Shown here: piece by piece, positions 1-64,000 of the stretch
How positions within the stretch are numbered: position 1 is the first letter of the stretch
How the letters are laid out: every line of letters starts with the position of its first letter
From: Tachypleus tridentatus
Lineage: Eukaryota; Arthropoda; Merostomata; Xiphosura; Limulidae
Direction of reading: 5' to 3'
Length of the DNA stretch: 64,000 bases
NCBI RefSeq assembly: GCF_004210375.1
Contig: NC_134829.1
Span: forward strand, 58,892,107 to 58,956,106
The notes under the pieces: model-generated
The model's input: the letters and a program-made list of their open reading frames with translations, nothing else
Databases searched by the model: none
Told to the model about the DNA's origin: nothing
Program-made: the position numbers and the translations under genes

Positions 1-180
1 ATACAGCTTCGTTGGACTTCTTTGAACAACCATGTCGTAGTTTCTTTTCTGTTTATTTCTTACTATCATCCGCGTGGCATGACAGTAATTGGATGTCTCA
101 CCTTTTTAATTTATGCATGTATAAAAGGGAAACAACAATCTGTGCTTTAACAACATTTTTTCTCTCCAAAACACACTCCA

Positions 181-2038
181 GTAGTAATGATAATGAAGAA
201 ATCGAGTTGGATAGCTCACCAGTTGTGAATTACCCGACTGGTCGTGTCATTAAGTTTGAAGAGGATGAAAAACGTGTTATAGAAATAGTGAAGCCTAAAA
301 ATAGACCTTTCGGATTTTGTATTGCTAAGAAGAAGTTAAAGAACAGTAATGGTAAGCAGTCTCTTGTTTGTATCAGAATAGCGTTTCTTTTATTATTATT
401 ATTACAGTAAAAGATGACCTGGAGAGATCACCCATTTTAATCATTTACACCACTTTATGGTAGTGTGTTGTCTGTCTATAACTTAGTTACTAGACACTGA
501 AATGTTGTCATTTAAGAAACGCTTAACATTGCAATTTGTACTGCCGTGACGTTAGTGAATCGTGCACATGCCACGAATTATGAGAATAATAATACAATCT
601 GTAGGATACAACACATCATGTAGTCATAGTTTATATTTCGTTAAGGATAAGGCTGCTCTGAGTTGACCTAAGGTTTGGTTTTGGAGTCTGTTGCTGTCCT
701 GTGTGCTCTGCTATACGATTGCTTTCGCTTCATTGGAAAACACTTCAATAGTTTTGAGCCTGACTTGGCCCGATGGTTAACACATTGAAATCGTAATCCG
801 AGGGTTGCGAGTTCGAATCCCTGTCACACGAAACATACTCGTCCTTTCAGCCGTGGGTCTGTTATAACTGACGGTCAATCCCACTATTCGCTGGTAAAAG
901 AGTAGCTCAAGAGTTGGCTATGGGCGGTGATGACTAGCTGCCTTCCTTGTTGTATTACATTTTAAATTAGGAACGCCTAGCATAGATAGCTCATGTGAAG
1001 CTTTGTGCGAATTTCAAACACAAACAAACTTTATTGGTTTTACACTTTGCGCTTAATATGGTTTTAAAATAAAGTTTTAAAACAGTTAGGGTGAGCATAG
1101 GGCAGATAGACCTTTGTTAAGATTAAACGCGCACACACACAGATTCACTCCGAATTGTCGTAACAGATTGATTATTGTATGGCTTAGGATATTCTTCACT
1201 CAAAGCCACCTATGGAATAACTGCACATAGCAGTTCCAGGTTTTAAACTTATTAATAAGATAGAAGTTAATTACTCAATAAAACCGTTGTCCTTTTCAGC
1301 CTACTCCAGAGCAACATCCTGCCCATTTAACAGTTTCAATAGGTAAAAACAATTGTTCGATATGACCTAATATGTTGTTTTTCCTCCTGAAGTTAACAGC
1401 CAAGAACAAGTCCATAATTTGAGGGATAAGTAATGTAATAAATATACGAATTGAGCACAGTCAATGAGGACCAATTTGCTCAGAGCACGTTGTATTACCA
1501 ACAGTTTTATAACAGAGTCTAGAAAAAATTGCGTTATCATGCCTACATAGTTGTAAGTCGCTATTCCATGTGTCTTTCATTGATTTGTTGTTACTTTAAG
1601 GAATGTTTTTGTTGTGAAAAGAGAAGAGGAAGGATTTTAACTGGTTAACGCGATCTAAATATTCAAACATTTTCTTTTCTTATTCGGACAATATGTTTTC
1701 AAGCTATTTTGTATTCGTGTCTTACCTCATTAACATTGTTAAACAAAGCAAGTTAGCAATTCATAGACGAATTTTAGTAAAGAAGATTGACGCACTAAAT
1801 AGCAAAAATTACTACAAAGTGTACATATATGTATATATTTATTGTTTTAATGGTTTCAGGAGTTTTCGTTACTCGTATTCAAAATTTCGAAACATTTATT
1901 TCACTCACTGGAATTCTTGATCCCGGTGATGAAATTCTAGAAATAGATAGCGTTAGTGTCAGCCGAAAAAACATCAAAGAAATCAGAAATATGATAACAA
2001 ATACCGACAAAATACGGTTCACAACCCGGTCATTTTGA
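181..2038 (+). CDS. PDZ-domain protein, last two exons (partial gene)
   Basis: Two exons can be joined. The first is about 181-351, with acceptor CTCCAG just before it and donor GTAAGC after it. The second is 1860-2038, with acceptor TTTCAG and a TGA stop at 2036-2038. Both junctions are phase 1. The joined frame gives one PDZ domain: a carboxylate-binding loop reading RPFGFCIA, then GVFVTRI, TGILDPGDEILEID and a last strand ending IRFTTRSF. The protein stops right after the PDZ fold. The spacing and the TG(I/L)L..GDE(I/V)LE stretch remind me of Par-6-type PDZ domains, which act in cell polarity, but no CRIB or PB1 region is visible and earlier exons lie left of the window. I am confident of a PDZ domain and unsure of the orthologue. 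The 1.5-kb intron holds a SINE. An AATAAA at 2052-2057 lies only 14 bases after the stop, so the 3' UTR is very short. Confidence 0.72.
766..1028 (+). mobile_element. tRNA-derived SINE, forward, in PDZ-gene intron
   Basis: The tRNA-like head (GGCCCGATGGTTAACAC, then a B box read as GAGTTCGAATCCC) is followed by the body shared by the other SINE copies here: GACGGTCAATCCCACTATTC, AAAAGAGTAGC, GGTGATGACTAGCTGCC, and the tail TTTGTGCGAATTTCAAACA. It is full length and diverged. The SINE body is the best taxonomic clue in the window. Confidence 0.85.
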
Positions 2039-2051
2039 ATTTGGAAGGAGA

Positions 2052-2057
2052 AATAAA
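2052..2057 (+). terminator. Polyadenylation signal of the PDZ gene
   Basis: AATAAA lies just after the stop codon of the PDZ frame and is followed by AT-rich sequence. It is the first such hexamer downstream, and a further AATAAA-like site follows in the next 80 bases. Confidence 0.5.
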
Positions 2058-2177
2058 TACATTGTAAATAGTAATTTGTGTATTTATATATGTTATTTTT
2101 GTTGTTTAAAATTGTAAATTAATAAATTAAGAAAAGTGTAAATTGTATTGTTTATTTTATTAAATGTATTGCAAAAT

Positions 2178-2375
2178 GTTGTATTGGATTTTATTGTTCA
2201 AATGATGAAATAACACCAACAGAATTCAAGACAGATAATACAAAATTGTCTGCTGGATTTTATTGTTCAAATGATGAAACAACAGAAACAGAATTCAAGA
2301 CAGATAATACAAAATTGTCTGCTGGATTTTATTGTTCAAATGATGAAACAACAGAAACAGAATTCAAGACAGACT
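2178..2375 (+). repeat. 69-bp tandem repeat, about 2.8 units
   Basis: Three successive units contain GATTTTATTGTTCAAATGAT and AATTCAAGACAGA. The second and third are almost identical, and the first is more diverged. The 69-base unit is divisible by three, so one frame stays open through two units. It lies just past the PDZ gene's polyadenylation signal and is probably a minisatellite, not coding sequence. Confidence 0.8.
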
Positions 2376-4119
2376 TGCTACAGAGGAATCAATCCAGAAA
2401 GAGATATAATTTTATGAACAAAGCTTCACTGAATATAATCAATATATAATTAATACAATCAGTTTAAATCAGTAAGTTACCAGTTAATTAACTTTCCTTA
2501 CCATTCAATTAAATCATCCTAAAAAAGGATGATACTGTAGAATAATTGAAACGAACTCTTAAATATTAAATTAACTCAATAATGATTTTCGGTTACATGA
2601 TTACAATAAAATAATCTGGACATATTTCTTTTTAACAATTTATTAATTTTCTCACAACGTAGATTGTGCAGTATGACCTACACACAATGACACTCTATTC
2701 ACATAGTATTTTCGAAAAACATTAGTCAATCTCGGTTGTGTCATCTTCAAAACCAAATTAAAATAATTTAAAAATAATTAAAGCCAGTCGTTATCATTCA
2801 TACACTTTTCAAGCGTTTTATCTGAACTCTCATGTACTGCTTTTTCAACGTCTGAAGATAACCCATTCCAAAGGCCAACCAAACTCTTAAATAATTAAAA
2901 CTGCCTTAGCTGAAGATGATTCCTACCAGTACATAAGTTATACTTGTGTCCCCTAGTTCTGCTATTTTCGTTGGCAAATATGGAAAAAAAAACAAAACGA
3001 TTATGCAACAGCATCTCCACGTATGATAAAACAATATTTTCTTTTCTTTTAGTGTGCTTTAAAAAAGTCTGTACTCTTAATTTTTTAATTTACAGTCAAT
3101 CTTTTTTCATATTTTCATTTCTTGTTTCAACAACTTTTTGATCTTATGAATCTCGTGTAATACCAGTTAATTCAAATTTCTTAAATTTATGATGATTTTA
3201 ATAAATCTTATATCTTAAACTGTTGCAAGTCAACCTGTTTATTGTTTCCTTGTAGCTACCATTTTCATTCTGTAAGGAATATGTTTATCTTGAATATTGA
3301 AGAAATTACCTTTAAAAAAGTTTATACATGTGATCAGTGTCGCTAAATAACTCAGTTGACCAATTCAGAACAGATTATTCTTGTCGCATCCTTTCAATTT
3401 TTATTTTAAATTATGACCCTAATATCGTTGTCATTTATCTCTATTTGCAACAGAACATTTCACCTGATAGAGCACTTAGCATACGCATCCATACGTTCTC
3501 CAATTTCCATAATAATTTCTGTATTTGAAGTTAACAATAAATTTAACATAGCATTGTTTCAAAAGATTCATTGACTATTTCCTTATGAAGCTCAACAGTT
3601 TTAAAAAGCATTTCTCCCTCATGGTTTGACTTTAATATTACCCAATACATATGTTCCATCATGGTTTGACTTTAATATTACCCAATATATATGTTCCATC
3701 ATGGTTTGACTTTAATATTACCCAATACATATGTTCCCTCATGGTTTCATTAAGAGCTGAAATCTTAATCTGATTCTAAAGATTCTCACTAACTTCATCA
3801 GTGCAATTGTGGTTTTTAAGAAATTCCCACTAAAAGGCCTTTCTTTTATATCCACTAATAACAACCAAAATCAATTTTATCTTCACACTGATATCCTTAA
3901 TTTGACCATATATTACCATTAGGCATATCTTTTAAAAAACGCACTTTATTGTTGAATGAAAAGCGTCGTATGCAACAGACATGTCGAAATTGAAGTGGTT
4001 TGAATATTATTGCTATACATTATTCTAATTGTTGAAAGTTTTCATGGGACTAGATATAGTATTATAAATATAATATGTTTAACATTTATTTCACACGATA
4101 AGTACATTAATATAATCTC
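2376..4119. other. Intergenic AT-rich DNA
   Basis: Apart from the 40-bp tandem array at 3619-3747, I see no coding signal, splice structure or known repeat here. Open frames are short and AT-driven. Confidence 0.5.
3619..3747 (+). repeat. 40-bp tandem repeat, 3.2 units
   Basis: Units start at 3619, 3659 and 3699, with a partial fourth. Each reads TCATGGTTTGACTTTAATAT, then a CCCAATA-like part and ATATGTTCC. Units differ at one or two positions, so the array is young. There is no spacer variation, so it is not a CRISPR-like array. Confidence 0.85.
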
Positions 4120-4637
4120 TCATTCCCAGCTTGATGTAAAAGTTTGAGTCTTCTTGCTGAACGTGATGTTGATATTTGTTGCGGTTGATACGTCTGCAGT
4201 CTTAACGAGCGTGGGTTGAGCTTGGCAGGATGCTGTCTTCTTTGGTTTGAGTCGCTGCTGAAAGGTAACGTCTACGTAGGTCGGAGTATCCCTGTCTTTC
4301 TTCTTAGCATTAATTAAAGTATTCCTGCTTGCATCAGAGATAATTGGCATACATGAAGATAAGAAGCTTACTGGAATAGAAGTACCATGATTGACGGACT
4401 TGACATTTTGAAGATTAGTTGATCGATGTTGGGAGCGTTCGGCACTAAAGTGAAAATACTGTAGGATACATCCGTGTTTAAGTATAAAATCAGCTACCTG
4501 TTTGTCTTCGGTCACAACTTTAACAAAGTTAGTTGGCAATGCCGTGGTCTTGGAATGAATTCTGTGAGCAGCATGGAGTTGCGTGAAAGTTATTGTTTCC
4601 AGAGAATGTCGAATTCCAGCAGGAGTTAAGACAAATG
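4120..4637 (-). CDS. Unrecognised open reading frame, possible exon
   Basis: On the minus strand one frame is open for about 170 codons. It runs from just after an in-frame TAA near 4647 down to a stop at 4120. The 139-codon part below 4539 has no convincing ATG start, which suggests an internal or last exon rather than a whole gene. The product is Ser/Thr/Lys-rich towards its C terminus, with no transmembrane segment and no domain I can name. Base composition is clearly less AT-rich than the flanks, which favours coding or a transposon remnant over chance. It sits close to the Tigger element at 5010 but shows no resemblance to pogo transposases. I cannot assign a function. Confidence 0.3.
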
Positions 4638-4676
4638 AACGTTCTTAATAAATATCGAATACAAGCAACGTGAACT

Positions 4677-4871
4677 TCAGGCAGGAGAGCATTGAACGTT
4701 AATATCTACTTTCCATGGTTTACATACATATGCATGGTCCTGGAGTGTTGAAAGCTGCAGTAACATGCCTCCTCGCTGAAGAATTTTGGTTTTTCTAGGG
4801 TCAACTGAGACGCTAGGATTGAACTGATCGATGAAGACAACATGGCAGCGATGACTTCTCACGTCTAAACA
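4677..4871 (-). CDS. Unrecognised open frame upstream of the 4120-4637 frame
   Basis: A minus-strand frame of about 64 codons includes VFIDQFNPSVSVDP and KPWKVDINVQC. It shares the higher GC of the frame at 4120-4637 and would lie just upstream of it. I tried GTAGAT and GTATGT as donors with the AG near 4640 as acceptor. Neither gave a consistent phase without a stop, so I do not claim that the two are exons of one gene. Confidence 0.2.
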   Translation of the reverse strand, partial: CLDVRSHRCHVVFIDQFNPSVSVDPRKTKILQRGGMLLQLSTLQDHAYVCKPWKVDINVQCSPA

Positions 4872-5009
4872 CTTCAGCTACTTGTCGAAGAATGAAACGA
4901 GGTTATTGATGTCAATTCGTCTCTGCATTTATACGCTTCTAACGGTAAACTAACACGTTATGTGATTAGTCTTATTCTTGACAGGTACAAAACTACAGAA
5001 TGGAATACA

Positions 5010-6134
5010 CAGGAATACCTCGTACAGGGCGGTTAATGCGTGGAAACACAACCGCATTGATTTAATCAGCATTGAACGGGGAATAGTTTCAACAGGAAAA
5101 ATAACGATACGTGGGTATCATAAGGGATTTTTCATAGTAGAAATAATTAAGCCTGATTAGTTAGAAAAATAGAAATAGTTATGAGGTAAAATAAAAGCGA
5201 TATTAATTTGTAAACTTTTGAATTTTTTGTAATTTTGAAAAAATAAAAAAAATTAAAATGTTACTGATTAAAGAAAATCTATCTCTTCTTGGTTGCACCA
5301 TTTTCTTTTTCTTTATTTCAATTCTCGGTAACATCGAATGACATTTTATAACCGCACTCCAGGTCTGAATCATGATTAAGTATGTAGCAGTTTCCACTGC
5401 CCGAAACATTGTTTCAAGTTCCAGTAAGATAAATCATTCTTCCTGCTCTTCACTAGCACCTTCGTTACACTCTGGACTTTCTTCTTCTTTCTGATATGCC
5501 CGATCTTGGTCTAAATTAAAGAGCGTATCATTGTCGAGAGTTTGAGAATGTGCGTAAATGCACTCTCGGACATTAGCCACGACCAAAGACTCGAAATAAA
5601 TAGTGTGTCCAATTTAGATGACGTCTTCGGAAACATCCCTAATTTCGGACTCAAAGCCGAAGGAATGACTTGCGCCATCAGGCAAAACGTGCTTCCACGT
5701 CGCTCTCGTGTTACTCTTGCTAACTTGGAACCATGCTTCGTTGATGTTTGCGACAGCACTTCTGATGTAATTTTTCCAGAATTCAGTCATAGATAGTGCA
5801 GCTTCTCTAGTTGTAGCCTTTCTTGCTTGAGAAAATGTTCGCTTAAAATAATTAGCTTTAAACGTCGCAATGACACCTTGATCCGTTGGTTGCAGTGGAC
5901 ATGTTCTATTGAATGGAAAAAAAGTGAATTTTGAGATTTTCGTAAAAGTCACAATGTCCCGTTAGACGGCTTGGTGCATTACCTAATAAAAACAAAGCTT
6001 TAAAGTCCAAGTTGTTTGTTTTCTTTGCAGTAATGTTCAGCTGTTGGACAAAATTAGCTTTTTCACCAGTCATCAAACAAAGTTTTCGTAATTCATACTT
6101 TTTTATTTGATCGCCAAACAAGTGAAAGGGTCTT
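5010..6134 (-). mobile_element. Tigger/pogo-type DNA transposon, 3' part (copy 1)
   Basis: Minus-strand frames give pogo/Tigger transposase pieces, including LQPTDQGVIATFKANYF, the familiar block after the second catalytic Asp, and FWKNY followed by NINEAW. The frames at 5614-5952 and 5906-6134 overlap out of phase, so the transposase is frameshifted. The plus-strand left end, near CAGGAATACCTCGTACAGGG, resembles a Tigger inverted terminus. The element stops abruptly at 6134, where the 14.4-kb transposon begins. Its missing 5' part resumes at 20501, as shown by colinearity with the Tigger copy at 35866-37345. Confidence 0.8.
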
Positions 6135-6520
6135 CCTAGCACGCAAGGTGACGTTGAATAAACGTTGAAATGAGGTTGGAAAGGTTGAAGAATGGTTGAG
6201 GTTGGATACTCAACGTCTAACCAACGTTGAGAATTGGTTGTATGGCCAACCATGCTAACTGCGTTGAGAGTGTAACGTTGATTAAACGTCGGAACAACGT
6301 CTGAATATTGACGTAGCCAATGGCGTTGAATATACGACATATAATCAACGTTGAGGACTTGTGGTATGGCCAACCATTGCAGTTACGTGGAGCGACAGAC
6401 GTTGATTCATCGTTGCATCAAAGACAAATTATCCACGTGAAAAAACACGACATTTATTCAATGTTGAGAACATGTAGTTTTGCTAAACGTTCAAATATCG
6501 TTGAGTGACAGACGTCAGGG
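6135..6520. repeat. Left terminal and subterminal AACGTTGA array
   Basis: After the terminal CCTAGCACGCAA, this stretch carries about a dozen exact or one-off copies of (A/C)AACGTTGA in both orientations, including CCAACGTTGAG, AATCAACGTTGAGG and GTAACGTTGATT. The palindromic core AACGTT recurs at irregular spacing. In EnSpm-type elements such arrays are where the element's DNA-binding protein acts. That role is known for plant En/Spm and inferred here. Confidence 0.8.
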
Positions 6521-6833
6521 GCGTAGCTAGAGAGTTATGAAAGTATATACGGTGTAGGGAGAGCCCCGCCTACCCACCCACCCAACAACAAAATTTTACG
6601 TGCAGACAGTTTCATAAACTGTAGGCCTATATGAAAACTTGGAATTCAACCGTGAATTACTTAAATTACCATGTAATTTTCGAGTGACAGGCCTTAAGCG
6701 TTTAATTTTTATCTATTTATGTTTAAAACTTTCTGACGACTTTCTTTTACATGTAATGCCGATTTGCGAAAAAAATAATCACCACTGCTGCAAAACCAAA
6801 AATGTCATCATTAAAAGTTCTTCTTTCACTGAA

Positions 6834-7011
6834 CAGTGGCGAATCCAGGGGGGGGGTAGGGGTTTAAACCCCTTGCCGGAAAAAATTACCTTTTTTTGCA
6901 GTATATTTCGTGAATTTCTAGTGCTAACCCCCCCCTCGGGGCCTTGTTCATAGGGTTTCTTCAGGTCCCATAGTCTGAACCCCCCTTTCCAAAATCCTAG
7001 ATCCGCCCCTG
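6834..7011. mobile_element. hAT-like MITE nested in the transposon
   Basis: The ends are CAGTGGCGAATCC and GGATCTAGG-type (other strand GATCCGCCCCTG). A perfect 5-bp direct repeat CTGAA flanks it at 6829-6833 and 7012-7016. It is 178 bp with no coding capacity. The CAG...CTG termini fit hAT-type elements, and 5-bp duplications are known for some hAT groups. Confidence 0.7.
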
Positions 7012-7141
7012 CTGAAAGATCACTTTTTCACATAAACTAAGTATGAAGTTGAATTCAGAAACTAGTAGTATATACATATATATTGATCACATCCTTTAAA
7101 TATAGTCAAGTAGAGATACAACGCATCAATATGAACACTTT

Positions 7142-7370
7142 CAGGGACGTATATTACCATTAAACCATGTATATAGACAAAAGTTGCGAGGGCGCGAAAG
7201 ACCCGGGGGGTAGGATATTAAAAATTTTCCAAAATTACATTATAAATGGGCTAAATTTAAACATATTGAAGCTTAGGAGAATGAAATTTATAGGACTGAA
7301 ATTATAAGATATATAATTCTGGACAGCCTTTGATGTTAAGGCAAATGCCTAATGGTAATATACGCCCCTG
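7142..7370. mobile_element. Second hAT-like MITE with 5-bp target duplication
   Basis: The inverted ends are CAGGGACGTATATTACCATT and, at the right, AATGGTAATATACGCCCCTG. The 5-bp direct repeat ACTTT flanks it at 7137-7141 and 7371-7375. It is 229 bp and non-coding, with different inner sequence from the MITE at 6834. Confidence 0.75.
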
Positions 7371-8359
7371 ACTTTGAAAAATGATACTGTAAGGAAAGTC
7401 AAAATGCTTTCAATGCTCTCTTCCTTAAAGAGCCATTGTTGTACACTATCAGTACAGACAATAATGCTGATTGTACTTCATCGTACGGGCAAATAGGAAC
7501 ATAGGAACTATCTTAGGGCAGATGACTGCAGAGACAGGGATGAATCTGTGGCTGGAGCAATCTATTATGACGAAACGGTAAAGATGCGAAGGAAAAATTT
7601 TGGAAAATGACCTTGTTTTGCCATTTCTCCCAAACTTCTATGTTGGTAATTGATCTCTCCCCTCCCCTGACGGTTTTTTCATCTGACCATCACCAGACGG
7701 GTGCAGAGGGTTATCTATTTTCAAAGTGACTAACAGAATGGGTGGTTAAAATAGCAAACATCATACTCGGTTTTGGAAATCTCCCAAGACTGCTGTCAGA
7801 CATAAATTTTCATTATTAAACTGATCGCAGAAAATTGTGGAATGTTGGCCGGAATATTTTGATCAGATAAAATTAATGATTTTTTACAATGACAACTATT
7901 TAAATTAAAAGTTTCTAGAAACTTAACATCAAACACGATGCCAACACACATTGAAGATCGAAGATTTGGAATCTTTACTGCAGTGCATGGTATTTTGAAA
8001 GAAAAGTATTTCTGTACAGAATTTCACCAAAATCTATTATACAGGCAAGTATTTCCATTCAATAATGAACGAACGATATAGAATAGGGCAGCCTAAAATA
8101 CTACCTTTTTTTTTGCTTGTCCAACCTGCGTCAGGGGGAGAGTCCCCCCAACCAAACTCCGCCGCCTATAACAATGATGCTAAAAGGCACAGGATAGGCC
8201 TAATTCTATATAGGGACTACCCTAGCCAATAATAATTATTATAGTCTTTATTTGTCGATAAATTGAAGTTGGTTGCAGGATTGATATCCCCTTCCCATAT
8301 GATAGACAATTTGTCATGCATGCATAATCGCGAGGGTAGATCTACCAATTTAAAGTTTT

Positions 8360-8753
8360 CATAGGCGGCGGAGCAGGGGGGGCCAGGGTGGTCCTGGCGC
8401 CCCCAACATTCCATGGTCAATATATAAATTTTGTGTTATCTTGCTCCTTTAGCTTGCTAGGACGCAATTTTTTCCTTCGGCGCGGATTTATATGATTTTC
8501 CTTGTCTACCTGGATGGTAAACATGCGTTGCCAGCATGTGTAAATTGTTAATGCTCTTTCGGTATTATTCACAGGTGTGTGAGACAAAACAAAAGACCCT
8601 TTTCTATATATCACTTCCCATTTACATATATTTATGAACACGATTTAACGTCAAGCATGAGACCTTGTGGGATTGGGGACTTTTTTTTTGCTCATCGCAT
8701 CCGAGCGTAGAGGTTGCACCCCCCCCCAAAAAAATTTCGCTCCGCCGCCTATG
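8360..8753. mobile_element. Third nested MITE, CATAGGCGGCGGAG ends
   Basis: CATAGGCGGCGGAGC opens the element and GCTCCGCCGCCTATG closes it as a perfect inverted repeat. The 5-bp direct repeat GTTTT flanks both sides. A lone CTCCGCCGCCTAT end near 8157 suggests a second, partial copy. The element has no coding capacity. The frames that cross it are chance frames. Confidence 0.75.
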
Positions 8754-9060
8754 GTTTTCAAACATAATTTTGCGTATACCTTTATCGTTCCTACTTGCAT
8801 TGGTATACGTGGACGCCTTTGCATTTGACAACCGCGGCATGGTTCCCGCGCCCGCCACTATAGATCGCCGTGCGTGCAAACGTGACACATTTGGTATTTC
8901 GCATCACGATCTGTTTAGACTTAGTTTGGCCTTGTGCAGTCCAGCTCGTGTCTACAGGCTGAGCGCGGGGTGCACCAAAGCGATGCGGGTGGTTATCTGA
9001 TATCGCTGACCTACTAGTATCGCGCGCAAACCGTTGATAGCCTTTGTGTTAGCTGCGTGG
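8754..9060 (+). promoter_or_regulatory. GC/CpG-richer stretch upstream of the transposase, possible promoter
   Basis: Between the third MITE and about 9060 the sequence is notably richer in CpG than its surroundings, for example ACCGCGGCATGG, CCCGCGCCCGCC and TATCGCGCGCAAACC. It lies upstream of both transposon genes on their strand. A chance open frame spans it. A promoter role is inferred from composition and position only. No TATA box or start site stands out. From 9060 to 10140 I see nothing recognisable. Confidence 0.3.
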
Positions 9061-10141
9061 TCACTTGCTGAAGGAGACATTGCTCGTTAAGCACGTTCAG
9101 TACTGCTACCGTTGCCATCAAAGAAACCTGATTTTAATTCCAAAGGTTACTAGTACCAGGTACGTTAGGTCCAGTGAAATTAAGTTTTGCCTTTGGATAT
9201 TTGAAGCATTGCTTGCAAGTTTTGTGTATCCATCTAATTGGATAGAAACGGTATTAGTCAAACTGCATGTTCAAATTGGTGATTGTTGAAATTCAAAAAG
9301 ATTGTGATTAAGGTTGTGGAAGATTGGTTTGATTAATCACAAACATCGATCTTGAAGCCATTTCCGAGACTTCAAACCTACCTAGGGGCCTATTTAATGT
9401 AGGATATGCCGATCTTCCGATTTCAGTTGATTTTTTCACAAACTTGAGAAGAAATTTCAGTACTTTTTTAATACTGGTACCGTAGCTCTCAAAAGGCTAC
9501 ATCATAGTAGTATTAGGCATTGTTAAATAATGTAGCATAAGAAGTTTCTGATTCTGGGAAAAATTTGCCAATCTACCCAAGGCTATAGAGTCTATCTAAT
9601 TTGTACTGGCTCTCTGCTTGGTTCCAGTTGCTTACTCCTGTGGGCATTGTTTTCCTCCCTCTTCAATTTGCACTGTTGTAGGCCTTTATTGTTATTGAAA
9701 CATACAGAGCATCTTATTAATAGACACCCAAAGTAATTTTTTCGCTATATCTAATTGTTAGCTTAGATAGTTATTGTTACAAGTAGTTTTCTAAAGTTTC
9801 AAATTAATGGTATAATAGACTTGCTGTCACAGCTGTGAAGGGCAACAGGACATTAGTTTAATGGACTTAAATGCTTAATATTACCATAATTTTGGCCATT
9901 TTGCCCTGTGACTATGTGATCACTACAAATTCAGGGTCAGGGTTCCCATACCTCCTATTTCTGGAGTTCCTTAAAATTTGGCTGCATCCTTGCACATCTT
10001 GAAATTTGCAATTTCTTCCTGCTGCACAAAGAAAAAGTATTTAACCTTTGAATTAGAACCATTTAGTGAAGATCAATTGAAATATTTCAGTCCATTTTAA
10101 ATTCCTTATTAATCATAGGACTGTCATGAAATACAGAAACC

Positions 10142-12282
10142 ATGTCTGGAAAAAGACCAGCTTCTGAGAGAGGTATGGGAACATCACAGTGGAGCCTAAA
10201 AGGAGAGCTAAGCAAAAGCTGAGGAATATATTCTAGAAATTTGTGAAAATGGCACTGAAAAGGAAATGCATGTGAAAGAAAATGAATATTCAGTGTATGA
10301 GGAAGCCCATGCTTATGTTAACAATAGCGGGAACATTACTTTTTGGAAGGGGTGCAATGAAGATGGTGATTCTTCACCTTCAAAAAATGCAGGGAGCACA
10401 ACTGTGGAAGTGGAAAGTGAAGGTGACATTTCATGTAATACCATGTCTCAAGCTGAAACAGATGACAGAGATTTATACGGATTCATGATAGGCCCCAGTG
10501 ATCAGCCTTGTTTAGGTGATATTATGGCTCAAGAGCCAGTGAATAGGTTTTCTGATGATGATCACAATGATGATGAAGGTTCTGATGGAGAACCTGACTT
10601 GGCTGATGAAATAGGGTATTGGGCTGCAAAACACAAAATTACACACAGGGCACTTGGAGACCTTCTCCACATTCTTTGCAAAAAAAATCCAAGTTTGCCA
10701 AAAGATCCTAGAACTTTGCTTAAAACAAGCACTAGCATTACAGTTAAGCCTATTGCAGGAGGGTTGTATCACAATTTTGGAATATCTAAAGGAATTAACC
10801 AAATGCTGTATCCTGAATCTATTCCAGGTGTAAAAAAGTTGTTGCTCCAAATTAATATTGATGGGCTGCCATTATTTAAAAGTTCTAAACTGCAGTTTTG
10901 GCCTATTTTAGAATGCTGGACCATAAGGGCTTGAAACAACCATTTTTAATAGGCTTATTTGCTGGTAATTCCAAACCCCAAAATTTGGATGAATATATGA
11001 AAGATTTTGTGGAAGAAATGAAATATTTAGAAAGAGTTGGATTGAATTTTGGTGACAGACATTTCCAAATACGGATATCAGCAATAATTTGTGATGCTCC
11101 AGCAAGGGCAATGATCAAATGTTGTAAACCCTACAATGGATATTTTGGCTGTGACAAATGTAAACAGGAAGGGGCATGGTACAACAAGGTCACTTTCCAA
11201 GAGACTGATGCAACCTTAAGGACTGATGCAAGCTTTAGAGACATGCTGGATGAAAATCATCATACAGACATTCCATCTCCCTTGTTGGAGTTGGATATTG
11301 GTATGGTAACTCAGGTGCCTCTAGATTATATGCACTTGGTTTGTTTAGGTGTGATGCAACGTCTTCTTTTGTATTGGATAAAAGGGTCACTGACTTGCAG
11401 GTTGCCAAGTAGATCAGTGTTGGAGATATCTGGTAGGTTGTTAGCTTTGGCACCTTATTCTCCAAGAGAATTTGCGTGCAAACCCCGTGCATTAAGTGAG
11501 ATAGACCGATGGAAAGCTACAGAGAATTATTGTCTGATACATTCTTCAAGAATTTTGTTCTTCTCTCTGTAAGTATGTACATTTTGACCAGTCCACGTTT
11601 GTGTATTCATTATATGGATTATGTTAGAGAACTTTTGGTATTTTTTGTGAGAGAGTATACACAAATTTATGGCCACCAAGAAGTTGTCTACAATGTCCAT
11701 GGACTTGTCCATCTTGCCGATGAAGTGAATAGGTTTGGACCCCTAGATAATATATCAGCTTTTCCATTTGAAAATTTTCTTGGCAAAGTGAAAAAAATGG
11801 TTAGAAAACCACAGCATCCTATCCAACAAGTAGCTCGCCGAATTTCAGAGTCACAGAGCTTATTTAGGGGATCTGCATGTGACCAAAATTATCCTCTTTT
11901 GAAGATGGAGCACAGCAATGGTCCTGTTCCAGAATTATTTGAAGTTTACAACCAGTATGGCCAACTCTTTTTACCAAGATTTTGTATCACTTTGGATCAG
12001 GCAAACAATTGTGTGCTACTTAATGGGGAAATATGTATTGTGCAGAATTTGCTTGCCAAACATGGCCAATCTGAGGATATTTTCCTAGTTGTTAAACAGT
12101 TTGCAGAGGTAAATGACTTTTTCAAACACCCTCTGAGGTCTTCAGACTTAGGAATTCATCATGTTTCCAACCTGAAACCTGAATTAGTTGTGGTTTCAAT
12201 TTCCAGATTAAATGGAAAATGTGCTCTCTGGCCTAGCAAGTCAGGCTATATAGCAGTTCCACTCAATCATACAAATAAGTAA
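10142..12282 (+). pseudogene. EnSpm/tnp2-like DDE transposase, frameshifted
   Basis: The coding runs in three plus-strand pieces: 10212-10934, about 10898-11572 and 11509-12282. A likely start at 10142 (MSGKRPASER) is in a third frame. Landmarks in order are an acidic N-terminal region, LLQINIDGLPLFKSS with a first acidic residue, ICDAPARAMI with a second, a GYFGCDKCKQEG zinc-knuckle-like pair of cysteines, PLDYMHLVCLGVMQ, then YNVHGLVHLADEV and SAFPFENFLGKVKK with a Glu. The order Asp, Asp, CxxC, D.MH, HL.DEV and PFE..LG matches tnp2 plus DUF4218 transposases. Breaks lie near 10200, near 10910 (where a missing G would explain the shift) and near 11520, where about 15-20 residues also seem lost. 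The element is therefore not autonomous. The reading stops at 12282, about 800 bp before the second gene. Confidence 0.8.
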
Positions 12283-13083
12283 ATCAAATGCAGTGATGTG
12301 TCATATCAGGGGTTATTCTGTACACTTCAGGCCCTTTCCTACTAAAGAGAAAATTTTTTTTTTTTGGTTTTGGTATTTGGTGAAGGGGGAATTTTTTATT
12401 TGTGTATGGGTGTATATGTGTGTCGGGGGGGTATGTCAATTATAATAATTCTGCAAGGGAACAGGGGCCAAGGTGCTTTATCAGCTTCATACTTATGTAT
12501 GAGAAATACCATAATGTTCAACTGACTAACCTGTAGAAAGGGGGAACTGTTACAATGGAGCTGTAACATTCATGTCACATTACATCTATACAGCACAGGG
12601 TTTTCATTAGCTTTTACATAAGGAGGCAAGTTGAAAACTTCAGTAGCTAGGTTAAAATAGGTCTGTGTCTGTATATTTAACACTGTGAGGAACAAATTTC
12701 AGTGCTGGTAAATTGAACTGTATCACTCTGTAACAGGCAGTGAACCTGTTTACTGGCATTAAAAGCAAACCCTGACAGCAGCTTATAACAGGGGCCTTGA
12801 GAATATGCAGTTTGACTAATTTGGATGTTCAGGAGATTTTTTGGTATTTGTCTGAGTCCATTTTACAATTATAAAGTGAAAAAGGATAAGGTAATTTCTT
12901 CTTTAGCAAAGACTGAGTGAACAGATAATTTTATGTAGGTAGAGCATATACATTTACACAAATCTCACATCTGCAAGCAAATTTTGACATTGATATATTT
13001 TATGAATATTACTGTAGTATGTTTAGTATTTTAAATGGAAAATTGTAAAAATTAGAAAATCAGGTTAAAGGCAGCATAGTTAC
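12283..13083 (+). other. Intergenic stretch between the two transposon genes
   Basis: There is no open frame worth reporting and no repeat beyond poly-T and TGTG-type simple sequence near 12350-12430. It must hold the transposase 3' end and either the promoter of the DUF4806 gene or a splice link to it. Confidence 0.4.
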
Positions 13084-16000
13084 ATGGCTAATGTTGACAG
13101 ATCCAACCAAATGGAGGTGGAAATTAGAGAATATGTGATAGTAGTGTTCACAAAGGACAATGAAGTTGGGGTGGCACCATCAGACTGGCTATTGGATGAA
13201 CGCACCATTAAGTGGCCGAACAAAAAAGGTCAAAGCCTGAATAAAGCTGTTCTGGACAGAATGCCTCCAGAGGATCATTGGGATGAGTATGATGTTAGAG
13301 TCATCTATTCAGATGGTAAGTTGAAAACTACAATAATACATGGTGCATGGAAATTTATTTATGTTTCCACTTTGTGTCCATATAGATCTTAGTAGAGGAC
13401 GTGTTCTGTTATAAAGTATCTGTCTAGCAAAACATCATGAGGTACATTCCATATATGTCAACATAAAAAAAATCAAAACAATTTTTTAAAACCTGTCCTT
13501 ATCATAATTACATATGCATTTTAAGTAGTGGATGTGAACTGCATGTTGAGCAAGTACATGTAATGTTTAGTGAACCTGTGAGATGTTGGCAAACTGGAAG
13601 AATGACATCTGTTCCTCCGACGTCTGTTAGCACACTGACACAGGCATGCATGTACAAAGGTTTCTCAGGCCCTGCTCAGTGGAAGTCTACCTCTGTCTCC
13701 TGAATTTTTCAGATTTGAATATTTGAGTGACAGAAAAGTGATATACCTGTTACTTGAGACTCTTTTGTCTTTACAGATGACTATGTTAAGGTGAGAGGGA
13801 AATTAAGTTCTGCAGAGGACACCTCTTCTCTTGAAACAGATGATCCAGAAGCTAAAAATTCTGAAAATGGACCAAGAATTTGCACCAGAAAGAGAAAGTA
13901 TGCTTTGCTAGTGACTGCAGTTTTAAACAATTTGTCTCAAACTATCACATTTTCAAGTTAACACATACTGGCTAAGAAAAATATACTCCAATTACTTTAT
14001 CTCAAAACTATATGATAGCGGTACCTGTAAAATGTGAAGCTCACATTGGTTAGGGTTCAGCACTCGAATCACACACGTATAAGTAAATTGTAAATTGAAA
14101 TTAAAGGGATGGAATGAGAATTAAATCAAGCCATGTTTTTTTTCACTTTGCTAGAGCCTGACATAAATAGACAGATATGGTGACCTTGCAGGAACAGTCT
14201 CAGCTTAAAGTCAATATAAAATTGTACATTTTGTAATAGAACTAAATTTATTCATAATATTTGAATCTGATTTTATATTATGATGGGTGGTTGGTGAACT
14301 GTAAGACCATGTCAGCTGAGTAGGTCTATATATTTTAGAGTAAAAGATTCTTATTATGGGACCTCTCACAAGAAAAATGAGTGCATACTTGCCTTAGGCT
14401 TGAATTACATGTATATGTAGTTACTTGATCAAGGTGCCACTTCAGAATGAATGAAAATGATGTATACAAAAAAAAAAGAAGAAAAATAGCACTGTATTTT
14501 AAATGACAAACTTATTTTCAAAGTGACAAGCTATTTTCAAATTGAATAACTTTTTGGGTCACTTTAGCAAAGCAATATTAGCCTTCTAGATACATTTTTG
14601 TAAAAAATATGCTTCTTTTTGTATAGGCCCACACAGAGATTAGTTTCTGAGTCTGATAATGAGTCTGAGGCTGATGGGGAGAAGAATCAGCAAGTTCAGA
14701 ATTCCAAATCACAAAAACACAAGTCTGCAATATGGTCAGATGATCATGTGGATTTGGCTCAGCTGACCATACCTAAGCCACCAGAGCCAATAAGCAATGC
14801 TGGAGGGCATGTGATAGTGACCCCAAAAAGAAGATGTGTGTCAGGTAAACTACACAGTAAAATGTTACTCTAATGATAAAGGTTGCAGTTTCACTCAACA
14901 TTTTTATTAAACTACAAGTGCATCTTCTGGTTTAAGCTTTGCCATACACTCCATAATGTTGATACCATAACTGTCATCTTGCCATAGAATTATGTCCTTT
15001 TCCATTTTGTAGGTGAAGTCAACAGAATCCAGAGGACACTAACACCCCTGACAAACCATGGTAATGCATTTTTACTTCAATTACTGGTAGACATAGTAAT
15101 AGTATACACTCCTGTTCAGGGCATTCAGTAGATACAGGGCATTATGGATATGAAAAAAATTTTTAACCTTCTGAAATGTTTTATTTGCCTCATTGTATAT
15201 CTGTTAAACATGAAAACCCTGCCTAGTACTGTATCATCATGACAGGGCCACAGCCAGGCTTAAAAGGTGACAAAATATGACATGTTCTTCATGCAATGTA
15301 AATGCACGTGTTGTAGATCTCAATGGAAGCTCTCTTGTTGATGAGAACCAGCTGCCATTAGCTGGGCCCTCTGGCTCAGGTTCATCTTCAGGTACAATTA
15401 CTTGTGTATAAACCAAGAGCAAAATTTGCCATATTTTATATAACATCTTATTAAATATTTTTGAGAAAGGTATTTTAATTTCAACAAAGGCAGTTTCAAA
15501 ATTTACAAACGTAGTTCTGTGTAACAGGGGTGGATACAGGGTTTGCTTAAGGAGGGTGCCAGCCTTCTCCGAACCACAAACCAGTATTTTTCCACTCATA
15601 AGCACTACTTTGTTAGGTGAAGTTAGAAACTGGAAAACATAAAAATAGTACTTTAAGCATACAGGCACCCAGTCTTTAGGCCATCAATTTTCATGGGGGG
15701 GGGGCAAGGTGGCACAAGAATGCACCACAACCCACCACCACCCCCAATCTGCCACTGTAATTAACCTGTTTTAATACTGGTATTTATGTGCTTTTATTTG
15801 ACCACAATGAAGGGCAGGGAAAATATATATTCTTAAATTCACCTACCTTCTGTGGGTTTTTTTGTTTTGTTTTGCTGCCAACATTTCAAAGTATATCTGA
15901 AAGGTTCTGAAATGTTGTGGGTTCTGCAGATGTAACTGGAAATAAGATGTACCTGATTAACCTTATATGTAAGATATTAAAGAGTGGCAATAATTTAACT

Positions 16001-19000
16001 TGTAGAGATGCATGACAGTGATACAAGTAGGAGCTCCTCACCACAAAGAGAAATACACCCTGCCGTTCACAGTACACCATATTCTGGGATGTATACACAT
16101 ACATTATTTTGTATTATTATTGTTAGTGCTGTTATATTACAGTTAGTGCTGTTATATTACAGATATATTGATATGCTGCATCTAAACACATACTTTTGGT
16201 GTTACATCTCTCTGGTACTTTGAGATACATTTTATTAAACTCATTCCAAGGAATGTAGTAAAGTAGAAAAGGCAGCAAGATGAATCATTTAGCAGTATGT
16301 TTCCCCTCTGGACAATCTGTTGCATACCATAACCTATCTAAAATTTTGGCCCAGATTAATTAACCTGCTCTTCTATATACTGTATATGTGTATCTGCAGG
16401 TCCTAGAAGAAAGGTGAACAGCACTCCTCAGGTAGCTTCAACTCCCACCAATGGTAAATATGAATGTTTGTGTGGATTTGTTAAATGATTATGATGTATG
16501 CCAGAAATGATAGGCAGTGTACATTAAAAAATGTGAATGCCTGTACAATGCTGAGTTTCCATCGCTTTGGGTTGGGCTAGGCCCCCAGAAAACCTAGGTT
16601 TACAGACTCGGGCACTGGAGTTGGTGACTTGGACCATTTTTTCTTGGTCTGGCCTAACTTGTAAATAAGTGTTTATTTTTCATGTCAGAAATTTAAACTA
16701 AGCTTCATTTAGTTTGTAGCAATATAGCAATCACCAGAATCAAGCAAGTAATTTGTAAATTTATCATGATAGAAGTCATACTTTTATTGTTTTTATAGTT
16801 GCAGCCAATATAAACACATTATTAATAAATGGAATTTTCCATTTTTAAATAAAAAGGTGCTGCAGGAATCACACAGACAGAAAGAAAAATTCTTCAGGTG
16901 CTAGCAGAGCTACAACAAAAAGTGGACATGAATACAGGCCTTCTGCAGACTTTGCTGAGAGGTCGGCCTGCCAGCACCAACTCATCCATAAATCTGTCTG
17001 TGTGGCCACAGGGTCTCCCAGCTCTGCCGCTTAGTACAATGGATGGGTTCAACACCCTGAATGACAAAGTTATGATTCAGCATAATGCAGATGCTGTCGT
17101 AAGTAAATCTGAATTAACTAGATTTTAGGGAGAATAAAGGGATTTACAGTAGTGTATGTATGTCAAAGGCAAATGAATTGTATGATGACCTCCTCAACGG
17201 ATGCTGAATGTTTCTGAGTTTAAACTATCATGGTTTCTATGCATGAACATTGATTCTGTTTTACAGGTACTTTATCCATAAATGTGTTCCAGAGATCTTA
17301 CCTTTGAATTCAATGAAAAAGAATGATGAATATTAAAGCATATGCAATAATCAGTTTATGGAAATGTATTTTCAATATAAATTATGTGCATCAGTTAACA
17401 CATGATAGATGCAATTTTCATTCTGGAAATATCATGAAATTTTGTAGGTGAGGAAGCTAAGTATGAGGGGTGGTGACAGTGTGGATGCTGTCACAAGAAA
17501 TGTACTAACAGGTCTAATGACCAACAGCCTTGCCAGCCAGTTCAACTGGATGGGACATGAAAGGAAAAAAAGACAAGATGATGGGACCTTAGTTACCATA
17601 CCAAAGAAGGCCATATCTACAACAAATTTGTTACAAGTCATTAACAGTAAGTGTCATTAACTGACATATTTGTCAGTCTTCCTTCATTTGCTAGATATTC
17701 AGAGCAAATTAAGTTCCTCTGTCAGACACTTAGATGGAAATTTGAAATCTTCAGCTATTGTCTCCTTGCATAGACAGTAGGTTGAAAATTTTTAATGATA
17801 TCAGATAACATTGGGCATTGGGTGAGTGTGATGCTGAGTGACCTTGACTAAATTCCAATGTCACAGAATGTTTTTTTTTTCTGGATTTTTCAAAGCTGGG
17901 GTTGTGACATGAATAAGTTGCAAAGGTTTAGAGATAGGAAAGTCAAATTTATATCAATTATGTATCTGGCCAAATTCTCAAATGAGTGTGATCATGCATG
18001 TCCTTCACTTACTTTTCGAGGTTACAGCAAGGCTGGAAAAAGCAGTATTGCATCGAAGTTTGTGATGCAAAATGCACCTGCTGTAATCTTATTTTTTTTC
18101 AGTGTGCATGCTGATCAAACCATGTGGTAAATACATGTACAGCTAATCAATTGTGATTAATTATTTTCAAGCCTTGTACAGGGTGATGTTCCTGAACTTG
18201 TTGAATTTTGGCTTGTGACAAGGATAAGTTGCAAAAATTTCGAGCTAGGACAGTCAAATTAACATTAATAATGCCTCTCATCCAGATCTTAGGAATGGAA
18301 ATTAAAAACAATCAACTATCTCATCAAGATCTTGGCCAACTTTAATGATGAGTGATACTGACCTACTTTTCAAGGTCATAGATTAATTTAACTGAAATGT
18401 TTAAAGGTAGGCTTGTGGCATATGTGATATGGGATATATTGTTACAGCTTTATGCAGGGAGGGGGATATTTTTCATTTGTATGTCTCTTCAAGATCTAAG
18501 CAAGGTTGATGATGATCCACCCTGATCTACTTTTCAAGGTCACAAAGCAATTAGAATTATTTTCATTGGTGACATGGATAAGTTATGGAAGGTTAGAAAT
18601 GGGACTGATATTTATATCAGTTCATCAGTTACCATTCTTAATTGTTTTCAGTGGTAGGCTTGGGACATGGATCAGTTGTGGAGGATAAGAGTTGGAGGTG
18701 TAGAATTTGTAACAGTTGTGTACTTTATCGAGATCTTGGATTAGCTTTATGATGAGTAACCTTGAGGTGCTTTGAGATTTTGAGGCTTTCCTTTACTGGG
18801 GCACGAGGGCTGAGGGGCGTTGCACTGGCCTGCAGTGCATTTTTATCCGTATGCTTCAACTGACAAAACAGTAATCCAAAAATGATGGGTGAGAATCTGC
18901 TTTATTCGACCTACTTTAATTAAAATAATAGTTTCAAAGTCAATATTTAGATAAATAAATGTAAATAATGGGACTTTTCTTTGCAGGAGCTGTCAGGGAT

Positions 19001-19093
19001 AATCCTGTGGCTGAGATGGCATCAGATGATGTCATCAAGAAGACTGCACAGAGTTGGTTGAAATATGCTGCCTCTGGGAAGCAGGAAAAGTGA
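13084..19093 (+). CDS. DUF4806-domain protein encoded by the transposon, ten exons
   Basis: Ten exons join into one 458-codon frame without an internal stop: 13084-13315, 13777-13897, 14627-14844, 15013-15060, 15317-15391, 16006-16086, 16400-16453, 16857-17098, 17448-17646 and 18987-19093. Donors and acceptors are GT/AG and phases agree throughout. The one exception is the exon 6 donor, which reads GGATGT where GTATGT is expected. Residues 14-77 form a compact module (REYVIVVF, VAPSDWL, MPPEDHWDEYDVRVIY) that I recall at the N terminus of DUF4806 proteins. A Ser/Lys/Pro-rich middle follows, then a heptad-like helix (ILQVLAELQQKVDMNTGLLQ) in exon 8. The C-terminal DUF4806 domain covers about residues 335-450 (VLTGLMTNSLASQFNWMG, and TAQSWLKYA at the end). 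The molecular function of DUF4806 is unknown to me. Position inside the element suggests a transposition accessory or DNA-binding role. Confidence 0.82.
15525..15756. mobile_element. Probable hAT-like MITE in intron 5 of the DUF4806 gene
   Basis: The ends are CAGGGGTGGATACAGGG and, on the other strand at the right, CAGTGGCAGATTGGGGG, an imperfect inverted repeat of the same style as the left-arm MITEs. The flanks share only TAA, so the 5-bp duplication is not clear. Confidence 0.5.
17820..18780 (+). repeat. Diverged tandem repeats in intron 9 of the DUF4806 gene
   Basis: About four old copies of a roughly 200-bp unit recur. Shared phrases include GACATGGATAAGTTG, GGTTAGAGATAGGA, AGATCTTGG and TACTTTTCAAGGTCA, followed by a GATGAGTGA-type run. 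Copies have drifted and contain no gene. They account for most of the 1.3-kb intron. Confidence 0.6.
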
Positions 19094-19104
19094 AAGAAAG
19101 AAAA

Positions 19105-19650
19105 CTTGGTACAGTGTGAGGACAATATAGGGTGTCAATACACATGAAACAGTTATTCTGTCAGATCCAAGATGACCAACTGGATTTGCACAAAATCGTC
19201 TGGATTTGCTACCAGTGACCAAGAAGATGTTCATGGACACTGTTTTGTCATATTTCATGCAAATCACAAAATAAAGTGACATGCATCAATGGCAATAATG
19301 GTCCTTGCACCCTGCTGCATTTCTTATAATTCACCTTGTAGACTTATATGAGAAATCGCCATCTACACACATCAAAGTCATCCCATGCTTTAGCTTATAG
19401 GAGGCAGTCAACCATAATTGTGGACAAAGTTTTCTCAGAGATCTGTGATAGGAATTTATTGCAACTTGGTACACTGTGAGGGCAAAATGGAGTATCAATG
19501 CATGAAAAACAATTCTGATCAGATTCAGTATGGCTGACTGGTCACGCAAAAGATGCAAAATAAGTGGAATTTGTTACCAGTGGCCATGAGAATGTTTACG
19601 GACATTGTTCTGTCATATTTCACACAATATACAAATTAAAGTGATGTTTA
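19105..19650 (+). repeat. Two related ~190-bp segments after the DUF4806 stop
   Basis: AACTTGGTACA(G/C)TGTGAGG and GTCATATTTCA(T/C) occur in both copies in the same order, about 357 bp apart. Both end close to AAATAAAGTGA or AAATTAAAGTGA. The first contains an AATAAA near 19270 that could serve as the polyadenylation signal of the DUF4806 gene. Confidence 0.6.
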
Positions 19651-20075
19651 TCAGTAATAAATTTCACTACTGCTTAAACGTTGTGTCATTGTTATCCTTC
19701 AAGATAAAGACTAAGTGAGCTGACCTTTCCTCCCCAACTCAGTGAAATTTGCTCAGTGAGCTTGTTTGGCCAAGTCTTTCCACAAAAAAAGTTACAAATC
19801 TCCCTTCACACATCAAGCTTTTAGAACCCTGATGTTACTGGAATTAGCAAAGTTGTAATACTATGTATCTGACTGATTCTTGATACTCTTAACCACTATC
19901 TATAACTTATTTAATCTGTTGCAACCAGTGCATGTTTTAGCTTAGTAATGTTTGTTGATTCTTGTATTAGTATGGGAGCAGACATTAATAAGCTTCTCAG
20001 CTTGCGTCCAATACCCATTGGTGTTCATTATCCAATAAAATATTCACAAACAAGCAAGCAAAGTTGTATAAGGTC

Positions 20076-20498
20076 TTGTAACTGACCAAATATCAACGTT
20101 TAGCCAATGTATTCTCAACGTCGTAAATGACCAAATATCAACGTTTAGCCAACGTATTCTCAACGTCGTAAATGACCAAATATCAACGTTTAGCCAACGT
20201 ATTCTCAACGTCATACCTACCTAACTACACCATTGCAATCAACCTTTCTTCCACGTTGATCAACGTTTTTTCAACGTCATGCCTACTGTACCTCAAATGT
20301 TGGGAACAACGTTGCTTCCTACTGTTGCTCAAATGTTGGGAACAACGTTGCTGTTGCTCAACGTTTTATCAACGTTTTTTTTTTCAATGTGGACTCGATG
20401 TGCACATCAATGTTTATTCAACGTTGATGATCAACGTCTTTGCAACGTTATTTGCCAACGTTGTTTCAACGTCAAATCAACGCTTTTTGCTGGCTGGG
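20076..20498. repeat. Right subterminal AACGTT array with a 45-bp tandem triplet
   Basis: Three 45-bp units start at 20076, 20121 and 20166. Each contains GACCAAATATCAACGTTTAG and TATTCTCAACG. They are followed by a dense run of CAACGTTG and TCAACGT motifs, and then by the terminal GCTTTTTGCTGGCTGGG. A chance open frame of about 150 codons crosses the array and is not a gene. Confidence 0.8.
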
Positions 20499-20500
20499 TT

Positions 20501-20900
20501 CTTTGCACAGCCACTAAGTGCCCGGGGAACGTCTGCACGATACACAAGCATGAGTTTTTATTTAAACTATCCAGATGCATTTCCAATTAACAAAAGTTTC
20601 AAACAATCTTTTGACGTTTTGTAAATTGACTGAGTGTTTTTTAATTTTCTGACAGAAAAGTTCTAGAAAACACTTTTCCAACATAAACCAGTTTCATCAA
20701 CATGAAAAAACTGCTTATCTTTGCACCGAACTTTTTCAATAATTTTTATAAATTAAATGGGAAATATTTCAGCACCATCTACGTCTTTATTTGATCTTTT
20801 GCCTGCAATTCGAATATTATGAACCACAGAGCGTTTTTTAAAACGAAATAACCAACCATGGCTTGATGAAAATGTTTTCTAAATTGCCCCTTATCCGTTG
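20501..20900 (-). mobile_element. Tigger/pogo-type transposon, 5' part (copy 1, displaced)
   Basis: From TTCTTTGCACAG onward the sequence is colinear with 36987-37345 of the other Tigger copy. Shared stretches include GATACACAAGCAT, AAAGTTCTAGAA and CAATTCGAATATTATG. It continues the element cut at 6134. On the minus strand it encodes the region before the second catalytic Asp. The outer end is diverged and I cannot place its terminus. Confidence 0.75.
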
Positions 20901-20944
20901 TTTTCTTCCGTTACGTTTTCTTTAAGGGCGTTGGAGACTTAAAG

Positions 20945-21090
20945 CTTTTGTTTGAATTTCTATTTGACCTGAAGATAATCTTGGAAGGTCGAAACGTTGT
21001 TCTTTAATTTTCAATATAAGTGTTAATACCCATACCAGATGTTCTGAGATACATTTTATTTCAATTGGGTCTCTCGTCATCAATAAATGT
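20945..21090 (+). mobile_element. Retroelement-like 3' tail with hammerhead-like core
   Basis: CTGAAGA at 20969 is followed by a small complementary pair (ATCTT/AAGGT) and then CGAAACGTTGTTC. This layout recalls the hammerhead motifs of Penelope-like element ends. The sequence up to TCTCGTCATCA recurs in diverged form at 61615-61745. No coding region is attached, so it is a dead, truncated copy. Confidence 0.4.
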
Positions 21091-24000
21091 TTGAAATATA
21101 ATTAGGATGTTTTATACAAATTATATTTGAGATGTTAAGAATGGAGAGTAGTTCTCTTAATTCTAACATGAAATCCCTTTACATTCAGACTAGTAACCAA
21201 ACAGATTTTATTTTCGCAAACACATTTCTAATATTTTATTAAACAATCTGCAATCTTTACTAAAAGTACCAAATTATGTGAAAATACATATGCTATATAA
21301 AAGGCTACAGCACAAACTCTTAATGCGTGGAAATGTGTAGGCGAACTCATGTATGCTATACCAAGCACATAGTGAAAGGGTTAACTAAGTTTGTGACCCC
21401 ACATTGACCTTTATAGTTTCCATTCAATAACTTTTTCTGTTTTGTTTATCTCTACTAAATATCAAAAACTTTCAGCAGATATCAGGGGCCATTTTGGAAA
21501 AAATATTGAATTTTTAACAACATGTTTTCAATAATTATTTCTCCATAAACATATGGAGTCAAAGTGTTGACTGCTCGGAGTGGAAAATGATTAAGTTAAA
21601 ATTAGAAAGCACTTCAATTTATCTGAAAAATTCTGAAATTTCATTTCCACGACCTCTTAAAATCTCTTAACAAAGTTGTAAACATTTTTATGAGTAAAGC
21701 ATTATATTCTATCTCTTATTTTCTCTACTCTAACTTTAGATAAGGTTGTCCCTTTGACTGATCTTCTAATCAACAAATAAAAAAATCAAAATATATTTAA
21801 ATTACATTTTTCTTTCTAGAATAACTTCAGACTGTAACATGAAACATTTCTTTATTCTAAATAGCTTGAGATGTGCAACAGTACACATCTGTTTATACTT
21901 AAGTTTTGTTGCCCTTTTGAATCATATTTAACTGATATTCTCACCATAAAATTTGTAATTTACTTGGTAAATGTGGAGATAAAATTACCCTGCTGAATCA
22001 CATAAAGCTACTTGTGTGTTGCTTGCAAGCATATCTCATAAAATCTTGTTATTCCTTATTTTATGTAATCTAACCTAAAAAAGCTTATAATTTTTAGGCC
22101 ACAGACATTTTTATGATAATAAGTAAAAAATAAATAAAAAACAATAACTAGCCTGCTTACTTAAGACTTTCTTTTCTGCCATTAATTCTCAATGAAATGG
22201 AAGCCCACCTTCTAACACTAATGGTAGTACTGCACTAAATACTTTATTTTCGTAAATAAAATACAGGATAATAATACACAAAAGCAAACAATGACAAATA
22301 ACTATCCATTTTACTACTTTATAAGAGTAGTAATAAATGTTGCTAATAAATTCGGCTCAGCTCACTGATGTGTTTGCACGGGAATAAAGTTTGAATTTCA
22401 AGTGAAAATAGACAATTCTCTCACAGAAAACAATTTATGTCATTTGATAGATTAAAACCTTACTTCCTATTGAATATAAAAATACAGTATTAAACACAGA
22501 AATAATTTATGGCAATTCTGGAAAACAGGATTTGATAAGTCAGTGTGAATGTATGCAAATTTTGTAGCACTTTAACCATATAAAATTGAAAACTATAAAT
22601 ATTATTATTTGCCTGACACTGATAATATCATAAGCAATTTATTTCAAAGTTAACATTTCTTAGAAGTTTGGTAAATACATTAGAAAAGAGGGATATCACG
22701 AAGAAAAGTCACAATTCTTGTACTGAGGGAAGTTCATGATTTCTTTTGATGTTGCTTTATAAAATTAAGGACTGAAACCTCATGTGTTATTAAAATTTGG
22801 ATTATTAACTACGTTTGTCTGATGAACTTATCCATACACCATAACAAGGAAGTAGTTCAATTAAATTTAAAATGTGACTCACTAAAACACCATGACATTC
22901 ACAAAAATAAATTAAACAAAGGTGGAAATATACACAACAGTAAAGTTAAAGGTCTCTTTCCTAGCAATTAGTCAGGAACTTAATAATAAATTACAATACA
23001 AGCAAGTCTTGATATTTGACTTTGGATATGACTATGCAATAAACACATCTGATAGCCACACATACCTAATGTCTTGAAACAGAGATCTCAAGTGATGAAA
23101 ATTATAGAGAAAGAAAATAATTACTGAATAGAAACACAATCACAATCGTACATCTTATGCTGTGTTTAAAATATATTTCTCTGTAACTGACTAACTTTTT
23201 TATCTACCTCTGAAATATAATGAGCAATTTTACATGGTTTTGAGGTCAGTCTTCCAAAAATCTTTGATAACCTAAAACAAGACATTTCTTCCTCTTCAAA
23301 ACTCATACAAGCACAAAAATGACATAATTTGTAAAATATAAAATGCCAAAGGAAAAGAAGCTGTATGTGTCCAAAACCCTTTTGTCTCTCAACTACAGAA
23401 TTAGCACACAATTTAAAAAAGTTTGGTTATTCTAAAGCCGTGTAAAATAAAGCTCCAGAAAAATTTGTAGATGGTCTAAGGAATATTAAATGCAGAAATG
23501 TGTCTTGTATTAATTTATATGTGTTTTTTGTTTAGAATTAAGCACAAAGCTACACAATGCTCTGCCACCACGGGTATTCAAACCTGGTAGTTAGCAGTGT
23601 GATTCTGCAAACATACCGCTTTTCCATTGGGGGACATGTTTGTGAATTTGTTCAATTGTCCACATACCTTTCCCACACTTTTGAAGATGGCAAAACAAAA
23701 TGTTTTGAGTGAGATTCAGGTTGACGCAAGTGGGGTCATTATCCATATGGTATAGCCACCCCCCACCCCTCTCACTAAGAGAACATAAAATGCACCAGAA
23801 GGTTAAATAGAGTATAATAGTGGTCTAGGAGCAGGTGTTTCAGGGATCTTTTACCTGATTCTGGTATTGGATTTTGTGTTCCTAGTCCCTCATTGATTTA
23901 TATGACTCTCACAAGTTAAAGGTGCAAAATGTGGGGCACGTACTGAAGGATCATGGGTGGATGTTCTAACAATATTTCATCATGGGTTTAATCCCTTCTT

Positions 24001-26124
24001 CAAGTAAGATATAAATTTCTTGTACATTGGAGTCTCTACAAATCATGAGAGTGCTTTAGAGCACAACAGTACAGACCAGATATTCTATGCTTGTTCTAAA
24101 ACTAAGCTTAACTAACTTTATGGATTTGTTGAATTTTCTTGAATTATTCCTGTGGATGATCTGTTAAAAGTGATTTTTCAACAGGACAACTGTTTTTAAA
24201 CACTAAGTGGAACTTTTTCCAATTCACTCTGAGGTTCATCTTCTACAATCTTCACAATTTGATGAAAGATAAAACTTCATTGTCAAAAAATGAAAATCTA
24301 ATTTTCAATAAAAATGAGATAAACCTGGAATTTATTTCAGATTTATTCAGGAAATATAAATGTCACATTAACAGTTCATTAGTTGGAAAAGTTCTATTCC
24401 ATTCTTTTTGCATAAAAACAATTCCAGTATTGTTGCACAGGCTTTAATAATAAAACACTGACTGCAAGTTAAAAAAAATGTAGCAGGAAGGCCAATCATA
24501 AATATGAATACAGGATATCTGTTGTTTTCACTCCAAAATATATAGAAAAATAAGACTTGTATGTAAGAACAACAGTTTACTGTAACAAAAATTTTGCTAA
24601 CAATATTCTTCATTATAATTAATTTATGTATATTTTGTTTCTATATAAATTAAAACTTCTTTTATTTATATGTGTTATTTGAATATGATATATTTAACAA
24701 TACTTTTCAATACTTATGGATTTGAGTTACATTTGACCCACTTGGATATTTTACTATTATTATTGTACACTCTCAAGACATAAAAAGACTTGTATAAGGT
24801 TTTCTCATACACAAAAATTGCCATAATTTGTGACCAAATACAACTGAATCCAGCATGCATGTAACTCATCCATTCGATTGACCTGATATTGAAAGAGGAA
24901 TATTTGATAAAATATCAGATGCATGTACATGAAACATAGCAAGCTTTTAATAAAACATACAAGTCTGTTATGCACAAAAATCCAGATGAGTCACAAATAT
25001 ATGTTTGCAAATTGATAATATCTGTATGACTATGATTAACATATCAAAGCACATGGCAATACTCATGTGAAAAACAAGGTTTCTTTTTTATCATTGTATA
25101 ATTTCCATATTGTATTTGCACAGCCTTTGAAATGCATATCTAAAGTTTTTGTAAATACTACCATATACATTACACCTGTTACTTACTTTCCTCTACCATG
25201 AAATGTTTCTAAATCAGTGACAAATGATAAAATAAATATATATTTAATAACTGACACCAAATACAAAATACTATATTGAATGGTACTCTCTAAAAAGTAA
25301 AAAAATACGAGTTTTAACACCTACACATACAAATAGGCCTAATATGAAAACATTTGCAGGAATGAAGACAATATCTAAAAATACCATAATAAACTTCTGA
25401 GACATATGATGAGAACTGAATTGTGTAATAATGAGTCTTCAAATACAAAAAAAAAAACCATAAAAGAAACAAGAACTGGTTAATTGTATTCTTAATGGAT
25501 GACACTTTCTTAACAAATAAGGACCTATACTTTGGGATGAACAGAAAATTCCTAACATATTGCTAAGTGTAAAATTTTATTGATAAATGTGCTTTATTCT
25601 GTGGAGCTGTTGTACTCCCACAAATCTACTCATTTAAGAATATACAACTTAACATTTTAAGAACAGTAAAAAGAAATAAACAGAATTGCAAGTTTTGAAT
25701 GTTTAATGTATTCTAATTACGTATACCAAAAGTGAAGATTACATTGCTTATTTATACTTCAGTTTTTCTTACAAAGTGTGAGTCACAGTCCAGACATGAT
25801 AGAAATGTTTTTTTAACAAGGTATAATAAATCAGAAGTACATAAAATGAAAATCTTCAGTAAAATTACAACAGCAATGTAATACTGAATAACAATACAGA
25901 ACATATATAACCCTCAAGGTCTTATCTAGTCAATATAATTTTTTGTCACATTTCATGTAAATGTGATTTTACTCTACAACTTGTTGTTGAGGCGAACAAG
26001 ATTCAACATGAAGATGCCACAGAAAAGAAGCTGCATAAATCTGGATATCTTGTGTGAAAACAGAAAAATGTCAGGATGTTTGAGACAAATGTAATAAGTT
26101 AAAGGTGGTGAAGTCTGAGGGTAC
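21091..26124. other. AT-rich intergenic DNA
   Basis: This 5-kb stretch has no convincing exon, no inverted-end element and, apart from the short SINE at 23515-23640, no repeat I recognise. Open frames are below 85 codons and rich in Phe, Lys, Asn and Ile, as expected by chance in such AT-rich DNA. Confidence 0.5.
23515..23640 (-). mobile_element. Short tRNA-derived SINE of a second type
   Basis: AATTAAGCACAAAGCTACAC begins the plus-strand reading. ACGGGTATTCAAACCTGG then looks like an inverted B box, and CATACCGCTTTTCCATTGG an inverted A-box region. It differs in body from the main SINE of this window. Confidence 0.6.
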
Positions 26125-28753
26125 AGGGTCATTCCATGTCAAATCATCTACAATTTGGAAATTTTCCAGGTGACCCCTTCAGAATGCCTTGAAAACCTTC
26201 ACATATGCTCATCTACCCATATAATGAAATATTGCCAAATATTAGATCAATATCTTTAATAGTTTCTGATTTACAGCACTGTAAAATTTAGTTAATTTGT
26301 GTTTATTTGTGACAAATTCGTTTTCGGGCAAACTTAGCCACTTAAAGCTGCAACAGTAATGGTGGTAGAAAGCTGAAATGTGCTGCACTGACTGAATTAA
26401 TTTCACAAAATTCAAAAATGGTCTCAAACCAAGTTTATCTCTCTGAGGATTTGCATAGTGAGGCTGTAAACTCACCTGAAAACCAAAAATCATAAAAAAC
26501 ATTGGTTTATTTAAGAAGTCATAGCTCTTAAGACATAATATGATACAAAGCTGAATTTTGTTTTCAAATTTCCTATGACATATCAGTTGATAAATCAGCA
26601 ATTGTTGAAGTTAAAAGTCTATTAGATCTCCTGTAAAAAAATGTAGTTGCATGCAACTTTGTATGATTTAGCTAAAAATAGCCCTACTTCTGGCCTCAGT
26701 TTGACCATGTCACCAGTTATTCAGCCTTTTCAGATTTTTACCATATATTCTTACATCTCTGAATATGATTAACAAAAAAAAATCAGGATGGTGTTCAACC
26801 TACTTTTGAGTTATAATTTTTTAAAGTATCCTGTGACCATACGTTGTTTACTTGAAAAAAACAACTTCAATTCAGGTGTGTTACTGTGTGCAAATATATC
26901 CATACAATTTTGAAATAATTTATGAATACCATTGAAATATTCTTATCAGCCTTTACCATATATTCTTACATCTCAGAACATGATCCTCAAAAGTTCAAGG
27001 TTGTGCAAATTAATAAATTATCAAATCTTAAGTGTCTCTGATATGTACCATTGGGCAAAGGACCACATTCAGGGCATTCAGTTCTTTATGGTCAATCAGG
27101 AATCAGTCCTGCAGAATTGTGTAAAGTTTGATCTACTTGAGTGCTATGAAAAATGCAAAACTGTGGCAGGTATTAGGTCACATCATAGCTTTATTCTACC
27201 AACAAATTGTATATGAGAAGGTTATCAGATGATGATGTGTACACAGTTGTAACTGTTGGTAGTAGCAGTGAAAGTGATGCTACAGCAGCTCAAATAGAGT
27301 CTAATGATAGCAATGACAATTATCAGCCAGGGAAATATGTGGCATGCATATACTATCATGAATGAATGACAGATCAGATGAACATTCCATTGTGTTGGTG
27401 TCATTTATGAAGAAATCAAGAAACAAACTGTTCTCATGGCCTGCAAGGTCACATAAAGATGAAACTGGATTCCTTTCCAACATATTCTTTGTCTGATCAG
27501 TGCACCTTCCTTGCATGGCAGTAGTGCTCACCACTATGTTCTAAGTCAAAGTGATCTCAACATAACCAAACTCAAATTTTAGAAATTTATTCAAGCTGTG
27601 TCAACAAATCAATGTTTATTTGATGTTGTTAAGGCTAATTTATCACCAAAGCAGTTTTTGAAACATTTCATTGTCATGATTATTGCAGTTTGGTGTGACT
27701 ATAATCTTTCTCAGTTATCCCCTGTTGTAGCACTGTCCTTTTTTGTGTCTGATTTACTTTTGTATTTATTATATTATGAATCTTAAATTCAGCCATATCT
27801 GCATAACTGTAATGCATACACAATATATTTGCATTGTCATGTGATCTAACTAGTTATGCCAGTAAACTTGTTCAGAAATGAATTAAATCTTTCTTGTTTC
27901 ATACAACTTCATTATTTAACATTGTGAAAGGCTGGTTACAATATTTCAGTGGGATTCATAATATTCTGACAGGTATTTTTCAAAATTGTATGGATATATT
28001 CGCACACATTAACACACCTGAACTGAATTGTTTTTCAATAAAAAATGTATGGTCAGAGGATATTTTAAAAAATTATAACTCAAAAGTAGGTTAAACACCA
28101 TCCTGATTTTTTTTGTAGATCATATTCAGAGATGTAAGAATATAAGGTAAAAATCTGAAAAGGCTGAATAACTGATGACATGGTCAAACTGTGACCAGAA
28201 ATAGGGCTATTTTTAGCTACATTATAAAAAGTTGCATGCAACTACATTTTTTTACAGGAGATCTAACAGACTTTTATCTACAAGAATTGCTGATTTATCA
28301 ACTGATATGTCATAGGAAATTTGAAAACAAAATTCAGCTTTGCAGCATATTAAGTCTTAGAGCTATGGCTTCTTAAATAAACCAATTTTTTTTATAATTT
28401 TGGGTTTTCAGTTGATGGTACAGCCTCACTATACAAATCCTCAGAGAGATAAACTTCGTTTGAGACCATTTTTGAATTCTGTGAGATGAATTCAGTCAGT
28501 GTAGCAAATTTCAGCTTTCTACCACCATTACTCTTGCAGCTTTAAGCAGCCAAAGTTCCCCAAAAATGAATTCACCAAAAATAAAAAATAAATAATTAAA
28601 TTTTACAGTGCTGTAAATCAGAAACTATTAGAGATACTGATCTAATCTTTGGCAATATTTCATTATATGGGTAAATGAGCACATGTGAAATTTTTCAAGG
28701 AATTCTGTGGGGGTCACCTGCAGCCCCTGGATGATTTGACATGGAATTACCCT
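26125..28753. mobile_element. Unclassified DNA transposon with ~650-bp inverted ends
   Basis: The left end reads AGGGTCATTCCATGTCAAAT. The right end reads ATTTGACATGGAATTACCCT, its near-perfect inverse. The inversion extends inward for roughly 650 bp (about 26125-26830 against 28090-28753), including TGCATGCAACT and CCATATAATGAAATATTG. Flanks share AC, which may be a 2-bp target duplication. The interior of about 1.2 kb holds a broken coding region at 26932-27360. I recognise neither a DDE domain nor the superfamily. Confidence 0.75.
26932..27360 (+). pseudogene. Broken transposon-associated protein of unknown function
   Basis: The frame 26932-27216 gives SDMYHWAKDHIQGIQFF and a KTVAGIRSHHSF block. 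A second frame, from about 27211 to the TGA after YYHE near 27354, gives RRLSDDDVYTVV and then YQPGKYVACIYYHE. From memory, this order (a YxWAxDxI.GI helix, then G.RS.H.F, then a YVA.IYD..W strand) recurs in a metazoan protein family that spreads with transposons. Stops and a frame change show the copy is dead. Reading beyond 27360 is fragmentary. I cannot give a biochemical role. Confidence 0.5.
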
Positions 28754-31491
28754 ACAGTTATCTGATCCTCATCTGAATAACAAGAAGTAAAAGCAAGCTG
28801 TTGGAAATGCTGAACAAAATCTTCCAAATACACAACAAGTTGAGAAAATAAGTTAGCAAAGCAAGAGGCCATACGTCCAGGCTCTAAGGTAGAAAATGTA
28901 GAACAAAGCCAGCCACTTCCTGCACAATAACAGCAATGCTGCATATAATAAAATAACTTAAACAGGAAACTAATTTTGCATTATATTATTTACAAGCCCA
29001 ATACCAAATCGACTGCATTAACTTCATTTACCCCCCATCCTTCTGTTAACAAACATTAAAAATGTTAAAATTACTTCAGTAAAGACAAAGTTAATACTCA
29101 TTTGAGATTTAATATGAAATATTAAGGCATATCATAACACAAACAAGATACTAATTTTCTAGCATATGATTTGCAACAGCAATATAAGAAGAACTGACAG
29201 CTATGATCAGAAAACTTTGAAATTAAAACAAATTTAAAAAAAAATTCAATTATAAAAATATTCAGCCTAGATCTTATTTATATACATACATATATTTGTG
29301 TTATTTTAACTGTGAAAGAGATCTTAAGACAGACTTTACAGTAGTTTAAGCACTCAACTTTTGTTAATTTTATGGGGCTATGAGTATATGTCAGATATTT
29401 TAATGAGTGTCTTTCATAATAATTTTGAAATATTAAGACCTGATTCAAAACATCAACAAAATCAACAACTAATAAAACTACTGTAATAGCAGCTAATATA
29501 ACACAATTTAACAACCATGTATACACATAAAACAAAAGAGAAAAATCTTAACCTTTCTGGGTAACAAACTTTTAATACTTAAAAATAAATATGAACCAAG
29601 GTATCATTCAATTTACTACTTGTCATTAAATTATAACAGTTTCATGGAATTTTGTCTTTCACTTGTAATGCTGGTCAAGGATAAATACTAAAGGAACAAA
29701 GCTAAACATTTTTATCCTTAAATATACATCATACATATGACATGTTTAGTTATGTTTTATTCAACCATAGCAAACATGGATTTGTATAAAATTTAAGAAG
29801 AATAAGTTTTATCAGAATGATTATATTTTTATTTCAAAATATAGCTTAGGGTTTATATTTAATTATAAGGTCTATGTTTGCAAAACAATATTGGTAGTTT
29901 AGCATTAAAACACAGTTGTCAGTGCTAATAAAACCAAGGCTAGCAAACTCTCTATTACTGTAGAAAACAAGGTTATTTTGAGTATCAAACATTTTACTTT
30001 TTATACTAAAATAAATATAACTGCAATAATGTCAGTGCAAAAACAAGTAATTTTGAAAATGATTAATATTTGCTTAAATGTTGTTGTTTCTTTACATTAA
30101 GCTACAGAAACAAGCACAACAAATACTGCAAAATAGTTTTTACAAATAACATTATAACTAAGTGTAAGCTTGTTATATATATACCTATGAGTGTTATAAA
30201 TAAACTGATTTGAACTCTGTTATAGACAAGTATAATGTATTAATATCACGTTAAGTAAATGAGGCCTTTTGACTTTCAAGAAAGAAATTAATGCAACACC
30301 ATAATTAGATAACTATCATAAGTGTATTTGTATATATCATCTTGCATATTTAAATTTGTACTAATTTTGACTAAATATGTTTTACTTGGGGGTTGTTTGC
30401 ATCAATGGTAATCAGATTTATTGAGTAACAACAGGCAATCTCTGATATTTTGACAAAAACTGCTATAAACTTGCATTTGATGTCAGATGGTAGATCTTTT
30501 ATAGTTTTATATTTATCATATCATGATACATAAGCCACAGTAAGATAAATACATTGCAACACACAAAATCTGTACTACACCTCTAATTAAATGAGGTAAA
30601 ACAAATATTTTTCAAACAACATACACAACCATCTTAACAAAAGAACATTTGTGATAAATAATAAGTCATTTACTTGAATTTAACACAGTTCAACCATTCC
30701 ATCCAAAAAAAAAAAAAGACTTTGAAATTGTTAAATTTACAACACTAAAGATGAAACTAACAATTCCTTTTACAGGTTTTCTCTACACTTTCTGCAAGTT
30801 GACCTTCTCATAATGTCAGCATATGTACAAAGACACATTGATTCCACTCCACTCCTATGTCACTGACATGTATTTTCATCAGCTAAAACAAATTTTTATT
30901 TTTGTGAAGGTTTGCTCAACTATTTTCTACACAGCCAAAACCCAAAATATTTCCACAATACTAAACTAAAGAGCATCAAATGCCTTCAAATTTGAGGTAC
31001 TGGAATTTCATTTTAACGTAAGCATTTTCCAATTTGCTCACACAAACTGAAATTATATTGGTGACAAATATGTGACACATAATTTTCTCATTCAAAGGAA
31101 TATTTTGACTGTAAGTGTTCTGATAAGGAATGCTTAAGCAGCTTAAACTATCCTTGTTCTTTGTTTACATTCAGAAGGGGACATAAATCAGGTATGTCTT
31201 TATACAAATGTTTTCACTTCTCACTAGCTTCAAGACTTTCACCTAAGCACATATTTATACATGACATTGCTGCATACTAATAAGTACATGAAAATCCTCC
31301 ACTATATAAAGTGTGACTCATTAATAGCACAGCTCACTCCCTCTGTCTTCAACCATCATTATAAGAGCAAGAAATGATGCACTAAAGGAAGTGTGAATCC
31401 AATGTTGAAACAGTGAAGGGATTACAAAAGCAAAATTTACTTATATAAATAAATCTCCTTGAGGAAGCACTCAAAATGAACCAATAGTATG
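28754..31491. other. AT-rich intergenic DNA
   Basis: I see no splice-flanked coding segment, SINE body or inverted-end element. A poly-A run lies near 30706. Confidence 0.45.
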
Positions 31492-31805
31492 AGGATTTGC
31501 ATAGTGAGGCTGTAAACTCACCTGAAAACCAAAAATCATAAAAAACATTGGTTTATTTAAGAAGTCATAGCTCTTAAGACATAATATGATACAAAGCTGA
31601 ATTTTGTTTTCAAATTTCCTATGACATATCAGTTGATAAATCAGCAATTGTTGAAGCTAAAAGTCTATTAGATCTCCTGTAAAAAAATGTAGTTGCATGC
31701 AACTTTGTATGATTTAGCTAAAAATAGCCCTACTTCTGGCCTCAGTTTGACCATGTCACCAGTTATTCAGCCTTTTCAGATTTTTACCATATATTCTTAC
31801 ATCTT
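31492..31805. mobile_element. Solo fragment of the 26125-28753 element's inverted end
   Basis: This 314-bp stretch (GAGGATTTGCATAGTGAGGC through TACCATATATTCTTACATCT) is almost identical to 26450-26765, inside the left inverted end. It starts and stops inside the repeat and has no terminal AGGGT. Its right edge coincides with the start of duplicated block A. Confidence 0.85.
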
Positions 31806-32396
31806 AATAAAACCAGTAATATTATTGTAATGTAGTTTAGTAAGGTGCATCCTTAGGAAAACCGAGCTGAAACCCTTTTACATACTATATAGCTATAGTC
31901 ATTACATAGCAAAATACTTATGTTATATATCTGAGAGAGATCTTGTGAAACTAACTGTGTCTAGTTGATTAATTTAATTAGTAAAGTGTGTTGTTAAAGC
32001 TAGTAAATAGGAGTTAAATATACCAGCTGGTTTACTTCTGTATAGTTTAAAAAGATTTGTATAGGTTGAATTAACTAGTTTCATTCTTGTTTTATAGTTT
32101 CAAAAGGTGAGTAACGAACTTCTCAAGTAAGTTACTTTGGGATTAAATAAAATAACTTAATTTACTTAAGTGTAATAAGTCAGATTTTATACTTTATTAT
32201 CAATATATATTATAAAAATGCAAGAAATGTTGTTCTTATTTAATTAAAAATTTTAAGATATTAAATCAAGATATCGTTAGGCTTAAAGAATTGCACATTT
32301 TTCTGTTATTAATAACTTATATTTTCATTTTTCTCTCGGTTTTATGTAATCGATACAGTACGTAAATCGGTTTTAAATACGACTCTCTCTCTTAAG

Positions 32397-32515
32397 GTTC
32401 AACTGAAGTGGTTCTTAAGCGCCATTCCTCTGGGCTTCAAAACCTGAAGCTGTGAGATATCCTTGGTGGACGGTAAAGCTAGCTCTTATTTCGATGTTTT
32501 ATTGCTATGTGGAAA
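32397..32515 (+). pseudogene. Decayed paralogue of receptor exon 4 (block A)
   Basis: An acceptor TCTTAAG precedes a frame starting STEVVLKRHSSGLQNLKL and then TGA at 32453-32455. The matching exon at 45778 reads RIEVVPKATLHL and then a transmembrane stretch. Compared with it, block A is one base longer before the conserved CTTGGTGGAC, so the membrane-span codons (including the WW pair) are out of frame. The intron upstream is also homologous. No Ig or cysteine-rich exon is found upstream, so it is an orphan exon. Confidence 0.6.
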
Positions 32516-33404
32516 GATACATGTTATGTTCCAGTTCTTGATATTTAAAGTGTGTGGAACAGGAATTAATCATTTTATCATACAGTTGTGGGAGAGTATC
32601 TGACCTCAATACCGACTATCTTTTAATTGAATAGCAGAGTTAGGTGTTCAATTGTATCTCTCCCATATTTCAAAATGTCAAGTATGCTCAATGCTTTTCT
32701 TTGGAAGTTTAAATGTCAGTACGTTTAATTAATCTTACGAATAAAACCAAACAAGGTTTTCAGTTACAGCTAGCACTACTTACCGACATTTTATATAATG
32801 ATTAAACATGTTTTTCCTCATAGTAACTTTTATTTACTAAATTTTTTGTGAAGATTTTTCAAGTATTTATCGTAAGTGAATAAAATGATAAAAAATATAT
32901 TGCTTTAGATTTAATATACAAGAAACTAAAAGAAAAAAACACTTTTTTGTTTCTCATTTTATTGAACAGCAGTGTTATTTATGTTACTTACCAAAATGCT
33001 TCATTAAAGTTTGGTTTGTGTGCCCAAACTGCTGTTAGAAATATCTTTCTTCATGTGAGATACTATAGTCATGTATCTTCTTTCATACGAGATATTATGT
33101 TGATACATCTGATTTCAGGCTAAGTATTAATTTAAGACCTTCGACTATTTATGAAGTACTATGTTGATACATCCGCCTTCATATGAGATACTTTATTTGA
33201 TGGTGTGAAATAATGAAATATTATGTCTGAATACACTTAGCTAAGGAATAGAGGCAATTATTTATTGCTCAAGCATGAGAGTACTGTTAAAATTATATCT
33301 GTAGGTAGATTCGGTTTCAATAAATAAAGGCGCAACCCAATATCTCTAGCTTATATAATAATGTGAGAAAAAGACCTCGACAGAGAATAAATAGAGAAAC
33401 TTCG

Positions 33405-33475
33405 GGACGGGGATTTGAACCCGCGATACTTAGATTACGAGTAGTTTGCTTTAACCACCTAGTCAGGCCAGGGTC
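33405..33475 (-). mobile_element. SINE remnant, tRNA-like head only
   Basis: ACGGGGATTTGAACCCGCGA and CTTTAACCACCTAGTCAGGCC are the inverted B and A boxes of the main SINE. Block B has the full SINE in the same place. The body was lost from block A by a deletion. Confidence 0.75.
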
Positions 33476-35279
33476 ATTTGTGGTACCAGAATTGATAGTG
33501 GAGGAAGCTATACACTGATTGTCTGCCTTCCCTCGTGGAAAGTTTCAGTTTTAAGATAACGTAAATTGAACACTAATTCCTGCAATCTAATCTTGATTGA
33601 TATATATATTTGACTCTTGAACTACTCTTGTTTGACTATCACTCTTATAGCATGCAAACACAGCACCAAAGTGCAGGGCATTATTTCGTTCAGTAGTAAA
33701 TGGACTTAACCAAGAACCCTCAGTCCCATAGTCTGGACAACTGGTAGTTCGCTTAAAGAAGTGAGCAATAGGCCGCAAATGCTTTTATTGTTTAGGCCCG
33801 TATTCCTCGCATTCGTGGGTTAAGTTTGTTGTTTTTCTGCATGATTCTCACTGTTTTCGTATGAATGACACACAGGTTGGTTATTCCACCAATCTATTCC
33901 TGTTTGGCCAGTTGGCCCTGCCCATCTATTCTGTCTTTGGAAATGTTTGTTTACATATACTTACTTCACTCTATGAAGTGTTTATAACCAATGAAAAAGT
34001 CACAATTTCCGTTAAATGATTTTTGTGCTATTATAAAGTATCTTCATGAGTAAACCCATTTTTGTGTTGTAGACGCGAAATAATTATTTTGTTTTACATA
34101 CTACACTTGCACAACTCAAAAGGCTTAGCAGATTGTAACATGTGAATACAAATTATGTAAAGAGAGAATATCACTCTTTTCTATGTTTCTTTATTTATTG
34201 TTCTGTGTTTTAGGACAAGTTATTGAAATTTAAAGATGCATTTGAAAATAATAATTATTATATAAATATACATATGTAATGTAATATAACTGAAATGTGA
34301 TTGTATTCTACGAAATTCTGGTCCTCTTGAACAGAACAAATGGAGAATAGTTACACTTATTAAAGGCCAGTTTTATACTATTTTTATGAGTTGTGGTTAC
34401 ATGTGACTAAATGATTTGCGTATTAAAAATTTGTTGCATTGTTAAATTATCGACTTTTTGTATTATCTTACTTTAGAAGTTTAAATTTGTTAAATGCCTG
34501 CAAGTATAATTAACTAAAATACATTACATTTGTTACATTGACTTACTGTATCATATTTGTTTCAGTTTCTATGACTCAACAATAAAAACTAGAGTTGAAA
34601 GTTTACTTACCACACAGTTTGTCAATAAGGCTTGGTTGACTCTGTTTGTCTCATCAGTAGCAGTAGTGCAAGACATAGTTGAGGGGTTAGAATGGGCTGA
34701 TACTTTGTGTTTAGTATGTACAGTGGGACTAGGAAGCTTTTATTGTGACTTAACACTATGATATATATATATGTTTTCCTAGGTTCATCTTATATAAAAA
34801 TGCTTTCTCCTACTCTCGCAATAATGACTCCGATTTCTTATAATTTGTAGTTTGGTATTTCAATAACTTCTCTCATGAAGATTGTTAATATCCAACGAAG
34901 TCTCAGTGGTACTGATAGTATCACAATTTTCAGTTTTCAGAAGAGCCAATGGCTCTGTGTTTTGTTGCCTCCTATGCAACTGGATGATTACTGTTACTTT
35001 TATCTGATTACTGGAGTTAATCTTGTGTAAGTCGTTGTAAAATAAAACGTAGATACCTGAGCATCAAGAGCGTTTTACGTTAAAGATCAAAAGTCACCAT
35101 TCATAGCTGAGAACATGGATAAAGAATTACTAAAGTCTCAGAAATAAAAACCTATACTGAAGAGACTGTTTCTGCAATTCCAATAATGTAGTTGGATTAC
35201 TTTCTGAACAATTTGAACTATTATCTTTAAAACTCAAACTTGTATTGCTTCTGTTTACTTTCAGAAGGGAATGTTTTTC

Positions 35280-35530
35280 TTATTTTTGTTTTATGTTGCT
35301 ACAGTTAGTTTCTACGAAGAATAATAATTTTTGTTTTGTGTTACTACAGTTTCGAAGAGGAGCGAGTGTTTTATATTTATAATTATTACAGTTAGTTTCT
35401 AAGAAGATAATTTTTTGTGTTACTACAGTTAATTTCAAGGACAAGTTTTTTTATGACTACAATTAGTTTATAAGAGAAACAAGTTTGTTTTTTATTGGGT
35501 TACTAGAGTTTTTTTCAAAGAGCGATAAGC
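35280..35530 (+). repeat. Degenerate tandem repeat, ~37-48 bp units
   Basis: About six copies of GTTACTACAGTTAGTTTCTA-like units follow one another, separated by T-rich runs of varying length. It is an old minisatellite. From 33891 to 35279 I see nothing else recognisable. Confidence 0.6.
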
Positions 35531-35865
35531 GGAAAAAGTTAGCACGTAAGAAGTGTGAAGCCAGCCCCAAAAAAAAAAAAAGACAGCTAGCTGGCTTAAG
35601 TGAAATGTAACTATATGAACACGGAATTAATTTTCTCGTCATCGACCTGAACCGTTGATAAAATATTCAGTTCCAGAACAGAAATAAAACTGCATATTGT
35701 TCGCGAGTTTCTAAAATTGTTTGTAGATAAATACTTATTTATAACAACTATTGATAATAACTGATATTATACATTGTATTGTTGTTCAAGTGTTAAATAT
35801 ATTTGTCGCAAGAAAGAAAATTGTGTGTATCATTTTTGTTCGCAAATATCATGAATTTGAAATAC

Positions 35866-37345
35866 ATAAATACCTCGCACAGTGCGGTTAATGCGTTGGA
35901 AAAAAATTGTCGTATTGATTGAATCAGCACTGAACGGGGAATAGATTCAATATATTAAATAATGATACGCAGCTATCATAAGGAATCCCTTCATGGTAGA
36001 CATAATTAAGCCTGATTAGTTAGGAAATATAATAAACACAAATAGTTATGAAGTGAAAGAAAAACGAAATTAGTTGATAAACGTTATTTTGAAAAATTAA
36101 AACAATGAAAATTTTATTTTGAGAAAATGAAAACTTTAAAAATTTATTGATTAAAGAAAAATCTAATCTAAGTTTCACCATTTTCTTTTTCTTCGTGGAA
36201 TTCTCGGTTACATCGAATGGCATTTTTAACGCTCGTCTGGCATTAATGCAGTGCTCTAAGTCTGGATCATGATTCATAATTAAGTCTGAAGCAGTTTCCA
36301 TTGCTCTAAACATTTTGTGAAGTTTATGTATGGGAAATTATTTTTCCCGCTCTTCACTGGCACCTTCGTTACACTCTGGACTTTTTTTCTTCCTGATGTG
36401 CCCGATCTTGGTATAAATTAAGGACCGTATCATTATCGAGAGCTTGAGAATGTGTGTAAGTGCACTCTCGAATATTAGCCACTTCCAAAGACTCGAATCC
36501 AAAACTGTGTCCAATTTTGACGACGTTTTCAGAAACATCCCTAATTTAGGACTCAAAGCCGCAGGAATCGCTTGCACAATTAGGCAGAACGTGCTTCTAT
36601 ATTGCTCTCATGTTACTCTCAAATCGTTGATATTCTCAATTGCACTTCTGATAATTTAATTTTTCCAGAATTTAGTGAAGATAGTGCAGCTTCTGTAGTT
36701 GTCGCCTTTATTGCTTGAGAAAAAGTTCGCTTCAAATAATAAGCTTTAAAGGTCACAATGACACTGTGATTCATTAATTGCAGTAGAGATGTATTGGGTG
36801 GAAGAAGATGAATTTTGACATTTTCATTAAAGTCACAAAGTCCAGTTGGATGGCTTTAAAGTCCAGGTTGTTTTCTTTTGCAGTAATGTTCAACTGCAGG
36901 ACAAAAATAACTTTTTAACCAGTCTTGAAACAAAGGTTTCGTGACCCATGTTTTTTTCTTTGTTCGCCAACCAACTGGGAGAGTCTTCTTTGCACAGCTG
37001 ATAAATGTTCGGGAGGTCTCCGCATGATACACAAGCATAGATTTTAATTTAAAGTCGCCAGATCCATTTCTTCCTAACAAGTGTCAAACGATCTTTTCGC
37101 GCTTGTAACGTGGCTGAGTTTTTTTCATTTTCTGATAGGAAAGTTCTAGAAGGCATATTTTTCCCAAAATAAACCCGTTTCATCAACATTAATATTTGGC
37201 TAATCTTTGTACAGTACTTTTTAATAATTTCTATGAATTCATTAGAAAATTTTTCAGCAGCATCTTTGTCTACACTTGAACTTTCACCTGCAATTCGAAT
37301 ATTATGCATATCAGAGTGTTTTCTTTGGCTTGGTATCATCACACA
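35866..37345 (-). mobile_element. Tigger/pogo-type DNA transposon, copy 2
   Basis: Minus-strand frames at 37049-37342, 36856-37080 and 36338-36577 are pogo/Tigger transposase fragments, for example DKDAAEKFSNEF, MPSRTFLSENEK and ARKDRLTL. The end near 35873 (ATACCTCGCACAGTGCGG) resembles the end of copy 1. It is truncated and frameshifted. Its value here is that it shows the uninterrupted site, GTCTTCTTTGCACAG near 36985, used by the 14.4-kb insertion in copy 1. Confidence 0.8.
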
Positions 37346-37639
37346 TTCTTTTTCTCACGCATAATAAAAGGATCTCTGTAAAAAGTATATACCCGCCCTT
37401 AACATGAAAAAACTGAACTGTCGCTGGCAGCAAGTGATGCTCAGGTTTATACTATACAGCATATAAATGTGCATGCGCATTGTATAGGCTTCCAGAAAGA
37501 TCTAGAATAAGCGAATGACACAAATTTGTAGACATCTTTTTAGAAATATTTATTAAAATGTCAACCACAATAAAAAGTTTAATTGAGAAATGAACAACTT
37601 AAAAATCTAGAAATAAGTATATTTTAACATCAAAAAATA

Positions 37640-37885
37640 GATAGGTTTGTTTGTTTTTGAATCTCGCGTAAAGCTACACGAGAACTATCCGTGATGTCCG
37701 TCCCTAATTTAGCAATGTGAAACTAAAGGTCAGGCAGCTATTCATCACCACTTACCGCCAACTTTTGAGTTACTCTTTCACCAATGAATAGTAGGATCGA
37801 CCGTCACATTATAACGGGGATGTGAACCCGCGACTTTCGTATGATGAGTCAAGTATTTAAACCACCTGGCCATGCTGGGCATAAG
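37640..37885 (-). mobile_element. tRNA-derived SINE, reverse
   Basis: GTTTGTTTGTTTTTGAATCT opens the plus-strand reading. CCGTCCCTAATTTAGCA, CACCACTTACCGCCAAC and GTGAACCCGCGACTTTCG (inverted B box) follow, ending at CCACCTGGCCATGCTGGGC. A short internal deletion follows ATTATAACG. Confidence 0.85.
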
Positions 37886-38061
37886 GGGAAAGTAGCATTT
37901 GCAATTTACATAATATTTATTATAAATCTTAGGCCTATTTGATCCAGGGTATTAACTTTATTGTTACAGCACAACAAAACTATGATAGTATTTTGCCTGG
38001 CAACCATGAACAGGGTAATGAACATATTGCCGTTTTTAGGACGAAAGATCTATTGAAATCT

Positions 38062-38335
38062 TGGCCCGGCATGGCCAAGAGTGACTCGTTCGACTCGTAA
38101 CCCGAGGGTCGCTGGTTTGAATCCCAGTCGCACCAGACGTGCTCGCCCTCCCAGCCGTGGGGGCGTTATAATGTGACGGTCAATCCACTATTTGTTGGTA
38201 AAAGAGTAGCCCAATGGTTGGCGGTGGGTGGTGACGACAAGCTGCCTTCCCTGTAGTCTTACACTGCTAAATTAGAGACGACTAGCACAAATAACCTTCG
38301 AGTAGCTTTGTGCGAAATTCAAAAACAAAAACAAA
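38062..38335 (+). mobile_element. tRNA-derived SINE, forward
   Basis: GGCCCGGCATGGCCAAGAGT opens the copy and GGTTTGAATCCCAGTC is the B box. The full body follows, with GTGACGGTCAATCC, GGCGGTGGGTGGTGAC and TAGTCTTACACTGCTAAATT. It is well preserved and lies about 600 bp upstream of the receptor start codon. Confidence 0.88.
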
Positions 38336-38946
38336 CTATTGAAATCTTATTACTTTTAATAACAGAATATTTGATACAGCTAATTGTAGTTATTAATCCC
38401 TATATAACACCATGGAATGCAGTATTTGTCACATAAGTTATATATGTGAATATTCTTTAACTGATTTTTTTAAAATTTAAATATGGTTACAATGTTTATA
38501 CATTTATAACTACTCAATTATAATTTATATGTATCATGAGACATCTGTTAGCAGTCTTGTTGTGGTTGAAATCATAAATACCGACAAGACTTGTATTGTC
38601 AAAAGAAATTGCAAAGCAAAACTTCGTATAAATTTTATTTGCTTTAACTAAATTTCAAGTTGAAATCTCAGGAAAGTGTTGTTATTGTTTGTTAAATCTA
38701 AATTACTTCAGTTGGTACTGCATAACATAAACATGATTATAATTTCTCAGTTCAACCAATAACAGAAAACAATAAACTTTGCAATCACCAATCATAATTG
38801 TTAGTAAAATTTTTCCACCAAACGATATCACTTGAGTTCATGACGTCATTCAAACAAGAATACTTTGTAAGCATAGTAACACTGATATTTCACTTAGAAA
38901 CAATACAGAAAGTGACTAACAAAGCGTACAGTGCAGAGAGATTTCA

Positions 38947-41900
38947 ATGGCTAATTACACTCAATTATTTTATATTTTCGGTAGTTTCCTGCTTGTTTCA
39001 GGTTTTAAATTCGTCTACGAAACTGAACGTGGTTCTACTCTTACATTAATATGTTCAAACCAAGCTTATAAAAGAGGGAGAGAAAAACCAGTTATTTGGT
39101 ACTCAAATCGCAATGAACCAGTTATTAATAATGAGAGAACGCAAATAAAATACGGTGGCAAATTAGTGCTAACCGACGTGCAATTTGAAGACGCGGGAAT
39201 TTACACATGCAAAAATCGTGAAGGTGATTACAAACATGATGTCAGAGGTAAATTCAAAGTTTTTTTGTAGACCATATTTTTATTTATTAAACGTTAGTAA
39301 TTTAACAGAAATAACATCTAAATCTGAATCGTCCATCTTGCTTTTAAATTTCTTTCAGCCATAACCTTTTCGTTTGATATTTCACCATGTGTATTGATTA
39401 TAAAAATAATTGCCTGTGTATACGTAAGATTACACTATGTAACAAAATTTTTACTTTTTCTTGTTCTTGGGGACAAACTGTTATTTCCTAATTGCTTATG
39501 CCTAAAGTAAATGGAAAAGGCCTGTTCTCTTCAAACTTTGCTTTTGTGACTTGGTAGAGTGTACAACGAAAACATGATGGGGGGAATATATTTGGGGGCT
39601 GATACTTGAAAGGGATTTATATATTTCAGTCGCAAATCTCGAAAAAGTACTTCTAAACATCTTTGTATAACTTTAGTGTAAATACATGTAAATCTTGATT
39701 CATATGTTGTTTTATTCTGACATTATGTAAATGTGCCCGTTTCTACACGTGTATTGACTACAAAATTATTTATATTGCCCATGTATACATAAGATTATGA
39801 TGACAATAGTATCACTTTTAACTTAATTATTTCACAATAAAAATTTCATATTATGTGTTACTTATTTGTAAACAACCAAGCGGAATGTTCATACGAAGAA
39901 AAAAGAAAATTAATTCTGTCATTAATTATCGTTTGTAAAGCATTTGAAATTAGTTTAATTGTCATTAAAAATTCGAAAACCAATATTTTATCAATCTTAC
40001 TATATGTTTGTGATATTTATTTGTATTCATTGGTTAGAGCTATGGAGTTCCTGATTTTCCTGTTACAGAGCTTGGAAGTGAACGAGGCTAAAAGTAAACA
40101 AGATACTCTCTGACAAATGAACCTTAGGAATTGAAAGATTTGGTTAAAATTTTGTAACTGTAAATACATCTTACTGATCACTACAATTTCAATCTATTTA
40201 AAGTCTCTATATAGTAGTTTGAAACTGTTAATACCACCGCCGTTCGATTCTCTTTCTTTTTTTTGCTGGCTCAGCTCTGCCCCCCACTAGTACAGATGAA
40301 AGTCTACGGATTTTCAACGCTAAAATCACAGGTTTGAATTCCCTCGGTGAGCTCAGCAGATAGCACGACGTGGCTTTGCTAAAAGAAGTTTGTTTTTTGA
40401 AATTCGCACAAAGCTACCCGAGGGCTATCTGTGCTAACCGTCCCTAATTTAGCAGTGTAAGACTAGAAGGAAGGCAGCTAGTCATCACCACCCACCGCCA
40501 ACTCTTGGGCTACTCTTTTACCAACGAATAGTGGGATTGACTGTCACATTATAACTCCCCCACGGTTGAAAAGACGAGCATGCTGGGCCTACTAAAGGAA
40601 AAAACACACAAACATAAACAACTTAGCTCTACATTTATTTTTACGTATACAAATTAGATATTTACGTTCTTACCGTAAACGGATGTTTCTTTAATAGTAT
40701 AAAGTTTTGATGGAGAGTGCAGATGTTAGTGAAGCCTAATAATTATGTTTAATGTCACATTTGCTCGCAAATATTTCTGACTCATTTTTCTCAATATGCT
40801 TATTTTTTAAGTCAGTGGTGTGCGGAAATCTCGTTTTGGGAGATTACTTTAATACTAGAACTCGTTAGTATGTCTCATTTACAGCGATCAAAAATATTTT
40901 TTCTTTATGCGTTGTATCTATCGAAAAGTATCGAAAAGCTTTTCATTCTCTACAGTTAATTAGTAAGTTGAGTTCTTGTTTTCTACTCCAAGTAAGCTGT
41001 CAAATCTATTAGACAAAAGTGAAAGAAGATTAATTCATACTTACGGTTTGTGGTCCCCATATATAGTTGTCAGATTTTCATGTATTACACGTGGACTGAT
41101 ATTATGATATTAATACAGCTACAATAAGTACATTTCTATGTAACTTGTCTAAACATTTTCAAGGTATCTCTAATTGTAGCTGTATTAATGTCAGTTCACA
41201 TGTAATAAATGAAAATCTGATAACTATGTGTAGGGACCACAAACTGCAAGTGTGAGGTGATCTTTCGCTTTTGTTTAATAGATTTGATAGCTTACTTGGA
41301 GAAGAAACAAGAATTTAACTTTCTATTTGCGGTCACATACAGTACTTGTACTTACTTAGCGAACTCCGATCTACTGTTTTCCAGAGTAAAAGCTCACTAC
41401 TGTCAGTTATTCTGAATTTTCTAATTGAACACTAACATCTCTGCTCTTGTTTTATATAATTTATTTTGTTTTTTCTGATATGTATTGATATATTAGTGAT
41501 ACTTACCAATGATCTGGATACTTTTCCAATCATGGTTTTCAGTTGGTTGAGTCAAATCATTCATATTATTCGTTTGTTCACCCACAGAGTACATAAATTC
41601 TTTATGGAATTGTCTCTGCTGATCACTCTGTTGTTACTGCACCGGATAGGAATTTTAAAATACTCTCATCTACGTTAATTAAACTGTGTTTTATCGATTT
41701 CGTTCATAAAACGATACGTTATCTTTTATGTCATTTAATTCTAATGAAAATTGAACTGTCTTATCTTCATATGATAGTTTTTAACAACCTTCGTGTAATT
41801 TCCTATTAATACTATATGCATTACTCTTAGTACTCTCAGAATATTTTGTAAATTATAAAATCTTGTAAATTAAAAGTATCATCTTCAAATTATAATACAT

Positions 41901-44900
41901 CGAACAAGATTTATTAAAATTTATTAATTTTGATATAAAATTGTTTCTTTATATTGGTTTAATGTGTGTTTGCTCTTGTATTGCAAGAAATTATTTGGTT
42001 TTCGTCTGGTGATGTTGGATTCTCTGTTTCGTATTTAAGTGTTACCTATAGTATATTTATTTGAGTTGCAGTGTTAAATTAAAAACGTGAGATCCTATTT
42101 TCTTGTGTTACATGAATCTTGTTTTGAGTTTTGGGCTTGTTTCTCCGACGTAAAATACGTGGAAGTTGTCATAAAATATTTTATAAATGACATTAGTATT
42201 GTATTTGCTTTATATTTTTCAAGAATTTAAGTATTTTGTTTATTGTATTTGGGGTTATTTGATATTTGGTAAACATATCCACATATAATTACTATAAATG
42301 TTACCATCAATACTACACATTCTAAAGATAAACCATACGACTCTTTGTTCGTCCATATACTGGTCCAACTAATCAGGACTCCAGTAATGGGTGATATTGC
42401 CCAACTCCAAGGTGCTAAGTGGGTCGGCAGATTATTTGAAGATGTTGATAATGACAGCTATAATATACTTATGAAAGATGCATCACATTCCATCAGTTGA
42501 TGTTAAAGATGCCCTGAAAAGAGCTATTTCAGGGCAGTGATGAAGACGAACCCGCAATCTTATCGGTACTACTGTAATAAACATATAGTATCAGTCAGAG
42601 GTTGCCACTAATGTTCATAGCAATAATACTTTATAGTTTATAGGGATTAGTAAGCCATGCCAAAACAATATTGAATATGCAACCTGGCATATAATGTGAC
42701 TCAATCTGATATAAAGTCACGATAGAACAGAATTTATCAGAACAACTTTATGACATTGCTTAACATTTCGTAAATGGTGTGATTTAACCGAAAATTGGTT
42801 GCTTTTGGGAAAGGTTTGTGACAGACCTTTCCAATGTAAATTTTTATATGCCCAAATATGAAAATATATTCAAATGAGAATTTAAATTTTTCGAAACAAA
42901 GATATTTATTGTACGTAAGAGCATCGAAAAAATAATTTTGGTTCGTCCGAACAATTCATAAAAAGACGTGCAACAAGTCGTACGAACACAAAGGTCAGGA
43001 TAAAAAACGCTGAAGTGTCCCAGGCGACAGTACGTAAAAAATATCCCAGTCTTCTAACCGCTGAGTAATTAGATAGATATGCATGTTATTGTACACACAC
43101 ACACTTACCACTCTCGTCACTGATGTAGTAATTATAGATTTCTATATGATCACAGACCAGATGGATTATGGTAAACCTGTAGAGAGAAGTGATGAGGCTC
43201 CAAAGTTATTTTGATATAATGAACTCAACTTGTGAATGTTGAAGCAAAGTCTTATGAACTGTAAAGATTCAAATCATATCTACGAAGTTTTTTAAGAACG
43301 TATTTTGAATAAACAATACTTTAAATTTACAGTGAAATGTGTTAGATCGCAATATTATTTATCTTGATAAATCCACAAAAAATTAAGTATTTGCTTTTAT
43401 ATTAACTTCAAATGAAAAATTTTTCGGAATGCATTTCATGCAACTTCTGCATTATGAGGATATTATTTGATATTTTGTTTTTGCAAGACACAATCATGTA
43501 CTGATACATTTTACCAACGTAATATTCACAAAGGAATCTGTATTTTCATAACTGATATTAACATAAACAGTGACAACAGTTTCACGTTTAACTGTGACAA
43601 ATAAGAATTTTAGAAGGGAAACACCAACAGAAATCAAATGTACCAATAAAAAAAAGATCGTGTGTAATATCATAAATTTCTAAGTTTGTGTGATTAGTTT
43701 TATTAGTTAACTCCATTAAGAAGTACATAAAGAAACAAAACTCTGCTGTTAAGAAACTGTTTTGACACGTTTTATTTTTCTCACGATAGGTAACATTAAT
43801 GTTGTTATTTTACAGAGTGAGTCATAATTAACATTATAACTAGTGCATCGTGCTCATTGTGAAAAACCTTAAAATTCCAACGGTGACACAAAACGTGCTA
43901 ACAAAAATGTTAACGCTCTGTTGTTTTCCCCAGTGTATGTTCCAGCCGAGAATCTCAACTGTACTCGGGGATACCGAAGAGATGCTGACAGGTGTTGTAA
44001 GTATATATGACACTCAATTACTTTAAACTGTTCACAGTAAACACAAATAGATGAATGACTTTTAAAATTATGGAATTTTAGTTAAACAAATACGTTTTAT
44101 GACGCTAAAGACGTTGTTAGAACAATAATAATTAACACTTGGTAAATAAATGTTTAGCTATGTACTTTTAACGCTTTTAGATCCATGTCCTCCTGGACAC
44201 TATGATAACGGATCCCAAACTCACTGCCTGCCGTGTCCAGGAGGGACTTACATGACGTCTTTTGCTGCTGACGCCTGTGTAGCTTGTCCTGAAGACGAAA
44301 TTACTAATGAAGAAGGAGCTGATAATAAAGATCTTCTTAAAAGTAATGGAACAAAAGGGTTTTAAAGTTTTCTTTTATTGTTTCCTTAACATTTCAAATA
44401 TGTTTATTTTTGTTCAAACAGATTGTTATAATAAGACACTTCTTCATAGCTTTCATGGTTTTTAATGCATTAAAAAGCTTTGCTTTAACTGGGAAATCCT
44501 ACTACTCGTTTTTAAAGATGGACTGAAACATTTACGACAAGTAGTAATGAATAGCTGTCTTACCTCCAGTATATCATTTCAAAATTAGGAACGGCTAACG
44601 CTGAAAGCCCTCGTTCAGCTATCCGTGAAATTGAAAACAAACAAACATAACAGTGTCTCAATATCACATCTGGGTGCGTCACATTATTACTAAAAAGACC
44701 TAAAGATATTTAACTAAAACAGTGTATGTCCCAAAACATAACTTAAATCTATGTTTAATATCTTTATTTTGTGTTCATAATGTCGTTTTTGTAATAAAAT
44801 ACAGTAATTTGTTCAAATGCAAAACAAATGTTTTAATATAAGTTTATAATAACATTGGATTATCAAAACGTTAGCAGCGTCTCATGAGTACTCAATAAAA

Positions 44901-46257
44901 ATATTAGAAAGAATTGTTACCAAGTAAACGAAAACTTCATGAGCAGTGACGTACGACGTTCAGTGTTTGTGGTCAAAATGGTATCGTTATTTATCTGGGA
45001 AATTTAGAGTAAAGAGAAATTTGTAAAAATTACTGTTTTTAATAGTGTTGTAAAGACGCAGAAACTACCATTCAGTGGATGGGATTCGATAGTAAAATAT
45101 AATTATGCACCATAATAAGTGAAGTAGTTAATTATAAAACTTAACACAGTAAGTGAATACCGATTAAACAAACTGACTTTATTAAGTAGTCAATGGAAAG
45201 ACAGTTTGTTTAATTTGTGTTATACATCTTTACAGTTTTAATGAATCGAAGTTGATTTAACTCACTGTGTTATACTGAGTTGTATAAAATGTCAATTATC
45301 GTAAAGAAATGTCGAGATTTTTCTTATATAGTCTGATCACGTGTGTTTGGAAGGGAAAGTTAGTAGGGTTCTTGATATATTGTCTAATAATTTAAATATG
45401 TTGGAAAACTCAGCTGATTTCCCGTTATATAACTATATAGTTGTTGTTATTACAAAACTGTACTACTTGTCTACTAGTAAGGAGCTCAAATAATATAACA
45501 GGCGTTATTTTTCTTTGCTAATTATCTGTTTAACGTGTAAAGAACAAATGTATATATACAGTTGTCAAATTGTAAAGGTTGTTATCAGTGCTTAATATGA
45601 AAATATATTATAAATGTAAGAAATTTCATATTTATTCAATTGAAATTTTAATATGTTAATGAAGATTATTGTTGAACTTAAAGAATTATACGCATTACTA
45701 TTATTGTTAACTTACATTTGAAGTTTTATTTTTCTGTTTTACGTAAACTGATTTTAAATACGACTCTCTGTCTTAAGATCGAATTGAAGTGGTTCCGAAG
45801 GCTACGCTCCACTTGACTTCAAAATCTACAATTCCAAAATGTGCTTGGTGGACAGCACTCATTTTGATGTGTCTTAGTGCTTTGTGGTAAGTTACGACTG
45901 CAAGTTTTAACTGTGACGCATTATCCATAGCTTATTTAATAACAATATGTATTTTAATGGACTTGAAACACGTGATTCTTATTTATTTATTTTCTGTAAT
46001 GATCATGCAGCGTACTTTGTGTTTTCTACGCCTGGAAATATAAACCTCGGGAAGAACGGAATGTTTTGAAAAACCGTGTCGAACACAAACAGCCTGGTGC
46101 TGAAAAGATAACCACTGATGAATTGGATATATTGGAGGCTATGCCACTGATCCCTGAATGTGAGAAGAAGGTCTCTGCAAAGAATGTTAAGAAGACAAAA
46201 CTAATGTACCAAGAAAGCAAAAGTGACCAAACGAACAACCCTGGAGACGATATATGA
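38947..46257 (+). CDS. Single-pass receptor: Ig domain, cysteine-rich module, TM, short tail
   Basis: Five exons join into 294 codons with matching phases: 38947-39247, 43934-43996, 44181-44342, 45778-45886 and 46011-46257 (stop TGA). All introns are GT-AG. Residues 1 to about 19 are a signal peptide (LFYIFGSFLLVSG). Residues 20-100 form one Ig-like domain, with C36, W51, and D82-Y86-C88 in DAGIYTC. Residues 110-157 are a cysteine-rich module, with CPPGHYDNG and CPGGTYMTS as in GCC2/GCC3 or ephrin-receptor-like repeats, and NCT at 109-111 is a glycosylation sequon. Residues 198-220 span the membrane (WWTALILMCLSALCVLCVFY), followed by a basic stop-transfer KYKPREER. The 73-residue tail has no kinase, TIR, death or clear tyrosine-motif domain. 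Ligand and pathway are unknown. Intron 1 is 4.7 kb and holds two SINEs and a foldback element. Confidence 0.85.
40262..40387 (+). mobile_element. Second-type tRNA-like SINE, in receptor intron 1
   Basis: CCCACTAGTACAGATGAAAG and GGTTTGAATTCCCTCGGTGA look like the A-box and B-box regions of a tRNA head. GCTCAGCAGATAGCACGACG and TGGCTTTGCTA follow. A related copy is at 63875-63995. It ends where a main-family SINE begins in reverse. Confidence 0.6.
40388..40590 (-). mobile_element. tRNA-derived SINE, reverse, in receptor intron 1
   Basis: It starts AGTTTGTTTTTTGAAATTCG and contains CCGTCCCTAATTTAGCAGTG, ACCACCCACCGCCAACTCTT and TAGTGGGATTGACTGTCAC. It ends at GAGCATGCTGGGCC, missing most of the tRNA head. 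The body is among the best preserved in the window. Confidence 0.85.
40965..41321. mobile_element. Foldback/MITE with ~155-bp inverted arms, receptor intron 1
   Basis: The left arm (40965-41125) and right arm (41173-41321) are inverted copies with few mismatches. The shared sequence includes CCAAGTAAGCT, GTTTGTGGTCCC, CAGATTTTCAT and ATTAATACAGCTACAAT. The loop is 47 bp. There is no coding capacity and no clear target duplication. Its transcript would fold into a long hairpin. Confidence 0.8.
42345..42540 (+). other. Small open segment in receptor intron 1, unrecognised
   Basis: A frame of 37 codons begins MGDIAQLQGAKWVGRLFEDV and ends at a TGA near 42499. Its composition is less AT-rich than the intron around it and it reads like coding sequence. 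There is no acceptor/donor pair in a phase that fits the receptor. It may be a fragment of a mobile element. Confidence 0.2.
44545..44650 (+). mobile_element. Partial SINE, 3' end only
   Basis: CTTACCTCCAGTATATCATT leads into AAAATTAGGAACGGCTAACG and a tail ending AATTGAAAACAAACAAACA. It matches the 3' third of the main SINE in diverged form and lies in receptor intron 3. Confidence 0.55.
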
Positions 46258-47640
46258 AAACGACCTTGGTGAAAGGAATTCTTTGGTTCGAAATTCAATT
46301 AAGTTTTTATTCATCTTACATTATAATTAATATTTGATGTAAGTAAATTCACATTTTTACAGTTAAAAAAAATGCGTTCAGAGAATCTTTAATGTTCAGA
46401 GTCGTTGAAATGCGTGCATTTTTTTTCTCCAAAATAGACTTATCCATGTTTGATACCATTGAGGTCTAATAAGTCTATATGCTAGTTAAATTGATGAATC
46501 ACGTCTTCTTCAACCTTAGTACATGTTGGAAGACAATTACCATCCATTAAACTGAAGCCAGAGCCAATCATAACAATATATGATTGTGTAAGAAGTTCGC
46601 ATTACCTTTACTGATGTCCACAGCATTAGTAACATCTGGAAAACATAAAGATCAGAATGCCCTTTCGTAATTTTTCATTCACATACATACTACCACTACT
46701 GATAATAAAAGCGAATTATTTTGTACCATAATATATCATATCCGCTCATATTATTCACTTTATTTCGTTTTTTAACTGTATGTACAATGAAATGACGTCA
46801 TGTTGGAGCTTTGAACATCTGATTCAGATATTATCAGGTTACACATAATCGGTATATAACGGCAACCTTCTTTAAAAGTGGATTGGGACCTTCTTAGCCA
46901 AGTACCAGTGTATTTGTGCCATTTTGTTGCAAGTGGTTCTACTATATCTTGTTAATGACGCTTTGAGACATTTTACAACAGTTTTTTCTTCTTTTACTGT
47001 CAGCCAACTTTCATTGGTCTGAAAGACATTTAGTGAAATATCCAGTTCTCTTCTTTTGGACTTTACTAAGATTATTGATTGTTTTAAAACGCAATAAGGT
47101 GCGTGATTTATTCCAAAGTTGCAAAAAAATAAGACAGTTTGAAAACTGTTTCTCTCTGTAACATAAGGTATATAACTTCGTTTGAAGTTCAGATCGCATA
47201 ACTTTTCATGTTTAATTTATATAAAAACAAATTGAGTAGAAAACATGACATTTAATTATAACCGTACTTTCTTCTTGTGTAATTATATAACAAAAAATTG
47301 AGTAGAACACTTAACATTTAATTATAACCGTACTTTCATCTTGTCTAGTTATATAACAATAAATTGAGTGAAACACTTGACATTTAATTGTAACCGTACT
47401 TTCATCTTGTCTAGACAATAATATAAACAATCTAGTTATCCTTTGTGAACGTGTAAAATATAAATGGAAAACAGTATTTAAGCTATTGTCTGCTGTATAT
47501 CATTCTTTATTCACTGCGTTAAGCAATGTTTGAAATAGTTTTTCTAGTTTCCAGAAAACATTTATGAGATAACTGAAACCAATTTCATAATTTATAATTT
47601 TTATAGAAACATTTATTTGGTTTTATGCATGTTATAGTAA
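46258..47640. other. Receptor 3' flank, largely featureless
   Basis: AT-rich DNA with a 66-bp tandem array at 47231-47414. AATAAA-like sites (for example near 46704) could serve the receptor 3' UTR. No other feature is seen. Confidence 0.4.
47231..47414 (+). repeat. 66-bp tandem repeat, about 2.8 units
   Basis: Units start at 47231, 47297 and 47363 with ATTGAGT, followed by CATTTAATTATAACCGTACT, TTCATCTTGTCTAG and a TTATATAACA-like end. Unit lengths agree exactly and a few bases differ between copies. Confidence 0.85.
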
Positions 47641-47910
47641 AATTATTGCTCAAAATTTGAGTGTTGCACCACTAAATATAACTATATTCTACATCTTCAG
47701 AGAGAAACACCAGCGTCAAAACAAGGAAAAGCTATTAAAGAATATATCCAGCGACCTCTGTTTCCTAGAAATGTGAACAATTACGATGAACTTATTATCG
47801 TTAAACCAAAGAGTAAACAAGGACATCGAAAAAAAAATGTTGTTATTCTCATTGAAAATTCTGACAGCCAAGATACGTTTATCATTGGAAAAGTTCGGAA
47901 ACCAATCTGA
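47641..47910 (+). CDS. Possible terminal exon, unrecognised product
   Basis: After an acceptor ACATCTTCAG at 47691-47700, one frame runs 70 codons to a TGA at 47908-47910. It reads RETPASKQGKAIKEYIQRPL early and NVVILIENSDSQDTF later. The frame stays open upstream of the acceptor to 47641. It has no good ATG. Composition is protein-like (charged, mixed hydrophobics) rather than AT-driven. It lies 1.4 kb past the receptor stop on the same strand, so it could be an alternative 3' exon or part of another gene. I found no splice join that proves either. Confidence 0.3.
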   Translation, partial: NYCSKFECCTTKYNYILHLQRETPASKQGKAIKEYIQRPLFPRNVNNYDELIIVKPKSKQGHRKKNVVILIENSDSQDTFIIGKVRKPI

Positions 47911-48073
47911 TTTTTCTTCAAAACTGAGAAATAGAATTAATAAACGAATTTATAAAACAGCCATTGTTGAAATGTTCACTCTAGAGTTAAGAGAAATCAA
48001 GATGGCTTTTATCTCCGCACTATACAGTTACACTAATGGGATTGATACTCACAAAATTGCACAAAATCTTTAA

Positions 48074-49944
48074 ATTCACAAAGTAATTAAGCTATTTACA
48101 TTTATGTACAAGCAAGTTAAATATAAACTGTGAAAACTTAGAGTCTTAACATTTTATCGGAACATTCATAACTATTATTGAAATTTAAGAGACTGTGGCT
48201 TTAGTTCAACGATTCACAAGCGTTTTTTTCATGTTTTTTTATTATTTCCTTTTTTGTAGCATTTACTTATTACAATATATAATGTTAAAACTTGTTTATA
48301 ATATTAAATCAAAAGTAACGAAATGTTTGTATACACATTTTTCGCCCATTTAAATGTAACAACTATTATACATTAAATGCTCATTTCGGTAATAATTGTG
48401 TGTTTGTTTATATTGTTTGTAAAATATCTCTAAGTATATTTACTGTCATAATATAGTCCAGCAATTCACAGTTGTTACACTGAGATTTACATGCGACATA
48501 TTTTACGGAAACGTATGATCTGCATGAACTTCTTCAATTTCTTCGTTTAATGTGTTTGACGTAGTTGATTACTTCGATTAAGCCACGTATTGGTTCTTCA
48601 ATTATTACACATTGATAATTTTCTTGTGCTTTGTCTATATGTTGGATTACGTATTAATTATACAACATTTTCAGTAGAATTGTTGTGATATGCCTATGAC
48701 ATATTCTGTTCTTATCTTACAGTTTATATTTATCGTTTTCAAATGGTACTCAGTGATTAACGTGTAACACTGTTAAGATATAATTTACATGCACCATTTT
48801 CGGTTATTAAAGTATTATTGACATGTGTCATCTTTCAGAGTGACGTGTAGCTGTTAGAGGTTGCGTCACACTGATTGTTACAGTTTATGCCTGAGATTAA
48901 TGAACTAAAAGTTGAAATACATTTTTACTTTGTGTCCATCAGATGTGCTAGAACTCTAAATAAAGATAGCTTAACTGACTCTCGACCATAGTTAACTAGT
49001 TCACGTGTTTCACGTGCATGTATAACGTGTCCTCTGCATGAGGAACAAGACTCTTTCCATCATCTGATAATGAATGAATGAATGTCGTCGGTGTTTGGGT
49101 ACATACCCTGGAGGGTCAGGTTCTCTAAGACTTCCTCCAACATCTGATAACATGGATACATGTTTTGTTTTTTGAAAAGGACGCCAGTCTCCCATTGGAA
49201 GGTCGTGTTTTCAAAATCAAAGTTTCCGTTAGATTATTGTTGATTTGGCGCATCTTAAATGTCGATCAAAATGTAAACAGGCAACTATGCTTTCAATCTG
49301 TTTTACAACTGAGCAACATTCTTGGAGTGTAAGTTAATAATCAACTAGAATTTTCTTATCATCAGTTTCACTATCATCAAATTCAATACACGTGCTCTGC
49401 CTGTAACTTTGTTGTTGCTTTAGTGGTTGGAGTTGAAGATATTCTAATTTCGTGGCTGTTTGATCTTAATTAATTCGTCCTGACAAAAAATGTCGGACAA
49501 AAACTTAATACAATTCATCACACGATAAAACGAATATTTTATTAGTTTAAGAAAGAAATGTTAAAACTAAACCGTCATTTAACTTTTAAATCCGATGTAG
49601 AATATCCACAATCACGAAAACTTCAGATTTTTACTCTCTCATGAGCTACATTTTTGAGGAAAACAATTTTCAACTAATATCAGTACTGATACATAGTGCA
49701 GAATAATTCTAATATTTTAACTACCAAAAACTGCCATTATGCTATTAAACATAGGAGGATAGATTCAGAAAATCAGATGTTTCATTATAAAGTGGTTGTT
49801 TCTAATAATTTTTATATTTGATTAAATATTAATTTCACTATTTTTAAGAGAATTGTTAGAAATACTGAACAAATCTAATAACTGTAAAAGAGGGAGCTTC
49901 TATTTTATTGATCAACTGCCTGATCAGAAAATGTCAGTTGATAA
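48074..49944. other. AT-rich intergenic DNA
   Basis: No exon, repeat body or inverted-end element is recognised in this stretch. Confidence 0.4.
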
Positions 49945-50185
49945 ATAATTTTTCTTTGAATTTCGCGCTAAGCTATACGAGGGCTATTTCCGCTAGCTGT
50001 CTTTAATATAGCAGTTAAAGACCCACCGACGATTGTAGGACTACTATTTTAAAAATAAATAGTGGTATTTACCATGACTTTATAACTTCCCCTACCGACG
50101 AAAGGGCGAGTATGTGTGACATCGATTCGACCATGTGACCCTCAGATTATGGAACGAGCGTCCGAATCACCTAGCCAATTAATAA
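49945..50185 (-). mobile_element. tRNA-derived SINE, reverse, old
   Basis: TTTGAATTTCGCGCTAAGCT begins the plus-strand reading. AGGGCTATTTCCGCTAGC, AAATAGTGGTATTTACCAT and GAAAGGGCGAGTATG follow, and it ends CACCTAGCCA. It is missing part of the GGTGATGACTAGC body segment. Confidence 0.75.
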
Positions 50186-51629
50186 ATTGTGAAAATTTTG
50201 AAAAATGTCGTCCAATTTGAGAATACAAAAATATATTATTATATTTTCAATAAAATTAAGTAATCCACTTTCATAGAAACGTTTATCATTTATACTTAAA
50301 TAATTAGGTTGCTCCCTTACCTTCAATCAAAACATAATCATATTCAAATAATGGCGTATTCCACTTACCTTGAACAAAATTATCTTCCTATTATGCTTCA
50401 AAATTTGAATTGTATTTTATTTATTGACTCGTACAGTTATCAAAATTAAATTCAATAAGCTTCTTTATTTTGTATTTCATATGATTACTTTTCTTTTATA
50501 TTTTATTTTGCACGTCTAGTTATATCAAAGACTATTGACGAAGAATAACGTTAATAAGTTTCAGATATTTCAAATACTAATTTATTCTAATACTCGAGTC
50601 ATCATTCAAAAGTATCATCTAAACTAATAAGTACAGGCTATAAATACATCTAGGTAGTTATGTACACTATACAATATATTGTAGAAAAATATCATCTTTG
50701 ATAATGAAAATAACAAATCAAACAAGAAATTCTTAGAAATAAAGTTTTCTTCCATTTTATTTTTCTTTACCTTAGATACTTTTTCTCATTTCTCCACAAA
50801 TGTATAATTCACAGTAGACAAAAAAATCAAGCTTAACAGAATGTTCTCGCACTTTTGTAAAGTACATTTTTTTAGTTTATTGACACAAAATCGGAATTCG
50901 ATTATTTGATCTATCGTTTCTTTATTCACTGAGAGAGCACGTCCTGGTGTTATCGTACCTGGGTGGTTTTTTATTGGCATCCCGCTGTTAAAAAAATTCT
51001 CTCGCACTTTAGGAAAATGGATTCGCTACAAGAGGGACAGTAAAATTCCAATATTTGTAAAACAGTTGACAATGAATAACTTTTTCTAACTGTCTTTTCT
51101 CTAGTTTAAAATACAAAACTTCTGAGCTCACAAAGTACTTGCTCAGCTTTTGCTAAAATTATGAAACAAACAAAAACACCTTCACTTCGTTTTATGAGCG
51201 TAAAACACACACCTAAGATTATTTATTATACTTTTCGTGATGACACCTTTGTATTTTATGTTTCATCAATCACTTCAAAAAGAAACATTCAAAAGTAATA
51301 AATAAGGTTATTTCACCTGATTTATAAGAGAGCTTCTCTTTTCATTAAGGACATTTTTCATAAACTAAATTATGAAGGCGATATAATTTAGGAGTGTCTT
51401 TGAGATCTTATGAACATGATAATCCATGTTAAAAACTGTGTCTAACAATCCATTCTGCACATTAAGCTCTAATCTAACTGTAATTAATATACTCACAAAC
51501 GTAAATAATAATAAATATCTATTTTCCTTAACTCCTTCAGCACCTTTATTTTGTACAATGTGTAAGCAAAGTTCATCGTTTTTCTATCATCCTAATGACG
51601 AGAAACGCCACTTGTAGATAAAATATATA
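50186..51629. other. AT-rich intergenic DNA
   Basis: I see no gene or repeat structure here beyond short A/T runs. Confidence 0.4.
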
Positions 51630-53064
51630 CACTGCCAGCCAAAATCTTAAGGCCAATGAACAGAAAGAAAAAATATGCATTTTGCGTTGTTAGACTCAAC
51701 CACTTATTTGAGTAGAGCTTCGAAAGATGGAAATAAGAAAAGGAAAAAAAACAACAAATTTTTAGCATTTAGTAGGGAAAATGTGAAAACTATGAAATAA
51801 GCCTAAATACTATCTGGTCAAATGTTTAAGACCATACCAAAAAGTAGTCCTAAAGAGGATAGGAAATGCCCAACAAGAGGTCTCAGTAGTGAGTTGCACG
51901 GCTGTCATTGCGAATAACTTCAAACATTCGCTTTGGCATGATTAACAGAAACGTTTGCAGAAGGCTAACTGGAATGTTATTCCAAGTGGTGAAGATGATT
52001 TTACGAAGATCATGCACTGTTTGAAATTGACGTCCATTTCTATAGACTTCATTTGCCATCCACCCCAAACATTTTCATTGGGGTTCAATGAAATACGCTG
52101 AATGGTCCAAAAGAAACGCGTTATTCGCCATGAAAAAGTCCTTTGTCCTGCGGGTATTGTGGATTTCAACGTTGTCCTGCTGAAAGATCCAGTCATTTTC
52201 ACACAAGCGAGGGTATTCAGTCAATAAGGATGACTGCCAATATCGCCAGCTGCTGTTTGACGCCCCTGTATAACCTGAAGCTTCATTGTTCCATGGAAAG
52301 AGAAAGCACCCCAGATCATAATGGAAGCTCCTTCACTGGGTCGTGTAGAAAATGTCTTCGGTGGGATATCCTTGTCGTGCCAATAACGTTTGAAGCTATC
52401 TGGACCATCCAGGTTAACTTTTTTTCTTATTAGAGAACAAAACATTTGTCCACTTTTCTGCGTCCCATGTTTGGTGCTTCTCAGCAAAGTTTAAAAGAGC
52501 TGTTTTGTGGTGTGGAAGGAGGCGTGGCCTTTGAACACGGTTACGTTTCCTAAAGCCTTTCTCTTGTAAATGCCGTCTTATTGTTTTTGAGCTGCATTCT
52601 GCGTCCGATATGGCCTTAAACTGGCTCTACGATTGGCTGGTGTTGTCTTGCCGGAAACCCGTCGAATCCTACTGCTCAACGTTAGCGAATTTTTTTTTGG
52701 TCGACCACTTGAAATTCTCGTTCCGGTCAAGGTCTTTTAAGATATTTGCAACAGTAGTTTTACTACGTTCAATCTCACCAGCAATGGCACGTTGAGAGAG
52801 ACCTTGCTTTAGCAGCTTGACAATACTGCCACTTTCACACTATGTCAAGTTTTCAGCCTTTGCCATATATTTTCCTCAATGTAACACATGAGATGTCAGT
52901 GGGAGATGTTGAGAACGCTAATGCTTGAACACAAATGATTAAATTTCGTTACGTGTTTACCTATTAACGCTTCGTTTGAGTATGGTAATAAAGTTCGTTT
53001 TTTTTATTACCCTTTTATTATTTTCATCTTTCGAAGGTCTTCTCAAATGAGTGGTTGAGTCTAA
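51630..53064 (-). mobile_element. Tc1-type DNA transposon, inactive
   Basis: The left end follows TA and reads CACTGCCAGCCAAAATCTTA. An inner inverted-repeat segment, GACTCAACCACTTATTTGAG at 51690-51740, is matched in reverse by the right end (CTCAAATGAGTGGTTGAGTC at 53040-53062). The right end lacks the outer 60 bp or so, so it is truncated or overwritten by the tail-like sequence that follows. A transposase remnant runs on the minus strand between the ends. Confidence 0.85.
51883..52866 (-). pseudogene. Tc1-family transposase, broken
   Basis: It starts at ATG 52866 (minus) with MAKAENLT and a stop. SIVKLLKQGLSQRAIAGEIE, a helix-turn-helix typical of Tc1 transposases, follows, then DDE-region pieces LFSLIRKK-type, [23 protein letters not shown] and WIFQQDN-like sequence. 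It ends RMFEVIRNDSRATHY near 51883. Several frame changes and stops show it is dead. The length matches a normal Tc1 transposase of about 330 codons. Confidence 0.8.
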
Positions 53065-53410
53065 AAACAGAACACAAAAAATCACCTTCACACGTTTTCG
53101 AACACTTCAAATAAAATAAAAACAATATAACCATAAAAAACACCCAATTACTAAATAAAGAAACCAATATAAAGAAACTGAAAATTAAATAAGCATTACT
53201 TATACAACAACTCAAGCCCAAAATAAACATCAAACATCTAAGCACTCCCTCTACATTCCTTCTCTCAATTACACATCCCTCTTCAAACATGTGGTCAGCT
53301 ATCAGTCACTTACCTCTTTCTTTATTTGTGAGCTTGACGAAGATCGAAGAATGTCGAAACGTTGTTCGCTTCTCTTCTTAAAAGTTTCTTAACACATACA
53401 AGTTTTTTAA
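53065..53410 (+). mobile_element. Probable retroelement 3' tail next to the Tc1 element
   Basis: TTGACGAAGATCGAAGAATG then TCGAAACGTTGTTCGCTTCT resembles the tail at 20969-21000 (shared TCGAAACGTTGTTC). The upstream 250 bp is A/C-rich and unassigned. It is truncated and has no open coding region on it. Confidence 0.35.
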
Positions 53411-55284
53411 ATATATACGTTTTTCTATCAGATCTCTAGATTCTATCAGAACGTGACGTGTATAAAATTCAACTTGTTACGTATTATTCTTTATCCTTGA
53501 CGAGTCTCCTCTTTATTACGTTACTTACTTTACGTATTACTGATTCAAATCAGTATAAATATGAATTTGAAAATAGAAGATAAATAAATGTTAATACGTA
53601 TTAAATTTATGATATTTTGTAACAAGTTTGAAATAAACAACGTTCTTTTTTAAGAGAAATATATTTTAATACAAAAATTATAACTTATGAAAACCGTTAT
53701 CACCAAGAGTTATTACAAATGATGGATTATATACAACAGTTTTATAAACTTGTAGACGTTAATAGTGCTACTCCTAGTTTAAGCTATTTAGTTTGATTGG
53801 CTGCACATCCTTACAAGCTGAATTTTTCCGCCGAATATATTTAACATTTTCGAAGTAATAATAATGTAAAAGTTGATTAACTGAAGTTGAACGGTTTGTA
53901 AAGTTAAAAATCTATAAATGCTGCTAGCCAAATTGTGTAGTTTTCCGATTATTTAGGCTAATCACAGTTCTAATGTTGCATTCTGATGGTAAGTGACTAA
54001 AAACATTCTTCACGTAATACTGTCTCTCGGTTTTTTATATGAATCAAGTGTGTCGTTCGAAGTTTCAAGAATGTTCTAGTGCGTTTTCGTAAAAGACATT
54101 TTGTGTACTACTCTCAAGAAACTTCTACAAATTTCTCGGAAAGGCTGATCTCAAGAAAAATACAAATACAAATCAAATTAAAGAATTTTTGCTTTTAAAA
54201 TTTCTTCTTTCCCACTATTTTATGATTGGTTATGTTAATATAGATTTAAAATAGAGATGAAGTTTCTATTTTTGCTACAATTACGACCAAAATAAATAAG
54301 ATCGTAGATGTTTTTTTAAGAATGACTCCACTGACACAGTTTTATGAACATATAATTTAATGTGTATCTTTTTGTTCTATCTAATACAAAGTTAGTTTTC
54401 AGCTATAAGTGAAATGTGAGTGTACTGTTAGAATTCCATTACCATTTGACCTTCCTTCAAGCCTTCTTTTGTTAATCATTTCATCTGTGATTATTAAAAA
54501 CTTTAGTAACAATTATTTGGTGCTTGTTAAAAACAAAACAGATATGATTATACGTTACACAGATATTTGTGTCTTCAACGTGTTTTATATGTTTTTACAG
54601 CAGTTTCTTAACTTTATATTTGTGATTAAGGTTAGAAAAAAAGGATTGGTACAGTTTTCCATGATGATAATCGCTTCCTGTAGGCGGAATGTTGGTGTGA
54701 CTTTAAACTTAACAACATTTACGAGTTTAAAAACACCTGATAGTAACAAATATTTTAAATCTTCCATATTAAAAAAGTTGTATCCATCTTAATACAAAAA
54801 AAAAAACTGTTTTCCTTCCTTGTTATAACCACGGCAGCTTTAGTCACCTAGCAGGAAACATACAGAGTAATGGACTAATAAAATGGACAATTTTGTCAAA
54901 GAGTTGACATTGATGGTGTCTGTTTGCAATATAACACATTCACACAGCTGAACAGGGCAGATATCCATTGGCATCTTATGGGTTTATCTTTACTATTTTC
55001 GAAAGAGCTGATATCCTACAAAGCTATGTGCAGCAAGAGATGTAAGACCTGTGGGTATCAAATAATATTACTGTTTCCGGAGGTGTTTAGATTCGTATGC
55101 TGCAATCATGTATATATTTGTATGGCTCTTATAATTGTGGTAAACTTTATATCCACAACTCATAAAACACCCACAGATAAAGTATTTATACATCTTTGTA
55201 AAATAGATACGATCCGTCAGACACCTAGAGATTTTTGGAAGAAAACAGTAGCGTATTTTGGAAAGCACTTAGTTTTCTATTGAT
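53411..55284. other. AT-rich intergenic DNA
   Basis: Two frames of about 120-127 codons (54409-54792 and 54924-55283) occur. Both lack domain features and splice support and look like chance. Confidence 0.4.
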
Positions 55285-55590
55285 TTTTTTTTTAATTTCG
55301 CTCAAAACTACTTAATTGTTATCTGCGATAGATATCCCTAATTTTGCAGTGTAAGACTAGAAGGAAGGCAGCTAGTCATCACCACTCGCCGCCAACTCTT
55401 GGGTTACTCTTTTACCAACATTTTACCAAGATTGACCGTCATATTATAACGGTCGCACGGCTGAAAGGTTGAGCATGTTTGGTGTAACCGGGATTCGAAC
55501 CTCAGATTACGAGTCGAATACCTTTTCCCACCTGCCCATGCTGGACCTTGAGTCGAACACCTTAACCCTCCTGGCCATGCCGGACCTTTT
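55285..55590 (-). mobile_element. tRNA-derived SINE, reverse, with duplicated head segment
   Basis: AATTTCGCTCAAAACTACTT opens the plus-strand reading. GTGTAAGACTAGAAGGAAGG, ACCACTCGCCGCCAACTCTT and ACCGGGATTCGAACCTCAGA follow. The final GAGTCGAA-ACCTT-CC-GCCCATGC-GGACC module occurs twice in a row, a small tandem duplication of the tRNA head. Confidence 0.85.
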
Positions 55591-57747
55591 CTATTGAAAA
55601 GACTAATGACTACTTTAAAAATTTAGTGGAGCTTTTATGTTACTTTGCGTTTTCAGCCTTTTACAGGTTTTCTTTCATTTTCTTTAATAGTGTGATTAAG
55701 TTTTCTCTTACATATATCGTCTAGTTAAATTTAAATCAATTTTATCGTTACTAACTTTAATTGTCCTGTGGTCTTTATTTTTATAACTTTAATCACCAAA
55801 GTATAAATTTCTATAATTATATCTGTTTTTGCTGTTGTGTACATTCGAATTTTGTCTCTATCATCTCACTGGCAAGGACTCGAATGCACTTTTATCTTTT
55901 CACCATAAAACACTAACATCTGTACAGTTTATCAAAGTACATGTTTTGTCTTTATTGAGGGTAAAAACATTGGATATATTCACTTCTTTATTGATGAATC
56001 TACTGTTTCTTACTTCTCATCCGACTTATATTCCTGATGGTAAAAAAAATAATGATAATTTAAATAACGATGATTTTCAAAACCAAGTGTAGATGTTTAT
56101 CAAGGCCGTTAATAGTGTAGTGTCGCATATTTTACTGTTCACATTATTAACAACACAGAGACAATATATATAGTTTGATTCGAATTTTAACATGAAAGGC
56201 AACTGTATTTTTATCTGCACATTTTATTTTTCATATTTTAACTGTCTCAAAGAAGGAACGTGCCAGTAGTTACATAGTAAGGTTGAGCTTCGTTTCTGTG
56301 ATATTTTACCCGTTTAGGTTGTGGTGACCTTTGATTTTGGTTTTTAAACGTTGTAGTTGTTACTGTGTGTTTTCTTTATTAAGTGGATTATTTTCATTTT
56401 TCTATAATCGACATCGCGGGAAACAGATGAAGATTCGGTTTGTTTTATGGAACACAGTTGTCATGACAACTTTAGACGAAACGTTAAAATTCTGATTTCT
56501 GTCATGCCCCATCTTCTCGCATGCTGTATACCGCAGTATATTTAGAATCTGACAACGTAGAGAATCAAAGTAATTTTATTTATTAAATAAGTTATTTACA
56601 CGCGTGCAGAATTAAACAATGAACAGCTCTGTATATATTATGCTTTAGGTAAGATAATTTTGAATCTGTCAAGGATTCTTGCGTGTAAGTATAGTGGGAT
56701 GTTTTGATCCAGAGACCAAAACACTCTTAACTTAAATACCCTTGGTTAATTTTTGTGTAGGCTAAGAATATGTATAAGAAATGCAGATGTACAAGTTTAA
56801 TGTGAAGTTGATCTCCCAATAATATCTACAAATAAGGAAAACATAATTTAGATTTTATCATGAGGAAACTGTTTGGATTAGCTTTAAATTAACCGAGAAC
56901 TTGGAAAAGGATATAATCTGTATTTTGTAAAAGACAGTATTATAAATATGTACATTGACATGCCAGTAAGACGATTGTGACTGTTAACTTTATTAATTAA
57001 TTTAATTAAGAACGAAATATTGGAACAATCAACAGATGTTCATGCAAACGCATAACATTAATTAAAGTGTTTAATATATTACAAGTAAAAATAAGTAATT
57101 CGTCTTAGAGCGAGAATATGAAGTTTATTAATCATACCAACTAATTTATTTTATATTTATTGTTTTTATTACGTCAAACCTGGGATACTTTTAGAAATAA
57201 TGAAACCAATTTAGAAGTGGACTTTATTGACTGTGAAGAATTTTGTAGAGTTTGTGTTGTTGTTGTTTTTTTAACATTGTCTTGAGAAGTACTCTGATGT
57301 ATATATTATGTTTGAAATTAATCGCAAAGTCCACCATGGATATGAAACCCTGCTCACTATAGTTGTAAATCCCCAATGCATACCGCTGGGTCACAGAGGG
57401 TCTACTCAAGTTACCCATTTTGTATCACTTATTTATTTCATCTTTAACTTAAGTTAAACTTTAAAAATATTCAAAATCACAAGTGCAGTGGCATGTTGTC
57501 AACTGCACATTAGTTTTTTAAGTCATGTGTTTTTGAATTTCAAGTTTTAAAAGAATATTTTAAATTATTAAACATATAAATTTATATATTACTAAATAAT
57601 ATATGCGTGGCAATATGTATTTATAACAACTCTCATTTTCCCTTAGTTTGCAATATTAAAAGTAAATACTAAATTGGAATACTGTTTTGATCTTCTGCAA
57701 TAGTGGTGACGAAAGCCCTTTTAATTGTGAAAACTACTTTCGAATAA
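55591..57747. other. AT-rich intergenic DNA
   Basis: I see no recognisable gene or element. CAGTTGTCATGACAACTTTA near 56460 contains a short palindrome of no assigned role. Confidence 0.4.
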
Positions 57748-58334
57748 TAAAACCAGTTATATTATTGTAATGTAGTCTAGCAAGTCTAATCCTTAGGAAA
57801 ACCGAGCTGAAACCCTTTTACATACTATGTAGCTATAGTTATTACATAGCATAACATACTTATGTTATATAACTGAGAGAGATCTTGTGAAACTAACTGT
57901 GTCTAGGTGATTAATTTAATTAGTAAAGTGTGTTGTTAAAGCTAGTAAATAGGAGTTAAAGATACCAGCTGGTTTACTTCTGTATTGTTTATAAAGATTT
58001 GTATAGGTTGAATTAACTAGTTTCATTCTTGTTTTATAGTTTCAAAAGGTGAGTAACGATCTTTAAAGTAAGCTACTTTGGGATTAAATAAAACTTAATT
58101 TACTTTAGTGAAATAAGTCAGATTTTATACTTTATTATCATTATATATTATAAAAATGCAAGAAATGTCGTTCTTATTTAATTAAAAATTTTAAGATATT
58201 AAATCAAGATATCGTTAGGCTTAGAGAATTACACATTTTTCTGTTATTAATAACTTATATTTTCATTTTTGTCTCGGTTTCCTGTAATCGATACAGTACG
58301 TAAATCGGTTTTAAATACGACTCTTTCTCTTAAG

Positions 58335-58400
58335 GTTCAACTGAAGTGGTTCTTAAGCACCATTCCTCTGGGCTTCAAAACCTGCAGCTGTGAGATTCCA
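58335..58400 (+). pseudogene. Decayed paralogue of receptor exon 4 (block B)
   Basis: After CTCTTAAG the frame reads STEVVLKHHSSGLQNLQL and then TGA at 58391-58393, the same stop position as in block A. The following membrane-span part is deleted. The shared stop means it arose before the A/B duplication. No receptor exons lie nearby. Confidence 0.6.
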
Positions 58401-59424
58401 GTTTTTGATATTTAAAGTATGTGGAACAGGAATTAATCATTTTATCATACAGTTGTGGAAGAGAATCTGACCTCAATACCGACTATCGTTTAATTGAATA
58501 GTAGGGTTAGATGTTATAATTTGTAGCGCTCCCTCATTTCAAAATGCCAAGTGTGTTCAAAGTCCCTTTTTGGAAGTTCAAAAGTTAGTACGTTTAATTA
58601 AACTTACAAATAAAACCAAACAAGGTTTGGTTATAGCTAATACTACTTACCGACATTCTATATAATGATTAAACATGTTTTTCCTCATAGTAACTATTAT
58701 TTACTAAATTGTTCTGTGATTTTTCAAGTATTTATCGTAAGTGAATAAAATGATAAAAAATACATTGATTTAGATTTAATATACAAGAAACTGAAAGAAA
58801 AAAACACTTTTTTGTTTTCTCATTTTATTGAACAGCAATGTTATTTATATTACTTACCTAAATGCTTCATTAAAGTTTGGTTTGTGTGCCCAAACTGCTG
58901 TTAGAAATATCTTTCTTCATGTGAGATACTATAGTCATGTATCTTCTTGCATACGGGATATTATGTTGATACATCTGATTTCAGGCTAAGTATTAATTTA
59001 AGACCTTCGACTATTTATGAGGTACTATGGTGATACATCCGCCTTCATATGAGATACTATATTTGATGGTGTGAAATAATGAAATATTATGACTGAATAC
59101 ACTTAGCTAAGAAATAGAGGCAATTATTTATTGCCCAAGCATAAGAGTACTGTTAAAATTATATCTGTAGGTAGATTCGGTTTCAATAAATAAAGGCGCA
59201 ACCCAATATCTCTAGCTTATGTAATAATGTGAGAGAAAGACGTCGACAGAGAATAAAGAGAGAAACTTATATCCTGTTAAAGGAAAAATGTTCGGTGTGA
59301 TTTAATGATTAGCATGTTATATTTTGTATTAGAGGGTCTATATTGGCATCTGATGACAAACAAGCAAACAATTTATTACACATCGCATTTAAGAGCTACC
59401 AGTGTATTATTGTGTGTGATCCTT

Positions 59425-59690
59425 TTTTCTTTTTTTTAATTTCGCGTAAACGTACATGCGGATATCTGTGCTAGCTGTCTCTAATTTAGCAGTACAGGGA
59501 AGGTGGCTACTCATCACCTCTCACAGCCAACACTTTTGCCAACGTATAGTGAAATTGGTCACACCTTATAACGCCCCCAAGGCTGAAAGGGTAAGCATGT
59601 TTGATGGGACGGGGATTCAAACCCGCGATACTTAGATTACGAGTCGATCGCCTTAACCACCTAGTCAGGCCAGGACCACTTGGGGTACCA
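59425..59690 (-). mobile_element. tRNA-derived SINE, reverse, within block B
   Basis: It starts TTTAATTTCGCGTAAACGTA and contains TCTCTAATTTAGCAGTACAG, CTTATAACGCCCCCAAGGCT and the inverted B box GGGGATTCAAACCCGCGA. It ends ACCACCTAGTCAGGCCAGG. Block A keeps only the last 70 bp. Confidence 0.88.
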
Positions 59691-60299
59691 CAATTGATAG
59701 TGGAGGAAGCTATATACTGACTGTCTGCCTTCCCTTGTGGAAAGTTTCAGTTTTAAGATAACGTAAATTAAACACTAATTCCTGCAATCTAATCTTTATT
59801 GATAGATATATTTCACTCTTGAACTACTCTTGTTTGACTGTCACTCTTATAGCATGCCAACACAGCACTAAAGTGCAGGGTATTATTTCGTTTAGTAGTA
59901 ACTGGACTTAACCAAGAACCCTCAGTCCCATAGTCTGGATTACTGGTAGTTCGCTTAAAGAAGTGAGCAATAGGCCGCAAATGCTTTTATTGTTTAAGTC
60001 CGTATTCCTCGCATTCGTGGGTTAAGTTTGTTGTTTTTCTGCATAATTCTCACTGTTTTCGTATGAATGACACACAGGTTGGTTCTTCGAAGAGGCCCAC
60101 CAAAATGGCCTCACTATCCTGTTGATAGCTATGACGTGGAGCTCTGGAATCGCAGGTCAGTCTTGAAGTCCTGAGCTATGGGTACTTCACTCCCTAGGTT
60201 TTCTTGCATTTTGTTTTATTCAGTATGACGTCTTCGGTATGGAGGGTCTGTAAGGAAGCGATATAATCCATATCGGGTACTAAGACCTGAGAGATTGAT

Positions 60300-60560
60300 T
60301 GGTTGTTTTTAATTTAACGGTAGCTATCTGTGTCACCAGCCCCTGACTTTGAAGTGATAGAGTAGAGGGAAAACAACTAATCAACTCCAAATATCACCAA
60401 CATTTGGGCTATTCGTAACGAACAAAATGTTAGATTCTCATGTTCTTATGACCATGTTCTTATTTAATTTGGGTCTTGTGTTTGAGAAGTGGTTCTACTG
60501 ACCATGCTTCGTTCTTTCAGCTGTATGTGCGTCATAATGGTAACAGTCAATCCCACTTTT
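60300..60560 (-). mobile_element. Heavily diverged SINE remnant
   Basis: AACGGTAGCTATCTGTGTCA, ATATCACCAACATTTGGGCT and a following ACGAACAAAATGTTAG keep the order of the SINE body. Only scattered identity remains. Confidence 0.4.
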
Positions 60561-60892
60561 TCTTTAAGAAAAACTCTTCAGACGGTGAATGGGGTGGACT
60601 GATTACCTTACCAATGTTTTTTGGTTCAAAATTACGGTCTGTTAAGCCTAAATCACTGAGTGTCTCCGACATGGCAACTTATCGCATTATGCGCATAATA
60701 TGTCAACTAATTGTACAAAGTAACTTATAATACGTGTATTGTTTTAATAATAATTTCCTTGCTACTGTATATGACAATTTTTAATTGAGTTAAACAATCA
60801 ACTTCTGTAACCACTGCAAACCTTACAAGAGCAACGTCTTGAACCCACTCTTTTTACTGGTAACAGACTGTGATATTAATTATTGTGTTTTT

Positions 60893-61170
60893 AGGGCCTT
60901 GCATAGCTTGGGAATCAGTACATTTGACTCGTAATCTGTGGATCGCTGGTTTGGATCCACATCACCGAACATGATTACCCTTTTAATCATGGAAGCTTTA
61001 TAATTGACGGCCAATCCAACAGTTCCTTTGTAAACGAGAAACCCCAAATTTGTGAGTGGATAATGTTGACTAGCTGCTTTCCAGTAATATATCACTGCTA
61101 TATTAAGGACGTCTAGAAGAGATAGCTCTGTACTATCTTGGAGCGAATTTTGAATCACACAAAATTTAGG
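60893..61170 (+). mobile_element. tRNA-derived SINE, forward, old
   Basis: GGGCCTTGCATAGCTTGGGA, then GGTTTGGATCCACATC (B box), ATTGACGGCCAATCCAAC, TAATGTTGACTAGCTGCTTT and TGGAGCGAATTTTGAATCAC. A minus-strand frame of 116 codons here is antisense to the SINE and is not a gene. Confidence 0.75.
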
Positions 61171-61614
61171 TTTGGGGGTAAATTGCATGATTCCAACGTC
61201 GTGTTTGCTCAAATAACAATATGAATTCAATAATTAAAGGTATATACACTCAGCTTCATTGTTATGCCAAAATTTACAGCAATTTAAAGTCCAATCTCAA
61301 ATTCTCCGGTACAAATTATCAGAGTGATGTTTTTTGTTGAATGAAATGATCGACAGGTTCGACAAACGGAAAAGCACAAAAAGAAATCTGAAAACAGGAA
61401 ATGTCAAAACCTTAGTGATGTCTAAATATCATGAATTTATGGAAGGTGAAAGTACTAGTAACTTGTGTAGCTTTATTATTTTGTTTCTTGTGGTGAAATA
61501 TTATTATAAAATGTATGTGTATAAAGAAGGAGACACACAATGAAATTAAGTCAGCCTTCAAAAACATAGTTGTAAAGTGTCATCTAAAGAAAATGCACAA
61601 GTATGCAAACTCTC

Positions 61615-61745
61615 TTTGTTAACCTGAAGATGACCTAAGAAGTTTGAAGCTTTGTTGTCTTCTTTATTTTAATAAAAGTTTTAATACCCACACTAGCAGT
61701 AGTGAAATACATTGTTACATCAAGTAGGTTTCTCGTGATCACGAA
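61615..61745 (+). mobile_element. Retroelement-like tail, related to 20945-21090
   Basis: CCTGAAGATGACCTAAGAAG, AAAGTTTTAATACCCACAC and AGGTTTCTCGTGATCACGAA match the order of the tail at 20945. It is diverged, with no attached coding region. Confidence 0.45.
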
Positions 61746-62239
61746 GTGCATTATGTTGAAGACTCGAGAGAAAAAAACTTAAATTTACATAACAGTCTGA
61801 TGGCAGTAGTAGTAACTTGGCCAAATTGTTGCTTTATGAAGTTTGTAGTGATTAGAGGAGCTGGATATCTGACAACCAAACTCTCATTCGAAATGATGCT
61901 TCTTTCCTCAAACAGATAATTAAAGTAAAACAATACATAAGTTATGTGGATGTCACTCTACGAACCCAAAACACATTTCAAAGACAAAGAGAAGTATCTA
62001 TGATGATATTTATTAAATTAAACATTTATAGAAATATGAAAGAACGTTTCAAAAACTGAAATGTTACATTAAGAAAAAATACATTAACGAGGGCTGACAT
62101 TACTTATATTACTAGTTTGTTAAATGATTTATGCTTAAGTTTTGGATGCTTTTGTTCTCGGTTCATTGGTAATTTAACTGAGAAATGGACATGTTAAGAT
62201 GCTGGGTGCAAAAGTACCTTAACATCAAATAAAGAGATA

Positions 62240-62475
62240 GACATGCTTAAAGTCGGAACATGTAGTCCGTTTAGGTTTGAATTTCCGTCACACCAAACAT
62301 ACTAGCCGTTTCAGAGATGGTGGAGTTATAATGTGACGTGCAATATCACTAATCGTTAGCAAGTTGGTGCTGGGAGGTGATGACTAACTACTTTCCCTCA
62401 ACTCTTATACTGTTCAAGAAAGGATGGCTATCGTAGGTAGCCCTTGTGTAACTTTACGAAAAACTGAAAACAAAG
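62240..62475 (+). mobile_element. tRNA-derived SINE, forward, 5' truncated
   Basis: GGTTTGAATTTCCGTCACAC is the B box, followed by GTTATAATGTGACGTGCAAT, GGTGATGACTAACTACTTTC and a tail GTAACTTTACGAAAAACTGA. The A-box part is degraded. Confidence 0.75.
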
Positions 62476-63486
62476 CTAACATATAACGATATACTTATCC
62501 AGTGTAACTTTTTTATATAAATTTTATACTTTTTTATATAATCGTTTAATTATGCTGATGGTATGAGTAGCCTAGCCCTCAAAGTATGAGGTGCTAAAGT
62601 CTTGGATAAAAAGTTTTATTTATGTTCTATATTGATATTAAGATCCATACACATGTAATAACCACAGAGTAAATGTTGGAAATGTAAGAATGCAGCGTAT
62701 GACCGGACAAACAGAATTAGGAAACTAAAATAACTACACGTTTTTTTTTACTCAGATATGTAATTCTTGTAATAAGGATTTAGAAACTTGAATGACTATG
62801 ATAACTAATTAATTTTTAACCATTATTTTTTATTTTGTAACATAGATTTCTGAAATTAAGTACAATTCGATACAGTGGGCTGTCGGCGCTCTGCCCTTGG
62901 CGAGAATACAGTTGAGAACAGCTCTTTAGGTAATGAAATCCAGCTATTATTACATACTAACATATTAACACAAAATAGTATCAGTAAATTTATTAACAGC
63001 CATAAGAACTTTTTTATATTAACGAATCGCATCAAGTGCTACATACCAATAATAATGAGAGGCAAAATATTTCCCAAAACGTCATTTGTATGTCCAGCCT
63101 GATACGGTTTACGTGATTTTTATCATAAGATATATATAGCATGGTTATTAATGCAGAGGTTAGTGAAGCAAAGAAGGTTTTCCGATAATAAAAGAGTTGA
63201 AGAACCACTTCAAGCGAAGATATCCTTTGGACTAATTCCTCTCTGAATGATTTTACACTTCTTATGATTTAGTGTCTGAATTGGACTAAATACGACAAAA
63301 AAAACCGGTAGTTAAAAGGTATTTGACTTAAAACTTTTAATTATAATTTCATTTATAAAAACAACACGTGATCGACCATATCATTACAGACGAGGCCTCT
63401 CGTTATCACTAGAGATCGTAAAGACAACAAGATTCGTAATGTTGTTTATGAATACAGATAACAGTACATATATAAATATACGAGAA
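62476..63486. other. AT-rich intergenic DNA
   Basis: GGGCTGTCGGCGCTCTGCCC near 62876 is a short GC-rich spot of unknown meaning. Otherwise I see no gene or repeat. Confidence 0.35.
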
Positions 63487-63715
63487 ATGGCCCGGCATGG
63501 CCAGATGGGTTAAGGCGTTCGATTCATTATCCGAGGGTCACGGGTTTCAATCCCCGTCGCTCTAAACATGTTTTACCTTTCAGCCGTGGGGGCGTTATAA
63601 TATGACGGTCAATTCCACTATTCGTTGGTAAAAGAGTAGCCCAAGAGTTGGCGGTGGGTGGTGATGACTAGCTTCCTTCCCTCTAGTCTTACACTGCTAA
63701 ATTAGGAACTGCTAC
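63487..63715 (+). mobile_element. tRNA-derived SINE, forward
   Basis: ATGGCCCGGCATGGCCAGAT, GTCACGGGTTTCAATCCCCG, CCAAGAGTTGGCGGTGGGTG and CTAGTCTTACACTGCTAAAT are all present. It is joined directly to an inverted SINE head, so the tail is replaced. Confidence 0.88.
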
Positions 63716-63810
63716 CGAGCCGAAAGGGTTAGTATGTTTGGTGCGACATGGATTCGAACACGCGAATTGCGGGTCGAACGTCTTAACCCACCTTTCCATT
63801 CCGGGCCTAC
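63716..63810 (-). mobile_element. SINE head, reverse, abutting the previous copy
   Basis: CGAGCCGAAAGGGTTAGTAT, ATGGATTCGAACACGCGAAT and CTTAACCCACCTTTCCATTC give the inverted tRNA head. With the previous copy it forms an inverted pair. Confidence 0.8.
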
Positions 63811-63874
63811 TAGCTTCTAATATTCATGATTTGGGATATATATTGTATTCAAATTATACAGAGTATTGCATTCT

Positions 63875-63995
63875 TTCGCTGAATACAGTGGTAAGTCTAC
63901 GGATTTTCAACTCAAAAATCAGGGGCTCGATTCCTCTCCGTGCACCCAGCATATAACCCGACGCAGCTATCCTATAAGAAAAAAAATCACACACA
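63875..63995 (+). mobile_element. Second-type tRNA-like SINE
   Basis: GGTAAGTCTACGGATTTTCA, AAATCAGGGGCTCGATTCCT (B box) and CAGCTATCCTATAAGAAAA match the copy at 40262-40387 in order. It ends in an ACACAC run near the window edge. Confidence 0.65.
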
Positions 63996-64000
63996 CACAT

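What the first reader, a model, noticed from the sequence alone, without database searches (positions are those of the whole stretch)
6135..20498. A two-gene, 14.4-kb EnSpm-like transposon with non-CACTA ends and a TT target duplication
The sequence shows one insertion with exact edges, CC(T/C)AGC-type inverted ends and two same-strand genes: a tnp2-like transposase and a ten-exon DUF4806 gene. Animal EnSpm-like elements are known, but I do not recall one described with this second gene and these ends.
Basis: partly seen in the sequence, partly recalled or inferred. Interest (0 to 1): 0.85.

Follow-up and report, generated by a model that had tools for sequence, protein, structure and literature searches.

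The report
Animal CACTA-type transposon with DNA-binding partner gene
A 14-kb jumping gene in an animal genome carries, besides its cutting enzyme, a second gene for a probable DNA-binding protein of a little-studied family, an arrangement much like that of the classic maize Spm transposon.

Summary
Window 6135-20498 (14,364 bp) is one insertion with exact edges, a TT target duplication and a surviving empty site. Its ends are CCCAGC-type (the T in CCTAGC is a private change). It carries a transposase, broken in this copy, and a downstream ten-exon gene that reads open for 466 codons and ends in a DUF4806 domain (sub-threshold Pfam match). All 8 copies found with both ends (6 independent sites) carry gene-2 exons; 5 of 6 sites show a 2-bp duplication; all 66 genome matches to gene 2 lie inside copies. 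So gene 2 belongs to the element.

The ends are not new: CCC termini, 2-bp duplications and the transposase motifs are those of TRC elements, the animal branch of CACTA/EnSpm (SmTRC1, 2006). New, as far as the open papers searched show, is the DUF4806 partner. [quoted passage not shown] Both ends hold clustered ACGTTG motifs, often paired 11 bp apart. I propose gene 2 is a TnpA-like protein binding those motifs. A decayed related family in the same genome has a similar gene in the same place, suggesting an old pairing; that homology is suggestive, not proven. New variant of a known kind.

The parts
6133..6134 (.). target site duplication TT, left copy
   Evidence: empty site has one TT, filled site two
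6135..6146 (+). left terminal inverted repeat CCTAGCACGCAA (CCCAGC... in 7 of 10 left ends)
6151..6404 (.). left subterminal ACGTTG/CAACGT motifs (10 by overlapping count), two same-strand pairs 11 bp apart
10212..10934 (+). transposase, first open frame; holds motif I (LLLQINIDGLPLFKSSKLQFWPI) with the first catalytic D
10889..11572 (+). transposase, second open frame; second D (IICDAPA), CXXC (CDKC), TRC box A (LDYMHLVCLG)
11500..12282 (+). transposase, third open frame; NVHGLVH and SAFPFEN; sub-threshold DUF4218
13084..13315 (+). gene 2 exon 1 (start codon; N-terminal part)
13777..13897 (+). gene 2 exon 2
14627..14844 (+). gene 2 exon 3
15013..15060 (+). gene 2 exon 4
15317..15391 (+). gene 2 exon 5
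16006..16110 (+). gene 2 exon 6
16400..16453 (+). gene 2 exon 7
16857..17098 (+). gene 2 exon 8 (DUF4806 match begins)
17448..17646 (+). gene 2 exon 9 (DUF4806 core)
18987..19093 (+). gene 2 exon 10, stop TGA
20094..20472 (.). right subterminal ACGTTG/CAACGT motifs (24 by overlapping count), eight same-strand pairs 11 bp apart, part of them in a 45-bp tandem repeat
20487..20498 (-). right terminal inverted repeat (reads CCCAGCCAGCAA on the minus strand)
20499..20500 (.). target site duplication TT, right copy

Best explanation
The feature is a cut-and-paste DNA transposon of the TRC branch (animal relatives of CACTA/EnSpm). A DDE transposase cuts at CCC...GGG ends and inserts with a 2-bp duplication (structure and empty site shown; chemistry inferred from the family). 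The second, ten-exon gene encodes a 466-aa protein ending in a DUF4806 domain, which a paper calls a BEN-type DNA-binding domain. The proposal, which is inference, is that it works like TnpA of maize Spm: it binds the ACGTTG clusters next to both ends, in pairs spaced about one helical turn, and so brings the ends together for the transposase and/or controls the element's own promoter. This copy is no longer autonomous because its transposase is broken, although its gene 2 reads open. The pairing of transposase and DUF4806 gene is probably older than this family.
For: Exact edges, empty site, TT duplication. 2-bp duplication at 5 of 6 independent sites: TT, TA, AC, AA, AA (chance 5e-6 to 6e-5). 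Transposase motif I, TRC box A, CXXC, H(3)H, two D 78 apart, later E (motif I in 0 and box A in 8 of 20,000 shuffles). Gene-2 exons in 8 of 8 copies with both ends; 66 of 66 genome matches inside copies. ACGTTG: 34 in the 830 end bases against 22 in the other 63,172; 10 same-strand pairs at 11 bp against a chance mean of 0.94, highest 6 in 20,000 placings; 7 of 7 other two-ended copies show 10 motifs left and 13-29 right. DUF4806 as BEN subtype: PMC11075544 passages. TnpA binding subterminal repeats in Spm: PMC2613891 passages. Decayed family X (3 loci on 3 contigs) has a gene behind the transposase on the same strand whose N-terminal exons match only those 3 loci at E 0.01 and whose core, seen at 2 of the 3, aligns to window exons 8-9 without a gap with the intron at the same residue and phase.
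Against: DNA binding by gene 2 was not tested; no structure was obtained (the one job accepted was unfinished) and no solved structure matched exons 9-10. Pfam calls DUF4806 only below its cut-off. Gene-2 exons are no more conserved between copies than introns, with 12 synonymous to 29 non-synonymous differences from the window (313:1088 sites), so no selection is visible. Homology to family X is modest: hhalign E 0.016, no Pfam match, and when splice signals are not required an unrelated placement on the other strand of L044 scores 51 against 49 for the proposed one. The C11 site shows no duplication (AC/TA). In Hydra-paper counts, some cnidarians have the transposase-side domain DUF4218 with almost no DUF4806 (12 and 1; 4 and 0; 5 and 0).
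Confidence: 0.65

Rival explanations
1. The DUF4806 gene is a passenger: a host gene caught once by this family and carried along without a role in transposition.
For: No selection signal among copies; family-Y and C-terminal family-X similarity is weak; in Hydra-paper counts DUF4218 occurs in cnidarians with little or no DUF4806.
Against: No match to this protein was found outside the copies (66 of 66 inside; the tool calls its counts lower bounds). 8 of 8 two-ended copies keep gene-2 exons. Family X has a gene of like build in the same place. In Spm and SmTRC1 too the second product follows the transposase (PMC1636069).
Confidence: 0.2
2. Gene 2 counters host silencing or controls element transcription (chromatin recruitment by a BEN protein) rather than bringing ends together.
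For: [quoted passage not shown] TnpA itself also acts on the Spm promoter (PMC1636069).
Against: Motif clusters lie at both ends, not only at the promoter side, and more at the right end (24 against 10).
Confidence: 0.3
3. Two unrelated features: a transposon fragment beside a host DUF4806 gene, with the ends matching by chance.
For: None left after the copy survey.
Against: 6 independent insertions share both ends and both genes or parts of them (C2 keeps only the last bit of the transposase); an empty site exists.
Confidence: 0.01

Closest known systems
TRC elements (SmTRC1 of Schistosoma, Tribolium and Aedes TRC; DeMarco et al. 2006, PMC1636069)
   Same: CCC first bases, 2-bp duplication, transposase motif I, box A and CXXC, spliced second products downstream of the transposase
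   Different: [quoted passage not shown] SmTRC1 is about 4.5 kb with 54-bp inverted repeats; this one is 14.4 kb with short imperfect ends and ACGTTG clusters
Spongebob_HMa / EnSpm-4N1_HM of Hydra (PMC4298943)
   Same: Ends CCCAGCCAACATTGAC and 2-bp duplications; the end even holds a CAACATTGA close to the CAACGTTGA seen here
   Different: 5.8 kb; the authors could not find the exact transposase; no second gene in the passages seen
En/Spm (TnpD + TnpA) and other plant CACTA elements (PMC2613891 passages)
   Same: Transposase, plus a multi-exon DNA-binding protein, and many subterminal repeats at both ends
   Different: CACTA ends, 3-bp duplication; in the passages seen TnpA is not tied to DUF4806 or BEN
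Plavaka, ESTA and fungal EnSpm with TET/JBP genes (PMC12730594 passages)
   Same: CMCT transposase with C(2)C and H(3-4)H; accessory gene inside the element
   Different: Other ends (Plavaka TGT or CATCA, fungal EnSpm CAC) and another accessory gene

Membership tests
TRC (animal CACTA) | Terminal inverted repeats begin CCC | tested here: met
   CCC in 7 of 10 left ends; CCT in 3 that share one flank; right end GGG in 8 of 8
TRC (animal CACTA) | 2-bp target duplication | tested here: met
   5 of 6 independent sites, empty site
TRC (animal CACTA) | Motif I of Transposase_21, box A [LVI]DX[LM]HX3LG, CXXC | tested here: met
   patterns as printed in PMC1636069
TRC (animal CACTA) | Pfam Transposase_21 match | tested here: not met
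   No PF02992 match up to E 5 or E 1; only sub-threshold DUF4218. A model score rather than a motif, but a miss
TRC (animal CACTA) | Transposase clusters with TRC in a tree | not testable with these tools
   No collection of named animal transposases on hand
CMC/CMCT superfamily | D, D, E with C(2)C and H(3-4)H between second D and E | tested here: met
   CDKC at 213, HGLVH at 410, D116, D194, E434 in the 587-aa frame of copy C11b; the E is assigned by position only
Plant CACTA (En/Spm proper) | CACTA ends and 3-bp duplication | tested here: not met
   CCCAGC ends, 2 bp
DUF4806 (PF16064) | Score over Pfam's cut-off | tested here: not met
   18.9 against 25 bits, E 0.002, profile 7-78 of 90; membership is therefore likely, not formal
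BEN DNA-binding domain | BEN fold | not tested
   Structure job accepted but unfinished; rests on PMC11075544 citing Pan et al. 2023, which I did not see

The most novel reading that the evidence does not exclude
Animal TRC/CACTA elements as a class carry a BEN-type (DUF4806) partner protein that does the job of maize TnpA, evolved independently, and the unexplained abundance of DUF4806 genes in Hydra, a beetle and a zebrafish gene block is largely this transposon gene or host genes derived from it.
Probability: 0.35. Interest if true: 0.75.

Novelty: new variant of a known kind. Interest (0 to 1): 0.55.

Why it matters
It gives an orphan domain family (DUF4806) a concrete setting and a testable function, and it suggests that animal CACTA relatives solved end recognition as the plant ones did, with a separate DNA-binding protein, but of a different kind. 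If general, DUF4806 genes listed as enriched in Hydra (PMC7642931: 69 and 54 genes in two Hydra species against 0-6 in five other cnidarians) and in an ambrosia beetle (PMC13270666), and four in a zebrafish gene block (PMC11075544), should be re-read as transposon genes or their domesticated relatives.

Tried and rejected
Rejected: that the ends are new (PMC1636069, PMC4298943); that CC(T/C) is family variation (one insertion and its duplicates); that the duplication is always TT (it varies); chance joining of host gene and element (copy survey).

Led nowhere: Pfam family search for DUF4806 over the genome (no match, but no control genome gave one either); viral-contig scans with both proteins (none); PDB sequence searches (none; one match at E 1.2, judged chance); the Hydra end pattern in this genome (18 one-mismatch places against 8 for the reversed control, none exact); selection test (no signal); ends of families X and Y (five of their six loci: no clear pair seen). 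Blind tblastn of gene-2 exons against loci L041-L044 gave only E 0.06 or worse, and reversed sequence E 0.5 or worse; the X-family gene was recognised by reading the frames, so that step was post hoc. The splice-aware scan put the L043 site first of 56 sequences (24; L044 second with 23, using the proposed donor but another acceptor; best unrelated 21), a narrow margin; without splice signals an unrelated placement beat it. Family Y (L041, L047, L048) shows a similar N-terminal piece only weakly.

Structure: searches were answered 'busy'; one search was accepted, and searches found it unfinished.
Full report
What is there. The window lies in an unnamed 2.17-Gb genome, which I take to be an animal's. 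Window 6135-20498 is a single insertion of 14,364 bp. A search with 6100-6300 finds element copies that begin at 6135 and repeat copies that hold the flank; a search with 20380-20560 gives the mirror picture at 20498. A surviving empty site (L040) reads gggtcTTctttgc, so TT was duplicated. The host sequence is itself a repeat; the minus-strand frame 5614-5961 has a DDE_1 domain (E 5.5e-8), which I read as a pogo/Tigger-type transposon (the name is recalled).

Copies. Ten left ends were found by pattern with up to 2 mismatches (0 for the reversed control), and eight copies have both ends. These eight stand at six independent sites: the window and C5b share flanks, and so do C11a and C11b. Duplications are TT, TA, AC, AA and AA; the C11 site shows AC and TA, that is none. 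Counts are lower bounds, as the tool says.

Ends. CCCAGCNNGCAA on both sides; 9 of the first 12 bases match between the two ends in this copy (my reading). The window's CCTAGC is shared only with the two other copies that have the same flank.

Gene 1. The transposase is in three overlapping frames here. Other copies hold longer frames: 587 aa in C11b, 500 aa in C9b, 453 aa in C5b, 444 aa in C11a, none of them complete. The 587-aa frame has motif I, box A and CXXC as printed for TRC elements and the H(3)H of the CMC group, all tested. Pfam gives only DUF4218, below cut-off.

Gene 2. Ten exons with GT...AG introns give 466 codons without a stop. Pfam finds DUF4806 at residues 341-422, E 0.002, below cut-off. 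Of the seven other copies with both ends, five (C9a, C11a, C11b, C2, C5b) have all ten exons, C9b lacks part of exon 3, and C19a lacks exons 3-5 and the end of exon 10; the exons joined as they stand have frame changes or stops in six of the seven, and stay open in C9b. The left-only copy C19b keeps exons 1, 2 and most of 5; the left-only C5c keeps only the first 2 kb of the element. A protein search of the whole genome gave 66 matches at E 0.001, all in these copies. Aligned bases of other copies differ from the window by about 0.5-1.4% (C5b 0.1-0.3%; C2 2 of 66 transposase bases), exons 0.8-1.4% and introns 0.55-0.94% without C5b, so no exon constraint shows. I read this as one fairly recent spread followed by neutral decay.

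Subterminal repeats. ACGTTG is found 34 times (both strands) in the 830 bases of the two ends and 22 times in the other 63,172. Ten same-strand pairs stand 11 bp apart; random placing gave a mean of 0.94 and never more than 6 in 20,000. Some pairs sit in a 45-bp tandem repeat and are not independent. All seven other two-ended copies show 10 motifs on the left and 13-29 on the right, against 1-6 in the whole interior.

Is the pairing older than this family? By my count one search lists 18 places outside these copies with weaker transposase matches (27-52% identical, most with stops); I fetched nine of the 18 (L041-L049). Three (L042, L043, L044; family X, 37-44% identical to the window family) share a second gene about 0.3-0.65 kb behind the transposase on the same strand. 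Its N-terminal exons match nowhere else in the genome at E 0.01 (4 matches at these 3 loci). Its core was seen in L043 and L044, not in L042, and aligns with window exons 8-9 without a gap, with the intron at the same residue and phase (L044: 58 residues, 0 of 20,000 shuffles reach the score; L043: 37 residues, 24 of 20,000). L044 has lost the AG of that acceptor. The N-terminal comparison is weak (hhalign E 0.016; 54 of 5000 shuffles), and Pfam finds nothing in the pieces. A splice-aware scan over 56 sequences ranked L043 first by a narrow margin, and without splice signals an unrelated placement does as well. Family Y (L041, L047, L048) has an N-terminal likeness (against the window hhalign E 0.011, and 8 of 5000 shuffles; X against Y E 0.0014). 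In L045, L046 and L049 one search showed no convincing second gene. I read this as probable, not proven, common descent of the two-gene plan.

Mechanism. In Spm, TnpD is the transposase and TnpA binds subterminal repeats; both are needed (PMC2613891 passages; PMC1636069). Here the order is the same, the repeats are there, and the second protein ends in a domain that a paper calls a BEN subtype (PMC11075544, passages, citing Pan et al. 2023, which I could not read). Binding is inference.

Literature. Searches: DUF4806 with transposon (3 papers), DUF4806 (4 papers), EnSpm with CCCAGC (2), BEN domain with transposon and DNA-binding (15, listing only apart from PMC11075544), EnSpm with TnpA, subterminal and animal (0), CMC-EnSpm terms (1), CACTA/Mirage/Chapaev/Plavaka (16), TnpA/TnpD/subterminal/CACTA (2), SmTRC1 (10), BEN domain with EnSpm (0). 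Of the 4 DUF4806 papers I saw passages of 3 and only the listing of PMC11445403; no passage links DUF4806 to a named transposon. The library is open-access only and Repbase was not on hand, so earlier description there cannot be excluded. In the Hydra paper DUF4806 is enriched in both Hydra species (69 and 54 genes against 6, 0, 1, 0, 0) in one table with many transposase-type domains, and DUF4218, the domain my transposase matches weakly, is enriched in H. viridissima (47 against 13, 16, 0, 12, 4, 5); the two do not go in step in the other cnidarians. The beetle paper lists DUF4806 among enriched domains. Seen of PMC1636069: abstract and outline, the first two of six parts of the text, and two sections; of the other papers, passages or listings only.

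Noticed in passing
window 5614-5961 (-) and flanks: The element sits inside a repeat with a DDE_1 (pogo/Tigger-type) transposase domain that has many copies in the genome, which is why empty sites survive.
   Followed up: partly
G000:C5 58.85 Mb, 58.90 Mb (window), 59.07 Mb: Three places share the same insertion and left flank, so this part of the contig looks segmentally duplicated; the third copy (L038/L039) keeps only the first 2 kb of the element.
   Followed up: partly
G000:C11 1.30 Mb and 1.63 Mb: A second duplicated insertion, with no matching target duplication (AC/TA).
   Followed up: no
window 17878-18725 and 19103-19653: Diverged internal repeats in the last intron of gene 2 and just behind the gene (60-77% alike), of unknown meaning.
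   Followed up: no
window 8815: Copies C9a and C9b hold about 220 bp more here; the window copy looks deleted at a short CTT match.
   Followed up: partly
window 6600-10100: About 3.5 kb of the element before the transposase has no frame over 120 codons; its content was not searched against Pfam.
   Followed up: no
L043:6897-7259 (+): A THAP-domain frame (E 9.9e-16) a few kb behind the decayed family-X element.
   Followed up: no
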